This document shows, one piece after another, positions 1 to 64,000 of a stretch of 64,000 nt of DNA (positions within the stretch are counted from its first letter, which is position 1; every line of letters begins with the position of its first letter). The notes beneath the pieces are model-generated. The model was given only the letters and a program-made list of their open reading frames with translations. It made no database searches and had not been told where the DNA came from. The translations under genes were made by a program, and so were the position numbers. This DNA is from SAR202 cluster bacterium bin22. Lineage in GTDB: Bacteria > Chloroflexota > Dehalococcoidia > Lucifugimonadales > UBA3495. Location of the stretch: the NCBI GenBank assembly GCA_002238505.1, contig MPMM01000002.1:248001-312000 (forward strand), in the 5' to 3' direction.

Positions 1-34
1 ACGAAGGGGGGAGTAATTGAAGAAGGGAGTCAAG

Positions 35-196
35 ATGGAAAACGCTATCAGAATCACCATCATTTCCGTAATTGTTGTTTATGTCATTCTCACGCTTTAC
101 CACTTGAGCAACGGTTTCGATTTTGGCAGTGCCCTCGGGGCGTATTCCTTGACTTCCGAGTGTTGTTTGTCTGTTTTGGGGAGTGGGGCGAGATGA
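35..196 (+). CDS. Small single-pass membrane peptide (hypothetical)
   Basis: A 53-residue ORF beginning MENAIRITIISVIVVYVILT. Its N-terminal 25 residues form one hydrophobic segment and the rest is short and Gly/Ser-rich. An AAGGGAG ribosome site lies five bases before the ATG. Its stop overlaps the next start as ATGA, which suggests translational coupling. No family is recognised. It could be an island-encoded membrane peptide or a chance ORF; the good ribosome site is the main support. Confidence 0.4.
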   Translation: MENAIRITIISVIVVYVILTLYHLSNGFDFGSALGAYSLTSECCLSVLGSGAR

Positions 197-276
197 AGGA
201 ATTCATCGCCCGCCCTGCTGTCCTCCGGCGAGACATTGGAGGGTTAGCCCTGGACATGGGCATGTGCCAGCAATAG
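193..276 (+). CDS. Very short ORF coupled to the upstream membrane peptide
   Basis: A 27-codon ORF whose ATG overlaps the preceding stop (ATGA). It begins MKEFIARPAVLRRD. Only the coupling supports it, since it has no separate ribosome site or recognisable motif. It may simply be readthrough context. Confidence 0.2.
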   Translation: MKEFIARPAVLRRDIGGLALDMGMCQQ

Positions 277-309
277 GCGTGGGCTTGGAGGGCTTGGAGG
301 GCTTGCACC

Positions 310-474
310 ATGAGAGTTATAGCGCGGGTCAACATTCTAGGGTTCATATTGGCCGGGGCTGTGGCCACAGTGACTTTGGGCCGACGAGGTCTTGTCTACA
401 CCCTCGCGTTGGCAATATCCGGGTGCGGAGTCGCCGTTGCCATTTACAAAGGAAACAGGGGTTTGAAATCATAA
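310..474 (+). CDS. Small two-helix membrane protein (hypothetical)
   Basis: A 54-residue ORF beginning MRVIARVNILGFILAG. It shows two hydrophobic stretches (about residues 7-22 and 29-46) separated by a basic GRRG turn, which predicts a hairpin membrane protein with a basic tail. A GGAGG ribosome site sits nine bases upstream of the ATG. It ends 17 bases before the next gene, whose ribosome site follows at once, so the two are probably co-transcribed. Function unknown. Confidence 0.5.
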   Translation: MRVIARVNILGFILAGAVATVTLGRRGLVYTLALAISGCGVAVAIYKGNRGLKS

Positions 475-491
475 GCCAAAGGAGGTTGTTT

Positions 492-1277
492 ATGCAGAAT
501 CGTTACGTTGGCGACGTGGGGGATTTTGCGAAGCACGGATTACTCCGCTATCTTTCCGGTGAAACTGCGGACGACGAGGGAGACCGGCTCAGGCTGGGAG
601 TCATCTGGTATCTGAGCCACGACCCAAGGGAACACAACGGGGACGGGCGGTATATTGACTACCTCAAGCGGACAGCTAGGGACGACAAAAGCGAATATAT
701 AGGTTGTGACCCTTGCCTGTGGGAGAAATTGAGAGATTTGGTCTTTGCGGATGCAAGGTGTGTTCACTGTGCCGAGGAAGCCGAACTTCTCCCTAAAGAC
801 GCGCTCTATTACAGCCCTTTGTTCTATTTTCCAAGAGATATAAAGCCAGCGACAAGGCGGAGCGCCAGGGCGGAGTGGTTCGCCGGTGCCCACAAGACAA
901 TGAAGGACGCCCAGCTTGTGTGTGTAGACCCGGACAATGGGCTTATTCCAAAGAGCGTTGGCCTTCACTCGGAGAGAGGGCCAAAGTACACGTGCCTCAA
1001 CGACCTAAAAACCCTCTGGGACGATAACAAGAGCTTGGTGATGTACCAACAGAGCGTGATGGACAAGAAGGGCCACGAGATGGTCAGAGCCAAGAAAACG
1101 GAACTAAAAGAAGGACTTGGACTAGACCGGGACCCGATAGCCTTGTGGTTCAGCAGGGGTACGGCCAGGGTGTTCTTTGTAGTTCCCAGACCCGTACACA
1201 GAAAAGCCATTGAGACAAGGATAATAAGTATGGCTAACACCCAATGGTTCAAGCACCGCCATTTCCTGCAAGTCTGA
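492..1277 (+). CDS. Conserved hypothetical protein beginning MQNRYVGDVGDF
   Basis: A 261-residue soluble protein. The open frame extends further upstream, but the ATG at 492 has a consensus AAAGGAGG six bases before it and begins with the NRYVGD-GDF-KHGLL block. I recall that block from a widespread family of uncharacterised proteins of this size. Other visible motifs are a central CDPCLW/CVHC cysteine group, a VDPDNGL block at about residue 145 and a basic C-terminus. The DPDNG block resembles the DPP-type active-site loops of some methyltransferases, but that is only a loose likeness and no reaction is assigned. It follows a small membrane ORF by 17 bases. Confidence 0.8.
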   Translation: MQNRYVGDVGDFAKHGLLRYLSGETADDEGDRLRLGVIWYLSHDPREHNGDGRYIDYLKRTARDDKSEYIGCDPCLWEKLRDLVFADARCVHCAEEAELLPKDALYYSPLFYFPRDIKPATRRSARAEWFAGAHKTMKDAQLVCVDPDNGLIPKSVGLHSERGPKYTCLNDLKTLWDDNKSLVMYQQSVMDKKGHEMVRAKKTELKEGLGLDRDPIALWFSRGTARVFFVVPRPVHRKAIETRIISMANTQWFKHRHFLQV

Positions 1278-1326
1278 AAAAGAAAGCTGTCTGCACAATC
1301 ACAATAAAGGCAGGTGATAAAGAATA

Positions 1327-1356
1327 TTGACACATTGGCATTGCTTATGTTAGAAT
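1327..1356 (+). promoter_or_regulatory. Promoter of the IS1595-type transposase
   Basis: TTGACA (1327-1332), 18 bases, then TAGAAT (1351-1356) preceded by TGT, an extended -10. This predicts transcription starting near 1363, just upstream of the transposase ribosome site. Confidence 0.6.
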
Positions 1357-1385
1357 TTAGGTAAGTAAAGGCATAGGGGGTGCCG

Positions 1386-2420
1386 ATGACAACGAACACC
1401 GCAATTGGAACCCAGGACAACGACGACCTAAACCCCAACCGCCGGGCCGGGCCTCCCACTTGGAAAGAAGAAAACGATGTTATTGGCATCGAGGAATTTT
1501 TCGGGTTCTGGCCCACGGAGGCCAGTGCTCTTGAGTGGTACGAAAACCACAGGTGGCGGGATGGCCTCCGTTGCCCCCGGTGCGGCGGCACGGGTTGTTA
1601 CAAGGTTGCCTCGGGTAAACCCCTTAGCCACAGATGCCGTGAGTGCAAGAAGTATTTCAGCGTGAAGATTGGGACGCCAATGGAGCACAGCAACCTATCC
1701 GTTCGCAAGTTCCTCCTCTACATACACTTCATGCTCACCGAGAGCAAAGGCAGTTCTGGTCGCAAGATGCACGCATCCCTCAAAACCGGCCTACGCACGG
1801 CCTGGTTCCTTGGTCAAAGGGTGCGCCGCATGGCCAAGGACACGGAGCTTCCGCTCCTTTCGGGCCTCGTCCAGATCGACGAGACCTATTTCGGCGGAAA
1901 GTTCAAGAACATGCCCAAGAAGAGGCGGAAGAAGTACGGTGGGGACGGCATGGCCAACAAGATCGCTATCATCGGGGCGATTGACGAATATGGCAACGTC
2001 GCTGTCGAGCAACTCCTCAAGAATACCAACGTGGCAAGGCTCGACTTCGTAATGACTAATGTGAAGCCCGGGAGCATAGTCGTTACGGACGGCCATCCCG
2101 GATATTCTCGCCTTTCCGAGTTCGGTTACATCCACAAGGTGGTCATCCACGAAGACGGCCAATACGTGGACGAGGAAGGATTCACTACCAACGCTATCGA
2201 GGGGCATTGGTCCCAGTTGAAAAGAAAATATCACGGCGTCCACCATTACCTTCCAGCAAAGAACGCACAACGCTACTTGGACGAATCAACTTTCCGCAAT
2301 AACCTGGGCCCGGGCAACGGCCCGAAAACCATCGGGCTACTCTTGGACATGGCCGAAGGCCGAACCTTGCCTTGGAAAGAACTGGTGAACTCGAAACCGG
2401 CGGTGTGGGACCGAAGATAG
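1386..2420 (+). CDS. IS1595-family (ISXO2-like) transposase
   Basis: Predicted DDE-type transposase of 344 residues. Near the N-terminus a zinc ribbon of the form CPRCGG...HRCRECKKYFSVKIGT is the hallmark of the IS1595 group. The catalytic core follows, with QIDETYFGGKFKNM (first Asp), VVTDGHPGY (second Asp) and NAIEGHWSQLKRKYHGVHH (the acidic, His-rich end of the ISXO2 domain). I chose the ATG at 1386 because AGGGGG lies just before it; a GTG at 1380 is also in frame. The gene is intact. I could not define terminal inverted repeats or target duplications, so it may be a mobile element with divergent ends or a resident copy. Confidence 0.88.
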   Translation: MTTNTAIGTQDNDDLNPNRRAGPPTWKEENDVIGIEEFFGFWPTEASALEWYENHRWRDGLRCPRCGGTGCYKVASGKPLSHRCRECKKYFSVKIGTPMEHSNLSVRKFLLYIHFMLTESKGSSGRKMHASLKTGLRTAWFLGQRVRRMAKDTELPLLSGLVQIDETYFGGKFKNMPKKRRKKYGGDGMANKIAIIGAIDEYGNVAVEQLLKNTNVARLDFVMTNVKPGSIVVTDGHPGYSRLSEFGYIHKVVIHEDGQYVDEEGFTTNAIEGHWSQLKRKYHGVHHYLPAKNAQRYLDESTFRNNLGPGNGPKTIGLLLDMAEGRTLPWKELVNSKPAVWDRR

Positions 2421-2446
2421 GCCCGCCCCAAGTGGACATTCACAAA

Positions 2447-2480
2447 GCCCCGGGCGGTTGATGCCCGGGGCCTTAATTTT
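2447..2480 (+). terminator. Rho-independent terminator after the transposase
   Basis: A perfect 9-bp stem, GCCCCGGGC (2447-2455) and GCCCGGGGC (2463-2471), has a 7-base loop and is followed by TTAATTTT. Confidence 0.8.
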
Positions 2481-2501
2481 GTCTAGATGTGCAGTATATA
2501 G

Positions 2502-2523
2502 TGTGCAATTTGGCAGTTGCACA
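2502..2523. promoter_or_regulatory. Inverted repeat TGTGCAA-8-TTGCACA
   Basis: Seven-base perfect arms with an 8-base centre lie between the transposase terminator and the 24-bp palindrome. The sequence is locally AT-rich. It looks like a dimeric protein-binding site, though a small hairpin is equally possible. Confidence 0.4.
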
Positions 2524-2558
2524 AAATATAACGTCTGGTCTATACTTACAGAGAGTCA

Positions 2559-2582
2559 GAGAATACCCCATGGGGTATTCTC
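2559..2582. promoter_or_regulatory. 24-bp perfect palindrome
   Basis: The half-site GAGAATACCCCA is followed directly by its exact reverse complement, centred between 2570 and 2571. A perfect 24-bp palindrome without spacer is rare by chance and is typical of a dimer-binding operator or recombination site. It lies in the spacer upstream of the methyltransferase-like gene. Confidence 0.5.
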
Positions 2583-2666
2583 CCGGCTCAGTTTTGGCGG
2601 TAGCTGTCGGGCCACCGCTTTCTCATCACAGTGGTAGTATGGAGGGGGTGAGTGATTTTGATTTTG

Positions 2667-2810
2667 CTAGCTACCGGGGTCCGGGGACTTGGGGTCATTG
2701 GGCGGAGGTAAGAGTCCGTCCTTGACTAGTGCGGCCTTAAGCTTCTTGGTGCGTTCATCTGGTTTCCACTCTGGGATGTTGGTAGGATCAATTGGTGGCA
2801 GTTTGTCCAT
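2667..2810 (-). CDS. 47-residue Pro/Lys-rich small protein
   Basis: Reads MDKLPPIDPTNIPEWKPDER and then a basic KKLKAALVKDG segment and a PPPNDPKSPDPGS tail. AAGGAG lies seven bases before the ATG, and a TATAAT box is visible further upstream on this strand. The start is divergent from the methyltransferase-like gene 67 bases away, so the two may share a control region. No family is recognised. The composition is unlike a random antisense frame, which is why I keep it. Confidence 0.5.
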   Translation of the reverse strand: MDKLPPIDPTNIPEWKPDERTKKLKAALVKDGLLPPPNDPKSPDPGS

Positions 2811-2877
2811 CTGCACGCTCCTTGACCCACTTCCCTCCATGCTACCACCATTATATATCAAGGAGCTAACCGCAGCC

Positions 2878-3396
2878 ATGACTGAGCAACAACCCAAGCA
2901 GGAATTCCGCGACTTAGTTGACGCTGCAACCACGCCAACACCCACGCCTTCGGCCACCATTCGGGTGGCTGAATTTCACTTTGGCGGTGGGTCTCTTGTA
3001 CGGGCCATCGAGGCCGCAGGAATAGATGTTGTCGCTTCCCTTGACGCTTCCCAGCAGATACCGAATTTCGACACAATGGGTGAGTTCGACATTGTCCTTG
3101 CTGACGTCTCCGAGGAAGGCGAATATTCTTCTGCTGTTCAGTTCTTGCTCAGATTCCTGTTCGTCCGAAGGCCACCCGCGTTTGTTGTTCTTGGCTCCAA
3201 CGACGAAGCATTCTGCCTAGCGTTGGTAGGAGCTTCACGCCCCTACGGGTACGAGGTCAGCCGAGGGGGTGGGGACTTCCCATTCATTGCCGGAGTGAGC
3301 GAGCGAGAACCCGAAGAGGAAATTTGGGGGAAGATCAACCAAGTCGTGCAAAGGATAGGGGAGGACTTGGGAACGGCGGGACAGGAAAAAGAATGA
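2878..3396 (+). CDS. C5-cytosine-methyltransferase-like protein lacking the catalytic motif
   Basis: 172 residues. Residues 28-56 (TIRVAEFHFGGGSLVRAIEA...VVASLD) resemble motifs I-II of DNA cytosine-C5 methyltransferases (DLFSGGGGLSLGLEQAGF-type, the AdoMet site). FDIVLADVS at 70-78 sits where D-LxGGPPCQ should be, and RPPAFVVLGSND at 98-109 sits where the KPK-FLLENV motif VI should be. Neither the PC dipeptide with the catalytic Cys nor the ENV Glu is present, and there is no target-recognition domain. This suggests an AdoMet-binding-like, catalytically dead module; the homology is an inference by eye. Start chosen at ATG 2878 (AGGAG 12 bases upstream). The stop overlaps the next start as ATGA. 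Confidence 0.6.
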   Translation: MTEQQPKQEFRDLVDAATTPTPTPSATIRVAEFHFGGGSLVRAIEAAGIDVVASLDASQQIPNFDTMGEFDIVLADVSEEGEYSSAVQFLLRFLFVRRPPAFVVLGSNDEAFCLALVGASRPYGYEVSRGGGDFPFIAGVSEREPEEEIWGKINQVVQRIGEDLGTAGQEKE

Positions 3397-4280
3397 AGTT
3401 CATACGTGCTTGCATCGTCGTTGTCGTCTGGCCTGTGCGGGCCGTCCGTGGGCTTTGGCGCACACTGCGAAAGTTGTCTCGCCGTGTGAAGGCTTTTTTG
3501 TTTGCTCTTCCGCTCTCCCTGCTATACCTCTATTATGCGGTTTCGTCTGAACCAAGCCCAAGACCCGCTGCCGACCCAGGCGTCAGCGCTACCATTGGGG
3601 ACACGGGGGTTACTGTTGAGATATTCCTCGTCAATTCGATGCTCGCTGTTAGTTTAGTGGCCTGGGGTATCCTTTTTAGCATTTCATCATTATTTAGGAC
3701 ACCGCGTGGACTGTATCAAGACTATGTCTTTACTTCCCGCATTAAATGGATGATGAGGATTGGAGCGGCGAATGCTCTCTTTAGGGGGGCATTTTGGGGG
3801 CTAACAACATTCGTCCTGATCCTTCTGGGCAGCTTAGCATCCCTGGATGTCATAGGAGTGTTTCTTGGACCCGAAATCGAAGCAATTCTGGACGAGAGGA
3901 AGTCTTCACTCGTACCGGGAATTGTGCTGCTCGCGGCTGTTTATGGCGTTATCGTAGGCTTGGGGTACATCTTCTGCTATCTGCTAAATGGGTTCGCAGC
4001 AGTAAACACCCACAGGAATAATGAGCCGAACCCGATAAAGGCCGGTGGGGTCTCTATCACTTCTAAGCCTATTTGCCTCGCCATTGGCATACCGGTCACG
4101 TTGGCCCTGCTCTTGCTTGCACCTCCTTATTGGAAGAGGGGGCTACTCGACGCCTGGGAAATGCTTTCGCCTGTTCGCAGTTTCTTTCGGCACCCCTTGC
4201 GGGGAGCCACACGTGAATACCATGAGAACCAAGTCTTGAAAAGGCTCTACCCCGAAATATTTGGCGAGCCAGATCAATAG
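3393..4280 (+). CDS. Multi-pass membrane protein coupled to the methyltransferase-like gene
   Basis: 295 residues, starting at the ATG that overlaps the upstream stop (ATGA), with an AGGAAAAAG purine stretch before it. A basic N-terminus (residues 17-34) is followed by about five predicted membrane helices: residues 35-50, 75-100, 128-150, 175-205 and 225-245. A charged cytoplasmic tail ends in KRLYPEIFGEPDQ. I recognise no family. The coupling implies that it is made in fixed ratio with the preceding soluble protein, so a membrane-tethered two-component module is plausible. Confidence 0.7.
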   Translation: MKFIRACIVVVVWPVRAVRGLWRTLRKLSRRVKAFLFALPLSLLYLYYAVSSEPSPRPAADPGVSATIGDTGVTVEIFLVNSMLAVSLVAWGILFSISSLFRTPRGLYQDYVFTSRIKWMMRIGAANALFRGAFWGLTTFVLILLGSLASLDVIGVFLGPEIEAILDERKSSLVPGIVLLAAVYGVIVGLGYIFCYLLNGFAAVNTHRNNEPNPIKAGGVSITSKPICLAIGIPVTLALLLLAPPYWKRGLLDAWEMLSPVRSFFRHPLRGATREYHENQVLKRLYPEIFGEPDQ

Positions 4281-4440
4281 TCTGATTTAATGCTCCCGGA
4301 AGATGGACAGCACCGAAGAATTGGTGGTCTTGCGGCAGGAAAGATTACTGTGTCCTGGGTCGGCCCAGCCGGGCTGACAGGTGTTAGGACGAAGTAGGGA
4401 AATCAATAATCTAGCATTAGGATTCGGTACCGCGCGCCGG

Positions 4441-4692
4441 CTAATAGACGACCACTGCGCTCCTGGCCAGGCTAAGAAGTTCATCGACAGTAACCCGGGT
4501 ATCCCGCAACTTCTCCTCTATGGCAATCCGGCAATCCACCCATTTCATGGCTTCTCGAGAAGTTCCAACGGTGGCCAGTTCTACGCGGTCCGGGCGGCGG
4601 TCATAAATGGTGTAGCAGACCTTCGGAACGTCTTCGTGAACCACGTAGCCCCGGTAGTAAATGTTCATTCCCTGTGCAATTGCTTCCTGCAT
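4441..4692 (-). CDS. 83-residue hypothetical protein
   Basis: Starts MQEAIAQGMNIYYRGYVVHE and contains YTIYDRRPDRVELATVGTSREAMKW, an alpha/beta-looking small domain. The longer frame begins with TTG at 4797. The ATG at 4692 is favoured because GGAGG lies six bases before it. Function unknown; it might be a small regulatory or antitoxin-like protein, but nothing proves that. Confidence 0.6.
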   Translation of the reverse strand: MQEAIAQGMNIYYRGYVVHEDVPKVCYTIYDRRPDRVELATVGTSREAMKWVDCRIAIEEKLRDTRVTVDELLSLARSAVVVY

Positions 4693-4933
4693 CGTCATCC
4701 TCCACATGTTCGTTTGTGACGGTAATTCCATTAACTCTTGCCGCCACCGGTGCTGGCTCAAATGTTCTAATATCCTGGAGCGAGAATCAAGAGGCAAGTG
4801 TCAGTATTTTTCTGGGTGGCAGGACGATCTGGTCGTCATTGGGACCAGTGTGGCGTCCCGGTGGATTGCTGTGGCTGGCGACGAAGGGAATCCTGGGTTG
4901 CAATGGGTTTCGGTGGGCTGGGGAGTGTAGAAA

Positions 4934-5881
4934 CTAACGCACTCGTATCCGCACTGAGGTCAGGTGCCCCGTGACATCCAGGCCACGGTAGATGGCTTTT
5001 GATTGACGAGGGGGCCGCAGGTCTTCGAATTGGACCAGGGTGCTACCCCTCACTGTTGGGGCCTTGGCTCGGAATACCACATTGCAGAATGTGAAGGGGA
5101 ACTCAAGGGGATTACCCAGGGTGCCGGCAGCGTAGGCCAGGCGACCACGGCTGTTGTCCCACGATGACTGCAGCAGGTATCCAAGGTGTGGTCCAGGTCG
5201 AATGGCCACTACCTCAAGAGTGGTGTGGTCAAAGTCAAGGTAAATCTGGGCGGCATCGACGGGTCTCGTGTGCCCAGCCTCGACCTTAACCGTTAGTTGA
5301 AACTCTTGCCCGGTCTCCACAGCTTCGGAATAGGATTCAAGAACCAAGGGGACTGTCAATTCCGGCGCCAATGTGGCAGTGGGAGTCGGGGTCAGAGTGG
5401 GCGTGGGGGAAGGAGTCGGGGTATGAAGTAGCACTCCGGTTGGAGCGGGGAGGTTGGTTGCGGTGGCGGGGGCTTGCGGTGTGGGAGTTGGGGCTGGGGT
5501 AGCGGGCCGAAGGGGTATAGGGACTGTGATTGTACTGATATCCGCGGCTGCAGGGGTTGGGAGGAAGACCTTCGCCGCATTGGTTGTAGCAGGTGTAGAT
5601 GCTTGAGGGGTGGCGTGTTTCTCCAGGGATAGAGGCCCAGGGGTTGAGCGAATTGCAGGGACGATAACGAGTGGGTCCTCGGTGACATCATTTGGGACAG
5701 CAGGTATTGGCAGGCTCCACGGAGTAGGTGGCGGCGGAAGAGTGCTACGAGGGGGCCCAAGGAAAGCCAGGTTCAGGTGAGAGGCCGAGTCGTCGGGATT
5801 CCTGAATTGAGCGGCTGAGTTGTCGTTCCAATCGCAAGCCGTCGCCCAAAGCATGAGGGCACAGACAATAGCCGGACCCAC
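4934..5881 (-). CDS. Lipoprotein with Pro/Thr linker and cohesin-like domain
   Basis: 315 residues. The N-terminus (GTG start) is hydrophobic and ends in WATAC, a lipobox, so lipid anchoring at Cys16 outside the membrane is predicted. Residues about 40-175 are a Pro/Thr/Ala-rich, disordered linker with TPTPSPTPT repeats. Residues about 175-315 form a beta-sandwich with ETGQEFQLTVKVEAGHTRPVDAA, IYLDFDHTTLEVVAI and LVQFEDLRPP, the pattern of cohesin-type domains. In cellulosomes such domains bind dockerins. No dockerin is visible here, so a general surface protein-protein interaction role is more likely. No good ribosome site is visible, so the start is uncertain. Confidence 0.7.
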   Translation of the reverse strand: MGPAIVCALMLWATACDWNDNSAAQFRNPDDSASHLNLAFLGPPRSTLPPPPTPWSLPIPAVPNDVTEDPLVIVPAIRSTPGPLSLEKHATPQASTPATTNAAKVFLPTPAAADISTITVPIPLRPATPAPTPTPQAPATATNLPAPTGVLLHTPTPSPTPTLTPTPTATLAPELTVPLVLESYSEAVETGQEFQLTVKVEAGHTRPVDAAQIYLDFDHTTLEVVAIRPGPHLGYLLQSSWDNSRGRLAYAAGTLGNPLEFPFTFCNVVFRAKAPTVRGSTLVQFEDLRPPRQSKAIYRGLDVTGHLTSVRIRVR

Positions 5882-5975
5882 GAGAGCGAAGAGCCGAGGG
5901 TCAACCCATTTGCAACCGCTTGCAAGGCAAGTTGTGGGAGGCGAATCCGGACGTCGTTGGTAAGCGGCCGAAAAT

Positions 5976-7235
5976 CTACTGGCCGTTTGCCTCCAACGAC
6001 TGCAGGAAGTCTGCCATAGGACTGGTTTCCTGGGTTGAGGTTGCCATGTCCCTGATTACCACCTCGCCGCGGCTGATTTCGTCGTCGCCCAGGATGAGCA
6101 CGTAGGGTATGCCCAGGGCGTTGGCCTGGCGCATTTGCCCCCGCAGGGCACGGGAACCGCTGCTGAGAATGGCCCCGGCCCCGGCACGGCGAATTCGAGA
6201 CGCCAGTTCCAGGGCGTGGAGACGGGCATCGTCGCCCACGTTAGCGACCAGGTAGGAAGGTGAGGGTTCGTCGGGCACCTCCACTCCGCTTCGTTTCAAG
6301 TTCAGGGTGAGTCGTTCCAGGCCGGAACCGAAGCCGATTCCCGGAGTGGGGCGGCCACCCAGTTGTTCGATGAGACCGTCATAGCGGCCTCCACCGCAAA
6401 TGGTGGATTGAGCGCCGGCATCCTCAGGCTGTATTTCGAAAACAGTCCGGGAATAATAGTCCAGGCCTCTTACCAGCCGGTGGTCAACCTGGAAGGGAAT
6501 GTCCATGGCGGCAAGGTAGGACTGCAGCTTGTCCCAGTGGTCCAGGCTTTCTGGGTCGAGGTGGTCGACGGAGCGCGGAGCTGCTTCACCAATTCCGCGA
6601 CAGCTTTCGACCTTGCAGTCCAGCAGCCGCAAGGGGTTGCGTTCCAGACGGGAGCGGCAGTCCTGGCACAGGCGCTCATAGTGCTGGGAATAATAGGATT
6701 TCAGCTCTTCGATGTATTGGGGCCGGCTTTCCCGGTCGCCGATGCTGTTGATAAACAATTGAATGTGGGTCAGACCCAGGGAGTGCATCAGCCGCCATGC
6801 CAGCTCGATTACTTCCGCGTCTACCGCAGGGTTGGCGTCACCCAGTACCTCCACCCCGAACTGGTGGTGCTGGCGGAAGCGGCCTGCCTGAGGACGCTCG
6901 TACCGAAATACGGGACAAAAGTAGTACATGCGGACGGGCTGAGGCAGGTTGTGCATCCCGTGCTCGAGGTAAGCACGGCAGACTGGCGCGGTGCCCTCCG
7001 GGCGAAGGGTTACCAGGTCTCCGCCCCGGTCCTCGAAGGTGTACATTTCCTTCTCGACGATGTCTGTACCTTCACCGACCGAGCGGACAAAAAGCCCGGC
7101 GTCCTCAAACACTGGGCTGTCAATACGGCCATATCCATAGCTGCGGGCCAGGGCAACTGCCCTGGATTCGATATATCGCCGGTACTTCTGCTCCTCGGGG
7201 AGCAGGTCTGCGGTTCCTCTTGGGGCCTGGTACAA
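5976..7235 (-). CDS. hisS: Histidine--tRNA ligase
   Basis: 419 residues, the usual HisRS length. It attaches histidine to tRNA-His in the cytoplasm. Class II motifs are visible: PRGTADLLPEE at the N-terminus, motif 2 with VCRAYLEHG...MYYFCPVFRYERPQAGRFRQHHQFG, the histidine-specific LVRGLDYYSRTVFE, and motif 3 in GIGFGSGLERL. The C-terminal anticodon-binding domain follows (about 320-419). The start is TTG, with GGAG eight bases upstream. It lies downstream of a small basic ORF on the same strand. Confidence 0.95.
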   Translation of the reverse strand: MYQAPRGTADLLPEEQKYRRYIESRAVALARSYGYGRIDSPVFEDAGLFVRSVGEGTDIVEKEMYTFEDRGGDLVTLRPEGTAPVCRAYLEHGMHNLPQPVRMYYFCPVFRYERPQAGRFRQHHQFGVEVLGDANPAVDAEVIELAWRLMHSLGLTHIQLFINSIGDRESRPQYIEELKSYYSQHYERLCQDCRSRLERNPLRLLDCKVESCRGIGEAAPRSVDHLDPESLDHWDKLQSYLAAMDIPFQVDHRLVRGLDYYSRTVFEIQPEDAGAQSTICGGGRYDGLIEQLGGRPTPGIGFGSGLERLTLNLKRSGVEVPDEPSPSYLVANVGDDARLHALELASRIRRAGAGAILSSGSRALRGQMRQANALGIPYVLILGDDEISRGEVVIRDMATSTQETSPMADFLQSLEANGQ

Positions 7236-7301
7236 GGGGCAGCTCCGTAGGTCTGGTTTGTGAGGTAAATTTCGCTCTTAATTCTAGCGGGACACCCCGG
7301 A

Positions 7302-7451
7302 TTACTCAACACGAGCCTGCACGCCGGGGCGCCGGTTCCGGCGCTTAGCCGCTGCGTCGATGATTACCTGCAGGGCCTTGCGGTTACTCTTGCGCCGCTT
7401 CTTTTCGACCCGGCGGGTGCGTTTCTGGTCTCGTCTTTCTCCCCTCAGCAT
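7302..7451 (-). CDS. Small highly basic protein (tentative)
   Basis: 49 residues beginning MLRGERRDQKRTRRVEKKRR and ending RRPGVQARVE, with more than one third Arg/Lys. Such a protein would be expected to bind nucleic acid or the ribosome. It fills the gap between hisS and the CoA-transferase tail on the same strand. No ribosome site precedes the ATG, so the start or the gene itself may be wrong. Confidence 0.35.
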   Translation of the reverse strand: MLRGERRDQKRTRRVEKKRRKSNRKALQVIIDAAAKRRNRRPGVQARVE

Positions 7452-7482
7452 TTGTTCATTTTACAGTTCATGCCGTTGTATG

Positions 7483-7628
7483 TCAGACGACACCCTCCTC
7501 CCGCAACTGCTCCAGTTCGTCCGGGGATACCCCACCTATGCTGCAGAGGATTTCCTCGTTGTTGGAGCCCAGCAATGGGGGAGGAGCGGCGGCAGTGTCG
7601 GGAGACTCTGTCAGGCGGGTTGGGGTGT
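7483..7628 (-). pseudogene. Displaced C-terminal end of the upstream CoA-transferase
   Basis: In a different frame from the CoA-transferase ORF, this stretch reads on from a TVNTPTRLTESPD block to PPPLLGSNNEEILCSIGG and ends LEQLREEGVV. That is the normal C-terminus of family III CoA-transferases (the PAPxLGEHNxEIL motif). It is therefore the original end of the gene, cut off by the frameshift at about 7629-7700. Confidence 0.75.
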
Positions 7629-7703
7629 TTACGGTGCGGGAAGGGCCGCCGGGGGGACCTCGGCGGGCGGGTTGGGGTTGTTTCGGGTGGGGAAGGGCCC
7701 GCC
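7614..7703. repeat. Imperfect tandem duplication that shifts the reading frame
   Basis: Two similar ~37-base copies (7614-7650 and 7667-7703) start about 53 bases apart. Both read GGCGGGTTGGGGT near one end and GGGAAGGGCC near the other. Because 53 is not a multiple of three, the extra copy throws the CoA-transferase out of frame. Confidence 0.65.
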
Positions 7704-8774
7704 GAGGGAATCTTTGCATTCCACAAACATCTTGCGGGCTGCCAGGTGCGGGCACTGATCCAGGTCGGCAGCGTCCTGCACTACGCCCATGGAGAAGCCC
7801 AGCTCGATAAGCTTCTGGGCAATTTCCAGCTTGGGGACTTGCCGGGACCATTCCTCAATGGCCGGAACAATGTGGTTGAAATAGAACTCGCCGGTAATGC
7901 CCTGCCCCAGGAATCGGGGGTCTTCAATCAGTTCTTCCCGTCCAATAAGCCGCCAGAGACCCTCCCATTTGCCGCCGCCGCCACCTGAGCCAGCCAGGAC
8001 CGCGTAGCCATCGGAGGCCTTCAGTGCCAGCTGGGCGGTGATCATGTTTTCCCGGGCGCGGGTCGTTACCTGACCGGTGGCCTGGTAGAAGGGCATGATG
8101 CTGGTGGTGTGGGCCACCATGCAGTCGTACATCGCCATGTCCAGGTGCTGGCCTCGTCCCGTCTTGCGGCGGGTTTCCAGCGCCATCATTATGCCCAGGG
8201 CTGTCCAGACGCCGGGAACCGAGTCACCGATGTTGTCGCCAACCATTTGAGGAGGACCGTCGGGTGCGCCGGTAATTTCCATCCAGCCCCCCATGCCCTG
8301 GACACAGGGGTTGTTGGCCGGCCAGTCGGAGTAGGGGCCCCGCAGGCCGTCGCTGTCACCGAAGCCCGTTATGCTGGCGTAGATCAGTCGGGGATTCAAC
8401 TGGCGCAGGTGCTCGTATCCCAGGTCAAGGCGGCGCAGGGCACCGGGGCCCCAGTTGTCCAGCAGGACGTCGGACTCAGTGACCAGGGTTTCGAATATTT
8501 CCTTGCCCCGGGCATTGCGCAGGTCCAGGGTTATGCTCTTCTTGTTGCGGTTGATGGCCAGGAAGCGGGCGCTGACTTTCTGGCCGTCCGCGCTCTCAAC
8601 GAAGGGTTCGTTGAGGCGGGCCCTTTCCCCCACACGGGTGCGTTCAATCTTGATTACCTCAGCGCCCATGTCGGCCAGGATCATGGCGCAGAAGGGACCG
8701 GCGACGATGTGGGTAGCGTCCAGGACTCGAAGCCCCTCCAGCGGACGGGGATTGTCTTCGGTGTTATTGGTCAT
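7629..8774 (-). CDS. Family III (CaiB/BaiF) CoA-transferase, C-terminus frameshifted
   Basis: 381 residues to the premature stop. Enzymes of this family move CoA between carboxylic acids through an aspartyl-CoA intermediate. Visible signatures are LEGLRVLDATHIVAGPFCA, ADMGAEVIKIE, NRNKKSITLDLR, ESDVLLDNWGPGALRRLDLGYE and IGDSVPG, which carries the expected catalytic Asp. The last residues (PAEVPPAALPAP) are an aberrant tail caused by the duplication at 7614-7703. The normal ending continues in another frame down to 7483, so about 45 conserved residues are lost. ATG 8774 has GGAG nine bases upstream; ATG 8780 is an alternative. The product may still fold. Confidence 0.8.
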   Translation of the reverse strand: MTNNTEDNPRPLEGLRVLDATHIVAGPFCAMILADMGAEVIKIERTRVGERARLNEPFVESADGQKVSARFLAINRNKKSITLDLRNARGKEIFETLVTESDVLLDNWGPGALRRLDLGYEHLRQLNPRLIYASITGFGDSDGLRGPYSDWPANNPCVQGMGGWMEITGAPDGPPQMVGDNIGDSVPGVWTALGIMMALETRRKTGRGQHLDMAMYDCMVAHTTSIMPFYQATGQVTTRARENMITAQLALKASDGYAVLAGSGGGGGKWEGLWRLIGREELIEDPRFLGQGITGEFYFNHIVPAIEEWSRQVPKLEIAQKLIELGFSMGVVQDAADLDQCPHLAARKMFVECKDSLGGPFPTRNNPNPPAEVPPAALPAP

Positions 8775-9084
8775 GCTCATTTTCTCCGAGGTTATTTTAT
8801 GCTGTGGCTTGGCGGTAATATAATCCCCCGGCCTTGGCGGTGACAATGAGCCAGGGTCGCCTGGCTAAACTGCTTCAGCCCGAAGCACCCCCAAATGCTT
8901 TTTCGCTATGACAGTTCATCGGCCTCGCTGACATACTTCTTCGGAGATCTCCTGGAGCGGAGAAATTCTTCAAGGGCTTCTTGCGTCTCACCTCTGGGAG
9001 GTTGCGGGATGTGGCATACTGTGCGGCATCGCTATATGGCGCTAACCATTGCGCAGGCCAAGACTAACCGGAAGGAGTTGAGGA
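8775..9084. other. Divergent spacer without a recognised gene
   Basis: About 310 bases separate a minus-strand CoA-transferase from a plus-strand amidohydrolase and must hold both promoters. I see no convincing -35/-10 pair, hairpin or small gene. Confidence 0.4.
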
Positions 9085-9939
9085 ATGACTACTTCGAATA
9101 TGCAAACCATTGATTGCCAGGTTCACTGCTACGAGCGAAACCAGCCGGAGCGTCCCTGGGTGGGTTTCCTGCAGGGACCGGACGAGGTTACCGGAGATGA
9201 TATGGTGGCGGCCATGGATGCCGTGGGTGTGGACGGGGCAATTCTGATATCGCCCTTTTCCATGTACCGGTACGATGCCAGCTATGCGCTGGAGGTATAT
9301 GCCAAACATCCCACCCGGTTTGGCCTGGTGCGGCCGTTTGACCCCCATTCCGACTCCATAGCCGAAGAAATGGCGGAGTGGACGGGCAATGCCGGGGTGG
9401 TAGGCGCCCGGATCATGCTGACTGCGGAACCCTTTGAGGCCGACCATCCTGGGCTGAATCAAATACTGGATGCCGGGGCGGCTGCGGGGGTTCCGGTTAA
9501 CGTGATGTGTTCTACGAGGTTAGGCCTCTTCGGGGAATTGGCCCGGCGGCACCCGAACACCCAAATGGTGATTGACCACCTGGGCATACCCCAGCCGCCG
9601 GAACCGCCGGCGCCGGCGGAACCCTGGGCCGCCCTGCCCGAGGTGTTGTCACTGGCTGCTTTGGACAACGTGGTTATCAAGATTTCCGGAGCAGGCACCC
9701 TTGCCCACGAGCCATTCCCCTATTCCGATATCTGGGAGCCTTTGCGGCAGATTTTTGATGCCTACGGGCTGGACCGGTGCCTCTGGGGTACGGACTGGAC
9801 GCGGGCTACCAAGCTGCTTAATTACGAGCAGGGGGTGGAGGCGTTCCGGGTTACGGACCAGTTGTCTGATGCCGAGCGGGAGGTCCTGATGGGCGGAACC
9901 CTGAAGCGGGTTTACAAGTGGTCTCCTGGACAGGGTTAG
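9085..9939 (+). CDS. Amidohydrolase-2 family protein
   Basis: 284 residues with the TIM-barrel pattern of the amidohydrolase-2 (ACMSD/LigW) group. DCQVHCYER stands at the usual HxH position but keeps only one clear His. VNVMCS and VIDHLGIPQP (barrel His) follow, and then LWGTDWTRA with the metal-ligand Asp near the end. Related enzymes are decarboxylases or lactone hydrolases. The first metal-binding His is replaced (D-x-Q-x-H), as in the lactonase-like subgroup, which often needs no metal. AAGGAG sits seven bases before the ATG and a strong terminator follows, so it is probably monocistronic. The substrate is unknown. Confidence 0.85.
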   Translation: MTTSNMQTIDCQVHCYERNQPERPWVGFLQGPDEVTGDDMVAAMDAVGVDGAILISPFSMYRYDASYALEVYAKHPTRFGLVRPFDPHSDSIAEEMAEWTGNAGVVGARIMLTAEPFEADHPGLNQILDAGAAAGVPVNVMCSTRLGLFGELARRHPNTQMVIDHLGIPQPPEPPAPAEPWAALPEVLSLAALDNVVIKISGAGTLAHEPFPYSDIWEPLRQIFDAYGLDRCLWGTDWTRATKLLNYEQGVEAFRVTDQLSDAEREVLMGGTLKRVYKWSPGQG

Positions 9940-9962
9940 GAAACGTTTGGCGAAGAACTGAA

Positions 9963-9997
9963 GAGCCCCGGAAGCGCTGACTTCCGGGGCTCATTTC
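9963..9997 (+). terminator. Terminator after the amidohydrolase
   Basis: A perfect 12-bp stem, GAGCCCCGGAAG (9963-9974) and CTTCCGGGGCTC (9981-9992), with a 6-base loop, is followed by ATTTCT. Confidence 0.75.
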
Positions 9998-10147
9998 TCA
10001 GGAATCGGCGACGATGATGCCAGCTATCCTCTCAGGCTGTTGCTGATGCGTTGTGAAACGGTGTGGCGCTAAAGGCTATTCTGGGCCATGGAAGTCCATG
10101 TCCAGCCAGCGGTCCGAGACGGGAGAGGGATGCCGGGAAGCTGGGGG

Positions 10148-10936
10148 CTAATTCTGGGTCTGTCCGCCGTCCACCGATATAGTGGCGCCGGTGAGGTACC
10201 CGGACTTTTCGGAAGCCAAAAAGGCCACCATTTCCCCGATCTCCTCGGGCTTGCCAAAGCGCTTCATAGGTACGCGCTTGGCGGTCTTCTTCGCCAGTTC
10301 GTCGAGGTCCACTTCCTCGTGCACTGCGTGGTACTCCAGGTATTCCTTGAGTTCCCGGGTGTCCAGAGCGCCGGTCAGAAGGCTGTTGACCGTAATGTTG
10401 AAAGGCGCCAGTTCCTGGGCCAGGGTCTTGAAGTAGCCGATCAGGTATAGCTGCCGCGCCGTGGCCTGTATTCCGCCCTCCACTACCTGCTGGCTGGATG
10501 CCAGGTCGAGGTTGATGATGCGGCCCCAGTGTTCCTGTTTCATGTAGGGAATGACTTCCCTGGTCAGGCGGACCGCGCTGAGGAGGTGACGTTCCACCTC
10601 TTCAGTCATTTCGCTGTCTTCGATATCGGCGAGGGCACCTCGGATGGGCTGACGGGTTCGGACCACCAGGATGTCAACCTGGCCGAAGCGGTTTACGGTG
10701 TCGCGCACCACCCGTCGAATGTCCCTGGGTTCGGAAAGGTCGGCAGGCATAGCGAGGACGTTATGCTGGGTGCCGATGCGGGCCACTTCGATTTCCGCCA
10801 GTCGCAACCCCTCTTCATTTCGCGCGCACAGGGAGACCCTGGCGCCTTCGCTGGCTAAGGCCATAGCGACATGTTTGCCAACTTCCAGCCCCGCGCCGCC
10901 AACAATTGCCACCCGTTCAGCTAACCCAAGGTCCAT
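10148..10936 (-). CDS. SDR-fold protein with degenerate active site
   Basis: 262 residues with a full short-chain dehydrogenase framework: an N-terminal Rossmann beta-alpha-beta, ADLSEPRDI, NITVNSLLTGAL and GYLTGATISVDGG. Key motifs are altered. The TGxxxGIG cofactor loop reads VGGAGLEVG, NNAG is replaced by VVRTRQP, and the YxxxK catalytic pair is missing from the QATARQLYLIGYFKTLA helix. This matches an SDR subgroup known to lack the catalytic tetrad. It may bind a nucleotide or an acyl ligand without being a standard oxidoreductase. ATG 10936 is the first start; the ribosome site is weak. Confidence 0.8.
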   Translation of the reverse strand: MDLGLAERVAIVGGAGLEVGKHVAMALASEGARVSLCARNEEGLRLAEIEVARIGTQHNVLAMPADLSEPRDIRRVVRDTVNRFGQVDILVVRTRQPIRGALADIEDSEMTEEVERHLLSAVRLTREVIPYMKQEHWGRIINLDLASSQQVVEGGIQATARQLYLIGYFKTLAQELAPFNITVNSLLTGALDTRELKEYLEYHAVHEEVDLDELAKKTAKRVPMKRFGKPEEIGEMVAFLASEKSGYLTGATISVDGGQTQN

Positions 10937-11106
10937 ATTTAAGGAAACTCCGCCTGCCGGTTAATATGCTGTTTACATAACGTGGGTATGCCGGCAACTT
11001 CACCTGTATTCTATTGAGCCTTAATTACAACAGTATTACGGCAGGGAAGATTCATGAGATTTCAGTGAAATTGCTGGAGTTGAGATGGTGACGCAGGGGA
11101 AGCCGG

Positions 11107-11688
11107 TTAATGTGGGGTTTCCTGGACCTGGAGGTGACGGAAACAGTTGGTGGTGTGGTCGTTGACAAGGCCGGCCGCTTGCATGAAGGCGTAGCAGATT
11201 GTGGGGCCGACAAACTTGAAACCTCTGCGGCGCAGTTCACGGCTCATATTCTCAGATTCCTGCGAGGTGGAAGGGGTGTCGTCGGCTGCAGTCCTGCAGG
11301 AGGTGTTGGGCTTGCCATCGGTAAAAGACCAGATGAAGTCGGAGAAGCTACCCTCTTCAGTTTGCACCTTTAGAAAGGCGCGGGCATTGCCTATTGCGGC
11401 GTGGATTTTCTGGCGGTTGCGGACTATTTCGGGGTTGTCCATAAGCCTGACGACGTCGTCATCATTGAAGGCGGCTACCCGGTGAGGGTCGAAATTGGCA
11501 AAGGCCCGGCGGTATCCTTCCCTCTTGCGCAGGATGGTCTGCCAGCTAAGGCCGGCCTGGGCTCCTTCCAGGATCAGGAACTCGAACAACTGCAAGTCGT
11601 CTCGCAATGGCGTACCCCACTCGCGGTCGTGGTACTCAATCATCAAGGGGTCTTCGCCGGCCCAATTGCAGCGTTGTAGTTGGGTCAT
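11107..11688 (-). CDS. tag: DNA-3-methyladenine glycosylase I
   Basis: 193 residues. It removes 3-methyladenine from alkylated DNA in base-excision repair. Tag features visible are RCNWAGEDPLMIEYHDREWG at the N-terminus (zinc Cys and His), FEFLILEGAQAGLSWQTIL (helix-hairpin-helix and the catalytic-pocket Glu), RNRQKIHAAIGNARAF, GFKFVGPTICYAFMQAAGLVNDH and the C-terminal CFRH. ATG 11688 is preferred over TTG 11706 because Tag proteins begin just before the RCxW motif. Confidence 0.93.
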   Translation of the reverse strand: MTQLQRCNWAGEDPLMIEYHDREWGTPLRDDLQLFEFLILEGAQAGLSWQTILRKREGYRRAFANFDPHRVAAFNDDDVVRLMDNPEIVRNRQKIHAAIGNARAFLKVQTEEGSFSDFIWSFTDGKPNTSCRTAADDTPSTSQESENMSRELRRRGFKFVGPTICYAFMQAAGLVNDHTTNCFRHLQVQETPH

Positions 11689-11714
11689 GATGGCAATTGC
11701 TGTCAATCCAATAT

Positions 11715-11745
11715 GGCGGACCTGACCACGCTGGGCAGGTCCGCC
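11715..11745 (-). terminator. Hairpin downstream of the second CoA-transferase
   Basis: A perfect 10-bp stem GGCGGACCTG/CAGGTCCGCC with an 11-base loop lies between the end of the CoA-transferase and the start of tag. No T-run follows, so termination is likely but not certain. Confidence 0.5.
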
Positions 11746-11782
11746 TCTCTGTGCTGGAAAATTGGGGACGAGGGGTCCAGGC

Positions 11783-12970
11783 TTAAATCACAGCCTTCTC
11801 GGACAGGTCCTGGATTTCGGCCTCGGAGTAGCCCAGGCCCTGCAGGATGGCCTGATTGTGTTCTCCAAGCAGGGGCGGATGCTGGTCGAGGCCGCCCGGG
11901 GTGCGGGAGAACTTGATGGGCAGGCCCGTCTGCTTGATGGACTCCAGGGTGGGATGGGGAATTTCCAGGAACATGTCCCGGTGCAGCACCTGGGGGTCCG
12001 AGAATACGTCGGCCAGGTCGTTTATGGGACCGGCGGGCACGCTGTTGGCCTGGAGGTCAACGACCCAATCGTCGGCGTCCCTGGTCAGGAAGTATTCCTG
12101 CAGCAAAGGAGCCAGGGTTGTCCGGTTTTCCACACGAACACCGTTGGTAGCATAGTCGGGGTGGTCCTTAAGGTCCTCGCGCTTGACGGCCTGGCAGAAG
12201 CGGTCCCACAGGCGCTCGGAGCCCACGGCCACGTTGAAGTACTTGCCGTCTTTGGCCATGAAGGCCTGGTAGGGCACAAGGGTGGGATGGGCCTTGCCCA
12301 GGCGCTGGGGCGGTCGGCCGTAGGCAAAATAGTAGCCGGCCTGGTAAGTAAGCCAGGCAACCTGGGCGTCCAGCATGGAAATGTCGATGTACTGGCCCTC
12401 GCCGTCCTGTTCTCGGCGGTAGAGGGCGGACATCACGGCGAAGGCGGCCCACATTCCGGCGCCGATGTCGGTGACGGCCACGCCGATCTTCTCGGGTTCA
12501 CCCTCCGGTTCTCCGGTGATGCTCATCAGGCCGCTGATGCCCTGCATGATCTGGTCATATGCGGGCCTGCTTTGGTATGGGCCGTTCTGGCCGAAGCCGG
12601 AAATGGAACAGTAGATAATGTTGGGATTGGCCCGCTTGACGGTGTCATAATCCAGGCCGAAGCGGCCCATGACGCCGGGGGTGAAGTTTTCGACCACCAC
12701 GTCGGAGTCCTCGACCAGTTTCAGGAAAATCTCCCGGGCCTTTTCTTCCTTGAAATTAAGGGTAAGGCTTCGCTTGTTGCGGTTGATGGACAGGAAGTAA
12801 GCGCTTTCTTCGCCGATGAAGGGCGGACCCCAGTGGCGGGTGTCGTCCCCGGTGCCTGGAATCTCAATCTTGATGACGTCGGCACCGTAGTCTCCCAGCA
12901 TCAACGTGCAGAAAGGCCCGGCCAAAGCCCGGGTCAAGTCCAGCACGCGTATCCCTTCAAGCGCCTTCAT
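11783..12970 (-). CDS. Family III (CaiB/BaiF) CoA-transferase
   Basis: 395 residues, intact. Signatures are LEGIRVLDLTRALAGPFCT at residue 4, GDYGADVIKIE, NRNKRSLTLNFK, VVVENFTPGVMGRFGLDYD and VTDIGAGMWAAF with the expected catalytic Asp168. A normal C-terminus with PPLLGEHNQAIL follows. It transfers CoA between acyl-CoA and a free acid; the acids cannot be told from sequence. An AGGAGG ribosome site lies ten bases before the ATG. A hairpin follows the gene. Confidence 0.92.
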   Translation of the reverse strand: MKALEGIRVLDLTRALAGPFCTLMLGDYGADVIKIEIPGTGDDTRHWGPPFIGEESAYFLSINRNKRSLTLNFKEEKAREIFLKLVEDSDVVVENFTPGVMGRFGLDYDTVKRANPNIIYCSISGFGQNGPYQSRPAYDQIMQGISGLMSITGEPEGEPEKIGVAVTDIGAGMWAAFAVMSALYRREQDGEGQYIDISMLDAQVAWLTYQAGYYFAYGRPPQRLGKAHPTLVPYQAFMAKDGKYFNVAVGSERLWDRFCQAVKREDLKDHPDYATNGVRVENRTTLAPLLQEYFLTRDADDWVVDLQANSVPAGPINDLADVFSDPQVLHRDMFLEIPHPTLESIKQTGLPIKFSRTPGGLDQHPPLLGEHNQAILQGLGYSEAEIQDLSEKAVI

Positions 12971-13517
12971 TCCCTTTATACCTCCTGATTTACGGCCCTT
13001 TGGGCCAGTTTGCCCATATTAACACAACGGCCCGGCGGACGTAATCGCGGGACTGCGATTGGGGTTGAGGTTGGGGCCAGGGCAGCCACCCGGAAAAATA
13101 AAAAATCCTCGTTATTTGTACCCATTTGCGCCCATTTTGTATCTGAGCAAGTGCTCATGCCGGTCAGCAGTGGAGCAGGGTTGACACTATTCACCGCCAC
13201 CAATTTGAAGCTATGCGCGGAGATGCTGGGCCAAAATGGTTAATTCTGGCGGGACCGTCAAGGCATCGTTTACTCACTCCTGTAACTCTCTACTCAACTG
13301 TAACGGGCCAGACTCCTGTAACTGCCCACCCTCATAGTGGGCGATGGTTACGCAGTCGGGACAGGGGAGAATGTCAGTAATTTGGATGGCAAGAAGGGGG
13401 TATGCAGGGCGACGGCGTTTCGGGGAAGTTGTCGTTGAGTATGGATTGAAAAGTCCAAGCACCTTGCCGCAAGATGAGTTTCGGGCCTGCAACCGGACAG
13501 TCAAGAAGGATTCCAGG

Positions 13518-13540
13518 CCCTTCGGCTGGGCTCAGGGCGA
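13518..13540. repeat. Dispersed intergenic repeat (CCCTTCGGCTGGGCTCAGG type)
   Basis: The core TTCGGCTGGGCTCAGG recurs in variant form near 18196 as TTCGGCAGGCTCAGG. Similar short elements are commonly scattered between genes in this phylum and are often mistranslated in small ORFs as PFGWAQG. Confidence 0.5.
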
Positions 13541-13618
13541 CATGATTTATGGCTGTCGGGGGTCTTCCACCTATATTCAGAATACAAAACGCGATGGCTC
13601 TGGGCCTGGATGTATTTC

Positions 13619-13647
13619 TTGATATTGACCACTGCCACTGCTAGACT
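13619..13647 (+). promoter_or_regulatory. Promoter of the flavin-protein gene
   Basis: TTGATA (13619-13624), 17 bases, then TAGACT (13642-13647). The predicted transcription start is near 13654, 41 bases before the ATG. Confidence 0.5.
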
Positions 13648-13694
13648 GGCAAAAATCGCTGCTGTTCATTGTGGCGGAAGAGGGAGGAGTCTGA

Positions 13695-14282
13695 ATGACC
13701 ACCACCAGCCAGCCCCAAACCACCTATCCAATTACCGACGAGAATCGCTTCACCGCCATTTTCGGAGCGCCGGACCCCAACGGCCGGGCCAAGACCAAGG
13801 TCGTTAACCACATGTCCGAGTTTGTGCAGGAGTTTATCCGCCAGTCACCCTTTGTGGTTATGGCTACCTCTGACGCCGAGGGCAATTGCGATGCCTCGCC
13901 CAAGGGCGGAATGCCCGGGTTCGTCAAGATTCTGGACGACCGTCACCTGGTATTGCCGGACGTCGCCGGGAACCGGTTGTTCCAGTCCTACCTGAACATG
14001 GACGTGAACCCCCACGTAGGGCTGATCTTCTTGATCCCCGGGGTTAACGACACAGTCAGGGTTAACGGCACGGTCAGCATCGTTAACCAGGAAGAGTTGA
14101 ACCGCAAGGACGTGGAAGTATCGCTGTACGAACCTGACGAGCGGGGCTACCACCTGCAGGGAATCATTATCGAGGTGGACGAGGCCTACGGGCACTGCCC
14201 CCGTGCCCTGCATTTCTCGAAGTTCTGGGACACCGATACCATCGAAAAGCACAAGTCGGAGCGTCCGGTACCTGTCCGGTAA
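13695..14282 (+). CDS. PPOX-fold FMN-binding protein, MSMEG_1061 type
   Basis: 195 residues. It belongs to the pyridoxamine-phosphate-oxidase split-barrel flavin proteins. FVVMATSDAEGNCDASPKGG is the characteristic FMN-phosphate loop, followed by LVLPDVAGNRLFQSYLNMD and PHVGLIFLIPG with DTVRVNGT. The C-terminus GHCPRALHFSKFWD is typical of the subgroup. Such proteins reduce small organic substrates with FMN or F420; the substrate here is unknown. GGGAGGAG lies six bases before the ATG. It has its own promoter and terminator, so it is probably a single-gene unit. Confidence 0.88.
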   Translation: MTTTSQPQTTYPITDENRFTAIFGAPDPNGRAKTKVVNHMSEFVQEFIRQSPFVVMATSDAEGNCDASPKGGMPGFVKILDDRHLVLPDVAGNRLFQSYLNMDVNPHVGLIFLIPGVNDTVRVNGTVSIVNQEELNRKDVEVSLYEPDERGYHLQGIIIEVDEAYGHCPRALHFSKFWDTDTIEKHKSERPVPVR

Positions 14283-14302
14283 GGGCTTCGCATAATCGCG
14301 GC

Positions 14303-14347
14303 GCAAAAGCAAAGGGACGGGTTCCAGCCCGCCCCTTTTTCTTTTGC
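14303..14347 (+). terminator. Terminator after the flavin-protein gene
   Basis: An inner stem AAAGGGaCGGG/CCCGcCCCTTT (14311-14321 and 14328-14338) has one mismatch. It is extended by an outer GCAAAAG/CTTTTGC stem (14303-14309, 14341-14347) and carries a T-run. Confidence 0.65.
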
Positions 14348-14415
14348 TGTTCCATGCCGGAGGCGCCCCTTCCGTGCCTGCTCTCGTCAAGGAGGGAGGT
14401 AACCCGCGGCAGTTT

Positions 14416-15117
14416 CTAGTCCATCACATCCTTGTAGCCGGTGTTATTGGGGTCAAAGTCCTGGGGGAAGCGGGTGGTTTCGTCGTACTTGGCCTTGTTG
14501 AGGTCTGACCGGTGCAGGCTGGCCTTGGCAAAGTTGGCGCCCCGCATATCGGCCATTATCCAGAGGGAGTCGCGTATTTTTGCCAGGGTGAAGTCTGCCC
14601 CGTCCATGGTGGCCCGGCTGAGGTCGGCGCCGTTCATGTTGGCGCCCTGGAAGCCGGTGCCGGAGAGGTTGGCGCTGCGCAGGTCGGCTTCGATCATAGT
14701 GGCCTGGCTGAGATCGGCGCCGGTAAGGTCGGCGTTCATAAAGCAGGTGCGCATAAGATGCGAGGCATGCAGAACTGTGCCCTGGAGGTTGGACTGCTTG
14801 ACGTCGGCCCAGAACAGGTTGGCGTTGTTGAGGTTGGCGCCCGAAAGATTGGAACCGGTCAGACCGACTCGGCCCAGGTCCGCGCCGTCCAGGTTGGCGC
14901 CGGAGAGATTAGCCCCGGGCATGCTGGCGCGAGTCAGCTTGCAGTTGCTGAGGTTGGCGCCCTCCAGGTTAACGTTGCGCATTTTGACGCCGGAAAAATC
15001 GACCCCGGAAAGGTCTGCTCCCGAGAGGTCAAGGATGGTGTCAGGGTTGTCGGACAACCATTGGTTGAGGGACCGGCGACCCTGGCGGGCCACCTCAAGA
15101 TGTTCCGAATTAGCCAA
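14416..15117 (-). CDS. Pentapeptide-repeat protein
   Basis: 233 residues. From about residue 28 to 215 it consists of A(D/N)LxX pentapeptides (LSGADLSGVDFSG, GANLSGANLDGADL and so on), which fold as a right-handed four-sided beta-helix. Start is TTG 15117 with GGAGAG eight bases upstream. Some relatives mimic DNA and protect gyrase, but the repeats alone do not show that here. No signal peptide is seen, so it is cytoplasmic. It stands downstream of the selenoprotein gene beyond a terminator. Confidence 0.88.
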   Translation of the reverse strand: MANSEHLEVARQGRRSLNQWLSDNPDTILDLSGADLSGVDFSGVKMRNVNLEGANLSNCKLTRASMPGANLSGANLDGADLGRVGLTGSNLSGANLNNANLFWADVKQSNLQGTVLHASHLMRTCFMNADLTGADLSQATMIEADLRSANLSGTGFQGANMNGADLSRATMDGADFTLAKIRDSLWIMADMRGANFAKASLHRSDLNKAKYDETTRFPQDFDPNNTGYKDVMD

Positions 15118-15205
15118 AATTAACTCTCCAAATCAGGTGGTAACTCTCAGGGGACTGCTGGCGACCCGGAAAAGCTACGAAAAGTAGCCAATTGCGGCGC
15201 AAACA

Positions 15206-15239
15206 GAAACAGCCCTGACTTGCGGTTCCGGGCTGTTTC
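15206..15239 (-). terminator. Terminator of the SelW-like gene
   Basis: A perfect 10-bp stem GAAACAGCCC (15206-15215)/GGGCTGTTTC (15230-15239) with a 14-base loop follows the SelW-like stop. T-rich sequence follows on the minus strand. Confidence 0.65.
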
Positions 15240-15288
15240 TTCCAGCACAAGGCGTACCGGGCCCACGCGGGCCCTGGAAGGCTGGGGA

Positions 15289-15588
15289 TCAGGCGTTAGC
15301 TACCGCTTCGTCCACCTGGAAAATCTTCTCGTCGATGTCCATCTTTAGTTCGTTGGCGCGGCTGAGGTTGGGGTAAACGCCATCCTCGTCCATGCGGTCG
15401 AAGATTTTGTCGCCGTCCAGGTAAACTTCCAGCCTGCCCTTGTCGGAAGGGGTCAGCTTGATGGCGATATCGCCGGGGTTCTGGTACTTGAGAAACTCTG
15501 TCGCCAGCCACATGGCAACTGCGTGGTAGCCTCAAGGTACGCAGTAAACAATATCTACTTCAACCTTACCGAATTCTGCTCCTGGCAT
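15289..15588 (-). CDS. SelW-like (Rdx family) selenoprotein, in-frame TGA read as selenocysteine
   Basis: 99 residues if the TGA at 15532-15534 is read as selenocysteine (codon 19). The frame begins MPGAEFGKVEVDIVYCVP, then U, then GYHAVAMWLATEFL, and runs on without a stop to NA at the end. The C-x-x-U-G-Y motif right after a beta-strand is the redox centre of the SelW/SelT/SelH (Rdx) thioredoxin-like family. The later LEVYLDGDKIFDR and VYPNLS blocks are the rest of that fold. A GGGGAGG ribosome site lies four bases before this ATG. Conventional calling keeps only the part after the TGA (15289-15513) and loses the active site. A role in thiol redox control is inferred from the family. Confidence 0.85.
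15503..15531 (-). promoter_or_regulatory. Candidate bacterial SECIS hairpin after the UGA codon
   Basis: Directly 3' of the UGA, CCAC (15523-15526) can pair with GTGG (15508-15511) around an 11-base loop containing GTT. A flanking GC/GC pair lies across a small internal loop. Position and a loop carrying GU fit bacterial SECIS elements, which lie inside the coding sequence just downstream of UGA. The stem is modest and was folded by eye. Confidence 0.45.
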
Positions 15589-15870
15589 GGTCCTCCCCTT
15601 CTAGAAAGGATTGGGTCTCCTTCGGAATACGCCCGAATACAGCGGCTAGTTTAGCGCAACCGGGGTACGAGTTCAACCTGACGAGGCAGGGAGCCATGGG
15701 TAGAAATCGGGGAGGCAACAGGGGCTGCGCCTGGGGAACCCTGGAAGGCGGCGGCAATCCCTTAATCCCTTGCCTCGGAATGCGATTTACTTTCCGAGGG
15801 GTGTGGGCAGGCATTATGATAGGCGGGCTTCAGAGTTGAGGCCGCTAAACTTCTTCAAGGATTGCCAGGC

Positions 15871-18117
15871 ATGGTGAACAGCCATTCAACCCCGCTACAA
15901 GCCCTCAAGGAACACTTTGGGTATGACAGTTTCCGACCATTGCAGGAGGAGATTGTCGAGAACGTGTTGTCGGGGCATGACAGCCTGGTGCTGATGCCCA
16001 CGGGCGGGGGCAAGTCGCTGTGCTACCAGTTGCCCGCCGTCTGCCTGCCTGGGATGACCCTGGTGGTGTCACCGCTGATCGCCCTGATGAAGGACCAGGT
16101 GGACGCGCTGAACGCCAACGGAATTGGCGCGCGTTTCATCAACAGTTCCCTTACGTCATCGGAGATTGAACTGGCCCAGGCCCAGGCTTCCCGGGGACGG
16201 GTGAGGATCTTGTACGTCGCCCCGGAACGGCTGGCGATTCCGGGGTTTCGACGTTTCCTGCAGGGAGTGGACCTGAGCCTGATTGCCGTGGACGAGGCCC
16301 ACTGTATTTCCGAGTGGGGCCACGAGTTTCGCCCCGATTACCGCAATCTAAGGCAGCTGCGGGGTGACTTCCCCGGGGTTCCAACCATTGCCCTGACGGC
16401 CACCGCCACCACCCGGGTACGGGAGGATATTGTTGAACAGCTAGGGCTGCAACAAGGCAAGGTATTCCTGTCCAGCTTCAACCGCGCCAACCTGACCTAC
16501 TCAGTCGAAAACAAGGAAGGATACTGGGGCAAGCTGCTGTCCCTGCTGCAGTCCCGCGACGGCGAGTCGGCCATAATTTACTGCTTCTCCCGTCGAGAAA
16601 CGGAAGAACTGGCGGATGACCTTAACGAACGGGGTATGCCGGCCCGCGCTTACCACGCGGGGCTGGACCCGGAAGTCCGCCGCCGAAACCAGGAAGACTT
16701 TATCCGGGACCGGGTGCCAATCATTGTGGCCACCATAGCTTTTGGTATGGGGATAGACAAGCCGGATATCCGCCTGGTGGTCCACCACTCGCTGCCCAAG
16801 TCGCTGGAAGGCTATTACCAGGAGACGGGCAGGGCCGGACGCGACGGGCTGCCCAGCCACTGCGCGCTGTTCTATTCCTATGCGGACCGGGCCAGGCAGG
16901 AGTACTTCATCAACCAGTTGGAAAACCGGGTGGAGCAGCAGAATGCCTACCAAAAGTTGAACAAGATGGTGGAATTTGCCGAGGTTCCTATTTGCCGCCG
17001 GAAGTCCATACTTACCTATTTTGGGGAGTACTGGGAACCGGAAAACTGTGGGGCTTGCGACGTTTGCCTGTCGGCCAGCCAGGAGTTCGATGCAACTGAG
17101 GTTGTGCAGAAGGTTCTGTCGGCGGTGATACGAACCGGGGAGCGCTTCGGCGCGCAACACGTGGCCAAGGTACTGCGCGGCAGCCGGGAGAAGCGGGTGC
17201 TGGAACTGGGACACGAGCGGCTGAGTGTCCACGGCATCGTCAACGATTTCACTGAAGAGCAACTGAGGGAGGTGATGGGTCAACTCAGGGCAAATGGCCT
17301 GCTGGTTCGAAACGAAGGAGAGTACACGACCCTTTCGGTTTCCTCGAAAGGGAGGGAATTCCTGAACCAGCGCCGGAAACTTGCCCTGCCCAGGCTGAAG
17401 TCTGCTGAAGTGGGGGATGGTAAGACAGGTCGAGTCTCCAGGGGAATTGGCGAAGCGGGAGTCGGTCCGGGAATAGAGGACTACGATCCGGCCCTGTTTG
17501 AGGAGTTGCGGGCGCTGCGGCGCCAGTTGGCCGACGAACAGGACGTGCCTCCTTTCGTGGTTTTCAACGATGTGGCCCTGAGGTATATGGCGGCTGCTTT
17601 CCCCCAATCGCTGGAGAGTTTTGGTCGCGTGCCCGGGGTGGGGAGCGCGAAGCTGGAGCAGTATGGCGACAGGTTCGTTGCAGCGATAACCACCTTTGCC
17701 CAGGCCCGGGGCCTGGCAGACCGCACCGGGGAGATGGGTCTCTCGCGGAATTCAGAGTCGTCACGAAGAACCAGCGGGCGTCGGGAACGACAGACGGCAG
17801 GACGAAGCTCAACCTATGAACAAACCAGGCAAATGTTGTCCCAGGGTCTGACCATAGGCGAGATTGCTAGCCAAAGGGGCCTGGCCCATACCACTATCAT
17901 CGGGCAGATCGAACGTATGGCGGCCCAGGGGCAGGAACTGTCGCTGGAGCATTTGCTGCCCTCGCCCGACAGGCTGCAGAGAATAAAGGAGGCGCTGGAT
18001 GTCTGCGGAGACCAGTACCTGAAACCCCTTCGAGAGTACCTGGGCCAGGAGTTTGAGTACGACGAACTGCGGCTGTCGCGGCTGGTCTTGCGGGAAATGG
18101 ATCGGAATGAGGATTAA
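15871..18117 (+). CDS. recQ: ATP-dependent DNA helicase RecQ
   Basis: 748 residues. A 3'-5' helicase for recombination and fork repair. Visible motifs are FRPLQEEIVENVLSG (Q motif), MPTGGGKS (Walker A, about 42-49), DEAHCISEWGHEFRPDY (from 141), IALTATA, AIIYCFSRRE, IATIAFGMGIDKPDIR and QETGRAGRDG. The RecQ zinc site (CRRKSIL...ENCGACDVC), a winged helix, an HRDC domain (about 545-610) and a C-terminal helix-turn-helix (LTIGEIASQRGLAHTTI) follow. ATG 15871 is preferred over the upstream in-frame TTG at 15862. Confidence 0.95.
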   Translation: MVNSHSTPLQALKEHFGYDSFRPLQEEIVENVLSGHDSLVLMPTGGGKSLCYQLPAVCLPGMTLVVSPLIALMKDQVDALNANGIGARFINSSLTSSEIELAQAQASRGRVRILYVAPERLAIPGFRRFLQGVDLSLIAVDEAHCISEWGHEFRPDYRNLRQLRGDFPGVPTIALTATATTRVREDIVEQLGLQQGKVFLSSFNRANLTYSVENKEGYWGKLLSLLQSRDGESAIIYCFSRRETEELADDLNERGMPARAYHAGLDPEVRRRNQEDFIRDRVPIIVATIAFGMGIDKPDIRLVVHHSLPKSLEGYYQETGRAGRDGLPSHCALFYSYADRARQEYFINQLENRVEQQNAYQKLNKMVEFAEVPICRRKSILTYFGEYWEPENCGACDVCLSASQEFDATEVVQKVLSAVIRTGERFGAQHVAKVLRGSREKRVLELGHERLSVHGIVNDFTEEQLREVMGQLRANGLLVRNEGEYTTLSVSSKGREFLNQRRKLALPRLKSAEVGDGKTGRVSRGIGEAGVGPGIEDYDPALFEELRALRRQLADEQDVPPFVVFNDVALRYMAAAFPQSLESFGRVPGVGSAKLEQYGDRFVAAITTFAQARGLADRTGEMGLSRNSESSRRTSGRRERQTAGRSSTYEQTRQMLSQGLTIGEIASQRGLAHTTIIGQIERMAAQGQELSLEHLLPSPDRLQRIKEALDVCGDQYLKPLREYLGQEFEYDELRLSRLVLREMDRNED

Positions 18118-18263
18118 GAAACTATCTCAAGATTGTTGAAGGCAGACCATTGGGCAAAATGCGGCAGCAAAAGATATTGCTTTTCACCCCCATTCCTTCG
18201 GCAGGCTCAGGACAGGCTCTGACCTTCCCCCGTCAAGGGGGAAGGGATTTTGAGATAGTCTCT
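18117..18263. repeat. MITE-like element with 14-bp terminal inverted repeats
   Basis: The left arm (18117-18130) and right arm (18250-18263) are inverted copies with 13 of 14 bases matching around ACTATCTCAA. Inside are a copy of the dispersed TTCGGCAGGCTCAGG repeat and a CCTTCCCCC/GGGGGAAGG hairpin (18223-18246). The arm begins inside the recQ stop codon. There is no coding capacity. It may also work as the recQ terminator. Confidence 0.45.
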
Positions 18264-18451
18264 AAGTGGTTGGGGCCCGGGCTCCGAAACTGGCTGCCAG
18301 CGCTCACACTTCGGCATGGTCCAGGGTTCTGGGATTCGAGGTAGCGTCGGTTCTTCGGGATACACAATGGGGAAGCAGGGCGCCACAAGGGCCGTCCCTG
18401 CGGGGTGACCGGCGCCTTCTTTAGTCGAGGGACCCTGACGGCTGCCTTTCG
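18264..18451. other. Spacer between the MITE-like element and the next promoter
   Basis: Together with the element before it, this makes about 390 bases without a gene. I see nothing specific in this part. Confidence 0.4.
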
Positions 18452-18480
18452 TTGTTGTCAGATACGGTGCGTGTTAGAAT
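18452..18480 (+). promoter_or_regulatory. Promoter of the exported YtkA-like gene
   Basis: TTGTTG (18452-18457), 17 bases, TAGAAT (18475-18480) with an upstream TGT forming an extended -10. Start of transcription would be about 18487, some 20 bases before the proposed TTG start. Confidence 0.55.
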
Positions 18481-18506
18481 ATTGGCACACTGTAACTATT
18501 TGGATT

Positions 18507-19073
18507 TTGAATTTGTTCGCTTCCTCCCCCGGTAGCAGGATATTACTGCTCCTCCTTATTCTGGCTGGCACCACCATCCTTGGCAGCGTTGTTTTCGTTA
18601 CTGCCCCGGTTTTCGCCAATGGCAGCGCGACGCTGATTGACACCCAGGAACAGGGTCCCTACAGGTTCGAGGTTTCCATACTGCCGAGCAGGGCCATCGT
18701 CAACAATACCCACCTGAGCCTGAGAGTCGTTGCCCTGGAAACCGAAGAGACCCTGACCGCGGCTACTGTGAGGGTTTCGGCAGATGGCCCGCACCTGGGC
18801 AATGAGTTCGGCCCAATAATAGTCGATAACGATGTCCTGCCCCAGTTCTTTGAGACTACCCTGCCGTTCAGCGTTCCCGGCCTTTGGAAAGTGAACATCA
18901 GTGTGAACACGGAACTGGGGGACGAGACCATAACTGTGCTCATGGACGTTCGGGAAGGGCGCCCTATAAACCTGATCCTGGTGGCCGCAATTGCGGTGGC
19001 AGTCATTGCCGTGGGTATCTGGACATATGACCGGATTCGGTCGGGCATGCGACGCCGCCGGGCAAACGGGTAG
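18507..19073 (+). CDS. Exported YtkA/FixH-like beta-sandwich protein with C-terminal membrane anchor
   Basis: 188 residues from TTG 18507. An N-terminal hydrophobic signal (SRILLLLLILAGTTILGSVVF, in parts) ends near VFANG. A beta-sandwich domain follows (about 40-150), with LSLRVV, ATVRVSADGP and LPFSVPGLWKVNISV, the last being the pattern of YtkA-like domains. One membrane helix (NLILVAAIAVAVIAVGIW) and a short basic cytoplasmic tail end the protein. The start is chosen from the promoter position. It is the first of three exported-protein genes in a row, two of them His-rich, which suggests handling of metals (probably copper) outside the membrane. Confidence 0.65.
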   Translation: MNLFASSPGSRILLLLLILAGTTILGSVVFVTAPVFANGSATLIDTQEQGPYRFEVSILPSRAIVNNTHLSLRVVALETEETLTAATVRVSADGPHLGNEFGPIIVDNDVLPQFFETTLPFSVPGLWKVNISVNTELGDETITVLMDVREGRPINLILVAAIAVAVIAVGIWTYDRIRSGMRRRRANG

Positions 19074-19137
19074 GCTGCATTCCCGGGCGTTATGAAACGT
19101 CCCAGGCCCCGGCCAATCCGGTGAACGACTGAGATAA

Positions 19138-19560
19138 ATGTCACAGTTCCTTCGCCCCTGCATAATCATAGCCTTGTACGCGCTGCTGCTGCCCGTGGCG
19201 GGCCCGTTGCTGGACCACCATTACGTGGAGTGGCAGCACAACCACGGCCACGTCTATTTCGGCAGCGGGGCCGGCGACAACCAGGGCTACCACGTCCACG
19301 TTTATGACTCCAGCGGAACTCACGGCCATATTGCCGCAGCGGACCTGGCGAATGGACAGCAGCTTCCGGATGGCGTCTCTTTCCTGGTCAACTATGATGG
19401 CTCGGGAAGCGGGCTGATAATTTCGCCCTCCGGACCATCTACTGACGGGCTGCATTTCCCCGACCCTGGGCAGGGCCCGTTGCTGGCTGCCTTCGCCGCC
19501 CGGGAAGTTGTCCCCAACGAGACAGTTACTTTTCCTCCCACAAAGCCCCCCGCGGCATAA
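19138..19560 (+). CDS. Exported His-rich small protein
   Basis: 140 residues. An N-terminal signal or anchor (LRPCIIIALYALLLPVAGPL) is followed by HHYVEWQHNHGHVYF and GYHVHVYD and then a THGH motif, a dense cluster of histidines. The rest is Gly/Ser/Asp/Pro-rich and ends with PPTKPPAA. The histidines predict binding of a transition metal; the specific metal is not shown. The ribosome site is weak, so it may be translated together with the upstream gene 64 bases away. Confidence 0.65.
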   Translation: MSQFLRPCIIIALYALLLPVAGPLLDHHYVEWQHNHGHVYFGSGAGDNQGYHVHVYDSSGTHGHIAAADLANGQQLPDGVSFLVNYDGSGSGLIISPSGPSTDGLHFPDPGQGPLLAAFAAREVVPNETVTFPPTKPPAA

Positions 19561-19694
19561 CTCCTGACGGGCCGAAGCGCTAGCTCCGGCCATATCTAAT
19601 CTGGCGTCACAGGTAAGGATCCGGGCCAACCGGTAGCCCTTTCTGTTGGGCGTCAGGTAGTTCCGTTATTCCATGCTTTCGTTCAGGAGTTGTT

Positions 19695-20972
19695 ATGCAT
19701 ATCTTCAGGAAGGGCAAATTAGTCCTGTTAGCAGGGCTTCTGACGCCCGCATTAATTCTCGCGGCCGCATGCGGCGCCAGCGCTCCATCAGAACCCGCGA
19801 GCCCAACATCGGAGGACGCGGCTCCTTCAGCAGCGGTGGCGGTCAGCTTTATGGAGAACCGGCTTACTCCCGAAACCATCCAGGTCAAACAGGGTGACGA
19901 TGTTGTGTTGAACCTGGAGACGGACCGCCCGGGAACCTTCCATATTCACGGCTATGACCTGCAGAAGGACGCCGTGGTAGGGGAGGTAAGCGAGTTTCAA
20001 TTTGTGGCGGATGCTACCGGACGGTTCCGGATCAATTTCCACAGCGCCCCTGACCAGTCCACCGGGTCAATGGAACACATGCCCATGGAGTCTGCGGTCC
20101 CGGTAAGCATTTCCGTATCCGCCGACGTTGTGGACGGGGGTGTACACGTGAAGATCGACACCGATGGCTGGGACTGGTTACCCGAAGAAGTAAACGGGGC
20201 CAATATTGATGGTGCGGGCCACGCCCACATCTACGCCGACGGAGTCAAGCTGAGCCGGGTTTACGGCCCATACCACTACGTTCCAGACCTTGCAACCGGA
20301 GAGCATGAAATCAAGGTCTCATTAAACAGCAACGACCACAGTGAGTTGTCCTGGCAGGGGGCGTTGCTGGAAGCCAAAACCTCTATAACCATCCCGGATG
20401 CGACCGCAAGCGCCGACCACGGGACCCCAAGAGCCATTGAATCGATAGAGGCAGATGCGCCCATGTCTCTGGAGGTTACGGTCCATGAGGATCCCCTGGG
20501 CGGCTACAACGTGCAGGTGCAGCCGGTGGGGTTCGAGTTTTCTTCCGCCATCGGCCAGTCCCACATGCCCAACAAAGGATATGCAATGCTCAGCATTGAC
20601 GGCGAGGAATTCAACCGGATGTACGTTTCCTGGTTCCAAACGCCGGCGCAGGGAGAAGGGGTACACACCTTCACTGTTGCGCTGCTGAACAACCTGGGCA
20701 TGCCTTACGTTCTTGAAGGCCAGCCAGTGGAAACCTCAGTGCAGGTACAGGAAGGACCCAAAGGGGACGCTACAGGCGGCAGCCAAGCTGGGCATCACGA
20801 TGCTTCCGCAGGACCGAATTCCCCGGATTCGATGGCAGCAGCCGGCGGTGGAAGCGGCGCCGGTCACCACGCAGATGGCTCAGACGCCTCCGCAGGTCAC
20901 CATAATGGCGGCGGGAACGCTTCTTCGGTCGAAGAGTTGGAGGTAGGATACCTGGAAGTGCTGCCGCGATAG
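19695..20972 (+). CDS. Cupredoxin-type lipoprotein with two homologous beta domains and His-rich tail
   Basis: 425 residues. A signal with LAAAC (lipidated Cys26) precedes a cupredoxin-like domain (about 46-116, with LTPETIQVKQGDDVVLNLE, TFHIHGYD and GRFRINFH). Two mutually similar domains follow at about 148-233 and 268-352: GGVHVKIDTDGW...GHAHIYADG...VYGPYHY and GGYNVQVQPVGF...GYAMLSIDG...MYVSWFQ. The tail has three GHH motifs in a Gly/Ser/Asp-rich context. An AGGAG ribosome site lies five bases before the ATG. Copper binding outside the cell is the likeliest role, inferred from the fold and the histidines. A bidirectional terminator follows. Confidence 0.75.
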   Translation: MHIFRKGKLVLLAGLLTPALILAAACGASAPSEPASPTSEDAAPSAAVAVSFMENRLTPETIQVKQGDDVVLNLETDRPGTFHIHGYDLQKDAVVGEVSEFQFVADATGRFRINFHSAPDQSTGSMEHMPMESAVPVSISVSADVVDGGVHVKIDTDGWDWLPEEVNGANIDGAGHAHIYADGVKLSRVYGPYHYVPDLATGEHEIKVSLNSNDHSELSWQGALLEAKTSITIPDATASADHGTPRAIESIEADAPMSLEVTVHEDPLGGYNVQVQPVGFEFSSAIGQSHMPNKGYAMLSIDGEEFNRMYVSWFQTPAQGEGVHTFTVALLNNLGMPYVLEGQPVETSVQVQEGPKGDATGGSQAGHHDASAGPNSPDSMAAAGGGSGAGHHADGSDASAGHHNGGGNASSVEELEVGYLEVLPR

Positions 20973-21012
20973 ATCGGCAATTGCACGCCACAATAGTCCA
21001 TCAGCATAGACT

Positions 21013-21040
21013 AGGGAGCGACCAATTTGCCGCTCCCTTC
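21013..21040. terminator. Bidirectional terminator between the cupredoxin gene and purL
   Basis: AGGGAGCG (21013-21020)/CGCTCCCT (21031-21038) with a 10-base loop lies between convergent genes. Confidence 0.55.
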
Positions 21041-21076
21041 TGCTGTTGCGGGGGAGATCCGGGCGAAAAAAGCTGT

Positions 21077-23302
21077 CTATGCCGGACTGGCCATTGCCCT
21101 TTGCAGTCCGCCTTCCCAGGCATCTGCGATTTCCGAAATAGGAAGGTCGGCGTGGCTGCCCAGGTGGAACGTGGGGCCGCCGGTAACGCCCAGTTCCAGC
21201 AACGGCACTTTGGCTTCGAGGGCAAGTGCTCGCAATTGCTGCGCATGTTCCGGACGGACCGATATTACAATCCGGGACTGGCGTTCCCCAAAGTAAGAAC
21301 AGTCCCAACGATTGGGCAGCCGGGACAAGACGGGCCCCGCCCTGAAGCCCACGCTGTTGGGAATGCAGGACTCGGCCAAAGCCACGGCCAGGCCACCTTC
21401 GGCGCAGTCATGGGCGGAGGCGACTAAGCCCTGCTGAATGGCCCGGCGGCACAGGGCCTGGACCTGCTGCTCCAGGTCCAGTGAAATGGCGGGGCGGCCA
21501 AGAGCCAGGCCATGGACTTCGGCAAGAAGCTCGCTGCCCGCCAGGTCGGAGCTTCGCGGTCGAAATCTGGACTGACCTAGCAGGAACACAGTCAACCCCT
21601 CTTCGGTAAAGGCGGACCCGGTGCGAAGGGCCACGTCTTCCAGCAGGCCCAGGCCGCCAACGACAGGAGTGGGGTAAATGGCCTGGCCCTGGGACTCGTT
21701 GTAAAGGCTCACGTTGCCGCTGACGACCGGGACGCCCAGCACGCGGCAGGCCCGGGCAATGCCCCGCACGCACCATTCCAACTGGTAATAGATTTCCGGG
21801 CGCTCCGGGTTGCCAAAGTTTAGGCAGTCGGTAAGGGCCAGCGGTTCGGCCCCGGTGCAGGACAGGTTGCGACAGGCTTCGGCCACCACAATCTGCCCGC
21901 CACGGTAGGGGTCCAGATAGCAGTAGCGGCTGTTGCAGTCGATGGTAAGCGCCACGGCCTTTTCCGTGCCCTTGATTCTGAGCACCGCCGCATCGCCTCC
22001 GGGTCCGGCTACCGTGTTGGTCTGGACCTGGTGGTCATACCGCTGGTAAACGGAGCGCTTGCTGGCGATGTTGGGCGATGCCAGCAACCGGAGGAGAGTG
22101 TCATCAACTCCGTTATCCGGCAATGGGACGTCACTGATGTTCAGTTGTTGCCGCACCAGCTGCTCGCGGCTGGGCTGGCCCTTCAGCCGGTACCTGGGGG
22201 CTTCGGTCAAATGCTTGATGGGTAGCTGGGCGATGCCCTGTTCGCCATCCATGATATGGGCCTGCGGTTCCCGAATCACCTGGCCAATTTCCTTGCAGGG
22301 GACGTCCCATTTCTCAAAGACTTGCCGAACGTCGGCAACGTGTTCCGGCGACGTGACCAGCAGCATACGTTCCTGGGATTCGGAAAGCATGACTTCGTAT
22401 CCGGTCATCCCCGGCTCGCGCCGGTGTACCTGGGAAATGTCGAGAATCAAGCCGCGCCGCCCCCGGTAGGCCGATTCGATGGCCGCGCTGGTGAGGCCAG
22501 CGGCGCCCAGGTCCTGAATTCCGGTGACGAAACCGGTCTCCAGCGCTTCCAGGCAGGATTCGATCAGGACCTTTTCCAGGAAGGGGTTGCCCACCTGGAC
22601 GGTGGGCCGCAGTTCCTGTTCCTCTTCAAAAGTTCGGGAGGCGAGGCCGGACGCGCCGTGAATGCCGTCCCTCCCCGTGTCCGCGCCCACCAGGAGCAAC
22701 ACGCTACCGGACCGGCCGGCGGCGGCGGATGCCAGCCTGTCGCTGGAAACCAGTCCCACGCACATGGCATTGACCAGGGGATTGTAGGAGTAGGACTGGT
22801 CGAAGTAGATCTCGCCGGCCACATCTGGGACGCCGATGCAGTTGCCGTACCAGGAAATGCCCTCCACGACGCCCCGAAACAGGTGGCGGTTGTGGCTGGA
22901 GTCCGGGGGGCCGAATCGGAGGGAGTTGAGCAATGCAATGGGCCGGGCGCCCATGGCAAGAATGTCGCGGACTATCCCGCCCACACCGGTGGCCGCGCCC
23001 TGCAGGGGTTCCACGGCCGAAGGATGGTTGTGGGACTCGACTTTGAAGACCACGGCCAGGCCGTCGCCAATGTCCACGGCCCCCGCGTTTTCTGCCCCCG
23101 ACTGGGACAGCACACGAGGGGAGCGGCTGGGGAAGAAGCGCAGCAAGGGCCGCGAATGCTTGTAGCCGCAGTGTTCGCTCCAGAGGGCGCCGAACATTCC
23201 CAGTTCCACGGGGTTGGGTTCCCGGTCCAGGCGGTCCACGATCATGTCGTATTCGGCCTGGCTGAGGGCTATTTCGTCAAGGATTTCTTTGGTAACGGGC
23301 AT
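21077..23302 (-). CDS. purL: Phosphoribosylformylglycinamidine synthase subunit PurL
   Basis: 741 residues, the size of the small PurL type that works with PurQ and PurS. It makes formylglycinamidine ribotide (FGAM) in purine synthesis. Visible are MFGALWSEHCGYKHSRPLL, VVFKVESHNHPSAVEPLQGAATG (ATP/substrate site), GARPIALLNSLRFG, VGADTGRDGIHGASGLASR and SESQERMLLV. C-terminal features are VVSGNVSLYNES and ASAHDCAEGGLAVALAES. The ATG at 23302 is followed by VTKEILDEIALS, the typical beginning. argC and then purQ lie upstream on the same strand; purS is not seen nearby. Confidence 0.95.
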   Translation of the reverse strand: MPVTKEILDEIALSQAEYDMIVDRLDREPNPVELGMFGALWSEHCGYKHSRPLLRFFPSRSPRVLSQSGAENAGAVDIGDGLAVVFKVESHNHPSAVEPLQGAATGVGGIVRDILAMGARPIALLNSLRFGPPDSSHNRHLFRGVVEGISWYGNCIGVPDVAGEIYFDQSYSYNPLVNAMCVGLVSSDRLASAAAGRSGSVLLLVGADTGRDGIHGASGLASRTFEEEQELRPTVQVGNPFLEKVLIESCLEALETGFVTGIQDLGAAGLTSAAIESAYRGRRGLILDISQVHRREPGMTGYEVMLSESQERMLLVTSPEHVADVRQVFEKWDVPCKEIGQVIREPQAHIMDGEQGIAQLPIKHLTEAPRYRLKGQPSREQLVRQQLNISDVPLPDNGVDDTLLRLLASPNIASKRSVYQRYDHQVQTNTVAGPGGDAAVLRIKGTEKAVALTIDCNSRYCYLDPYRGGQIVVAEACRNLSCTGAEPLALTDCLNFGNPERPEIYYQLEWCVRGIARACRVLGVPVVSGNVSLYNESQGQAIYPTPVVGGLGLLEDVALRTGSAFTEEGLTVFLLGQSRFRPRSSDLAGSELLAEVHGLALGRPAISLDLEQQVQALCRRAIQQGLVASAHDCAEGGLAVALAESCIPNSVGFRAGPVLSRLPNRWDCSYFGERQSRIVISVRPEHAQQLRALALEAKVPLLELGVTGGPTFHLGSHADLPISEIADAWEGGLQRAMASPA

Positions 23303-23452
23303 GGGAACTCTACTTCGTCCTGTGGAGGAGACTGGGCCTGAACAGTCCTGGATACCGAATCTTGCCCGAAGGGCGTTTCTGGTGGACCGGCAAAGTTAAC
23401 CGGAAGGCGCTCCTATTTCGCTGTCCGAAACTACCCGGTCCTCGCCAAACCA

Positions 23453-24415
23453 TTAGGACTGGTCGGGGAGGCCAGCGCCTTCGTCAAAGTCCAGCATCAG
23501 GTTCAGGTTCTGAATGGCCGCGCCGCATGCACCTTTTCCCAGGTTGTCTAGCAGGGCTACCAGCAGGACGTGGCCGGAAGGATGGGGAGCGACGTGAAGC
23601 TGAATCCGGTTGCTGTCGTTGCAGACTTCCGGATTGAAACTGCGCTCGTTCACCGCGCCGGGTTCGGGAAGGTGGGCCACCTCGACAAATCTTTCGCCCT
23701 GGTAACGTTCATAGAGAACTTCCCAGACTTTCTCACCTGTGGCGCCGCCGGCCAGCATGGAAGCGTGGAGGGGTACCTGCACCCTCATCCCGCACCGGAA
23801 GGGGCCCACTGCCGGAATGAACTGGGGTTCTGAGGCCAGGCGGGCGTACTTCATCATTTCAGGGATGTGCTTGTGCCGGGCGTACAGGGAGTAGGGCGCC
23901 TCGTAGGGCAGGCTGTCCAGGCCATTTTCCGGGTCCTCCCACTTGCTGATGAGGGAGTTGCCGCCGCCGGAGTACCCGGAGAGGGCGTTGAGGGAAACGG
24001 GGGCCTCCGGAGCAAGCAGACCGGCATCCACCAGGGGACGCACCAACAGGCTGAACCCGGTGGGGTAGCAGCCGGGGTTGGATACCAGCTTGGCATTGTG
24101 GATAGTTTCCCGCTGCCCGGGCTCCAGTTCCGGCAGACCGTAGGCCCAGTCGTCGGCTACGCGGTGGGCGGTGCTGGCATCGATCAGTCGCGTGTCAGCG
24201 TCCTGTACCCAGCCGGCCACCTCCTGTGCGGCGTCGTCGGGCAGACATAAGACGGCAACGTCCGCCTCCATTATCTGGCCCCGGCGCTCTTCAGGATTGC
24301 GTCGCAGTTCTTCCGGCAGGGTCAGCAGTTCAATGTCGTCGCGTCCGGTCATCCACTGGTGGATGCGGAGGCCCGTAGTGCCGGTGTGCCCGTCAATAAA
24401 TACTTTTGGAAGCAT
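23453..24415 (-). CDS. argC: N-acetyl-gamma-glutamyl-phosphate reductase (type 2)
   Basis: 320 residues, typical of the shorter ArgC class. Reduces N-acetylglutamyl-5-phosphate with NADPH in arginine synthesis. LPKVFIDGHTGTTGLRI is the Rossmann beginning, DASTAHRV and YGLPEL follow, and SNPGCYPTGFSLL carries the catalytic Cys. ALSGYSGGG and the VQVPLHASM strand match the family. ATG 24415 is preferred over ATG 24430 because the family begins with KxFIDG. It is flanked by purQ and purL, an unusual neighbour for an arginine gene. Confidence 0.93.
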   Translation of the reverse strand: MLPKVFIDGHTGTTGLRIHQWMTGRDDIELLTLPEELRRNPEERRGQIMEADVAVLCLPDDAAQEVAGWVQDADTRLIDASTAHRVADDWAYGLPELEPGQRETIHNAKLVSNPGCYPTGFSLLVRPLVDAGLLAPEAPVSLNALSGYSGGGNSLISKWEDPENGLDSLPYEAPYSLYARHKHIPEMMKYARLASEPQFIPAVGPFRCGMRVQVPLHASMLAGGATGEKVWEVLYERYQGERFVEVAHLPEPGAVNERSFNPEVCNDSNRIQLHVAPHPSGHVLLVALLDNLGKGACGAAIQNLNLMLDFDEGAGLPDQS

Positions 24416-24604
24416 GTTCAGCCCCTGCATTGGTCCGTACTGGAAAGCAAAAGTTTAATACCTTTGCCGCAGCAGGCGCAACGCCGTCACCGCCGATTTC
24501 CTGGGGATTCGCTCGGAGACAGGTTCGCACTGTTGCGTGAAGGGCGAGGAGCTATGGTTGAAGAGCAGGCCTCACTGGCGAGCGGCAGTGATATCAATTA
24601 GGGC

Positions 24605-24616
24605 GGTTCGCGAACC
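24605..24616. repeat. 12-bp palindrome GGTTCGCGAACC
   Basis: A perfect palindrome in the purQ-argC spacer, within a larger GGGCGG...CCGCTGCCC hairpin-like stretch. It may be a terminator remnant or a protein-binding site. Confidence 0.3.
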
Positions 24617-24696
24617 ACCGCTGCCCTTTGCGTTGTTTGCTGTCACGGCACCAGGCGACCAGAACATGAGCGGTGCCCAGTTGGATCAAGGTTTTG

Positions 24697-25386
24697 TCAG
24701 CCCACGTTGTCGATGAGGGAAAGGAAGATGAGGTTGCCATCATCACTGCCTAGCAGCGGCTCACAACTCCGTTCCGGGTGCGGCATCATTCCCAGCACGT
24801 TGCCCCTTTCGTTAATAATTCCGGCAATGTTGCGAGCGGAACCGTTGGGGTTGGCTGCCTCGTTTGCCAGGCCATCGTCATCGCAGTACCGGAAGAGGAC
24901 TTGACCGTTGGTTTCCAGTCGGTTCAGCGTAACGTCGTCGGCATAATAGTTGCCTTCGCCGTGGGAGACGGGAATACGGAGGGACTGGGAAGGGTGGCAC
25001 CTGGTTGTGAAGGAGGTGTCGATACGCTCGGTACGAAGGTTGGTCCACTGGCAGCGGTATTCCAGGTGGGCGTTCCGCATCAGGGCGCCCGGCAGCAGGC
25101 CCGCCTCGCAAAGCACCTGGAAGCCATTACAGATGCCGACCACCAGGCCGCCGTTACCCGCGAAATCGGATAGGGCTTCCATCACCGGCGCAAAGCGGGC
25201 GATGGCCCCGGCACGCAGGTAGTCGCCATAGGAAAAGCCACCGGGAACAATTACGCAGTCGTAACCGGCCAGGGATTCCTGACGGTGCCAGACGTAGTCG
25301 GCCTCCTGGCCCAGAACAGTCTTCACCTGGTGGTAGCAGTCGGTATCGCTCCAGGTGCCGGGGAAAATCAGGATGCCAAAGCGCAT
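24697..25386 (-). CDS. purQ: Phosphoribosylformylglycinamidine synthase glutaminase subunit PurQ
   Basis: 229 residues. A class I glutamine amidotransferase that supplies ammonia to PurL. Visible are ILIFPGTWSDTDC at the N-terminus, VPGGFSYGDYLRAGAIARF, GGLVVGICNGFQVLCEAGLLPGAL (nucleophile Cys in GICNG) and MMPHPERSCEPLLG with the catalytic His and Glu. The start is ATG 25386. It lies upstream of argC and purL on the same strand. Confidence 0.95.
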   Translation of the reverse strand: MRFGILIFPGTWSDTDCYHQVKTVLGQEADYVWHRQESLAGYDCVIVPGGFSYGDYLRAGAIARFAPVMEALSDFAGNGGLVVGICNGFQVLCEAGLLPGALMRNAHLEYRCQWTNLRTERIDTSFTTRCHPSQSLRIPVSHGEGNYYADDVTLNRLETNGQVLFRYCDDDGLANEAANPNGSARNIAGIINERGNVLGMMPHPERSCEPLLGSDDGNLIFLSLIDNVG

Positions 25387-25452
25387 ATCAGAATCGGTCC
25401 AAATGGTGTAAACAGGATTTGGCAGTAATGGGTGAGGGTGACGCCGTTCCCA

Positions 25453-25905
25453 TTAGCCCAGGGATTCGAGGATCTGGGTGACGATGGAATTTACCTGCTG
25501 TCCGTCGGCCTTTCCCTGAACCTGGGGCATAAGGCGGCCCATGACCCTGCCCTTGTCGCGCATCGATTCGGCACCCACCTGGTTGATGGTTTCCGTAATC
25601 AGGGCCATGAGTTCGTCCTCGCCCAATTGGGGAGGCATGTACTCTTCAATGATTACCAGGTCGGCGGTTTCTTTTTCCACCAGGTCCTGACGGCCGCCAT
25701 CCTCGAACATGCGGATGCTGTCCCGTCGGTCCTTGACCTGGCGCACCACGACCTCGGTTACGCCTTCGTCGTCCAGGGTAACCCGGCGGTCGATTTCCAC
25801 GCGATTGATGGCGCTCTTCAAGTAACGCAGGGCATCCAGACGCTGCTGATCCCGGTTGCGCATGGCCGCCAGGATGTCTGCTTCCAGTTTCTCTCGAATG
25901 GTCAT
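25453..25905 (-). CDS. GatB/YqeY domain protein
   Basis: 150 residues. The YqeY family equals the tail domain of the GatB subunit of the Asp/Glu-tRNA amidotransferase and probably binds tRNA. Visible are LEADILAAMRNRDQQRLDALRYLKSAI, VTEVVVRQVKDRRDSI, LVIIEEYMPPQLGEDEL and GRVMGRLMPQVQGKADG. Stand-alone YqeY often adjoins rpsU, which is not seen here. A consensus promoter lies 89 bases upstream. Confidence 0.92.
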   Translation of the reverse strand: MTIREKLEADILAAMRNRDQQRLDALRYLKSAINRVEIDRRVTLDDEGVTEVVVRQVKDRRDSIRMFEDGGRQDLVEKETADLVIIEEYMPPQLGEDELMALITETINQVGAESMRDKGRVMGRLMPQVQGKADGQQVNSIVTQILESLG

Positions 25906-25993
25906 AACTTTTACAAATACGGCCGGTGTCCAGGACGCGGTAACCGGTCTCCCCAGGAAAATACGGGTGTGAGATTGCTTTTGGATTGCGGAG

Positions 25994-26023
25994 ATTATAT
26001 TTGTCCGGTTGAAACAGTGTCAA
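25994..26023 (-). promoter_or_regulatory. Consensus promoter of the yqeY-like gene
   Basis: On the minus strand TTGACA (26018-26023), 18 bases, TATAAT (25994-25999), both boxes perfect. The predicted start is near 25987, leaving an 82-base leader before the ATG. Confidence 0.7.
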
Positions 26024-26189
26024 TTTGAGAGGTCGGGGGGACTCCTGTCCAAGGCGGCCCCTCGAATCTGGCTGTCCAGGGTTCCTGTTGCGCCAGTTAG
26101 ATACGGACCTCTTAGTGAACCCTCAAAAGTCGAGGTAATTTGTCGGGCGAACGCTGGGAAGGCGCAAGGGTCCCGGTGCTAGCATTGGA

Positions 26190-26648
26190 ATGTTCGAGAA
26201 ACTGGAGAGAGTGGTTAGGATGGACGTTCTCAGGATGCTTATCGGGCTGTTCCTGATATTTTGCGGGATCGCAGTATCAATGCAGTTCATCCTCGGCCCC
26301 ATATACGGTGACATCGGGCAGGCCGAGTTGGCCGTCTGGTATTACCTGGACATGGTGATGGCGGTTTCGATCGCGATTACGGTGGCAGTCCAGCTTCAAC
26401 GAAAGCGGGCAGCAGACCGGATTCGCGGGGATACCCTCAACCGGGAACGCCTGGAAGCCAACCTGATGTTCTTCCTTTCCCTGGTGGTGGCAATCTGGTT
26501 CTTCAGAAACTGGTTCGACTTCCTGTCTTCCAGTCCCATTGGTGACCAGTCCGTCGCCACGATGGTCATCTGGTACATCCTGGACCCGATACTGGCAATC
26601 CTGGTTGGGCTGACCGGCATCCGAATCTGGCGCAACTCCGCCCCCTGA
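26190..26648 (+). CDS. Four-helix membrane protein, paralogue of the next gene
   Basis: 152 residues. Predicted helices lie at about 13-33, 50-66, 90-107 and 125-146, with basic loops. WYYLDMVMAV, FFLSLVVAIWFFRNWFDFL and YILDPILAILVGLTGIRIW have counterparts in the following gene, so the two are paralogues. No known family is recognised. The start is uncertain: ATG 26190 or ATG 26220 (MDVLRMLIG). Confidence 0.65.
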   Translation: MFEKLERVVRMDVLRMLIGLFLIFCGIAVSMQFILGPIYGDIGQAELAVWYYLDMVMAVSIAITVAVQLQRKRAADRIRGDTLNRERLEANLMFFLSLVVAIWFFRNWFDFLSSSPIGDQSVATMVIWYILDPILAILVGLTGIRIWRNSAP

Positions 26649-26683
26649 CCGGGCAATGCCAGTTCCGGTCGCATGTAGAGGCA

Positions 26684-27277
26684 ATGATGGGCATTCTAAA
26701 GAGGGTCCTGTCGGCAGGGCTCGCCGCCATCACCCTGGCGCTGGGGATACACTTCGTCGCCGGGGAGTTGTACGGCGGCTTGCTGCCCGAACCGCACCTG
26801 GTATGGGACTACCTGAACTGGCTCACTGCCCTGGGGATTGTGGTTACCCTGGTTTACCATTTCCAAAAGAAACGGGAGTTTGACCGGCGACAGCCCGACG
26901 ACAATGTGAGCTTCACCTACTTGAGCAGGAACTTCCTGCTGTTTGCGGCCATGTTCCTGACCTTATGGTTCTTTGCCAACTGGTTTGAAGAACTGAACGC
27001 CGGTGGAAACAGGCCTGGCGCCGTCGTGGGTTTCGTATGGATAGTTTTTAACGCCAGCTTTGTGGTGCTGGGAAGCATTACAGCCTGGCAACTTTGGAAC
27101 GGAGAGGGCGGAGAAGGTTCCCCGGCAGATGGATACCCGGCCTCGCCCCGTCAGGATTCAAAGACCCTGCCGGGTGAGGCCCAACCGGCAGGGGTCGCTG
27201 CACCGGAGCTGACCTTTTCCCCTTCCCCGGAGGGTGGTCCCACCGGTTCCGGTGGAGGCAGGGAGGCAAGTACATAG
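26684..27277 (+). CDS. Four-helix membrane protein with disordered C-tail
   Basis: 197 residues. Helices lie at about 8-27, 43-60, 81-101 and 118-140. The motifs WDYLNWLTALG, FLLFAAMFLTLWFFANWFEEL and IVFNASFVVLGSITAWQLW mirror the previous protein. Residues 145-197 are a Pro/Gly/Ser-rich, low-complexity tail found only in this copy. It begins 35 bases after its paralogue, so an operon is likely. A terminator follows. Confidence 0.65.
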   Translation: MMGILKRVLSAGLAAITLALGIHFVAGELYGGLLPEPHLVWDYLNWLTALGIVVTLVYHFQKKREFDRRQPDDNVSFTYLSRNFLLFAAMFLTLWFFANWFEELNAGGNRPGAVVGFVWIVFNASFVVLGSITAWQLWNGEGGEGSPADGYPASPRQDSKTLPGEAQPAGVAAPELTFSPSPEGGPTGSGGGREAST

Positions 27278-27631
27278 CAACCCGGAGTACCCGGTGTGGC
27301 TATAGAGCTAAACTCCAGGTACGCTGAACCCCCTTCGCGCTTGCAGCCAAAGCGCGGGGGATTCCTTTTTGAGACATAGAATTATAAAATCTTTTACTGA
27401 GGGTATGTAGTTTCCTCTATTAGTGTTATAATAGTTATCAATTTCACAAATGCACTTTTTGACCTTTGTCGTCCTTTTCCCGGTGGGGAAGGGGCAGTCG
27501 CTACACGTTGAAAAATCAGCACATTTGCAGTGTTAGAATACAAATGATCCCGGAGCCGCAGTCCGGTTCCCGGACGCCAGAAAGCGGCGGACAACCCGGC
27601 GGCCCGGTGATGCAAACCCGGAGGTTCTCTA
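27278..27631. other. Spacer with terminator and AT-rich promoter region
   Basis: After the terminator at 27329-27370 comes an AT-rich stretch with two extended -10 boxes, TGTTATAAT (27424-27432) and TGTTAGAAT (27531-27539). Neither has a well-spaced -35; TTGAAA at 27508 is 20 bases from the second. They are probably the promoter(s) of the following gene. No ORF. Confidence 0.45.
27329..27370 (+). terminator. Terminator after the membrane-protein pair
   Basis: CCCCC and CGCGCTT on the left pair with AAGCGCG and GGGG on the right across a small bulge, followed by ATTCCTTTTT. Confidence 0.6.
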
Positions 27632-28948
27632 ATGACCAGGAAGCTGTTTGATGAGGCTACCAGCAAAGCGTTGCTGGAATTCACGGCCATGTTTGAGGCC
27701 CTGACTCCGGAATACAGGACTTCGTTGGTGATGCGGGCTCTGCGCGCCCGGGATCACGTTTCAACCGATGCTGGCCGAGCCCTGGATTCGGCCATTCGCG
27801 GCAGTATTCGCCTGGTGGGGTATTCCAACCCGGCCCTGGCAATTTCCTCGGCGCTGCTGGAACCCGTCAATGCATCGATAGTCAAGTCTGAAAAACTTGC
27901 AACCACGGCCCTTCGCGTCTGGGCAGAGTCAATGGAGGAACTGGAAAAGCTGGTTGCCGGTCACTTGGCATCCCAGGGCCTGCCGACAGAGTACCCGGAC
28001 TTTGATAATTACCGGTTCCGCGGCTTCTGGGACGAAGAGATCTGGCAGCGGGAACTGGACTGGATTGTGGATATCGCAGAACTTTGGAGTGAAGAAGACG
28101 TAGCGTTGATGCTCTGCTATGTCTCCGGAAGGACCATAGTGTACGACGAAGACGACGGCGCAGATGAGACCGAAGAACCCTTCATGGAAATACCCAGTGT
28201 CAGGGAGACGGTAAAGCAGGAAGCGGAAGAGCCGGAGGTCCGGATTCCTGAAACGCCAGCCCCGGTAGTAGAACCCCCCAGGGTTGTGCGGATGCCTGCG
28301 GCGGTCGTCCCTCAGCAGCCCCTCAGCCTGCCAACCGAATTCGATGGCCCAGCCATCCTGAACCAGTGCATTGAGTTTCTGTCATCTTTGAGCCCCGAAG
28401 ACCGTAACTGGACTGATGCGGTGCCGACATTCGTTGACGCGGTCAGCGGAATCCGGACCTTGAAATCAGCCCAGCGGGAGCGACGTGCCAGCCTGCTGGA
28501 AGCCCACACCGAAATCATGCAGGAGTTTGAGTCGGACCTGGAGTTCCTGGAGCAGGATACTTCCTTCTGGTCGGTTCAGTCGCTAACTGAGCTTTCGGAC
28601 CTTGACCGGACGCTGGAACTGGCGAGCAGTCTGAAGAACCTGCTGGACGAATACCGGGACGTGCGTCGGCCGGGCAACACCCTTTCGGAAGAACTGGGCC
28701 GCAGGGAACGGCGGTTTGCCCTGGAGCCGCGCATCATCGATTCGATGGGACTGATGCGCCAGGCTATGTCGGGCGGCAGGGGTCGGGAAAGCCTCGATTC
28801 CCATGAACAGGACGCTTCCAGCGATAATGCCGATCCGCCGGGGTTAGGCCATAACGGCAGACAAAACTCCGCAAGTCGTGCCTCGAATGGCGACCGCACC
28901 ATGGAAGAAATGATATCCGATTTGGCTGAAGACAGCCGCCTGATCTAG
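27632..28948 (+). CDS. Unknown 438-residue protein with two helical domains and acidic linker
   Basis: GGAGG lies seven bases before the ATG. Residues about 1-165 are mostly helical, with MFEALTPEYRTSLVMRALRA and YPDFDNYRFRGFWDEEIWQR. Residues about 170-235 form an acidic, Pro/Val-rich linker (DEDDGADETEE). Residues about 235-365 are helical with coiled-coil character (ERRASLLEAHTEIMQEFESD). The final 60 residues are polar and disordered. There is no signal peptide or membrane helix. I recognise no family. Confidence 0.75.
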   Translation: MTRKLFDEATSKALLEFTAMFEALTPEYRTSLVMRALRARDHVSTDAGRALDSAIRGSIRLVGYSNPALAISSALLEPVNASIVKSEKLATTALRVWAESMEELEKLVAGHLASQGLPTEYPDFDNYRFRGFWDEEIWQRELDWIVDIAELWSEEDVALMLCYVSGRTIVYDEDDGADETEEPFMEIPSVRETVKQEAEEPEVRIPETPAPVVEPPRVVRMPAAVVPQQPLSLPTEFDGPAILNQCIEFLSSLSPEDRNWTDAVPTFVDAVSGIRTLKSAQRERRASLLEAHTEIMQEFESDLEFLEQDTSFWSVQSLTELSDLDRTLELASSLKNLLDEYRDVRRPGNTLSEELGRRERRFALEPRIIDSMGLMRQAMSGGRGRESLDSHEQDASSDNADPPGLGHNGRQNSASRASNGDRTMEEMISDLAEDSRLI

Positions 28949-28984
28949 ACTCCGACTATCGAAATTCACAGTAACCGAAAACAG

Positions 28985-29018
28985 CGGGCCGGGGAAAGCT
29001 CCCCGGCCCGTCCACTTT
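28985..29018 (+). terminator. Terminator after the 438-residue protein gene
   Basis: A perfect 11-bp stem CGGGCCGGGGA (28985-28995)/TCCCCGGCCCG (29000-29010) with a 4-base loop. The T-run is weak. It lies between convergent genes and may work in both directions. Confidence 0.6.
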
Positions 29019-29043
29019 GATTGGCTGGTATTCCGGCTGGCGT

Positions 29044-29409
29044 TCAGAACTGGGTCAGCAACTCCAGCACATGGCCGTCAGGGTCCTTGAAGTAAACGCC
29101 CCGGCCGCCCTTGCGGTGGTTGATGTCCATGTCTTCCAGGCTGCGTGGGCCGCTGCCCCAGGGAATGCCCTCCGCCTTAATGCGGCCGAAGATAACGTCG
29201 AAGTCATCCTCGGAGACGTGGAAGGCATAGTGGTGGCTCTCAAACTCATCCCGGTCGTCAAAGTCCAGGGTCAGGGACTCGTTGACCTGAACCGGGGCGA
29301 AATGGCCGTGGGTTCCTTCATACATCAGCCCGAATACCCGGGCAAAGAACCTGGCCCCGGCCTCCTTGTCACGTGAGGGTACGATGGTATGGTTCAGTTC
29401 AATTGCCAT
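29044..29409 (-). CDS. VOC-superfamily (glyoxalase/dioxygenase-like) protein
   Basis: 121 residues, a single VOC unit with two beta-alpha-beta-beta-beta modules. LNHTIVPSRDKEAGARFFARVFGL carries the first metal-type His, HHYAFHVSEDDFDVIFGRIK the second and GRGVYFKDPDGHVLELL the terminal Glu. These proteins bind a divalent metal and isomerise, cleave or sequester small molecules; the substrate is unknown. A GGAGG ribosome site precedes the ATG. Confidence 0.9.
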   Translation of the reverse strand: MAIELNHTIVPSRDKEAGARFFARVFGLMYEGTHGHFAPVQVNESLTLDFDDRDEFESHHYAFHVSEDDFDVIFGRIKAEGIPWGSGPRSLEDMDINHRKGGRGVYFKDPDGHVLELLTQF

Positions 29410-29562
29410 GGTGCACCTCCGTTAAGTTTGGATAATCCTCATAGCGCCGGTCGCGGGTTGGTGGGATTCCTTTCCTAATTATAAACCGGTTTGCAGTACC
29501 ACCGCAGGGAAGTATTGCTGCAGCCCCGTCCACTGCCTGAACAGACCCCCCGAGGGCGCCGC

Positions 29563-30495
29563 CTAGCCTCGTTCTTCTTCCAGGACCTGCCTGAGAGCAT
29601 CCTCGTCCACCCTCACCTCGACCCCCGCCCTTTCTTCCTGCAACAGCATGGCGACCCGGGAGTCGCGCTGGCCCCAGCCCCGATTGATGGCCTCGGTCAT
29701 TTCGGCCAGTGTAATGTTGGCCAGCCGCATGGGAACATTGAACTCGCGACCGACGCCCACTGCCAGATCCACGTCCTTGCGGGCCAGTTGCAAGGCGAAA
29801 TCGGGCGGGTCGAAGTTCCCGGTGAGCAGGTGGTCTGCCAAGCCTTCAAAGGGACTGCGCCGTCCTTGCGCGCCACGGCGTACCGCCTGCCAAAGCGCCA
29901 GGGGTTCTACTCCGGCCTTGACGCCCATGGTGAAGGTTTCGGCCAGGGCCGCCTGGATAATGTAGCCGGAACAGTTGTGGACCAGCTTGGCGACGGACCC
30001 GCAGCCGATGGGGCCAACGTAGTAGGCCTTGTCCCCAATCGAGTCCAGTACCGGTTTGTATTGGTCGAAGAGCGCCCTGTCGCCGCCGACCCAGATGGCC
30101 AGATTGCGGGTCTGGGCTCCGCGAGGCCCGCCGCTGACCGGTGCGTCCAGCATGTGTATTCCCTTCTCGGCGTATTCCTGGTGAATCTTGCGAATGACCG
30201 TGGGCGAGTTGGTGCTCAGGTCAAAATATACCTTCCCCGGGGTGAGGCCCTCCATCAATCCGTCCTCGCCCAGGGCTACTGCCTCTACTTCCACCGGCCC
30301 CGGCAGTGACGTGAAGACTACGTCGGCGCTCTCGGCCACTTCCCTGGGACTGTCGGCCCATTGCGCGCCGGCCTCCAGGTGGGGCGTGGCCGCCTCCCGG
30401 CGAATATCATGGACAACCATTTCGTTTCCACCCTGCAGGCAGTTGTAGGCCATGCTGCCGCCCATGGTTCCCAGGCCAATAAATCCTACCTTCAT
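29563..30495 (-). CDS. 3-hydroxyisobutyrate dehydrogenase-like NAD(P)-dependent oxidoreductase
   Basis: 310 residues. KVGFIGLGTMGGSMAYNCLQGG is the dinucleotide site. FTSLPGP, DLSTNSPT, MLDAPVSGGPRGA (substrate signature) and GSVAKLVHNCSGYI with the catalytic Lys follow. The family oxidises beta-hydroxyacids. An in-frame ATG at 30507 exists, but ATG 30495 directly precedes KVGFIG and has GGAGGA just upstream. A second paralogue lies at 44485-45366. Confidence 0.9.
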   Translation of the reverse strand: MKVGFIGLGTMGGSMAYNCLQGGNEMVVHDIRREAATPHLEAGAQWADSPREVAESADVVFTSLPGPVEVEAVALGEDGLMEGLTPGKVYFDLSTNSPTVIRKIHQEYAEKGIHMLDAPVSGGPRGAQTRNLAIWVGGDRALFDQYKPVLDSIGDKAYYVGPIGCGSVAKLVHNCSGYIIQAALAETFTMGVKAGVEPLALWQAVRRGAQGRRSPFEGLADHLLTGNFDPPDFALQLARKDVDLAVGVGREFNVPMRLANITLAEMTEAINRGWGQRDSRVAMLLQEERAGVEVRVDEDALRQVLEEERG

Positions 30496-30761
30496 TAATT
30501 CCTCCATTCCGCTGGTTTCGGGCTCAATACTGGCTTATATCCCCATTAGCGTTCCCCATTATCGGGTAGGGGGAAAGCTGCCGCAACCTGGGGCTGCCAA
30601 TTTCGGCGCCTCCGGCGACTCGTAGGCCAGGAGGCAAAACCGGGGGTTCATCTGGCTACCAGTATCACCGGGGCTCTTTGCCCTTTGTGACTCACGGACT
30701 GGGCTATAATGATAGAAGATATTTCGTCCTGATAAAGGATCGCCCACGAGAGGAAAATGGC

Positions 30762-32018
30762 ATGGCATCATCTGCCCAGGATTTAACGCGAACTGAACGA
30801 AACTTATGGAGCGCCATTGCCGGTGAAGCCCTGGCGTACCTCAAGTACAACGCCTTCGCCCACAAGGCCCTGGAGGAGGGTTATCCCGAAGTCGCCCAGG
30901 TATTCCAGGAGGTCGCGGGAGCCGAAACCATCCACGGTCTGAACCACCTGAACGTCGCAGGTGAAGTTAAGGACACCATGGAGAACCTGCGGTCCGTAAT
31001 CGAAGGGGAAGCCCGCGAATTCAGCACCATGTATCCCCGCATGATACGAGACGCCCAGTCCGATGGAAGGCAGGACGCAGCAGATTCCTTTGCCCTTGCC
31101 CTGGAGCGGGAACAGCACCACCAGGCCATATTCTCCCGTGCCCTGGAACAAATGGAGGCGCGACAGAGTCGGGCCCCGGCGGCACAATCAGCCCCCACCG
31201 CAGTTGTTCAGGCCCCGTCAGAAGTGGTGGAGCAGGAGGAAGTGGCTTTCAGCCCCGACCTGGTGGTTGGAACCGGGGACTCGCAGATGGACCTGAATAC
31301 CTACGTCGCCGCCACCATAGAGGTGGACAAGGAAAGGTTCCGGGTCGCCAACCTGGGAAGGCTTCGGGAGGTGGTGTTTGGCGCCCAGGACGGCATTCTC
31401 AGCACGGTGGCCCTGGTGACATCGGTGGCGGTGGCCATCGGGGACGGCGCGACCATTCTGGTGGCGGGCCTGGCGGCAGCCCTGGCCGGCATGATTTCCA
31501 TGGCGACGGGCGCGTACCTGGGTTCCCGCGCCGAGCAGGATGTCCAGCGCGCCGAGATTGCCCGGGAGGCCCGGGAACTGGAGGAGAACCCCGCGGAGGA
31601 ATTTGCCGAACTGGTGGTAATACTCCAGCGGGAAGGAAGGAGTTTTGAAGAGGCCAACACCCTGGCTTCCGAAATTGCCCAGGACAAGGAGGCCTGGCTC
31701 CGCACCCTGGTGGAGAAGGAATTGGGGATAAGCTCGGAGGAGACCACCAGCCCGGTTAAGGATGCATTGGTGATGGGGGTGTCATTCGTAGTTGCGGCCG
31801 CCATACCCATCGTGCCCTACCTGTTTATGGAAGGTCCGAGGGCCATCGCCATTTCGATCGCCGGCGCTTTAGTTGGCCTGTTTGTATTGGGGATGGGGAA
31901 GGGGAGGCTGGTAAGCAAGTCACCGCTGCTTCAGGGATTGGAGATCCTGGTGATTGGGGTTTTCTCGGCCGCCATTGGCTTCGCGCTGGGTGACCTGGTT
32001 CCCCGCCTGTTCAGTTAG
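30762..32018 (+). CDS. mbfA: Rubrerythrin-VIT1 fusion, MbfA-like iron exporter
   Basis: 418 residues. Residues 1-135 are a four-helix rubrerythrin-type domain with diiron ligands in GEALAYLKY (E22), AETIHGLNH (E55, H58), EGEAREF and EREQHHQ (E116, H119). After an Ala/Pro/Glu linker, residues about 205-418 are a CCC1/VIT1 transporter: LGRLREVVFGAQDGILSTVA, a charged cytosolic metal-binding segment (ELEENPAEEFAELVVILQREG) and four or five membrane helices. This architecture is that of MbfA, shown in rhizobia to export iron and protect against iron/peroxide stress. GAGAGG precedes ATG 30762. A TATAAT at 30705-30710 may be its -10 box. Confidence 0.88.
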   Translation: MASSAQDLTRTERNLWSAIAGEALAYLKYNAFAHKALEEGYPEVAQVFQEVAGAETIHGLNHLNVAGEVKDTMENLRSVIEGEAREFSTMYPRMIRDAQSDGRQDAADSFALALEREQHHQAIFSRALEQMEARQSRAPAAQSAPTAVVQAPSEVVEQEEVAFSPDLVVGTGDSQMDLNTYVAATIEVDKERFRVANLGRLREVVFGAQDGILSTVALVTSVAVAIGDGATILVAGLAAALAGMISMATGAYLGSRAEQDVQRAEIAREARELEENPAEEFAELVVILQREGRSFEEANTLASEIAQDKEAWLRTLVEKELGISSEETTSPVKDALVMGVSFVVAAAIPIVPYLFMEGPRAIAISIAGALVGLFVLGMGKGRLVSKSPLLQGLEILVIGVFSAAIGFALGDLVPRLFS

Positions 32019-32144
32019 GGGTCAGTTCACCCGGGGGTCTGCTCAGCCAGGGGCTGGTTCAGCCGGGACAGGGGTGGGCGCGCCTGGGTTCTGAATCAGG
32101 CCTTTTGGAATCCAGGCCTATCTGGTTCACCCCGTCAATCCACT

Positions 32145-32172
32145 TTTGAATTACGGCGTTTGAATTACGGCA
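32145..32172. repeat. 14-bp tandem duplication over a stop codon
   Basis: TTTGAATTACGGCG (32145-32158) is followed directly by TTTGAATTACGGCA (32159-32172). The second copy carries the stop codon of the minus-strand hydrolase, so the first copy supplies the same ending just beyond it. Confidence 0.5.
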
Positions 32173-33067
32173 GGTTGCTGTAGAACTTGCGGACGGCGGC
32201 CAGGAAGTCCACGGGGTTGTCGCCCGCTACCAGGTGGCCCGCATCGGGCACGGTGACAATTTCGCACTGGGGGATGACCTGCTGCATTTGCTGCATGGTC
32301 TCGTCGGCGAAAATGTCGCTGTTGCCGCCCCGTACCACCAGGGTGGGGCAGGTAATCTTTGCCACTGCTTCCCACAACTGGTCAGAGGTCCAGGCGGGAG
32401 ATTGATGGCCCGGGGTGCGCAGCAGCTTGTCGTATTTCCATGACCACTTTCCGTCGGTGCGCTGGCGGATGCTGTATTTCAGCGCTCCCAGGGTCTGCTC
32501 GCGGGAGCGGCCCGTGTACTCCTGAACCCGGTCGGCAAATTCCTCGAAAGTGTCCAGCTCGTCGGGCAGTTCCCTGAAATTCTGGATGCGGTTGCGGCCC
32601 CGGGACTGGGCAACGGGCCCCGTGTCCACGATGACTAATGACCGCAGCTTGTCCGAATTGCGGGAGGCCCAGACATAACTGTTGCGCCCCCCCATGGAAT
32701 GGCCCATGAGGTGAAAGCCCGAGATTCCCAGGGCAGCGACGAAACCGTCGATGTCCCGCTGGTGAGATTCCAGGGCGTAGTCGCCATCGGGGGCCCAGTC
32801 GCTGTCTCCGTGGCCCCGCTGGTCCAGGGCGATGATGTGGTAACTTTCGGATAAGGGCAGGCTGACAAAGTCCCAGCTATGGGCCTGCTGGGAGCCTCCG
32901 TGGAGCATCACTATCATCGGATTTCCGGGCTGGCCCCATTCCAGGTAGTGGAAGTTCATCCCGTTGGCCTGCACATTTCGATCGACCGGTTCATTCTCCT
33001 GAGAGAAGGAAACCCCCTTCTGTCTTGCTGCCTGGTGCAGGGTAAGGCCAAGGGAATGAGAAGCCAT
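32165..33067 (-). CDS. Alpha/beta-hydrolase
   Basis: 300 residues. VMLHGGSQQAHSWDFVSLPLS is the oxyanion strand-loop. GHSMGGRNSY holds the nucleophile Ser, GGNSDIF the Asp and VPDAGHLVAGDNP the His of the triad. The substrate is unknown; such enzymes hydrolyse esters, lactones or C-C bonds. ATG 33067 is chosen because GGAGG lies nine bases upstream, though the frame extends further. Confidence 0.9.
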   Translation of the reverse strand: MASHSLGLTLHQAARQKGVSFSQENEPVDRNVQANGMNFHYLEWGQPGNPMIVMLHGGSQQAHSWDFVSLPLSESYHIIALDQRGHGDSDWAPDGDYALESHQRDIDGFVAALGISGFHLMGHSMGGRNSYVWASRNSDKLRSLVIVDTGPVAQSRGRNRIQNFRELPDELDTFEEFADRVQEYTGRSREQTLGALKYSIRQRTDGKWSWKYDKLLRTPGHQSPAWTSDQLWEAVAKITCPTLVVRGGNSDIFADETMQQMQQVIPQCEIVTVPDAGHLVAGDNPVDFLAAVRKFYSNLP

Positions 33068-33213
33068 GTTGGAAACCTCCGGATAGCGTGGGTAAACAGT
33101 CCCAATCATAACCCCGCTGGCCGGGGTGTCAAGACGGGCTATGAAGCGGGCGCCGAGTTGAAATGATGCAACCCGGCAGGAGCGCACTGCCGCGCGCCCC
33201 TATGCCATCTGGG

Positions 33214-34701
33214 TTAAACGTTCGGCATTTGGGCCGTATCGCCGGTAACATGCTGCCAGACTCTCAGCCGGGCGGCCATGTCGCGGATGCGGTCCCGCTG
33301 GCCGGGGTCGTCGAAGAGGTTGTTTTCCTCGTAGGGATCGGTGTTCAGGTCGAACAACTCGCACTGGTCGCCAGTGCAGAGGTTCAGCTTCCAGCGCCGG
33401 GTAATGATGGACCGCCACATGGAGTGGTTCAGCCGGTCAACTTCAGGAGTGGCCTGGCCCCGGTCGAAGTGGCCCGGCCGGATGCCGTTCCACTCCACCA
33501 CAACGTCGGTGTCCTCCAGCGTCTCCCGCTCTTCGAGAACTCCCAACCTGCTGCGCCCATGCAAATTGGTGGGGATGGATTCGCCCAGCAGGTCCAGCAG
33601 GGTGGGTACGAGATCAATGTGACCGAAGCTGCCGCCAATCTCCCGCCGCTCCCTTCCGAGGGATGGTACGGACATGAGCAGGGGGACCCGGGCCGATTCC
33701 TCGTAGAAGGACCGTTTTTCCAGCATGGCGTGGTCGCCCAGCAGGTCGCCGTGGTCGCTGGTGAACACCACTATGGTGTTGTCGCTGAGGCCGTTCCGCT
33801 CCAGGGCGGCAGTGATCTTGCCCACCATAATGTCCACCAGGGAAACGCTGGCGAAGTAGTGGGCTCTCAGGGCGCGCCAGCCTGCTTCGGTGGTTACGTC
33901 CTCTCCCACCGCGGCCCAGCCGGTCATGTAGGAGTCATTGCTGGGGTCGCCGCCGTTCATGTATCGGAGGTAGTAGTCTGCCTTGACCCGGTGCAGCAGG
34001 GCCACGTTCTCGGGCTTTTTCAGGAAAGTGGGACCCACGGGCAATTCCGCAGGATTGTACATGTCCTGCAACGGCCCAATGTAGGGGGCATGGGGTTCAA
34101 GACAGCTCACGTACATCATGAAGGGCCGTTCCCGGTTCTGGTCGATGAACTGGGCCGCCTGGTCGCCCAGGTAAGGGGCCATCTGGTATTCGGTGGGGAA
34201 TGAAGTTCGCAACTCGTGGGTAAATGTCTTGATTTCTCCGGCGTCCCGGTCGGGCTGGAACCCGCTGTCCGCCAGGTGCCGGTGAAAACTGCTGAGGTTG
34301 GAGAGGGGGCCGCCACGGACAAAGTCGCCCCGGTAACCGTCCTCGGTGCTGACCCAGGTGGTGAAGCCGTGCTGGGGCCGGTCGCCGTGCCCCAGGTGCC
34401 ACTTGCCGAAGTAACCGCAGTGGTAATCGGGTGACACCATCTCGGCGATACACGGCACTTCGTCGGCAAGCTGGATACCGTTCAGCACCGGCCCGGCGGT
34501 GTGGGGATAAAGGCCGGTCATAATGGAGGCCCGGGAGGGGGTGCACACCGGCTGGGTAACGTAGGCATTGCGGAAGATGAAACTGCGCAATGCCAGTTCG
34601 TTCAGGTTGGGGGTGTTGATCCAATCGTTGCCGTAGCATGCCATGGTGTCATAGCGCTGCTGGTCGCTGAAAATAAATACCAGGTTGGGTCGGTCGGCCA
34701 T
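33214..34701 (-). CDS. Sulfatase (formylglycine-dependent)
   Basis: 495 residues. It hydrolyses sulfate esters. NLVFIFSDQQRYDTM has the first calcium-ligand Asp. CTPSRASIMTGLYPHTAG at residue 53 is the C-x-P-x-R signature whose Cys is turned into formylglycine. VVFTSDHGDLLGDHAMLEK carries further metal ligands. No signal peptide is seen, so it is probably cytoplasmic. A gene for the activating enzyme lies just upstream on the same strand, which suggests a matched pair. GGAG lies seven bases before the ATG. Confidence 0.94.
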   Translation of the reverse strand: MADRPNLVFIFSDQQRYDTMACYGNDWINTPNLNELALRSFIFRNAYVTQPVCTPSRASIMTGLYPHTAGPVLNGIQLADEVPCIAEMVSPDYHCGYFGKWHLGHGDRPQHGFTTWVSTEDGYRGDFVRGGPLSNLSSFHRHLADSGFQPDRDAGEIKTFTHELRTSFPTEYQMAPYLGDQAAQFIDQNRERPFMMYVSCLEPHAPYIGPLQDMYNPAELPVGPTFLKKPENVALLHRVKADYYLRYMNGGDPSNDSYMTGWAAVGEDVTTEAGWRALRAHYFASVSLVDIMVGKITAALERNGLSDNTIVVFTSDHGDLLGDHAMLEKRSFYEESARVPLLMSVPSLGRERREIGGSFGHIDLVPTLLDLLGESIPTNLHGRSRLGVLEERETLEDTDVVVEWNGIRPGHFDRGQATPEVDRLNHSMWRSIITRRWKLNLCTGDQCELFDLNTDPYEENNLFDDPGQRDRIRDMAARLRVWQHVTGDTAQMPNV

Positions 34702-34830
34702 CAGTCAACTCCGATGAGAATGTTGGTCTTCCTGATCCAGGAATTGGAACGAATAGTTGCCGATGATCAATCTATTAAGCATTAAGTCTACTAAGTATTA
34801 AGTTCGCGGGAATTCGTGCCTGTTAGTATG

Positions 34831-35790
34831 CTATGTGTCCATCACGCAACGGAAGCCCAGGTTTCCCGTGGAACTGTCCGGCGTGTTGGAACTACGGGCG
34901 GCCACCCGGTACCGGTTGCAGTAGGACTCGTGGCAAAGGTAGGAGCCGCCGCGCATGCTGCGGGCCGGACCTAGGTCCGGCCCCCGGGGGTTGTCAACCA
35001 TACCGGATCTGGCATAGGTGGCACTGAACCAGTCGCCGCACCACTCCCAAACGTTGCCGGTCATGTTGAACAGGCCAAAACCGTTTGGCGGGAAGGCCCG
35101 GACGGGACAAGTCCCATCGAATCCATCTTCCTTGTCGTTGCGAGTTGGGAAACTCCCTTGCCAGATGTTGCACCGGTGCTGGCCGTCGGGAGTCAGTTCA
35201 TCTCCCCAGGGGTAAGTCCTTTCTTCCAGGCCGCCACGGGCGGCGAATTCCCACTCCGCTTCGGTGGGCAAGCGCTTGCCGGACCACTGGCAATAGGCTG
35301 CGGCGTCGTTCCAGGAAATGTGAACCGCCGGATGGTCCATGCGCCGGCGGATGCTGGAACCTGGTCCTTCGGGATGTTGCCAGTCACTCCCGGCGATGGC
35401 CAGCCACCAGGGAGTCTCAACTGGAGAACTGATGGCCGTCGCGGCCAGTTCTTGCCTGACAAAGCCCCGAAACACGAAAGACCACCCATACCGTTCGGCG
35501 TCGGTCACATAACCGGTGGCCTGGATGAAACGCCGGAAGGACTGGTTGGTGACGGCGCAGGTGTCAATATAGAATGGCCGCACTATTACCTCCCTCGCCG
35601 GCCCTTCCCCGTCATCGGGATGCCCGTGGCCGTCACCGGAACCCATTATGAACCTGCCGCCGGGCAGTAGCGCCATGCCCCGGGTCTGGCGGCGGTTAGG
35701 GCGAGCAACCTCCAGCGGTTCGGCATTCCCCACCGCCGTGCCGGATGGGCGGGAGGCAGCGCAACAGGGTGATGAGGCTTCTGCTGACAT
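34831..35790 (-). CDS. Formylglycine-generating enzyme (SUMF1/FGE family)
   Basis: 319 residues. GMALLPGGRFIMGS begins the FGE-sulfatase domain. TNQSFRRFIQATGYVTDAERYGWSFVF, ISWNDAAAYCQWSGKRLPTEAEWEFAARGG and NVWEWCGDW follow. RGGSYLCHESYCNRYR has the two active-site Cys of true FGE (about residues 286 and 291), then ARSSNTPDSSTGNLGFR as in eukaryotic SUMF1. It oxidises the sulfatase Cys to formylglycine. The longer frame reaches 35907, but that start is upstream of the promoter at 35873-35902, so ATG 35790 is used. It is upstream of the sulfatase with a 129-base gap. Confidence 0.92.
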   Translation of the reverse strand: MSAEASSPCCAASRPSGTAVGNAEPLEVARPNRRQTRGMALLPGGRFIMGSGDGHGHPDDGEGPAREVIVRPFYIDTCAVTNQSFRRFIQATGYVTDAERYGWSFVFRGFVRQELAATAISSPVETPWWLAIAGSDWQHPEGPGSSIRRRMDHPAVHISWNDAAAYCQWSGKRLPTEAEWEFAARGGLEERTYPWGDELTPDGQHRCNIWQGSFPTRNDKEDGFDGTCPVRAFPPNGFGLFNMTGNVWEWCGDWFSATYARSGMVDNPRGPDLGPARSMRGGSYLCHESYCNRYRVAARSSNTPDSSTGNLGFRCVMDT

Positions 35791-35872
35791 AGGCGGCCCG
35801 TCAATGCAAGGCAGGTTTGGCAGACGCCGGGGATTGTAGGTAGCGGGAGTTGGGATGTCAAACAGAATTGTT

Positions 35873-35902
35873 AATCTAGTAAAGGGTAAAATAGACCAGC
35901 AA
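35873..35902 (-). promoter_or_regulatory. Promoter of the FGE-sulfatase unit
   Basis: On the minus strand TTGCTG (35897-35902), 18 bases, TAGATT (35873-35878). The predicted start is near 35866, about 75 bases before the FGE ATG. Confidence 0.5.
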
Positions 35903-35940
35903 CACAATGTGAGCCTAGCTCGTGTATATTACCCCCTCAA

Positions 35941-36063
35941 ATGGCTATCCTCGACGAGGAAGTGATTAACGCAGGCATCAATGAAATTTCCCAGCACGAT
36001 TTTGGCGGTACGGTTGGAATTGAGAACGAGGCAAGACCGTATTTCCGATTTGCTAGGCACTGA
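35941..36063 (+). CDS. 40-codon ORF, possible gene fragment
   Basis: Reads MAILDEEVINAGINEISQHD and ends FRFARH. It has an acidic, protein-like composition but no ribosome site. It may be the end or beginning of a decayed gene in this AT-richer patch. Confidence 0.25.
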   Translation: MAILDEEVINAGINEISQHDFGGTVGIENEARPYFRFARH

Positions 36064-36155
36064 TTTGAACGGAGAATGGCAACGTTAGCCTGAAACACCT
36101 GGAGGGACATCAACCCAATTGTCCGATCCTAGTGAATAATTGTCTCGGCGATAAT

Positions 36156-36656
36156 TTATTCTTCGATATCAGTATCAATGGAGTTGTGACTTAGGATCTG
36201 GCGAAATCTGTCGTTTTCCTCCTTTAGCACTCGATTTTGGGAAATGACGATCTCTTGATTGTCCCCTAAATCTTTCATCGCAGTTTCTATGCGTTTGACC
36301 AATTCAGCATTTTGCTCCTTAGTTTCGGCTAGCTGTCGCTCCCTAGCTTGGTCACTACTGTCGATCAAAGTTTTCAATTGGCTAACCTCGCTTTTTACCT
36401 CTTCTGCGGAACCGACGATTCTAGCTGTAATCGCTATAAGCAAGGTTGACCAAGCAATTGGAAATGCCACCGATTGCAATAAGTCTATTTGTATTAGACT
36501 GGGCGAAAAAGGTTTATTGATATGCTTCAAATTACCGGCGATGTCAAGAATCACCCAAAGACTTAGCGCCACAACAAGTAACGTATACAATAGACTAGGC
36601 CAAAGGTAAGCCCTCTTGACGAAAGAAGAAATAGTAGCTTTTTTGGTCGCAAACAT
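36156..36656 (-). CDS. Membrane-anchored coiled-coil protein (hypothetical)
   Basis: 166 residues. Two membrane helices (about 18-40 and 62-82) are followed by a long coiled coil (about 84-155: EVKSEVSQLKTLIDSSDQARE, in parts, and RQLAETKEQNAELVKRIETA). AGGA lies before ATG 36656. Base composition is clearly more AT-rich than the neighbours, and the gene stands alone among degraded sequence, which suggests recent acquisition. Function unknown. Confidence 0.7.
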   Translation of the reverse strand: MFATKKATISSFVKRAYLWPSLLYTLLVVALSLWVILDIAGNLKHINKPFSPSLIQIDLLQSVAFPIAWSTLLIAITARIVGSAEEVKSEVSQLKTLIDSSDQARERQLAETKEQNAELVKRIETAMKDLGDNQEIVISQNRVLKEENDRFRQILSHNSIDTDIEE

Positions 36657-37346
36657 CCATTCCTCTCTTTTTGCGTCGCCTGCAGGAGTATGGTTTTAGT
36701 ATATTGGGCTATTACCTTGTTACCAAAGCCTAGCTGGTCTTTTGCTTCATGAACAGGCTATTAGCATAATGCTTGAAAATTGTATACTTAGTTACCCAGG
36801 CAGCTTACGCCGGAGGCGAAGTAATCAGCTTTACCTAGGACAATCCTTTACCATCAAGTCCTTCCCACATTACTGCCATCCTCAAGAAGCCATTTCAAGA
36901 ATCCCCTCGCCCCTGATGGGGGAAGAACAAGATGGGGGAATGGATGATAGATCTCTTCACCCACATACAAACGTCACCGTCTTCTCCAAATTCGAAACAA
37001 CTTCTAACCAATATCTAGGCTTTGGGGGTTACGTTCCGGCGAACGCCATTACGTAGTGATACAAGTGCCTGTCGCTATCTTGGTGAGAGGTTGCAATATG
37101 TGCCCACTGTAATATGCTCTAAACTCTGTCAATCAAGTTCGAGTTTTCGCCATTTTCTCCTGCAAATACTCCGGTTCTGTTTTAGGGTACGCCCAACGCC
37201 ATATGCAGGCCAAATAGGTTGATAACAAGAGCAGCCGTTCCCCATTGACTCGTCCTCGTCAGGTTGACACCCTCAACGCCCCAACACTAAACTCATTTCA
37301 AATTGCGCCATAGGCGCGCTAAAACCGGCAAGGAGATACAGGCGAC
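36657..37346. other. AT-richer intergenic region with repeat-like hairpin
   Basis: About 690 bases without a convincing gene. A CCCCTGATGGGGGAAG hairpin-like repeat near 36910 resembles the CCCCCGTCAAGGGGG hairpin inside the element at 18117-18263. The small open frames include translations of that repeat. It is probably decayed inserted DNA. Confidence 0.45.
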
Positions 37347-38369
37347 ATGACAGCGACTGCTGAGCACAATCACGGCATACGACATGCCCATTATCACGAA
37401 CACACCAGCGCCTCGGCGGAAATGGCGGAGGCCTGCCGCAACTGGGTGGACAGCCTCAACCCCGAACAGAAAGCCAAGGCTACCTTCCACTACCTGGACG
37501 GAGAGCGGCAGTTCTGGTATTACCCGCCCTTGAACCGCCACGGCCTGCCCCTCAGGGACATGAACGACGAGCAGCGGGAACTGGCTTTCCGCATCATGGA
37601 AAGCTCGCTGGACCCCCAGGCCTACCAGCATGCCAGGGCCATCATCCAGCACGAGTTGATCCTTGGGCCCCTGGAGCAGGAACGCAACATTGCAACTTTC
37701 GTGCGCGATCCGGAACTTTACTACTGGACCGTCTTCGGCGAGCCTGGCGGACAGGAACCCTGGGGCTGGCGGGCTGAGGGCCACCACGTATCCCTCCATT
37801 TCAGTGTTTGGGGCGAAGAGGTAACGGCAGTAACGCCCTTCTTCTTCGGCGCTAATCCGGCTGAAGTACCGCATGGCGAGAAACAGGGTCTCCGCATCCT
37901 GGGACAGCGCGAGGACCTGGCCATCGAACTGATGGCCACCCTGACGGATGAACAGCGGGACCAGGCCGTAATCCACGAGAATGCGCCCTGGGACATTTTG
38001 ACCTACAACACCACCAAGGCTCCGGTCCACGAAGGCGAGGGCTTGTCCGCCGCCGACATGACCGGCGAGCAGAAGGAAATCCTGCTGGCCCTGATTACCG
38101 AGTACGTTAACCAGGTCCGTACCGACGTGGCCCGCGAGAGGCTGGATGAGATCAAGGAGAAGGGCCTGGACCACTTCCGCATTGTGTGGGCCGGCGCCAC
38201 CGACCGCAGCCGCGACCACTACTACCGCATCCACGGCGGCACTTTCCTGATCGAGTTCGACAACATCCAGGACGGGGCCAATCACATCCACTCGGTGTGG
38301 CGCGACGTCGAGAATGACTTCGCCGCCGATGTCCTCCGCGACCATCGGTTGATGTACCACGTCCTGTAG
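37347..38369 (+). CDS. DUF3500 family protein
   Basis: 340 residues. GHHVSLHFSVWGEEVTAVTPFFFGANPAEVPHG and ERQFWYYPPLNRHGLPLRDM are the recognisable DUF3500 blocks. HGGTFLIEFDNIQDGANHIHSVWRD near the end is also characteristic. The N-terminus is His-rich (HNHGIRHAHYHEH). The function is not established; the histidines and the beta-rich domain suggest metal binding. AAGGAG lies 12 bases before the ATG. A strong terminator follows. Confidence 0.85.
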   Translation: MTATAEHNHGIRHAHYHEHTSASAEMAEACRNWVDSLNPEQKAKATFHYLDGERQFWYYPPLNRHGLPLRDMNDEQRELAFRIMESSLDPQAYQHARAIIQHELILGPLEQERNIATFVRDPELYYWTVFGEPGGQEPWGWRAEGHHVSLHFSVWGEEVTAVTPFFFGANPAEVPHGEKQGLRILGQREDLAIELMATLTDEQRDQAVIHENAPWDILTYNTTKAPVHEGEGLSAADMTGEQKEILLALITEYVNQVRTDVARERLDEIKEKGLDHFRIVWAGATDRSRDHYYRIHGGTFLIEFDNIQDGANHIHSVWRDVENDFAADVLRDHRLMYHVL

Positions 38370-38412
38370 CAGCGACGCGACTTGCCGCGCTGGGAACAGG
38401 ATGCAACCATTG

Positions 38413-38440
38413 AGGGCGGGTTTATAGTAACCCGCCCTTT
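38413..38440 (+). terminator. Terminator after the DUF3500 gene
   Basis: A perfect 10-bp stem AGGGCGGGTT (38413-38422)/AACCCGCCCT (38429-38438) with a 6-base loop, followed by TT. Confidence 0.75.
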
Positions 38441-38537
38441 GGGCATATCGATGGGAACGGCGCAGTTTACGGGGTAATGGCACAGGTCACGGCGTCCCAT
38501 TGAGCCAGGGCGCCGGATAGGTAAGGAGACGGTCGAG

Positions 38538-39434
38538 TTGCTGCAGTTTGGAGACCTTCGAGAAGTTGAACTGTCTGAAGCGTGGCCCAACGAGGCCCGG
38601 GACTTTACCCCGTGGCTGGAAGAAAACATCGGCAGACTGTCCGAAGCGCTGGGCATAACCCTGGAAGTGGAAGGACGGGAGGTTGATTCCGGACCGCTGA
38701 GGGCGGACCTGATTGCCAGGGATTCCCACGCCGACAGGCTGGTGCTTATTGAATGCCAGCTGGAGACCGCCGATCTTCATCACCTGGGCCAGGTCTTGGC
38801 CTACATGGCCGCCTTCCGCGCCGATACGGCGGTTTGGATGGCCCCCAGCTTCGCCGAGCACGATTGCCTGGCCATCAGGTGGCTCAACGAGAACACCGAC
38901 CCTCGATTCAGCTTTTTCGCAGTGCAATTGAAGGCTGTCCGGATTGGCAGTTCCCCGGTTGCGGCCCTGTTTGAAGTCCTGGAAAGGCCAAACGAGTGGG
39001 AAAAACAGGTCCGGGTCATGGGCGAGACCAGGAGCGAATTGATCGGCCTGCGAAAGATACGCAACGACTTTTGGAGGGCGTACGCCCAGAGGTATCCAGG
39101 CGACGTTAACATCAGCCCCAGCCACATGAATAACAGCGTGGTAGTTCCGGTTGCCAATGTTACCGCTTCCCTTTACCTGGCCCAGGACGGGGTGGGCATT
39201 GTGCTGAACGGACGTCGGGGAGAACCCCACGGCGAGAGCGCCAGGTATGCGGAAGAGTACCGCGTTGCTATCGAGGAACAGGGCATATCCAACTGGGACT
39301 CTTTCGACGCGTATAACTCAGAAAACTGGCCGCAAATGATTGACCGGCTGCACGACAACTTGTTGAATCACATCGAAGTGATACAGTCCCTGGCGCCTGA
39401 CAATGGCCTGGAGACGGATCAGAACCAAGCCTAG
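38538..39434 (+). CDS. DUF4268 / PD-(D/E)XK nuclease-like protein
   Basis: 298 residues from TTG 38538 (AAGGAG nine bases upstream). Residues about 50-75 (VDSGPLRADLIARDS, then RLVLIECQLE) show the D...ExQ core of the PD-(D/E)XK fold. HHLGQVLAYMA follows, as in DUF4268 proteins. The second half (FWRAYAQRY...) is the usual companion domain. Such proteins occur alone or near defence systems and may bind or cut DNA. The next gene begins 17 bases downstream but is metabolically unrelated. Confidence 0.75.
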   Translation: MLQFGDLREVELSEAWPNEARDFTPWLEENIGRLSEALGITLEVEGREVDSGPLRADLIARDSHADRLVLIECQLETADLHHLGQVLAYMAAFRADTAVWMAPSFAEHDCLAIRWLNENTDPRFSFFAVQLKAVRIGSSPVAALFEVLERPNEWEKQVRVMGETRSELIGLRKIRNDFWRAYAQRYPGDVNISPSHMNNSVVVPVANVTASLYLAQDGVGIVLNGRRGEPHGESARYAEEYRVAIEEQGISNWDSFDAYNSENWPQMIDRLHDNLLNHIEVIQSLAPDNGLETDQNQA

Positions 39435-39451
39435 CACCCGAGGAGCCACCC

Positions 39452-41722
39452 ATGACAACCCTTTCCGTAGTAGGACAAAACGTACCGCGCCGGGACTTTC
39501 CCGAAAAACTGGTCGGGCAGGCCAAATATTCGGCGGATCTGAAGCTGCCGGGGATGCTGTACGGCCATGTCCTGCGCAGCCCCCATCCCCATGCCAATAT
39601 AGTCAGCATCGACACCTCCGAGGCTGAGGGGGTTCCAGGGGTTGAAGGGATTATCACCCCATTCAACGTGCCCCGAAGGGCGGTGGCGCCCATAGCCCAG
39701 GACACCAGCGTTCTGGATTCGCGGGTGCGGTTTGTGGGCGATGAGGTAGCCGTCGTAGCCGCAGTGGACGATGACGCCGCGCTCCATGCCTTGTCCCTCA
39801 TCAAGGTGGAGTACGAAGTCCTGCCCTTCTACACCGACGCCGATTCGGCGCTGGCACCGGATGCCATTGATATTCATCCCGGGGGCAACCTGGCCCTCAA
39901 CCCTCCCCTGTCCATTGGCCGCGGCAGTGTGGAGAGTGGTTTCGCCGAAGCCGACCTGGTAAGGGAAGAGACTTACAACATCGCCTGCCACTCGGCCACG
40001 CCCATGGAGCCCCGGGCGGCCATGGCCAGCTGGGAAGGCGACTCGGTCACGGTATGGAAATCGACCCGAGGTGTCCACGTTGACCAGGTTGCTCTTTCCC
40101 AGGCTTTGGAAATTCCAGTAGAAAACATCCAGATGATTGGCCCCTTCCTGGGCGGCGGTTTTGGCAACAAGGACGAGTCCCGCCTGGCGGCTTTGGCGGC
40201 CCTGCTTTCCCGGCAGGCAGGAAAGCCGGTGCGTATCGAGTTTTCCCGCGAGGACGAGTTTGTTGCCGGTAGGACCCGCCACGCCGGACGCATTCACCTC
40301 AAGGTGGGGGTTAAGCGGGATGGGACCATCACCGCCATCCACGGGACGTCAACCCTGAACACCGGGGGCTACGCCGCCTCCGGGCCCGGGGTGGCTCGCC
40401 GCGCGGGACAGGGCATCATCTACCTGTACCACTGCCCCAACGTGCTGTACGAGTCTTACCTGGCCTACACCAACTGTCCCTCAGCCGGTTCCTACCGGGC
40501 TCTGGGCGCGCCCCAGGGCCACTTTGCCCTGGAGACGCTGATGGACCGGATTGCCGAGGAACTGGGCCTGGACCCTCTGGAGTTTCGCCAGCAAAACCGG
40601 GTGCCGCCGGAAGGCCAGCCTGGACCCCGCCTGTCGCCGCCGGACCAGATCGTGGACAGCCAGCCCATTGAGGGCGGCATTCCCTTCTCCAGCAACGGCC
40701 TGGAGGAATGCCTGGCCCGTGGCTCGGAGGCTTTCGGGTGGGACAAGCCCCTGGAACAGCCCGCAGACCCGTCGAAGAAGCGGGGCAAGGGTATGAGCAT
40801 GATGATCTATCGCGGGGGTCCCGGTTCAACCTCCGCCGCCACCGTCAGTGTCGCGAAAACCGGAGAGATTTCGCTGCTCAGTGGTCTGATGGACGTGGGC
40901 GAAGGCGCGACCACCGTGCTGCCCCAGATGACAGCCGAAATTTTGGGCGTCAACCCCGAGGACGTGATTACCGTCTTTGGCGATTCCGCCAGTACGCCGG
41001 AGGCGCCCATTACCGCCGGTTCCACTGCCACCTTTTCCACCGGCAGCGCACTGGTGCAGGCTGCCGCTGAAGTCCGACGCCAGTTGCTGGACCTGGCATC
41101 CGATGGGCTGGAAGCTCCGGTTATGCAGCTGGACATCCGTGACGGCAGGGTGTTCGTCACTGATGATCCCTCCCGCAGCATGGCCCTGACCGACGTCGCC
41201 GCCCGCATGGATGAAGACACCATAACTGAGGAAGTAACTATTCCCGTGCCGGGCAGCGCCGATTACATCGTCAATGCCTTCGGCGCCCACTTCTGCGAGG
41301 TGGAGGTGGACACTGACACCGGACGGGTTCGGGTGGTGCGGTATGTGGCCGCCCAGGACTCGGGCCGGATTATGAACCCGCGCATGGCTCTCAACCAGGT
41401 GGAAGGGGCCATTTCCCAGATGTTGGGGTTTGCCCTGTCCGAAGAACTGGTCACCGACGGGCCTACCGGCGTGACCCTGAACGCCAGCTACCTGGAACAC
41501 AAGAGTCCGACCATAATGGACTACCCCGACCTGCAGGTAATTTTTGCCGACATTGTCGATCCCGTGGGGCCCATGGGCGCCAAGGGTCTGGGAGAGGTTC
41601 CCTGCCCCGGCGTCGCCCCCGCCGTCGCCAACGCGGTTTACAACGCCCTGGGTCTGCGCCTCACCGAACTTCCAATCACCCCGGACCGGGTGATACGGGC
41701 GATGCAGGGCAGCCAGGCTTAA
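39452..41722 (+). CDS. Molybdenum hydroxylase large subunit (xanthine dehydrogenase family)
   Basis: 756 residues. It carries the molybdopterin-cytosine site of the CoxL/XdhB/HcrA family. QNVPRRDFPEKLVGQAKYSADL, EPRAAMASWEGDSVTVW, GPFLGGGFGNKDESRLAALAA, GSYRALGAPQGHFALE and, near the end, GAKGLGEVPCPG with the expected catalytic Glu are visible. The loop lacks the AYxCSFR of CO dehydrogenase, so it is not a CO oxidiser. It would hydroxylate an aromatic or N-heterocyclic substrate. GAGGAG precedes the ATG. The FAD subunit follows after 62 bases; no 2Fe-2S subunit is adjacent. Confidence 0.9.
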   Translation: MTTLSVVGQNVPRRDFPEKLVGQAKYSADLKLPGMLYGHVLRSPHPHANIVSIDTSEAEGVPGVEGIITPFNVPRRAVAPIAQDTSVLDSRVRFVGDEVAVVAAVDDDAALHALSLIKVEYEVLPFYTDADSALAPDAIDIHPGGNLALNPPLSIGRGSVESGFAEADLVREETYNIACHSATPMEPRAAMASWEGDSVTVWKSTRGVHVDQVALSQALEIPVENIQMIGPFLGGGFGNKDESRLAALAALLSRQAGKPVRIEFSREDEFVAGRTRHAGRIHLKVGVKRDGTITAIHGTSTLNTGGYAASGPGVARRAGQGIIYLYHCPNVLYESYLAYTNCPSAGSYRALGAPQGHFALETLMDRIAEELGLDPLEFRQQNRVPPEGQPGPRLSPPDQIVDSQPIEGGIPFSSNGLEECLARGSEAFGWDKPLEQPADPSKKRGKGMSMMIYRGGPGSTSAATVSVAKTGEISLLSGLMDVGEGATTVLPQMTAEILGVNPEDVITVFGDSASTPEAPITAGSTATFSTGSALVQAAAEVRRQLLDLASDGLEAPVMQLDIRDGRVFVTDDPSRSMALTDVAARMDEDTITEEVTIPVPGSADYIVNAFGAHFCEVEVDTDTGRVRVVRYVAAQDSGRIMNPRMALNQVEGAISQMLGFALSEELVTDGPTGVTLNASYLEHKSPTIMDYPDLQVIFADIVDPVGPMGAKGLGEVPCPGVAPAVANAVYNALGLRLTELPITPDRVIRAMQGSQA

Positions 41723-41784
41723 ATGCCGCCTGAGGGCCGGGATCAAGTCCATTAACAGTCTTTCAACTGGCAGAGGAGTATTCG

Positions 41785-42786
41785 ATGCATCCCTTCCAAT
41801 ACCATGAGCCGCAGTCCCTGGACGAAGCGGTAACCCTGTTGACCGGTGAGTCGGCCAGCGCTGCCCACATCATTGCCGGCGGGTCTGACCTGATGGACGA
41901 GATTAAGGAAGGGATTGTCAGTCCCGCCAGTGTTGTGAGCCTGGCGTCGGTGCCCGGCCTGGCCGGCATAACCGAGACGGACGCCGGCCTTCGCATTGGG
42001 GCCATGACCACCATCGCCGACGTGGCGGCGCATCCGGTAATTCGCGCTGCCTACACTTCCCTGGCGGAGGCGGCCGGGGGATTGGCCACCCCCCAAATCC
42101 GCAACGTGGGAACCCTGGGGGGAAACCTCAACCAAAGGCCCCGCTGCTGGTACTATCGCCACCCCCTGACCCAGTGTCTGAAGAAGGGCGGCGACCGCTG
42201 CTTTGCGCTGATTGGCAACACCAAGTACCTGTGCGTCACCGGCGGCGACCGCTGTTACATAGTCCACCCTTCCGACACTGCGGTGGCCTTGTCGGTGTTT
42301 GGCGCTTCCATGGAAATCAACGGCAGCAACGGGAGCAGGACCCTGCCCATTGGCGACTTTTTTGCCGGTCCCGGGGTTGACGTATTGCGGGAGACGGTCC
42401 TGGAGCCAGGAGAGGTGGTATCGGGTGTTACGCTGCCCAGGCCAGCCGACCTGGGGGCCGACGGTCAGCCACCCCTCAGCCTCTACCTCAAGGCACGGGA
42501 GCGGGAGGCCGGCGACTTTGCGCTGGTCAGCGTTGCCGTCCGCCTGGCCGTGTCAGGTGGAACTATCCGGCAGGCCGCGGTGGCCCTGGGCGGAGTAGCC
42601 CCGGTGCCCTACCGTGCCACCCAGGTGGAAGAGTACCTGACCGGTAATACGATTGACTCGGTGGACGCAGCCCATGCCGGTACGCTCTCTATACCAGACG
42701 CCCGCCCCATGACCGACAACGGCTACAAGGTGGTAATGGCAAACAACCTCGTTAAGCAAGGTATTGCGAGGTTACTGGAGGGGTAG
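41785..42786 (+). CDS. Molybdenum hydroxylase FAD-binding subunit
   Basis: 333 residues. It binds FAD and passes electrons. YHEPQSLDEAVTLL begins the PCMH fold. IAGGSDLMDEIKEG and RNVGTLGGNLNQRPRC are the two FAD loops. The segment C-WYYRHPLTQ-C-LKKGGDR-C-FALIGNTKYL-C-VTGGDR-C inserts extra Cys residues like the [4Fe-4S]-binding insertion of 4-hydroxybenzoyl-CoA reductase beta subunits. The C-terminal CO-dehydrogenase flavoprotein domain is intact. It forms an operon with the upstream large subunit. Confidence 0.88.
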   Translation: MHPFQYHEPQSLDEAVTLLTGESASAAHIIAGGSDLMDEIKEGIVSPASVVSLASVPGLAGITETDAGLRIGAMTTIADVAAHPVIRAAYTSLAEAAGGLATPQIRNVGTLGGNLNQRPRCWYYRHPLTQCLKKGGDRCFALIGNTKYLCVTGGDRCYIVHPSDTAVALSVFGASMEINGSNGSRTLPIGDFFAGPGVDVLRETVLEPGEVVSGVTLPRPADLGADGQPPLSLYLKAREREAGDFALVSVAVRLAVSGGTIRQAAVALGGVAPVPYRATQVEEYLTGNTIDSVDAAHAGTLSIPDARPMTDNGYKVVMANNLVKQGIARLLEG

Positions 42787-42794
42787 CTTATACT
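42764..42794 (+). promoter_or_regulatory. Possible promoter of the lipoprotein gene
   Basis: TTGCGA (42764-42769), 19 bases, TATACT (42789-42794). The -10 is good and the spacing long. It lies at the end of the preceding coding sequence. Confidence 0.35.
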
Positions 42795-42835
42795 GCCTCG
42801 CATAACGAGGACATAATGGCCTGGGGAGGCAAGTA

Positions 42836-44470
42836 ATGGGCAAGCTATTGGTCTTGCTTGCGGTAGCATTTTCGATAGTTACCCTGGCCTGCCAAGAGCA
42901 AAGTCCGCAGCTTCCAACAACCGCAGCGGCTCCCACTTTGCCTGGGGATCGGCTTGCAGCCCCGGTTTTGGTCGAAGAAGCTACGTCTGAGCCTGTCCCA
43001 ACGGTTACCTCCGCTTCACCTGTCAGCGCAGTACTGGAGGCTACGCCGCCCCCAACTGTGGCGCCGACGATTACTGGCACCCCGATTCCTGGCAATACTC
43101 CGACGCCGACGTCAACCCCAACGCCCACTGCCACACCGACGCTACAACCATCTGCTACTCCAACTCCGACAGCCACTTCATTACCGACGCTTTCCCCTAC
43201 GCCAACGACGGCGCCAACGCCAACCCAACCGCCCGTGCCCACGAGCACCCCAATACCCCCGCCCACGAGCACCCCAATACCCCCGCCCACTCTTTTACCT
43301 ACCAATGTCCCAACACTCGAACCTGTTCCTACGCCAGCACCCGAACCAAGTCTGGTGTCAGACCCCGACTTGCTGCTGTTTGGCCCCCAGGATATAACCA
43401 TCAGGCACGAACCTGACGATGGGTACCTGGAAGAGTTCAGAGCGGCACTGGTCGGTGAAGACGTTGTCGTTGAAGCCACTTTCCATAATCCAGCCTCCGC
43501 TGGCGATCCCGATTGGTCCTACGGGTTCATTTTCCGCGCCAGATTCACAAACTATTACTATTTGGCGACCATCAATAGTGAGAGCGAGCTGTTGCTCTAT
43601 ACACGTGCAGAAGACCCGGAGCAGAGGGGGGAGCTGGTGCAACAGTCTGCAGACATTAACACTGCAGCAGGTGAGAAGAATGTCTTCAGGATTGTCACCA
43701 TAGGCGAAAGGGGCTGGATTTACATTAATGGCCAACTACAGGGCGAGATGGACCTGTCAGTAATTGGGGCAGGGGGCGGTATCAGAGCTATAGTTGACGA
43801 CAAGAAGAGCGGTGAGACCCAGGTGGATGGCTTAACCGTTTGGGAGTGGGGAGAGTCGCTGGCAACGCAAATGCCGGAAGTTGACGCGCCACCCGCCAAC
43901 GAGCCTGTGGATGGCGAAGATCCTGAAGTCCCCGTTTTCGGACCGACAGTTGGTTCGTTGACCCACGACCCCGACGACGAAATGCCGGAGGTACATGCTG
44001 CGGTATTGCAGGGAGGTGACGTAATGATCGCGGTTACCTTCAAGAATCCTTACGCACCGAACGAATCACATTGGAACTATGGTATTTCCCTGGAAAACAG
44101 TGATGGATTCCACTGGGTCAGTATCAACAGCAAGAGAACCTGGCTTCACAACTATTACTCTTTCGTACGTGAAGACCATGGTTGGCTCCCAGGTGAAAGG
44201 GAAGCCGGAATAGATGTTTCTGAGGGAGGCGAGAATCACCTGCGTATTATTGTGAAGGGAGACACGGGCTGGTTTTACGTTAACGACCGATTTATCGGCA
44301 ACGTAAATTTGTCCTTGGGGGGTATGCCCCACTCCGACTTTATAGGCTTGGTGGTGAATGACAACAATGGCTTCGGAAACAGATACAAGGCTGGCGACAC
44401 TACCAAGTTCGAATACTTCACCGTCTGGAAGTGGCACCCTTCCCTGTTTGAACTGCCTGATGACGATTAG
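42836..44470 (+). CDS. Lipoprotein with Thr/Pro stalk and two homologous beta domains
   Basis: 544 residues. Signal KLLVLLAVAFSIVTLAC, lipidated at about Cys19. Residues about 20-170 are a Thr/Pro-rich stalk. Two homologous domains follow (about 175-340 and 360-535), each with a VEATFHNP/IAVTFKNP block, a WSYGF/WNYGI block, a GWIYINGQL/GWFYVNDRF block and a final TVWEW/TVWKW. They look like concanavalin-like (LamG-type) sandwiches that could bind carbohydrate. Surface location is predicted. The stalk contains a 24-bp tandem repeat. GGAGG lies before the ATG. Confidence 0.75.
   Translation: MGKLLVLLAVAFSIVTLACQEQSPQLPTTAAAPTLPGDRLAAPVLVEEATSEPVPTVTSASPVSAVLEATPPPTVAPTITGTPIPGNTPTPTSTPTPTATPTLQPSATPTPTATSLPTLSPTPTTAPTPTQPPVPTSTPIPPPTSTPIPPPTLLPTNVPTLEPVPTPAPEPSLVSDPDLLLFGPQDITIRHEPDDGYLEEFRAALVGEDVVVEATFHNPASAGDPDWSYGFIFRARFTNYYYLATINSESELLLYTRAEDPEQRGELVQQSADINTAAGEKNVFRIVTIGERGWIYINGQLQGEMDLSVIGAGGGIRAIVDDKKSGETQVDGLTVWEWGESLATQMPEVDAPPANEPVDGEDPEVPVFGPTVGSLTHDPDDEMPEVHAAVLQGGDVMIAVTFKNPYAPNESHWNYGISLENSDGFHWVSINSKRTWLHNYYSFVREDHGWLPGEREAGIDVSEGGENHLRIIVKGDTGWFYVNDRFIGNVNLSLGGMPHSDFIGLVVNDNNGFGNRYKAGDTTKFEYFTVWKWHPSLFELPDDD
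43237..43284 (+). repeat. 24-bp tandem repeat in the lipoprotein stalk
   Basis: Two exact adjacent copies of a 24-base unit beginning GCCCACGAGCACC encode PTSTPIPP twice. Such repeats vary in number by slippage and change stalk length. Confidence 0.75.
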
Positions 44471-44484
44471 GGGGTAAGGCTTCT

Positions 44485-45366
44485 TTACTCCCCCTGCCCG
44501 GCCATCCTCCGCATGACCGTGTACAAGATCGCAAAGTCCTGGTCGGAGAAGCCCTGGGCGCGGCAGATGTTCAGGTATTCGTTGGTGGTGGCGCTGGTGG
44601 GCATGGGGACTTCCAGTTCCCGGCCCATGTCCAGGGCCAGCATCAGGTCTTTCTGGATCATAGTCACGTCAAACAGGGGTTCGTCGGGCGGGTCCACGGC
44701 CAGGGGAAAGCGGTACTTCAGGGCCGGGGATGCCACCACGCTGTTGAGGAGGGCCGTCATGGCCGCCTCCCGGGGGATTCCGCTCTTTTCCGCCAGCAGC
44801 AGGCTCTCGCAGAAAGACAGAATCTGGATGGGCAGGCTCAGGTTCACGGCCACCTTCATCGTGGCCGCCAGCCCGTTCTCGCCCACGTAGTCCACGGTGG
44901 GGCCGATGTCCTGGAGGATAGGCTTCATAGCCTCAAAGATTTCGTACTCTCCGCCCACCATTACCGATAATTGACCTGCGTCCAGGGTCACCGCGCTGCC
45001 GGACACCGGGGCATCCAGCATCTGCGCCCCCCGTTCTCTCACCTGGATGGAGAGAGCCCGGCTGGCGGCGGGGCTCACCGTGCTCATGTCGATATAGACC
45101 TTGCCAGGGCCCAGGGCAGCCAGAACTCCATCCGGGCCTCCGGTGACGGCCTCCAGCGCCTGGGTATTGGCGACCATCGTGAAGGTAACGTCTGCGGCCT
45201 CCGCCACGTCCCGGGGAGTTTCGCCCCAGAGCATTCCCATATCTACCAGCCAGTCGCCGCGGGACCTGGTGCGGTTGTAGCCGGTAACGGTGTGACCCGC
45301 GTCCAGCAACCGGCGAACCATCTTGCCGCCCATTGTGCCCAGTCCGATGAAACCCAGGTTAGCCAT
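44485..45366 (-). CDS. 3-hydroxyisobutyrate dehydrogenase-like oxidoreductase (second copy)
   Basis: 293 residues. ANLGFIGLGTMGGKMVRRLLDAGH is the NAD(P) site, DMSTVSPAASR and MLDAPVSGSAVT the substrate signature, and ATMKVAVNLSL holds the catalytic Lys and Asn. It is clearly related to the gene at 29563-30495 but divergent. AGGTGA lies before the ATG. It is convergent with the lipoprotein gene and divergent from the CoA-transferase pair. Confidence 0.9.
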   Translation of the reverse strand: MANLGFIGLGTMGGKMVRRLLDAGHTVTGYNRTRSRGDWLVDMGMLWGETPRDVAEAADVTFTMVANTQALEAVTGGPDGVLAALGPGKVYIDMSTVSPAASRALSIQVRERGAQMLDAPVSGSAVTLDAGQLSVMVGGEYEIFEAMKPILQDIGPTVDYVGENGLAATMKVAVNLSLPIQILSFCESLLLAEKSGIPREAAMTALLNSVVASPALKYRFPLAVDPPDEPLFDVTMIQKDLMLALDMGRELEVPMPTSATTNEYLNICRAQGFSDQDFAILYTVMRRMAGQGE

Positions 45367-45525
45367 TATTCACCTGCCAGAATTTGTTGTGGATTATTGC
45401 GGGGCAAATGTTAACACAAAGGCCGGGGGACAGGGGAAGCCGGCAAGTGGACTTGGAGTTGAGGGTGGACTATCATTGGGCCTGTCCCAGTCCCGGATCA
45501 CGTAGTCAGGGGAGGTATACAATCC

Positions 45526-46785
45526 ATGGCCGAAAAGGGTGTGCTGGATGGCGTCAGAGTGTTGACCCTGGAGCAGGTGCACGCGCTGCCCTGGGGCACG
45601 GGCTTCCTGGCCGACCTGGGCGCAGACGTAATCCGGGTGGAGAGCCCCGACCACCTGCAGGACCGCAAGGCCGGTCCCTTTCCCGGCGGCCAGGCAGGCG
45701 AGGAGTGGTGGAACGAGGCGGGCAACCTCGTTTATTACGGCACCCGCAACAAGCGCAGCCTGTGCATGGATGTCACCAACCCCCGGGGCAAGGAAGTCTT
45801 CCTTAAGCTGGTGGAGAAAACCGATATTGTCACTGACAACTTCCGCCCCGGCACCATGCAGCGCTTCGGCTTCGACCACGACAGCCTGTCGGCGATCAAT
45901 CCTCGCATAATTACCCTCAGCAGCACGGCTTACGGTTACACGGGGCCTTGGCGTCGGGCCGGGTCCCGCGCCCGCACTGTTGACGCCGCCTGCGGATTGT
46001 CATTCCTCACCGGCTACGAGGGCGGACCGTCCATGCGGGCCAGCAATAACTACATGGACCACTCGGTCGGCAACAACGTGGCCTATGCCCTCCTTCTGGC
46101 CCTTTATCAGCGCAAACGCACCGGCAAGGGCATGCGCATCGATTTGACGATGCTGGAGACGGGCGTTTCTGCCGTGGGGCCCGCCATTCTGGAAGCCCAG
46201 CAGGGGATGACCCGGGACCGCCTGGGGTGCGCCCACTGGTGGAAGGCGCCCCACAACGTCTATCCCGCCAGAGGCGATGACCGGTGGATTGTGATCGTGG
46301 TGTCATCCGATGAGGAATGGGCCAGGCTGAAGATTACCATGGGCTCCCCTGGCTGGGCTGATGAGGACCGGTTCGCCACTGCCCTGTCCCGCTGGCACAA
46401 CCGCCACGCGCTGGACGAACTGGTAGCCGAATGGACCTCGCAGCACGATGACCTGGAACTGGCCCAATTACTGCAACAGCAGAGCATCACCGCCGGTTCC
46501 TGCATGACGGCCCAGAATTTGGTGAACGACCCTCACCTGCAGGCGCGGGATTACATGTGGGAGTTTTCCAATCCCCAGGCGCCGGAGGTTGGGCCTCGCG
46601 TATTTGCCGGCCGTCCTTTCCGGGACCCCGGCAACACCATGTCAATTACAAAGGTTGCCGGCCTGGGCCAGGACAACAGCGAAGTGCTGTCTGACCTGGC
46701 CGGACTGTCGTCCTCTGATATCGAAGGCCTGGAGGCGGAAGGAGTAATTTTCGGGTCGCCCCGCCCCGAGGAGTCAAGGCCATAG
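45526..46785 (+). CDS. Family III (CaiB/BaiF) CoA-transferase
   Basis: 419 residues. LDGVRVLTLEQVHALPWGT, LADLGADVIRVES, TRNKRSLCMDVTNPRGKE, DIVTDNFRPGTMQRFGFDHD and NNYMDHSVGNN with the expected catalytic Asp are visible. The C-terminus is shorter on the LGEHN motif (GQDNSEVLSDLAG). Substrate unknown. GGGGAGG lies 11 bases before the ATG. The next CoA-transferase follows in the same direction after 89 bases, so the two may work as partners. Confidence 0.9.
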   Translation: MAEKGVLDGVRVLTLEQVHALPWGTGFLADLGADVIRVESPDHLQDRKAGPFPGGQAGEEWWNEAGNLVYYGTRNKRSLCMDVTNPRGKEVFLKLVEKTDIVTDNFRPGTMQRFGFDHDSLSAINPRIITLSSTAYGYTGPWRRAGSRARTVDAACGLSFLTGYEGGPSMRASNNYMDHSVGNNVAYALLLALYQRKRTGKGMRIDLTMLETGVSAVGPAILEAQQGMTRDRLGCAHWWKAPHNVYPARGDDRWIVIVVSSDEEWARLKITMGSPGWADEDRFATALSRWHNRHALDELVAEWTSQHDDLELAQLLQQQSITAGSCMTAQNLVNDPHLQARDYMWEFSNPQAPEVGPRVFAGRPFRDPGNTMSITKVAGLGQDNSEVLSDLAGLSSSDIEGLEAEGVIFGSPRPEESRP

Positions 46786-46874
46786 GCTGCCCGCTGCATC
46801 CGGCAGATAATGGCGAAAATCAGGCCAGTTCGTGAACCTTCGCGCCCGCTGGTAGAAGAATGACTGGAGAATCC

Positions 46875-48083
46875 ATGCCTGGAATACTTTCAGAGTTGCG
46901 TGTCCTGGAACTGAGTCACCGGCCTCCCGGCGCCTATTGCGCCAAGCTGCTGGCCGACCAGGGCGCGGACACCATTAAGGTGGAACCGCCCGGCTGGGGC
47001 GACCAGTCCCGCCATGAACCTCCCTTTATTGGCGACGAACCTCACCCCGACCGCTCATCCACCTTCCTGGCCTTCAACACCAACAAACGGGGAATAACCC
47101 TGGATGTTGAGCAGGCTGAAGGACGTAATCTGCTGCTCCGCCTGGCTGAGTCCGCCGACATTATTGTCGAGAGCTATCCGCCCGGGAAGTTGGCTGAACT
47201 GGGAATGGACTACGCGACCCTGGCCGCAGCGAGCCCCCGACTGATCTTGGTATCCATTACCTACTTTGGCCAGGAGGGCCCGTACGCCAACTACCAGGGA
47301 GACGACCTGGTAGCCCAGGCCATGGGAGGCTACCTGTATGCCGTGACCGGTTCGGCCAGCATGCCGCCTATGGGCACTGCCCTGCAACAAATGGAAATTA
47401 CCGCGGCCCGGAACGGCGCCGTGGCGGTAATGGCCGCCCTGCTGCGGCGGGAACAAACGGACCAAGGGACGCATATCGACGTTTCCACCATGGAGGCCGC
47501 CGTCAGCACGCCATCGGGCCTCATTCATCCTTACACCTACACCGGTCGCAACCCCCACCGGGGCGGCAGCGACGGCAACGTTATGGACGGCATGCACTTG
47601 CCCACCCTGGACGGCGAGGTAACCCTGACCACAGCCGGCACCGGCGGCCGTCCCATGCAGGCCTGGGCCGAGATTCTGGAGGAACCCGGACTGCTGGACC
47701 CCAGGTTCGCCACCCGGGGCGGTCGGATGGAGCACTGGGAGGACCTGCACTCGCTGGTGGCCCCCAAACTGGCCCAGTGGAACAATCTTGACCTGATGCG
47801 GGAGACCATGGCTCGGGGCCTGGTAATCGGGCTGGTGCAGACGCCCCGGCAGGTGGTGGAGTCACCCCACCTGGAGGAACGGGGCTTCTTCGTGGAATTG
47901 GACCATCCGGAAACCGGTCCCCTGCAATATCCCGGGTCGGGGTTCTTCATTGACGGCGAAAACGCCATGAATACTGCCCGCCCCGCGCCCCGCCTGGGAG
48001 AGCACAACGCGGAGATTCTGGACGGCCAACTGGGGCTCTCCCTGCGGGAATTGGGCCTGCTTCGGGCCGCGCGGGTAATCTGA
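46875..48083 (+). CDS. Family III CoA-transferase with Glu at the catalytic Asp position
   Basis: 402 residues from ATG 46875 (GGAG five bases upstream; ATG 46860 is also in frame). LSELRVLELSHRPPGAYCAK, LADQGADTIKVEPPGWGD, NTNKRGITLDV and IIVESYPPGKLAELGMDY fit the family. Where related enzymes have the nucleophilic Asp (VTDIGAG in the gene at 11783-12970), this protein reads QMEITAA, so Asp appears changed to Glu. That change is seen by hand alignment and would affect the aspartyl-CoA mechanism. The C-terminal PRLGEHNAEIL is intact. Confidence 0.88.
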   Translation: MPGILSELRVLELSHRPPGAYCAKLLADQGADTIKVEPPGWGDQSRHEPPFIGDEPHPDRSSTFLAFNTNKRGITLDVEQAEGRNLLLRLAESADIIVESYPPGKLAELGMDYATLAAASPRLILVSITYFGQEGPYANYQGDDLVAQAMGGYLYAVTGSASMPPMGTALQQMEITAARNGAVAVMAALLRREQTDQGTHIDVSTMEAAVSTPSGLIHPYTYTGRNPHRGGSDGNVMDGMHLPTLDGEVTLTTAGTGGRPMQAWAEILEEPGLLDPRFATRGGRMEHWEDLHSLVAPKLAQWNNLDLMRETMARGLVIGLVQTPRQVVESPHLEERGFFVELDHPETGPLQYPGSGFFIDGENAMNTARPAPRLGEHNAEILDGQLGLSLRELGLLRAARVI

Positions 48084-48102
48084 AACACCTGGGAGTAGAG
48101 AA

Positions 48103-48492
48103 GTGGAAAAGATACGAAAGAACCACCCGGACATTGCGCCCTCGGGCCCGACCTTCAGCCGGAGCGTGCGGGCCGGCAACACCCTGTATATTGCCGGCTG
48201 TACCGCTCGTGGCACCGAAGCCCAGGGCCAGCCGGTGATGGAGCAACTTCGGGTTACCCTGGACCGCATCGTCCGGATTGTAGCTGCAGAGGGCGGCTCC
48301 CCATCTGACATCGTCAAGATCACCACCTTCGTCACCAGTATTCCCCAGTGGCGGGCGGACCGGGAGCGGCAGGAGGCCTTGTTCGCGGAGTTCTTCCAGG
48401 GCCAGTATCCTGCCAACACGCTGGTTGAAATTACCGCGCTGGCCGAGGATGGACTGGACGTGGAAATTGAGGCGATCGTGGAACTGGGTTAG
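48103..48492 (+). CDS. RidA (YjgF/YER057c/UK114) family protein
   Basis: 129 residues from GTG 48103 with GGGAG upstream. The family hydrolyses reactive enamine/imine intermediates. Visible are FSRSVRAGNTLYIAGCTA, QLRVTLDRIVRIVAAEGGSPSDIVKITTF and PANTLVEITALAEDGLDVEIEAI. The usual R of the R-x-x-V/C end motif is replaced by N (PANTLVEI), so it is not a canonical RidA deaminase. It follows the two CoA-transferases by 19 bases, probably in one operon. Confidence 0.88.
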   Translation: MEKIRKNHPDIAPSGPTFSRSVRAGNTLYIAGCTARGTEAQGQPVMEQLRVTLDRIVRIVAAEGGSPSDIVKITTFVTSIPQWRADRERQEALFAEFFQGQYPANTLVEITALAEDGLDVEIEAIVELG

Positions 48493-48498
48493 CGGTCC

Positions 48499-51180
48499 TC
48501 AGGCTTTCTTCCCCTGTACTCTCGCAACCAGCAGAAGCATGGAGGGCAGCACCAGCAGGGAAGCCGAGCCGGCCATTAGCACCATGACTGCCGAGATAAT
48601 CCCGTAGGTGGAGAACAGGGGCATGGGCGCGAATCCCATAACCGCGAATCCTGCGATACTTGAGGCGGCAGACCCCGCCAGGGCGGCGCCGGTACCTGCG
48701 GCGGCCGTTTGCAGGGCGGCTATGGGGTTCGGGTGCAGGGGTAACTCCTGCCGGAACCGCTGGGTCATGTGGATTGAGTAGTCTATCCCCACCCCAATGG
48801 AAACGGCGGCTATGGTCGCGGTGATGAAGTTCAGACTGTAGCCGGTGACGTACATGAAGGCATAGAGCCAGGACACCACCAGCCCCACCGGCAACGTGGT
48901 AATGAAAGCATAGCCCACCGACCTCATCCAAAATGCCAGCAGGAGAAAACACGCCCCTGCGGCAATGGGCAACGAAATGGTCAGGGCCCTGGTGGTTGCC
49001 ATCAAGGTTGCCTCGCGGGTAAACGGCGACCCGGTAATTCCCACCTCTGAGATTGACGGCAGGGCTGCCAGGGGACCCACGTCCCGGTTCAGCGACTCAC
49101 GTGCTGTGGCCAGGTTGGCCTGTTCCCTTGCCCCGAGGACGCCGAGGGTTATGACGGTGGCGTACTCGTTTCCCTCTCTCGCCAGTATCTCCCTCACCCG
49201 GGCCGTCTCGTATGCGAAGGACTGCTCGTCCAGGGGAATCCCGTTGTCCAGCATGTATTCGTACGCTGCTTCCAACTGTTTACTGTCGTCCGGCTGGCCG
49301 TCCAGGTTGTGGTCGGTTATCGCGACTCCTGTTGCGTCTTCCACCGCCCGCCTTGCCGATGCCGAACCGACTACCCGATCCAGCAACTGGAAGATGGTAG
49401 AACCATAGGTGAAGACTCCGCCGTCCTGTCCCCTGCCTACACTCTCGTTGTCTCCCAGCCGGTCCAGAAATCCCCGCAACCCTTCCAGCGATTGCGGGTC
49501 GGTCAGGTCCCCGCGCACGTAAATAATGGCCGGTTCTCCCGAAAGGGAAGGCGCGATGTGCTCGTCCAGCTTGTTCACGCCAATTACAAACTCCGAATCA
49601 GTATCCAGGAAGTCCTCTGGATCAAACTGGGGATCCAGCTGGAAAGCCAGGTAAGTGGTCAGAGCCGTTCCCAGGGCCACCAGGGGCAAAACTGCCCACG
49701 GGGCACGGGCCAGCGTCAGAATCACTTTGGCCATCCCGAACCGGGAGTCGGACCTTCCCTGGGCGGGGCTGTCCTCGGAGAGTTCAGCATGGGCAGGGAT
49801 AGCCTCGGCCAACGCTTTGCGCTGGTCCAGCCGCATGATCACCAGGGGAATGAGGATGCCCATAATGACGAAGTTTGACAGTACGGCGATGCCGGCGGCG
49901 ACGCCGAATCCGATAACCGACTCGATTCCCGAGGTGACGTTGGCCAAAAAGGCAATGCCGTCGGACAGTGAAGCGAGAACCAGGGCCCCCAGCACTCCGG
50001 CCAGCCCTGCCCTGAGGGCGTGGATCGGCAGGCGAGATCGCACCCGCTCCTCGTTGTAGCGTGCCACGGCATGGATCAGGAAGTCCGCTCCCAGGGAGAT
50101 CATGGCGATGGGTACTATCAGGTCCAGAATCAGGGAACCGTTCAGGCCGATGAGATTGGAAATGCCCCTCAGCCATATCACCAGTATCGCCAAACCCAGG
50201 AACCCCAGGCCGACGGCCTTGAACGACCTGAGGGTTGCGCCCACGACTATCAGCACCAGGATCACGGTGGCAACAATGTAGGGAATGGCAGTTTCGCCCT
50301 GCTCCCGGGAGGTGAGGTTGGCATCCAGCCCCACGCCCCATAGCAGGTAGTGTTCTTCGTCGCCCTTCAGGACAGTGAGAATTCTTCGGTTAAGCCGCTC
50401 CTTGTCCAGTACCGATTCGTCATTGGAGACTCCCACGGTGTAGGGGCCTCCGCCCAGCTTCGTATTGTCGGCAGCCACGAAGATAGAAATGGCCCTGGCC
50501 CGCCATTCCTGCCGTTCCTCACCTTCCACCGTAACGGTTTCCGAAATAGCGTCTATGGAAAGGCTCTCCAGCATCACCCTGCCCTGGGGTCCCTCCAGGA
50601 TGCGGTTTATTGCTTCCTTAACCTGGGAGTCGCTGGCTGTCTCGAGGGTCACGTCGCTGGTCGGGTCCAGCGTCAGCGCATCGTTGACCGAATCGGCGAG
50701 GGAGTAAATGCCCTGCAGTTGGCGCTGGGTTTCCACGTCATATCCGGAGAAAAGAAGGTCCGCCATGTCCGAGTCCCGCAGCGCCTTCCCGTTGCGGTAT
50801 AGCTCCCAAAGGGGCGCTTGCCGCAACAGGTCGCCCTCCCGGTCCTCGACAATGAAACTGGCAATGTGGAGGCGGGGAGGGAATTGGGCGTTTACCTCAT
50901 CCCGCAGGTCGAAGACGGGCCCGCCGGGTTCCTGGGAAGCCTGGTCCTCCGGGTGCAGGAAGATCATTGGGAAGACCAGCAAGGCGGTTATGGTGAGGAT
51001 GACAGCGATGGCGGCCGTCGAGTGCCGGGTCAATAAAGCGGCGGCGCGGTCTGCGAGGTCAGTATGCTCTTGAGGTGGGTTCACGACTGGTTCAGGAGGA
51101 GGAAATGAACCGTGATGACGGATGCGTCGGACGTTCCTGGCGAGAAGAAATGTCGGTGCGTATGCTTGAAGGCCGGCCAT
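48499..51180 (-). CDS. MMPL-type RND transporter
   Basis: 893 residues. Two similar halves each have a first helix, a large extracytoplasmic loop and then five or six helices. The first helix lies at about 53-73 (AAIAVILTITALLVFPMIF). SLGADFLIHAVARYNEER and VSIGVGIDYSIHMTQRFRQEL are the paired transmembrane motifs with the proton-relay acidic residues of RND exporters. Such proteins export lipids, hopanoids or drugs. The start is uncertain: ATG 51180 is the first; GTG 51084 (VNPPQEHTDL) would be shorter. It is convergent with the RidA gene. Confidence 0.88.
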   Translation of the reverse strand: MAGLQAYAPTFLLARNVRRIRHHGSFPPPEPVVNPPQEHTDLADRAAALLTRHSTAAIAVILTITALLVFPMIFLHPEDQASQEPGGPVFDLRDEVNAQFPPRLHIASFIVEDREGDLLRQAPLWELYRNGKALRDSDMADLLFSGYDVETQRQLQGIYSLADSVNDALTLDPTSDVTLETASDSQVKEAINRILEGPQGRVMLESLSIDAISETVTVEGEERQEWRARAISIFVAADNTKLGGGPYTVGVSNDESVLDKERLNRRILTVLKGDEEHYLLWGVGLDANLTSREQGETAIPYIVATVILVLIVVGATLRSFKAVGLGFLGLAILVIWLRGISNLIGLNGSLILDLIVPIAMISLGADFLIHAVARYNEERVRSRLPIHALRAGLAGVLGALVLASLSDGIAFLANVTSGIESVIGFGVAAGIAVLSNFVIMGILIPLVIMRLDQRKALAEAIPAHAELSEDSPAQGRSDSRFGMAKVILTLARAPWAVLPLVALGTALTTYLAFQLDPQFDPEDFLDTDSEFVIGVNKLDEHIAPSLSGEPAIIYVRGDLTDPQSLEGLRGFLDRLGDNESVGRGQDGGVFTYGSTIFQLLDRVVGSASARRAVEDATGVAITDHNLDGQPDDSKQLEAAYEYMLDNGIPLDEQSFAYETARVREILAREGNEYATVITLGVLGAREQANLATARESLNRDVGPLAALPSISEVGITGSPFTREATLMATTRALTISLPIAAGACFLLLAFWMRSVGYAFITTLPVGLVVSWLYAFMYVTGYSLNFITATIAAVSIGVGIDYSIHMTQRFRQELPLHPNPIAALQTAAAGTGAALAGSAASSIAGFAVMGFAPMPLFSTYGIISAVMVLMAGSASLLVLPSMLLLVARVQGKKA

Positions 51181-51401
51181 CCCTCACCCTGAAGGAATGG
51201 GCCGAAAAAGAGGACGCCTGCATTGATGCAGGGTTGGATGTAGCCATGTTGTCCACCACTTCACCAATTATAACCGTGCGCACTTGGCAGTTGATATACA
51301 TCGGTATGCCGGGCACCTTGGGGACAATCAACGGTAAGAAGCCTCGAGAGCCTCGGAAATCCCTTGCGCCCTCTCTGCCCAGACTACATAATCCCCGCTA
51401 A
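51105..51401 (+). CDS. 98-residue ORF overlapping the MMPL start (tentative)
   Basis: It has a very strong AGGAGGAGGA ribosome site before the ATG and a plausible LEGRPSLTLKEWAEKEDACID segment. It overlaps the 5' end of the MMPL gene on the other strand if that gene starts at 51180. Either this ORF is real and MMPL starts at GTG 51084, or it is a shadow. No family is recognised. Confidence 0.3.
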   Translation: MNRDDGCVGRSWREEMSVRMLEGRPSLTLKEWAEKEDACIDAGLDVAMLSTTSPIITVRTWQLIYIGMPGTLGTINGKKPREPRKSLAPSLPRLHNPR

Positions 51402-51455
51402 CCTGCAGTGAAATCCTGATCCGGGCGAAATCTCTTCCTGTGGAAGGAGGTGGAT

Positions 51456-52907
51456 ATGCTGGACAAGCTGATAAGTGGAGGTACTGTCGTAACCCCCGGA
51501 GGAACCGGGCAATGGGATGTGGGCATCCAGGGCGAGAAAATTGTAGCCGTCGCCCTGCCTGGCATTCTAGCCAGGGAAGGCGCCACAGTCATCGAGGCCG
51601 ACGGCAAGATAGTGGTCCCCGGAGGCATTGAACCCCACGCCCATGCTGCAGCCAACGTGCAGCCCGGGGCAAGGCAACTGGTGGCCGACACCCCCAACGC
51701 CGGCCCGCTGGACCACTCCCTCGGAGCCATCTGGGGCGGCACCACAACGGTAATGGACTTTGCTCCGGTGCCCAACGAAGGCGACCTGCCCGCCGGCATC
51801 CATGACTTCATCTCGCTCTGGCAGGGCAATGCCTACACTGACTATTCGACTCACTGTATTTATTCCAGCGGCAGCACTCCCGATGCCATCTCCCGCTATG
51901 GCGAACTGGTCAATGCCGGGTTCCCCAGCATAAAGGTATTCACCACGGACATCCGGCCGCCTGAAGGGCGGGTCCACAGCCTGACGCCCATCGGCAAGAT
52001 TGACACGGGCCGCCTTGCTGACGTGATGACCCAGATATCCCGGCACGGCGGTGTCCTGGCTGTCCACGGCGAAGACGACGAACTGGTGATGTACAACTAC
52101 CTGCTGGCCCAGCAGCGCGACCAGTGGGACTGGTACCACGTCCACGAAATTCACTCCAAGCTGGTGGAAGACCTGGCCTTCCAGCACGTCATCCGTCTGG
52201 CCCAGCGTACCGAGGCCGGCCTCTACTTGGAGCACGTTACCGCCAGGGATGGTCTGGACGCCATTTCCGAGGCTCGGGCTGACGGCCACCCGGTGTACGG
52301 CGAGGTGCTGACCCTTGCCCTGTCTTTCAACTCCGACAACTACCGGGAAGACGATGGTATGAAATACCACACCTACCCATCCCTCAAGTACGAGGATGAC
52401 CGCCAGCACCTGTGGGACGGCCTGATGCGGCGTGACCTGTCCTTCACCGCGACGGACAGCAGCTTTACCACTTACCTGGACAAAATCGCCGGGCGCAACG
52501 TGGTGGATGTCCGTGGCGGTAACATTGGCATCGAGATACGGATGGGCGTCAACTACACTGAAGCGGTGGTCAGGCGGGGCATGTCCCTGGAGCACTTCGC
52601 CAACGTCACGTCCACCAACGCGGCCAAATTGCTGGGCCTCTACCCCCGAAAGGGCGCCATTGCTGCCGGCAGCGACGCCGACATCACCATTATTGACCCT
52701 TCCATCAAAAAGAGCCTGAGCATGGCGGACCTTCACCTGCGGGACTACAGTCCCTGGGACGGCTGGGAAATTGAGGGCTGGCCCACAACGGTTATGCTGC
52801 GGGGCAAGGTGATGGTGGACAACGGGCAGTTGCTGGGAACCCCCAACGACGGCCAGTTGATCTCAAGGAAGATTGATCAGTCGGTGCTGAACCGGCCGGC
52901 CTTCTGA
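51456..52907 (+). CDS. Dihydropyrimidinase/hydantoinase-like cyclic amidohydrolase
   Basis: 483 residues. It carries the binuclear-metal site of the hydantoinase group: GGIEPHAHA (H61, H63), SIKVFTT (K160, carbamylated bridging Lys), LAVHGED (H204), YLEHVTA (H260) and FTATDSS (D334). ISGGTVVTPGG at the start and GSDADITIIDPS near the end are usual for the fold. It would open cyclic ureides such as hydantoins or dihydropyrimidines. AAGGAGG lies five bases before ATG 51456; a GTG at 51450 is also in frame. Confidence 0.9.
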   Translation: MLDKLISGGTVVTPGGTGQWDVGIQGEKIVAVALPGILAREGATVIEADGKIVVPGGIEPHAHAAANVQPGARQLVADTPNAGPLDHSLGAIWGGTTTVMDFAPVPNEGDLPAGIHDFISLWQGNAYTDYSTHCIYSSGSTPDAISRYGELVNAGFPSIKVFTTDIRPPEGRVHSLTPIGKIDTGRLADVMTQISRHGGVLAVHGEDDELVMYNYLLAQQRDQWDWYHVHEIHSKLVEDLAFQHVIRLAQRTEAGLYLEHVTARDGLDAISEARADGHPVYGEVLTLALSFNSDNYREDDGMKYHTYPSLKYEDDRQHLWDGLMRRDLSFTATDSSFTTYLDKIAGRNVVDVRGGNIGIEIRMGVNYTEAVVRRGMSLEHFANVTSTNAAKLLGLYPRKGAIAAGSDADITIIDPSIKKSLSMADLHLRDYSPWDGWEIEGWPTTVMLRGKVMVDNGQLLGTPNDGQLISRKIDQSVLNRPAF

Positions 52908-53104
52908 CTTCTGACCGCTCCGTCCTTTCTTGATGGCGAGGGGTCCGGAAACTGGTGCATGCGGTTAGTTGGCAGGCTTTGTCCGACCTCCAGGGTCGTC
53001 AATGGAGCCGCGGCCAGGGCGATTTCGCGGCCCTCCCCATTCCGGAATGGGGCGGGCCGCATTCCGCCACTGAGGATTCGGCCAACTCCGCCGGCCCCTT
53101 GTAT

Positions 53105-53133
53105 TTGCATACGCCTGTCCGAGTAGCTAGAAT
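53105..53133 (+). promoter_or_regulatory. Promoter of the ABC-F gene
   Basis: TTGCAT (53105-53110), 17 bases, TAGAAT (53128-53133). The predicted start is near 53140, only about 14 bases before the ATG. Confidence 0.55.
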
Positions 53134-53153
53134 CTATCCGGGGAATTCTCTTA

Positions 53154-55148
53154 ATGCTAGTGGCAAACGACATCACCAAGGCCTACTCGGACCGGACTCT
53201 CTTCAGTGGCCTCACCTTGAACATAGGGGCGGGCGAACGAATTGCCCTGGTAGGCCCCAACGGTTCCGGCAAGACCACCCTCATGGATATCCTGGCTGGT
53301 GAGACAGCCCCGGATACGGGCAACATCATCAGGCAGCGCAGCATATCTGTCGGCTACCTGAAGCAGGAAGCGGCCGCCTTCAACGGCAAGTCCCTTCTCC
53401 AGGAAGTTCTCGACGCCGGCGTGGAAGCCAGGATCATTTCCGGAGACATTGCTGCCGTCCACGAAGAACTCTCCGCAGAAGCAGACCCTGACCGTCAGGA
53501 AGAGTTGCTCCTGCGCCTCGGCGCCCTGGACGCGGCCCTGGAAGCTGCCGGCGGTGAGGATCGGGATTACCAGGCCAAGGCCATCCTGTCGGGACTGGGA
53601 TTCAAGCAGAGTGACTTCCAGCGGTCCATCGCAGAGTTCAGCGGGGGCTGGGCCATGCGCGCCGCACTGGCGAGAATCCTGTTCCGGAATCCGGACCTGC
53701 TGCTGCTGGACGAGCCCACCAACCATTTGGACCTGGAAGCCAACCTGTGGTTCGAAAGGTACCTGGCCGGCTTCCGAGGGGGCGTGCTGATAACGTCCCA
53801 CGACCGCGCTTTCCTCAATACCGTTGCCAACCGCGTACTGGCCATCGAAACGGACGGGGTTGCCCTTCACAAGGGCAACTATGACGACTACCTCGTGGCC
53901 CGCGAGCGTTACCTGGAGATTCTGCAGGCCACCGCCAACCGGCAGGAAAGAGAAATGCAGCGGCAAATGCGGTTCGTCGAGCGATTCCGCTACAAGGCCA
54001 CCAAGGCCAGGCAGGTGCAAAGTCGCCTGAGGCAGATGGAAAAGGTCGAAATCATCGAATTGCCCCGCTCCACCAGGAAGGTCCACTATTCGCTCCCCGC
54101 TCCGCCCCGCAGCGGCTCCGAAGTAATTTCCCTTAACAACATCACCAAGCGATATGGCGAGAACACCGTTTATCGGGGCCTGAATCTGACAATTTCCCGG
54201 GGAGACCGCATTGCCCTGGTCGGCCCTAACGGCGCCGGCAAAACGACAATGCTGAAAATGCTGGCCGGAGTCCTGCCCTTCGACGGTGGCGAGCGGAGGC
54301 TGGGCCACAACGTGACGTCGTCCTACTACGCCCAGCACGTTCTCGACCTCCTGACTCCAACCAACACCGTTCTTGGCGAACTGATGCAGTCGGCCCCGTC
54401 TGAGTCGGAGCAAAACCTGCGAACCCTGCTGGGCGGCTTTCTGTTTGCCGGAGATGACGTCCAGAAGCCCATTTCCGTACTTTCTGGAGGCGAGAAAGCG
54501 CGGGTCGCGCTGGCCAAGCTGCTGCTGCAACCCAGCAACCTGCTGTTGATGGACGAGCCCACCAACCATCTGGACATCGCATCCAGGGAGATACTTGCCG
54601 ACGCGCTGGGCGATTACCAGGGCACGCTTTGCCTGATAACCCACGACCGGACGCTGATTCGACAGATAGCCAACAAGATAGTGGAAATTGTGGATGGTCG
54701 GCCCACGGTTTTCCCGGGCGACTATGACGCATACCTGTATGAAAAGGAAAGGAGCGAAAGCAGGAATGGCGCCGCTCCGGCAACAGTTAAGGTAGCCAGC
54801 TCTGCTCCGCCAGGAGGAACGGTCAAGAGACGTTCCGGACGGCCCCTGACGGAATCTGAAGTTGAACGCCGCCGCCTCAATCGCGAGGCCCGCCGCCTGT
54901 CCCAGCGCATTGATGAGGTGACCGCCTCGCTGGCTGAAAGGGAGTCCGGCATCGCCCGGATGGAGGCCATGTTTGCCGACCCCGACCAGTTCAGCGATGC
55001 TGAAGCTATTTCCGACACTGCCGAGCAATACCGCATGTTGAAAGAAGAGGAACAGTTCTTCCTGGAAGAATGGGAGACGCTGTCACTGGAAGCGGAGTCC
55101 ATTGACGAACAATTGGCGTCCCTGGAAGAAACGGCCGTATCGGTTTAG
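53154..55148 (+). CDS. ABC-F family ATP-binding protein
   Basis: 664 residues, two ATPase domains and no membrane segment. ABC-F proteins act on the ribosome E site. The first ATPase has [12 protein letters not shown] (Walker A, 34-45), [13 protein letters not shown] and [18 protein letters not shown]. The second has [26 protein letters not shown] and [16 protein letters not shown]. The linker between them is basic and helical ([21 protein letters not shown]). A C-terminal coiled coil (about 560-660) resembles that of Uup-type proteins. No clear ribosome site; the transcript leader is short. Confidence 0.93.
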
Positions 55149-55314
55149 GCTGCAGTATATTGAAATGGTTAGTATATTGGACGCCCTGTCCCAGGGCCCT
55201 CGAGTGAAGGAAAAAGGGCAGCCTGGACAAGGGGCAACGCCCCCGACAGTTTTACCCTATAGTTCAGGATTAGCCTCTAGATTATTCGTCCAACAATTAC
55301 CCCAACAAGTTCGC

Positions 55315-55402
55315 GGAGGGATGGCAGAGTGGACGATTGCGCCGGTCTTGAAAACCGGTATACCTCCGGGTATCGTGGGTTCGAATCCCACTCCCTCCGC
55401 CA
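55315..55402 (+). tRNA. tRNA-Ser(TGA)
   Basis: Acceptor GGAGGGA (55315-55321) pairs with TCCCTCC (55392-55398), followed by G and an encoded CCA. The anticodon stem CCGGT/ACCGG (55342-55346, 55354-55358) holds the loop CTTGAAA with anticodon TGA (55349-55351). A long variable arm and a GGTTCGAATCC T-arm mark it as serine. Confidence 0.95.
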
Positions 55403-55732
55403 CAATCTCAATACCCCTGATCTCAAAACTCCCATTTTCTGCCTGTCTTATATTTATAACTCCCCACTTGTTGTCCCTCTTAGTATCAGATGGTGCTGTG
55501 CCGTGCCCTACGAGCTGCAGAAGTACGTCAGGCTTGGTCTTGCCTGATGACATCCTACACTCTTCCAATCCCTTTCTGGATTCTCAGCATGTATCTTTCG
55601 GCAGTCTATTGCGATCCGAAAATTCGGACGGCGGTTGAATCAACCCTATACCTTAATTCCTAAAAGACAGGTTTGGGCAGTCGGCAGTAAAGGAGCACAC
55701 CTGGCTGCACCTGGAACCCGACCTAATTTCTG
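55403..55732. other. Gene-free stretch downstream of tRNA-Ser
   Basis: No supported gene. The minus-strand open frame across the tRNA is the well-known spurious EGVGFEPT antisense translation. The region is more AT-rich near 55440-55480 and looks like inserted or decayed DNA. Confidence 0.5.
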
Positions 55733-56086
55733 GCCAGCCGCCAGGCTAACCCCGAATTGCTGCGGACAGCATTGAAGCTGGCCACCGGCGCCGGCAAGAC
55801 CACGGTAATGGCGATGATCATTGCCTGGCAGACTATCAACGCAGTACGGCGTCGCAACAGCCGGCGGTTCACCAACGGTTTCCTGGTGGTCACCCCCGGG
55901 CTGACCATTCGGGACCGGCTTCGGGTCCTCCAGCCCAACGATCCGGACAGCTACTACCAGAGTCGGGAACTCGTGCCCATTGATATGATGGGGTACCTGG
56001 GAAAGGCCCGTATCGTCATTGCCAACTACCACCACCCTCCGAGGCGCTCTACTAGCCAAAGGTGGGGCACCGGCGCCCCGTACTAG
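55733..56086 (+). pseudogene. Fragment of a type III restriction enzyme / DEAD helicase subunit
   Basis: From a stop at about 55727 the frame reads LRTALKLATGAGKTTVMAMI (Walker A, motif I of Res subunits), then IAWQTINAVRR, FLVVTPGLTIRDRL (motif Ia) and ARIVIANYH, ending abruptly in an unrelated tail. A complete Res subunit is some nine times longer. No start codon context, no helicase C-half and no partner methylase are present. It is a remnant of a restriction system next to a tRNA gene. Confidence 0.75.
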
Positions 56087-56094
56087 GCAGGAAA

Positions 56095-56123
56095 TTGACT
56101 GGACTACCTCCCCGTTGTACGAT
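56095..56123 (+). promoter_or_regulatory. Promoter of ppk2, likely leaderless transcript
   Basis: TTGACT (56095-56100), 17 bases, TACGAT (56118-56123). The expected start is about 56130, at the ATG (56131), so the transcript would have no leader. No ribosome site precedes the ATG. Confidence 0.55.
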
Positions 56124-56130
56124 ACCTCGC

Positions 56131-57024
56131 ATGGCAGAGTCAGCCGCGCAACGAGGCCCCCTTGGCCTCCTGGTTCCCACTGAGGGCATCCCTGAGGAGG
56201 TTCTTCGCAAGGTGGAGAACGCCCCTCGCAAGAAGCTCATCAGCGACTCCTATCCCTATCCCACCAGGCTATCGCGGTCCAAGTACGAGCGCCAGAAGGT
56301 CGAATTGCAGGCCGAGCTGGTGAAGATGCAGAGGTGGGTACAGGAGACCGGGGAGCGTGTGGTTCTGCTGTTCGAGGGGCGGGACGCCGCCGGCAAGGGC
56401 GGCACGATAAAGCGCTTCATGGAACACCTGAATCCGCGCGGTACCAGGCTGGTAGCGCTGCCTACCCCGTCCGAGAGAGAGCGCGGGCAGTGGTACTTCC
56501 AGCGTTACGTGCAGCACCTGCCGACCAGGGGGGAGATCGTATTCTTCGACCGCTCCTGGTACAACCGGGCGGTGATCGAGCCAGTGATGGGCTTCTGCAC
56601 ACCGGCCGAGACGGATCGCTTCCTTCGCGACGCCGTTCTGTTCGAGGAGATGCTAATTGACGATGGGCTGCGGCTTTACAAGTTCTGGCTTTCGGTGGGC
56701 CGGGAGGAACAGCTCAGGCGCGTGATGTCTCGCGCAGGCGATGACCTCAAGCAGTGGAAACTGAGTGACGTTGATATCAGGTCGTTGCCTCTGTGGGACA
56801 ATTACACAGAGGCGCGGAATCGGATGTTCGCGGCCACCGATACGAAGGTCTCGCCCTGGGTCGTCGTGAAGTCAGACGACAAGAGGCGTGCCCGACTAAA
56901 CTCCATGCGCTACCTGCTGCGCAGCTTAGAGTACGACCCAGAGGTCGCGGAGCGTGTTTCAATGACTGACCCGAAGCTGATCGGGCCCGCGAAGAGCGTA
57001 TTCGCCGAGGGAGAAGTCTGGTAG
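56131..57024 (+). CDS. ppk2: Polyphosphate kinase 2
   Basis: 297 residues. Transfers phosphate between polyphosphate and nucleotides. LLFEGRDAAGKGGTIKRFMEHLNPRG (Walker A, 83-91) and EIVFFDRSWYNRAVIEPVMGF (Walker B, from 135) are the family signatures. WLSVGREEQLRRV, WKLSDVD and SPWVVVKSDDKRRARLN follow as in single-domain PPK2. It probably acts on ADP or GDP. It stands alone between a restriction-enzyme fragment and an IS630 relic. Confidence 0.93.
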   Translation: MAESAAQRGPLGLLVPTEGIPEEVLRKVENAPRKKLISDSYPYPTRLSRSKYERQKVELQAELVKMQRWVQETGERVVLLFEGRDAAGKGGTIKRFMEHLNPRGTRLVALPTPSERERGQWYFQRYVQHLPTRGEIVFFDRSWYNRAVIEPVMGFCTPAETDRFLRDAVLFEEMLIDDGLRLYKFWLSVGREEQLRRVMSRAGDDLKQWKLSDVDIRSLPLWDNYTEARNRMFAATDTKVSPWVVVKSDDKRRARLNSMRYLLRSLEYDPEVAERVSMTDPKLIGPAKSVFAEGEVW

Positions 57025-57607
57025 TTACCTGAGGCTCCTTTGTGCTGTCTTCCCAGTTCGATGGTTTGAGTCCTCACTTCCCGTTTTCAGTCTTGGTATA
57101 TTCTCTCGCCTCCCCCTGAGAACCTCTCCGGGCGTCACGTTCCCCGATGCCTCTTGATGGCGTGCATCTGTAGCTTTCACACCACAACGGTATTGCCAGA
57201 GACACCATTGACTTCATCGTTCTAGAAGGTTTGGAGACGTTGTACCAGGAAGTTGTTAGTGCAACGGTGGATGGGACCACTATCTCTATGCCGAGCCCTA
57301 TGACCCCCAGAGGCCGGTGGTCCGCTTTGACAAGAGTTCCATGTCTGGTCTGTCCAGTGTTACTGCCTCGGAAGGTTCAGCAACTTGACGATTAGGAGAG
57401 GAAGAGTTCGGGTCTGGTCAGAGACCCTGGTACCACTGGCGGTACTCGACGTACACCGATTGCTGTAAGGGTTCATCTGGCGGCCCCGCCATCGCAGCAG
57501 TCAGAGTTTGCCTGGTCCCGTTGGAGACGACGCCACCAGCCTGGTGTTTGGCACTGCTGATACCTGCGTCGCCTCCGAGATTTTAGGCAATGGCTGCTAT
57601 TGGTGCA
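57025..57607. other. Decayed spacer containing a transposase relic
   Basis: About 580 bases without an intact gene, including the IS630 fragment listed separately. I see nothing else that can be named. Confidence 0.5.
57263..57391 (+). pseudogene. IS630-family transposase relic
   Basis: In one frame it reads NGGWDHYLYAEPYDPQRPVV followed by RFDKSS. That is the conserved LYAEPYDPxRPVVCFDEK region around the first catalytic Asp of IS630-type transposases. The frame then ends after 43 codons, and neither the start nor the rest of the gene is present. Confidence 0.6.
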
Positions 57608-58993
57608 TTAGTCTGCCGCGCCAGGTACGGCCCCCTTCGCCAGCGCTCCTCGACTGGCCAGGGCTTCCCGCATCAAGCTCCGTTCCTCCATTTCCCGCTG
57701 TGGGGAGAACCGTACGAGGAAGGCCAGGGGAGCGACAGCCACCACCACAATGCCGATGAGCATCAGCGCGTCTCCGAAGGTAAGACTCTCCATCCGGAAC
57801 AGGAAGCCCGCCGCCACCGCTCCGGCGTTGCCGCCGGCGCCCACGATGCCCGCCACCGAACCCAGGGCCTTGCGGTTAATGAAGGGCACCACCGAGAAGG
57901 TTGCTCCCTCGGACATCTGGACGAATAGGCTGAAGATGATCATGGCCCCCACCGCCAGGAACAGGGTCGCCATCTGAGAGAACAAGATCAGGGCCGCTCC
58001 CTCCATAAGCAATACGGCGCCCAGGAACATCACCCGCCCCCTGAGTCCGAACTTGATGCCAAACTTGTCGCCGAAATATCCGCCCAGGGTCCTGGCGAAG
58101 ATGTTCATCATGCCGAACAGGCCGGCGATCAGTCCGGCGGTGGCCAGGTTCAGTTCAAACCGGTCGTAGTAGTACAGGGCCGCCACGTTGTTGATGGTCA
58201 GTTCCACGCCGAAACAGGCGCCGTAGATGACGAACAGCGCCCAGACCCGGTAGTCCCTGGCCGCATCCATGAATGAGCCGCTGACCGATGGCGACGGAGC
58301 CATCTTTCCGGCCGCGCGCAGGTCCCGGTAATTGCCTTCCGGCGAGTCCTGGGTCAGGAAGTAGTAGGCGATGCCAACGAGGAACAGACCGACGCCAGGG
58401 ACTGCCATCGCCACGCGCCAGCCCAAGGCCTCGTTGACGCCCAGCATGAGTACCAGGGTCAGCACGAGGGGCATGACTATCTGGGTGACGCCGCCGCCCA
58501 AATTCCCCCAGCCGGCGGTGGTCGCGTTGGCCGTGCCCACCACGTTGGGGGCGAACATTACTGATGTGTGGTACTGGGTAATTACAAAGCCTGCTCCGAT
58601 GACGCCGATAGCCAGGCGGAACAGCAGGAAGGTCTCGTAGTTCTGGGCCATGCCAATGCACATCACCGGTATGGAGCCCAGCACCAGCAATCCCGAGTAG
58701 GCCAGGCGGGGCCCGATCCGGTCGCACAGCCAGCCGATGAGCAGCCGGGCCAGGATGGTAATGGCCACTGAAGCGATGATGGTGTTGCCGATCTGCGTCT
58801 TGGTCAGTCCCAGGTCGTCGCGCACCAGCGCCATCATGGGGGCAATGCCGAACCAGCCGAAAAATGCCAGGAAGAAGGCGAACCAGGTCAGGTGGAAGGT
58901 CCGCATGTGGGGCTTGGCAAGACTGAAAAGTCGAATGCGTGTGGCCTTGTTCGAAGGTGGTGGTAATAGAATTTCGGTATCTTTTACTTCCAT
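57608..58993 (-). CDS. narK: NarK/NasA-type nitrate/nitrite transporter (MFS)
   Basis: 461 residues with about 12 membrane helices. AGWGNLGGGVTQIVMP and VGAGGNAGAVAAGFLF are the two nitrate-signature motifs of the NNP family. FFLAFFGWFGIAPMM and LCDRIGPRLAYSG are typical MFS elements. It would import nitrate for the nitrite reductase upstream. GGAGG lies nine bases before the ATG. Last gene of the minus-strand nitrate cluster. Confidence 0.92.
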   Translation of the reverse strand: MEVKDTEILLPPPSNKATRIRLFSLAKPHMRTFHLTWFAFFLAFFGWFGIAPMMALVRDDLGLTKTQIGNTIIASVAITILARLLIGWLCDRIGPRLAYSGLLVLGSIPVMCIGMAQNYETFLLFRLAIGVIGAGFVITQYHTSVMFAPNVVGTANATTAGWGNLGGGVTQIVMPLVLTLVLMLGVNEALGWRVAMAVPGVGLFLVGIAYYFLTQDSPEGNYRDLRAAGKMAPSPSVSGSFMDAARDYRVWALFVIYGACFGVELTINNVAALYYYDRFELNLATAGLIAGLFGMMNIFARTLGGYFGDKFGIKFGLRGRVMFLGAVLLMEGAALILFSQMATLFLAVGAMIIFSLFVQMSEGATFSVVPFINRKALGSVAGIVGAGGNAGAVAAGFLFRMESLTFGDALMLIGIVVVAVAPLAFLVRFSPQREMEERSLMREALASRGALAKGAVPGAAD

Positions 58994-59026
58994 GACTCTG
59001 GTCCTCCTTTTTACTAATCAGTTCAG

Positions 59027-60550
59027 CTATACAGTCAGCGCGACGGGAGTCGGCTTGAGAGATTCCAGTACCCTCTCCAGGGTTTCGGGCAACTCATTGC
59101 AGGGGACGTTTTCCAGCGTCTTCACGGCAGACTCGCCATCGGTTATGACACCGGCCGACTCGGCCACCTTGCCTCCCAGGAAAATGTCCACCGCCTCCAC
59201 CACTTCTCCATCGATCCGGGCCTTTTTGCCCAGCAGGCCGATGTCCGCCACCGTGTGGTTGCCGCAGGCGTTTGGGCAGCCCGACCAGTTGATGGACAGG
59301 GCCGGCAGGTTGCTGTCCACCTTCTGCTCCAAGTGTTGCGACGTCTTCAGGGCCAGGGCCTTGGTGTCCACCAGGGCGAAGTGGCAGTAATCAATGCCGG
59401 TGCAGCTGACCAGGCCACGCATCACCGGCGACGGGTCGGGCCGGAACTCCGCCAGCAACGGTTCCAGTTCCAGGGCAGGCAGCAGTTCGGTGGGAACGTT
59501 GGGGATGATCAGGTTCTGTTCGGCCGTCAGGCGGATTTCCCCGTTGCCGTAGGCATCCGCCAGGCGGGCGGCTTCCAGCATCTGTCCGGCGGTAATCCGG
59601 CCCACGGGAACCACCAGGCCCACGTAGTTAAGGCCCGCTTCCTTTTGGCGGTGGATGCCGATGTGGTCGAACTTGGCCTCGCTGCCCACCGGGTTCCCCC
59701 TGGTTAGCAGGGGATGCCCCACCCGCAGTTCCAGTTCAGTCCGGAACCTGTCCGCGCCCCATTCCTCCACCAGGAAGGCCATACGGCACTTGTTGCGGGC
59801 CTCCCGGGGCCCGTGGTCGCGGAACAGCAGGGTAATTTCGCTGCAAAGCTCCGCGGCGTCGCGGGGAAGCACAAACACGTCCAGGTCCGTGGCGGGACGG
59901 AAACCTCCGGAGCCCTGCTTGCCGCCCACGGCCACGTTGAAACCGCTGACTTCCTGACCCGAGATGATTCTGACGGCCGGGATCAGGGCAATATCCTGGG
60001 TGACGGCGTGGGTGCAGTTGTCCAGGCAGCCGGTGATGGTGACGTTGAACTTGCGGGGCAGGTTGGTGAATTCGCGGTTGCCCACGAAGGTGTCGTTGTA
60101 CTCCCGTACCACCTCGGAGGCGTCGAACAATTCATTGGGGGTAAGGCCCGCCACCGGGCAGCCCACTATGCCGCGAATGTTGTCCATTCCCGTTTGCAGG
60201 GATACCAGGCCCACAGCTTCCAGCCGGTCCCAGATGTCCTGAACCTCATCAATTTGGAACCACCTGATCTGGATCTGCTGGCGGGTTGTTAGGTCGGCGA
60301 AGTCCTTGCCGAAGTCGCTACTGATGCCGGCGATGGCGCGGAACTGGGCCGAATTGCTGATGCCATTGGGCATACGCAGCCGCATCATGAAGTTGCCCGG
60401 TGTCTGGCGCCGGAAGAACACCCCCAGCCACTTGAGACGCTCTCTGTCCCCGTCGCTGATGGTCTCCCAGCCGTCTTTGGCGTAGCGGGGCAGGTCATCC
60501 TTAACGTCCAACCCGTTCTTCTCTTCCTTGTAGGCCTCAATCTTGTTCAC
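59027..60550 (-). CDS. nirA: Siroheme nitrite reductase, NirA type
   Basis: 507 residues. Reduces nitrite to ammonia with six electrons. It has the two-fold nitrite/sulfite reductase fold: GNFMMRLRMPNGISN, LTTRQQIQIRWFQIDEV, GVVLVVPVG-like blocks, and in the second half CTGIDYC (near 400) and SGCPNACGNH (near 440), which together bind the 4Fe-4S cluster and siroheme. A first-half GCLDNCTHA is also present. Its length fits the ferredoxin-dependent class. The start is GTG with AAGGAG seven bases upstream. Confidence 0.9.
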   Translation of the reverse strand: MNKIEAYKEEKNGLDVKDDLPRYAKDGWETISDGDRERLKWLGVFFRRQTPGNFMMRLRMPNGISNSAQFRAIAGISSDFGKDFADLTTRQQIQIRWFQIDEVQDIWDRLEAVGLVSLQTGMDNIRGIVGCPVAGLTPNELFDASEVVREYNDTFVGNREFTNLPRKFNVTITGCLDNCTHAVTQDIALIPAVRIISGQEVSGFNVAVGGKQGSGGFRPATDLDVFVLPRDAAELCSEITLLFRDHGPREARNKCRMAFLVEEWGADRFRTELELRVGHPLLTRGNPVGSEAKFDHIGIHRQKEAGLNYVGLVVPVGRITAGQMLEAARLADAYGNGEIRLTAEQNLIIPNVPTELLPALELEPLLAEFRPDPSPVMRGLVSCTGIDYCHFALVDTKALALKTSQHLEQKVDSNLPALSINWSGCPNACGNHTVADIGLLGKKARIDGEVVEAVDIFLGGKVAESAGVITDGESAVKTLENVPCNELPETLERVLESLKPTPVALTV

Positions 60551-60638
60551 GATGCTTCTCCTTGCTGGTCCTTATCCCGCCACCAGTTCGGGGTGGCGCG
60601 TGGGTCCCTGGCCTGTAGCCCGCTCATGGCGAAATCGT

Positions 60639-62204
60639 CTAACTTCTCCCGACCGCCACGTTTTCCGGTGTCCTGGCAGGCGCCTCATCCGCAATTGCGG
60701 GAAACGCCACTTTCTTGCCGCCGATCACGCTGATGACGGTGGCGGCCTGGGACGCCGCCTGGTTAGCTTCAAAGGTGACTATTGCTTTGACCTGGGGTTT
60801 GCAGGCTCCGCACCCGGTGCCGGCCCTGGTGGCCTTGCACACGGCCTCCAAGGTGCCATTGCCGTCCTGGCAGGCCTGGATGATCCGGCCCTTGGTTACA
60901 CCGTTGCAGTTGCAGACCTGGGCGGTTTCCGGCAGGTCGGCAACGTCTATCTGCGCCGCGCCGCCAGTGCCGGGGAACAGCAGGCTTGCCCGGTTATCGG
61001 GCAGCAGTTCGCTGCGGTCAAAGGCCTGCAGCACGCCGGGTGTGGTCAGCCCATCGCCCAGCAGAATGGCCCCGGCCAGGCGGCCGTTGCGGATAATGAG
61101 CTTCTTGTAAACACCCCGCGCCGGCTCGCTGTAGTGGACCTGTTCGTCCTCGTCGGTCTGCAAGTCCTTGTCTCCCATGACCGCCAGGTCAACGCCAAGA
61201 ACCTTGAGCTTGGTGGAGACCCTGACGCCCCGGAAGGATGCCTCGGGATTCTCGCCGGACAGTTGCTCCGCCAAAATGCGGGCCTGCTCCCAAAGCGGAG
61301 CCACCAGCCCGAACAGCTTGCCCCGGTGCTGGGCGCACTCGCCGATGGCGTAAACGTTGCGGTCGTTCCGGCAGGACAGGTCGTCCTGGACGACTATGCC
61401 GTGCTGCACGTGGAGCCCGGACTGCTTGGCCAGGTCGATGTTGGGCCTGACACCGGCCGCCACGACGATCATGTCGCACTCCAGTTCCTCGCCGTCCTTG
61501 AATTTCAGGCCGCCGACTGGTGCGCCGGCGAAGGGTGGCGTGATGGACTCGGCCAGCTTGTCCAGGTGGATATTCAGCCCCAGGCCTTCCAGCGTCTGCT
61601 TGAGCATGGCGCCGGCCGGGGCGTCAAGCTGGCTGTTCATCAGGTAATCGCCCAGGTGGGCTATGTGGACCTCCAGTCCCCGCTCCAGCAGGCCCCGGGC
61701 TGCTTCCAGCCCTAACAGACCACCGCCTACGACCACCACCCGGCGGGCCGACGCTGCATGGTCAATCATGGCCTGGCAGTCCTCCAGCGTGCGGAAAGAG
61801 AACACCCCATCCCGCATGAAGCCGTCTTCGTCGTACATGTTGCCGATGGGCGGAAGGAATGGCGTGCTGCCCGTGGCGATTACCAGCTTGTCGTAGGATT
61901 CCGAAATGCCCCCGGCGGCATAGACCGACGCGCCCATCCGGTCGATCCACCCGGCCTTTACGCCGGAGTAGAGCTTTATTCCCTGTTCCTCGTACCAGGA
62001 CAGTTCGTTGATCAGGGTGTCCTCGGGCTTGTGGCACCCGGCCAGGACGCTGGACAGCAGGATTCGGTTGTAGTTGCCGTGGGGCTCCTCGCCGAACATA
62101 ACGATGTCGTACATTTCGGCCCCGCCCCGGGCCACCAATTCCTCGACGAACCTGGCGCCGGCCATGCCGTTGCCGATTACTACCAGGCGTTCCTTCTTCA
62201 ACAT
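60639..62204 (-). CDS. FAD-dependent reductase with BFD-type 2Fe-2S domain (nitrate/nitrite reductase electron-transfer subunit)
   Basis: 521 residues. RLVVIGNGMAGARFVEELV and VVVGGGLLGLEAARGL are the FAD and NAD(P) Rossmann sites, and NVYAIGECAQH the second FAD loop. The C-terminal CNCNGVTKGRI...GTGCGACKP is a BFD-like 2Fe-2S cluster site. This is the N-terminal half of NirB, or NasB, without the siroheme part, so it probably feeds electrons from NAD(P)H to the nitrate reductase. ATG 62204 has AAGGA six bases upstream; ATG 62210 is also possible. Confidence 0.9.
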   Translation of the reverse strand: MLKKERLVVIGNGMAGARFVEELVARGGAEMYDIVMFGEEPHGNYNRILLSSVLAGCHKPEDTLINELSWYEEQGIKLYSGVKAGWIDRMGASVYAAGGISESYDKLVIATGSTPFLPPIGNMYDEDGFMRDGVFSFRTLEDCQAMIDHAASARRVVVVGGGLLGLEAARGLLERGLEVHIAHLGDYLMNSQLDAPAGAMLKQTLEGLGLNIHLDKLAESITPPFAGAPVGGLKFKDGEELECDMIVVAAGVRPNIDLAKQSGLHVQHGIVVQDDLSCRNDRNVYAIGECAQHRGKLFGLVAPLWEQARILAEQLSGENPEASFRGVRVSTKLKVLGVDLAVMGDKDLQTDEDEQVHYSEPARGVYKKLIIRNGRLAGAILLGDGLTTPGVLQAFDRSELLPDNRASLLFPGTGGAAQIDVADLPETAQVCNCNGVTKGRIIQACQDGNGTLEAVCKATRAGTGCGACKPQVKAIVTFEANQAASQAATVISVIGGKKVAFPAIADEAPARTPENVAVGRS

Positions 62205-62288
62205 CTCCATTCCTTGCCGGGGTCGCATGCGTTGTATGTTTCGAGGGTTTCCGCTCGGGGTGACGCTCTGCCGCCCTGCCGACGGGCT

Positions 62289-64000
62289 TTAGTCCTTGAC
62301 GATTCTCACGGCGCAGACCTTGAACTCGGGCATCCGGCTGGTTGGGTCCAGGGCCGGGTTGGTCAGCAGGTTTGCCGACTGCTCGTTGGGCCAGTGGAAA
62401 GGGGCAAATACCGTGTCGGGGCGGATGTTCTCTGTGACCAGCGCCCGTACCCTTGCCGCGCCGCGCCGGGTCTCCAGGGTCAACATATCGCCATCGGCCA
62501 GGCCGTACCTTTCCGCCGTGGTGGGGTTTATTTCCGCCAGCGGTTCGGAGGCCATGTCCTCCAATTCCCCGATTCTCCGGGTCTGGGTGCCGGACTGGTA
62601 CTGGGCCAGGACCCGTCCCGTGGTCAGGTACAGGGGAAAGTCCTCGTCCGGTTCCTCCGCTGGGGAACGGTGTAGTACGGGGTGGAACCTTGCCCTGCCG
62701 CTGGGTGTGGGGAAGGACTCGGCGAACAGCCGGGGCGTACCGGGGTGATCCACTGAGGGGCAGGGCCAGAAAACTCCCTGGCCGGCTTCGATCTTCTCGT
62801 AGGTGATGCCTGAGTAGTCGGCCGCGCCACCGGCGCTGGCGGCGCGTAGCTCGTCGAATACCGCCTCCGGGCTGGCGTAGGTGAACCACCGCTCTCGTCC
62901 CAGCCGTGCCGCCAGTTGTTCCAGCAATTCCAGGTCGGTCAGGACGCCCTCCGGCGGTGCAAAGGCCCGGCGGCGGCGGATTACCCGGCCTTCCAGGTTG
63001 GTAATGGTGCCTTCTTCCTCGGCCCACTGTGCCGACGGGAGCACTACGTCGGCCAGCAGCGCCGTCTCCGACAGGAAAAAATCGGACACTACCAGGAAGT
63101 CCAGGGACTCAAGGCGTTCCCTGATGTTGTTGCCGTGGGGCGCTGACACCACTACGTTGGAGCCCAGCACCAGCAGGGAGCGGATTCCCCCCTCCGGACC
63201 CAGCGAGTCGAGCAGTTCGTAGGCCGACTTGCCGGGCCCCGGTAACTCTTCCTCCGGAAAGTCCCAAACGGCGGCGACGTGCTGGCGGGCAGCAGGGTCG
63301 GCAATCAGGCGGTAGCCAGGGAGTTGGTCGGCCTTTTGGCCGTGTTCCCGGCCGCCCTGGCCGTTTCCCTGTCCCGTCAGGCAACCGAAACCCGAATTGG
63401 GACGGCCCACCTTGCCCAGGGCCAGGGCCAGGTTGATGAATGACAGGACATTGGTTACGCCCTGGGCCTGCTGCTCGGCGCCCCGGCCCGTGAGAATCAT
63501 GGCGGTGTTGGCCCGGCCCAGCAGGCGGGCCGTCTGCAGTAGTTCTGCTTCGGGAATGCCGGTGATTCGCTCCACCCGCTCGGGCCAGTAAGTGGCGGCG
63601 ATCTGGCGCACCCGTTCAAAGCCCTCGGTGCGTTCCTGGATGTAGTCGTGGTCAATGAGATCGTCGCGGATGAGCAGGTGCAGCAGTCCGTTGGCCAGGA
63701 CAGCGTCTGTGCCGGGTGTCAGGCGCAGGTGCAGGTCTGCCGCTGCCGCCGTGGCAGTGCGGCGGGGGTCGGATACCACCAGGACCCCGCCGTTGGCCCG
63801 CTGGGCCTCGAAGTACTGCATTATGGGTGGCATGGTCTCCGCCACGTTGCTGCCGGCCAGCAGCACCACCTCGGCGCTGGCAATGTCTTCAAGGGGGAAG
63901 GGCATGCCCCGGTCGATGCCCAGAGCACGTATTCCGGCAGCCGCGGCCGACGACATGCAGAAGCGGCCGTTGTAGTCGATGTTGGCGGTGCCCAGGGCGA
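62289..64000 (-). CDS. Molybdopterin oxidoreductase, assimilatory nitrate reductase-like, 5' end outside the window
   Basis: The frame stays open to the window edge, so at least 570 residues are visible and the N-terminal 4Fe-4S/active-site part is missing. GTANIDYNGRFCMSSA, LAGSNVAETMPP, LTGRGAEQQAQGVTNV, LPSAQWAEEEGTITNLEGRV and LYLTTGRVLAQYQSGTQTRR identify the bis-MGD family. The closing LVTENIRPDTVFAPFHW is also typical. Position next to nirA and a nitrate transporter favours nitrate reductase over formate dehydrogenase. Whether the Mo ligand is Cys or Sec cannot be seen. Confidence 0.88.
   Translation of the reverse strand, partial: ALGTANIDYNGRFCMSSAAAAGIRALGIDRGMPFPLEDIASAEVVLLAGSNVAETMPPIMQYFEAQRANGGVLVVSDPRRTATAAAADLHLRLTPGTDAVLANGLLHLLIRDDLIDHDYIQERTEGFERVRQIAATYWPERVERITGIPEAELLQTARLLGRANTAMILTGRGAEQQAQGVTNVLSFINLALALGKVGRPNSGFGCLTGQGNGQGGREHGQKADQLPGYRLIADPAARQHVAAVWDFPEEELPGPGKSAYELLDSLGPEGGIRSLLVLGSNVVVSAPHGNNIRERLESLDFLVVSDFFLSETALLADVVLPSAQWAEEEGTITNLEGRVIRRRRAFAPPEGVLTDLELLEQLAARLGRERWFTYASPEAVFDELRAASAGGAADYSGITYEKIEAGQGVFWPCPSVDHPGTPRLFAESFPTPSGRARFHPVLHRSPAEEPDEDFPLYLTTGRVLAQYQSGTQTRRIGELEDMASEPLAEINPTTAERYGLADGDMLTLETRRGAARVRALVTENIRPDTVFAPFHWPNEQSANLLTNPALDPTSRMPEFKVCAVRIVKD

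Follow-up and report, generated by a model that had tools for sequence, protein, structure and literature searches.

A predicted SelW-like selenoprotein gene and its conserved pentapeptide-repeat neighbour in a SAR202-like Chloroflexota genome

SelW-like proteins are the commonest selenoproteins of marine bacteria, forming the most abundant selenoprotein family in both the Sargasso Sea data (48 genes; PMC1088965) and the GOS set (427 genes; PMC2398784) and contributing 11.3% of selenoprotein genes in a later marine survey (PMC9402790), in line with the remark of the first-pass annotation of this DNA that such proteins are known in bacteria. Few Cys homologs of SelW-like proteins are found in Sec-using organisms (PMC1794560), a scarcity broadly matched by the Rdx counts obtained here. 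The gene examined lies in a 64 kb stretch of DNA (the window) on contig C53 of a binned assembly of 58 contigs and 4.39 Mb, with a contamination of 3.5%, whose nearest named relatives are genomes assembled from metagenomes and labelled Chloroflexota, Dehalococcoidia or SAR202. Since SelW-like proteins already rank as the most abundant marine bacterial selenoproteins, the protein type is a known one, and the conserved gene pair to which it belongs is the less expected part.

The window gene resembles the SelW-like genes of the Sargasso Sea and GOS data (PMC1088965, PMC2398784) in its Rdx domain, its CxxU motif, a predicted SECIS element right after the UGA and a likely marine origin. It differs from them in belonging to a Chloroflexota (SAR202-like) clade that usually carries two Sec-SelW copies per genome and, relative to those genes as described, in the pentapeptide-repeat gene conserved downstream of the window copy (copy 1). 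The product is similar in sequence and predicted fold to the Rdx/SelW structures 2obk, 2fa8, 2p0g and 2oka and to mouse SelW (2npb), whereas, set against the bacterial SelW-related structures, it has a UGA codon, served by a predicted mRNA SECIS element, for the second residue of the redox pair. The downstream protein scores above the cut-off of the Alr5209 family (NF052603) and is unlike that family as described in being paired with a selenoprotein gene. Standard annotation cuts the SelW-like gene short and drops the active site, which leads to an underestimate of how much this marine lineage uses selenium; the gene's family-wide partner offers a concrete, testable lead on the role of bacterial SelW-like proteins.

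The reading frame starts at ATG 15588-15586 on the minus strand and ends at TGA 15291-15289, with codon 19 (TGA 15534-15532) as the sole internal stop in 99 residues (Table 1). The plain list of open reading frames holds only a downstream fragment at 15289..15513. The first-pass annotation had noted a strong ribosome site, had placed the ATG, the internal TGA and a normal stop of a 99-residue frame at coordinates that proved exact, had read the motif correctly as YCVP-U-GYHAV, and had stated that a frame-based caller yields just 74 residues, with which the list agrees. Read through the TGA, the product exceeds both curated model cut-offs for Rdx (SelW) membership: Pfam Rdx (PF10262) spans the TGA over residues 10-71 (E=7.9e-13, 48.9 bits against a cut-off of 22.6), and TIGR02174 (SelT/SelW/SelH) gives 41.5 bits against 34.2. 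The motif alone is weak evidence, because 26 in-frame TGAs with a CxxU/UxxC motif and minimal open flanks occur in the window; of the remaining 25, ten were translated across the TGA and compared with Pfam, and none of the ten matched a family.

Table 1. Features of the SelW-like locus, in coordinates of the window.
Feature	Position	Strand	Basis
SelW-like (Rdx) selenoprotein gene (predicted), 99 residues, Sec at residue 19	15289..15588	-	Pfam, TIGR02174, orthologs, fold match
Ribosome-binding site AAGGGGAGGA, 2 nt 5' of the ATG	15591..15600	-	Sequence; equivalent Met is the start in nearly all orthologs
In-frame UGA, predicted Sec codon, motif C-V-P-U	15532..15534	-	TGA at the site in 32/32 analysed orthologs
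Predicted bacterial SECIS hairpin, stem GUUGCCA/UGGCGAC around the apical loop (15512-15507)	15500..15519	-	Fold, compensatory changes, synonymous constraint, Sec versus Cys genes
Inverted repeat GAAACAGCCC...GGGCTGTTTC of the SelW/pentapeptide spacer, 10 bp without mismatch	15206..15239	-	Sequence; fold of the spacer
Pentapeptide-repeat protein gene, 233 residues	14416..15117	-	Pfam Pentapeptide E=6.6e-44; NF052603 above cut-off

A protein match was obtained in 52 of the 59 genomes searched (its own genome counted), nearly all with one internal TGA, and the pattern YCV[PSA]-TGA-GY is kept across the fetched orthologs while their terminal stop differs between TAA, TAG and TGA. Pooled dN/dS is 0.09 for the 13 codons that precede the UGA and 0.11 for the distal portion of the frame; therefore both halves of the frame are one protein under purifying selection. 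The upstream frame, whose disruption the first-pass annotation had named as a point to check, is thus open, conserved and constrained. The expectation of the first-pass annotation that SelW/Rdx proteins have U or C at position 19 is borne out by each of the 133 Rdx genes read from Chloroflexota (TGA 109, TGC 19, TGT 5), a count made with a search pattern that demanded CxxC or CxxU, the one hit outside it (L108) being a fragment that starts after or lacks the motif.

A selenium-dependent switch at the UGA has been considered, in which lack of selenium would release a short peptide and translation would restart at the ATG beginning at 15513, yielding 74 residues without the active site. Some termination at a Sec UGA is expected under scarce selenium, and an internal ATG does stand at 15513-15511; however, the internal Met (in AMW) is Thr, Ser or Val in most relatives and the upstream half is likewise under selection, so that with an unconserved start and a selected upstream half the restart is rejected as very improbable. 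Scarcely credible is a nonsense mutation or sequencing error that turned TGC or TGT of a Cys-type Rdx gene into TGA and left a pseudogene. The codon is indeed one base from either Cys codon and gene callers do truncate the frame, but the same TGA recurs in every analysed ortholog across independent assemblies and many genera, purifying selection acts on both sides of it, and the genome's other SelW-like copy likewise has TGA at the equivalent place; the pseudogene reading is refuted by the fact that the TGA and the frame on either side of it are conserved.

Bacterial SECIS elements are described by a loop of 3-9 nt on a stem of 4-16 bp, a G in loop positions 1-2, a spacing of 16-37 nt and a minimum free energy of -7.5 or lower (PMC13188914). 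Folding of the RNA 3' of the UGA, as the first-pass annotation had proposed, yields a hairpin that fits this model and lies within all four limits, with 7 bp, a hexaloop UGUGGC (G second), a position 19 nt 3' of the UGA, an energy of -8.6 kcal/mol and a pairing probability of about 0.78. Across 27 distinct sequences, pair 18-33 of the alignment is CG, UG, AU or GC and never unpaired, and changes on both sides are seen in two pairs. This covariation is modest, supportive rather than decisive, because its score (0.126 against 0.072 for shuffled alignments, with only 1 of 500 shuffles as high, and above all slid registers) carries no tree correction, three of the seven pairs are invariant, and the outermost pair is often broken, being unpaired in 14 of the 27 sequences.

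Synonymous constraint is concentrated in the same segment. Normalised synonymous entropy averages 0.21 over codons +5 to +10 against 0.74 elsewhere (p=5e-4), with near-single codon use in the hairpin for Ala6 (GCC, 32/32), Thr7 (ACG, 21/21) and Ala10 (GCG, 29/32). A SECIS-like hairpin follows the UGA in each of the 90 distinct UGA genes, its loop mostly 19-22 bases past the UGA, whereas in Cys homologs the hairpin is weak or missing by comparison (absent in 9 of 24), and the scores of the two groups differ at p=2e-8, uncorrected for relatedness. Taken singly, the hairpin of the window gene does not stand out from synonym-shuffled versions (p=0.12), and the SECIS case rests on the set, not on this single hairpin. 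Rfam at gathering scores returned only an ordinary tRNA from the whole window. Among the Chloroflexota Rdx genes L073-L159 the loop lies 19, 21 or 22 bases after the UGA, and the stem sequences vary by clade, for example CCGUCA/UGACGG and CCACC/GGUGG. The second Sec-SelW paralog of the genome (CVPU; G000:C33:42171-42437, L017 and L178) has TGA at the equivalent site and its hairpin at the same position as copy 1; by eye, it adjoins enoyl-CoA hydratase-like and thymidylate-kinase-like ORFs.

The assembly has a complete Sec-decoding gene set, as the first-pass annotation had implied: selA (E=1.4e-162), selB (E=6e-104, a full-length 621-residue ORF), selD (E=2.2e-115, motif CAGU) and tRNA-Sec (67.5 bits, ARAGORN anticodon tca, i.e. 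UCA). These genes are spread over several contigs of the binned assembly, and the same set recurs in relatives, tRNA-Sec being present in 51 of 59. Over 251 Chloroflexota genomes, tRNA-Sec accompanies UGA-Rdx in 81 of 90 cases and sense-only Rdx in 17 of 26 (p=0.005), a positive co-occurrence whose weight is limited by the wide occurrence of tRNA-Sec among Chloroflexota. Under strict filters tRNA-Sec was not found in 9 of the 90 genomes with UGA-Rdx (G128, G290 and seven others), some of them near-complete assemblies, where it was probably missed or is divergent. Genome-wide reassignment of UGA (to Trp or Gly, for example) or reading by a near-cognate tRNA would account for a frame open through UGA but is rejected as extremely improbable, since the window gene itself terminates in TGA where relatives use TAG or TAA, homologs have Cys and never Trp or Gly at the position, the genome holds a complete Sec system, and a SECIS-like hairpin lies 3' of the UGA.

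The window gene is thus very probably a bacterial SelW-like selenoprotein gene. Because the parts of the standard bacterial pathway are all present, we infer Sec insertion in the usual manner: a ribosome arriving at the UGA of codon 19 would meet the downstream mRNA hairpin, which would recruit SelB-GTP with Sec-tRNA-Sec, and Sec would be inserted in place of termination, with translation continuing to the ordinary stop. An AlphaFold2 model built from 12 window and locus sequences reached moderate confidence (pLDDT 64, pTM 0.56). In a Foldseek search with this model the first 20 matches were all SelW-related bacterial proteins, and mouse SelW came 21st; the matches include 2obk, 2fa8, 2p0g and 2npb, and the sequence search is concordant. 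In the model, Cys16 closes strand one and Sec19 sits in the loop leading into the first helix, as in thioredoxin-like folds, so the product is predicted, with moderate model confidence, to adopt the thioredoxin-like SelW fold. From the family motif, the Cys16/Sec19 pair most likely cycles between the selenol/thiol and selenenylsulfide states, reducing a substrate.

Directly 3' of SelW copy 1 lies the pentapeptide-repeat gene, whose protein reaches 133.4 bits with NF052603 against a cut-off of 125. This arrangement is found in 30 of 30 family genomes for which flanking sequence was available, as well as in every one of the 16 loci of a separate collection, many of them from the same species, with orthologs 49-94% identical over nearly their full length. 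The gap between the two genes ranges from about 200 bases down to zero; stop and start codons abut as TAGATG in three genomes and overlap as TGATG in one other. Around SelW copy 2 and around the SelW genes of other families in the order (20 loci), flanks of about 1.4-2.7 kb contained no such repeat gene. The neighbouring RecQ, PPOX flavoprotein and CaiB genes were set aside as a functional lead, being conserved in the nearest relatives only.

It is plausible, though somewhat short of an even chance, that in this Chloroflexota family SelW copy 1 works as a single unit with the pentapeptide-repeat protein, the two genes being co-transcribed and, in some genomes, translationally coupled, and the repeat protein acting as partner, scaffold or target of the selenoprotein. 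A simple role as thiol substrate is not supported for the repeat protein, no Cys being conserved among its orthologs. Co-transcription is not assured in the window because of the strong inverted repeat in the spacer, a possible attenuator or terminator. A promoter scan found nothing. A search of open-access papers brought up no relevant description of the SelW-pentapeptide pairing, which, if it does form a unit, would be a first genetic lead to bacterial SelW function.

Other genes of the assembly (G000) also have in-frame TGAs. The selD gene (G000:C57:40142-41065, L022) has its own within HCAGUAAK, the place where SelD usually carries Sec, so that the selenophosphate synthetase would itself be a selenoprotein. 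A large selenoproteome is suggested by family matches with one in-frame TGA each, which make up 8 of 13 for AhpC-TSA and 3 of 5 for DsbA. An AhpD-like/CMD protein (G000:C39:96900-97700, L164) has an in-frame TGA in NRCRYUASSHGG and is a candidate CxxU selenoprotein.
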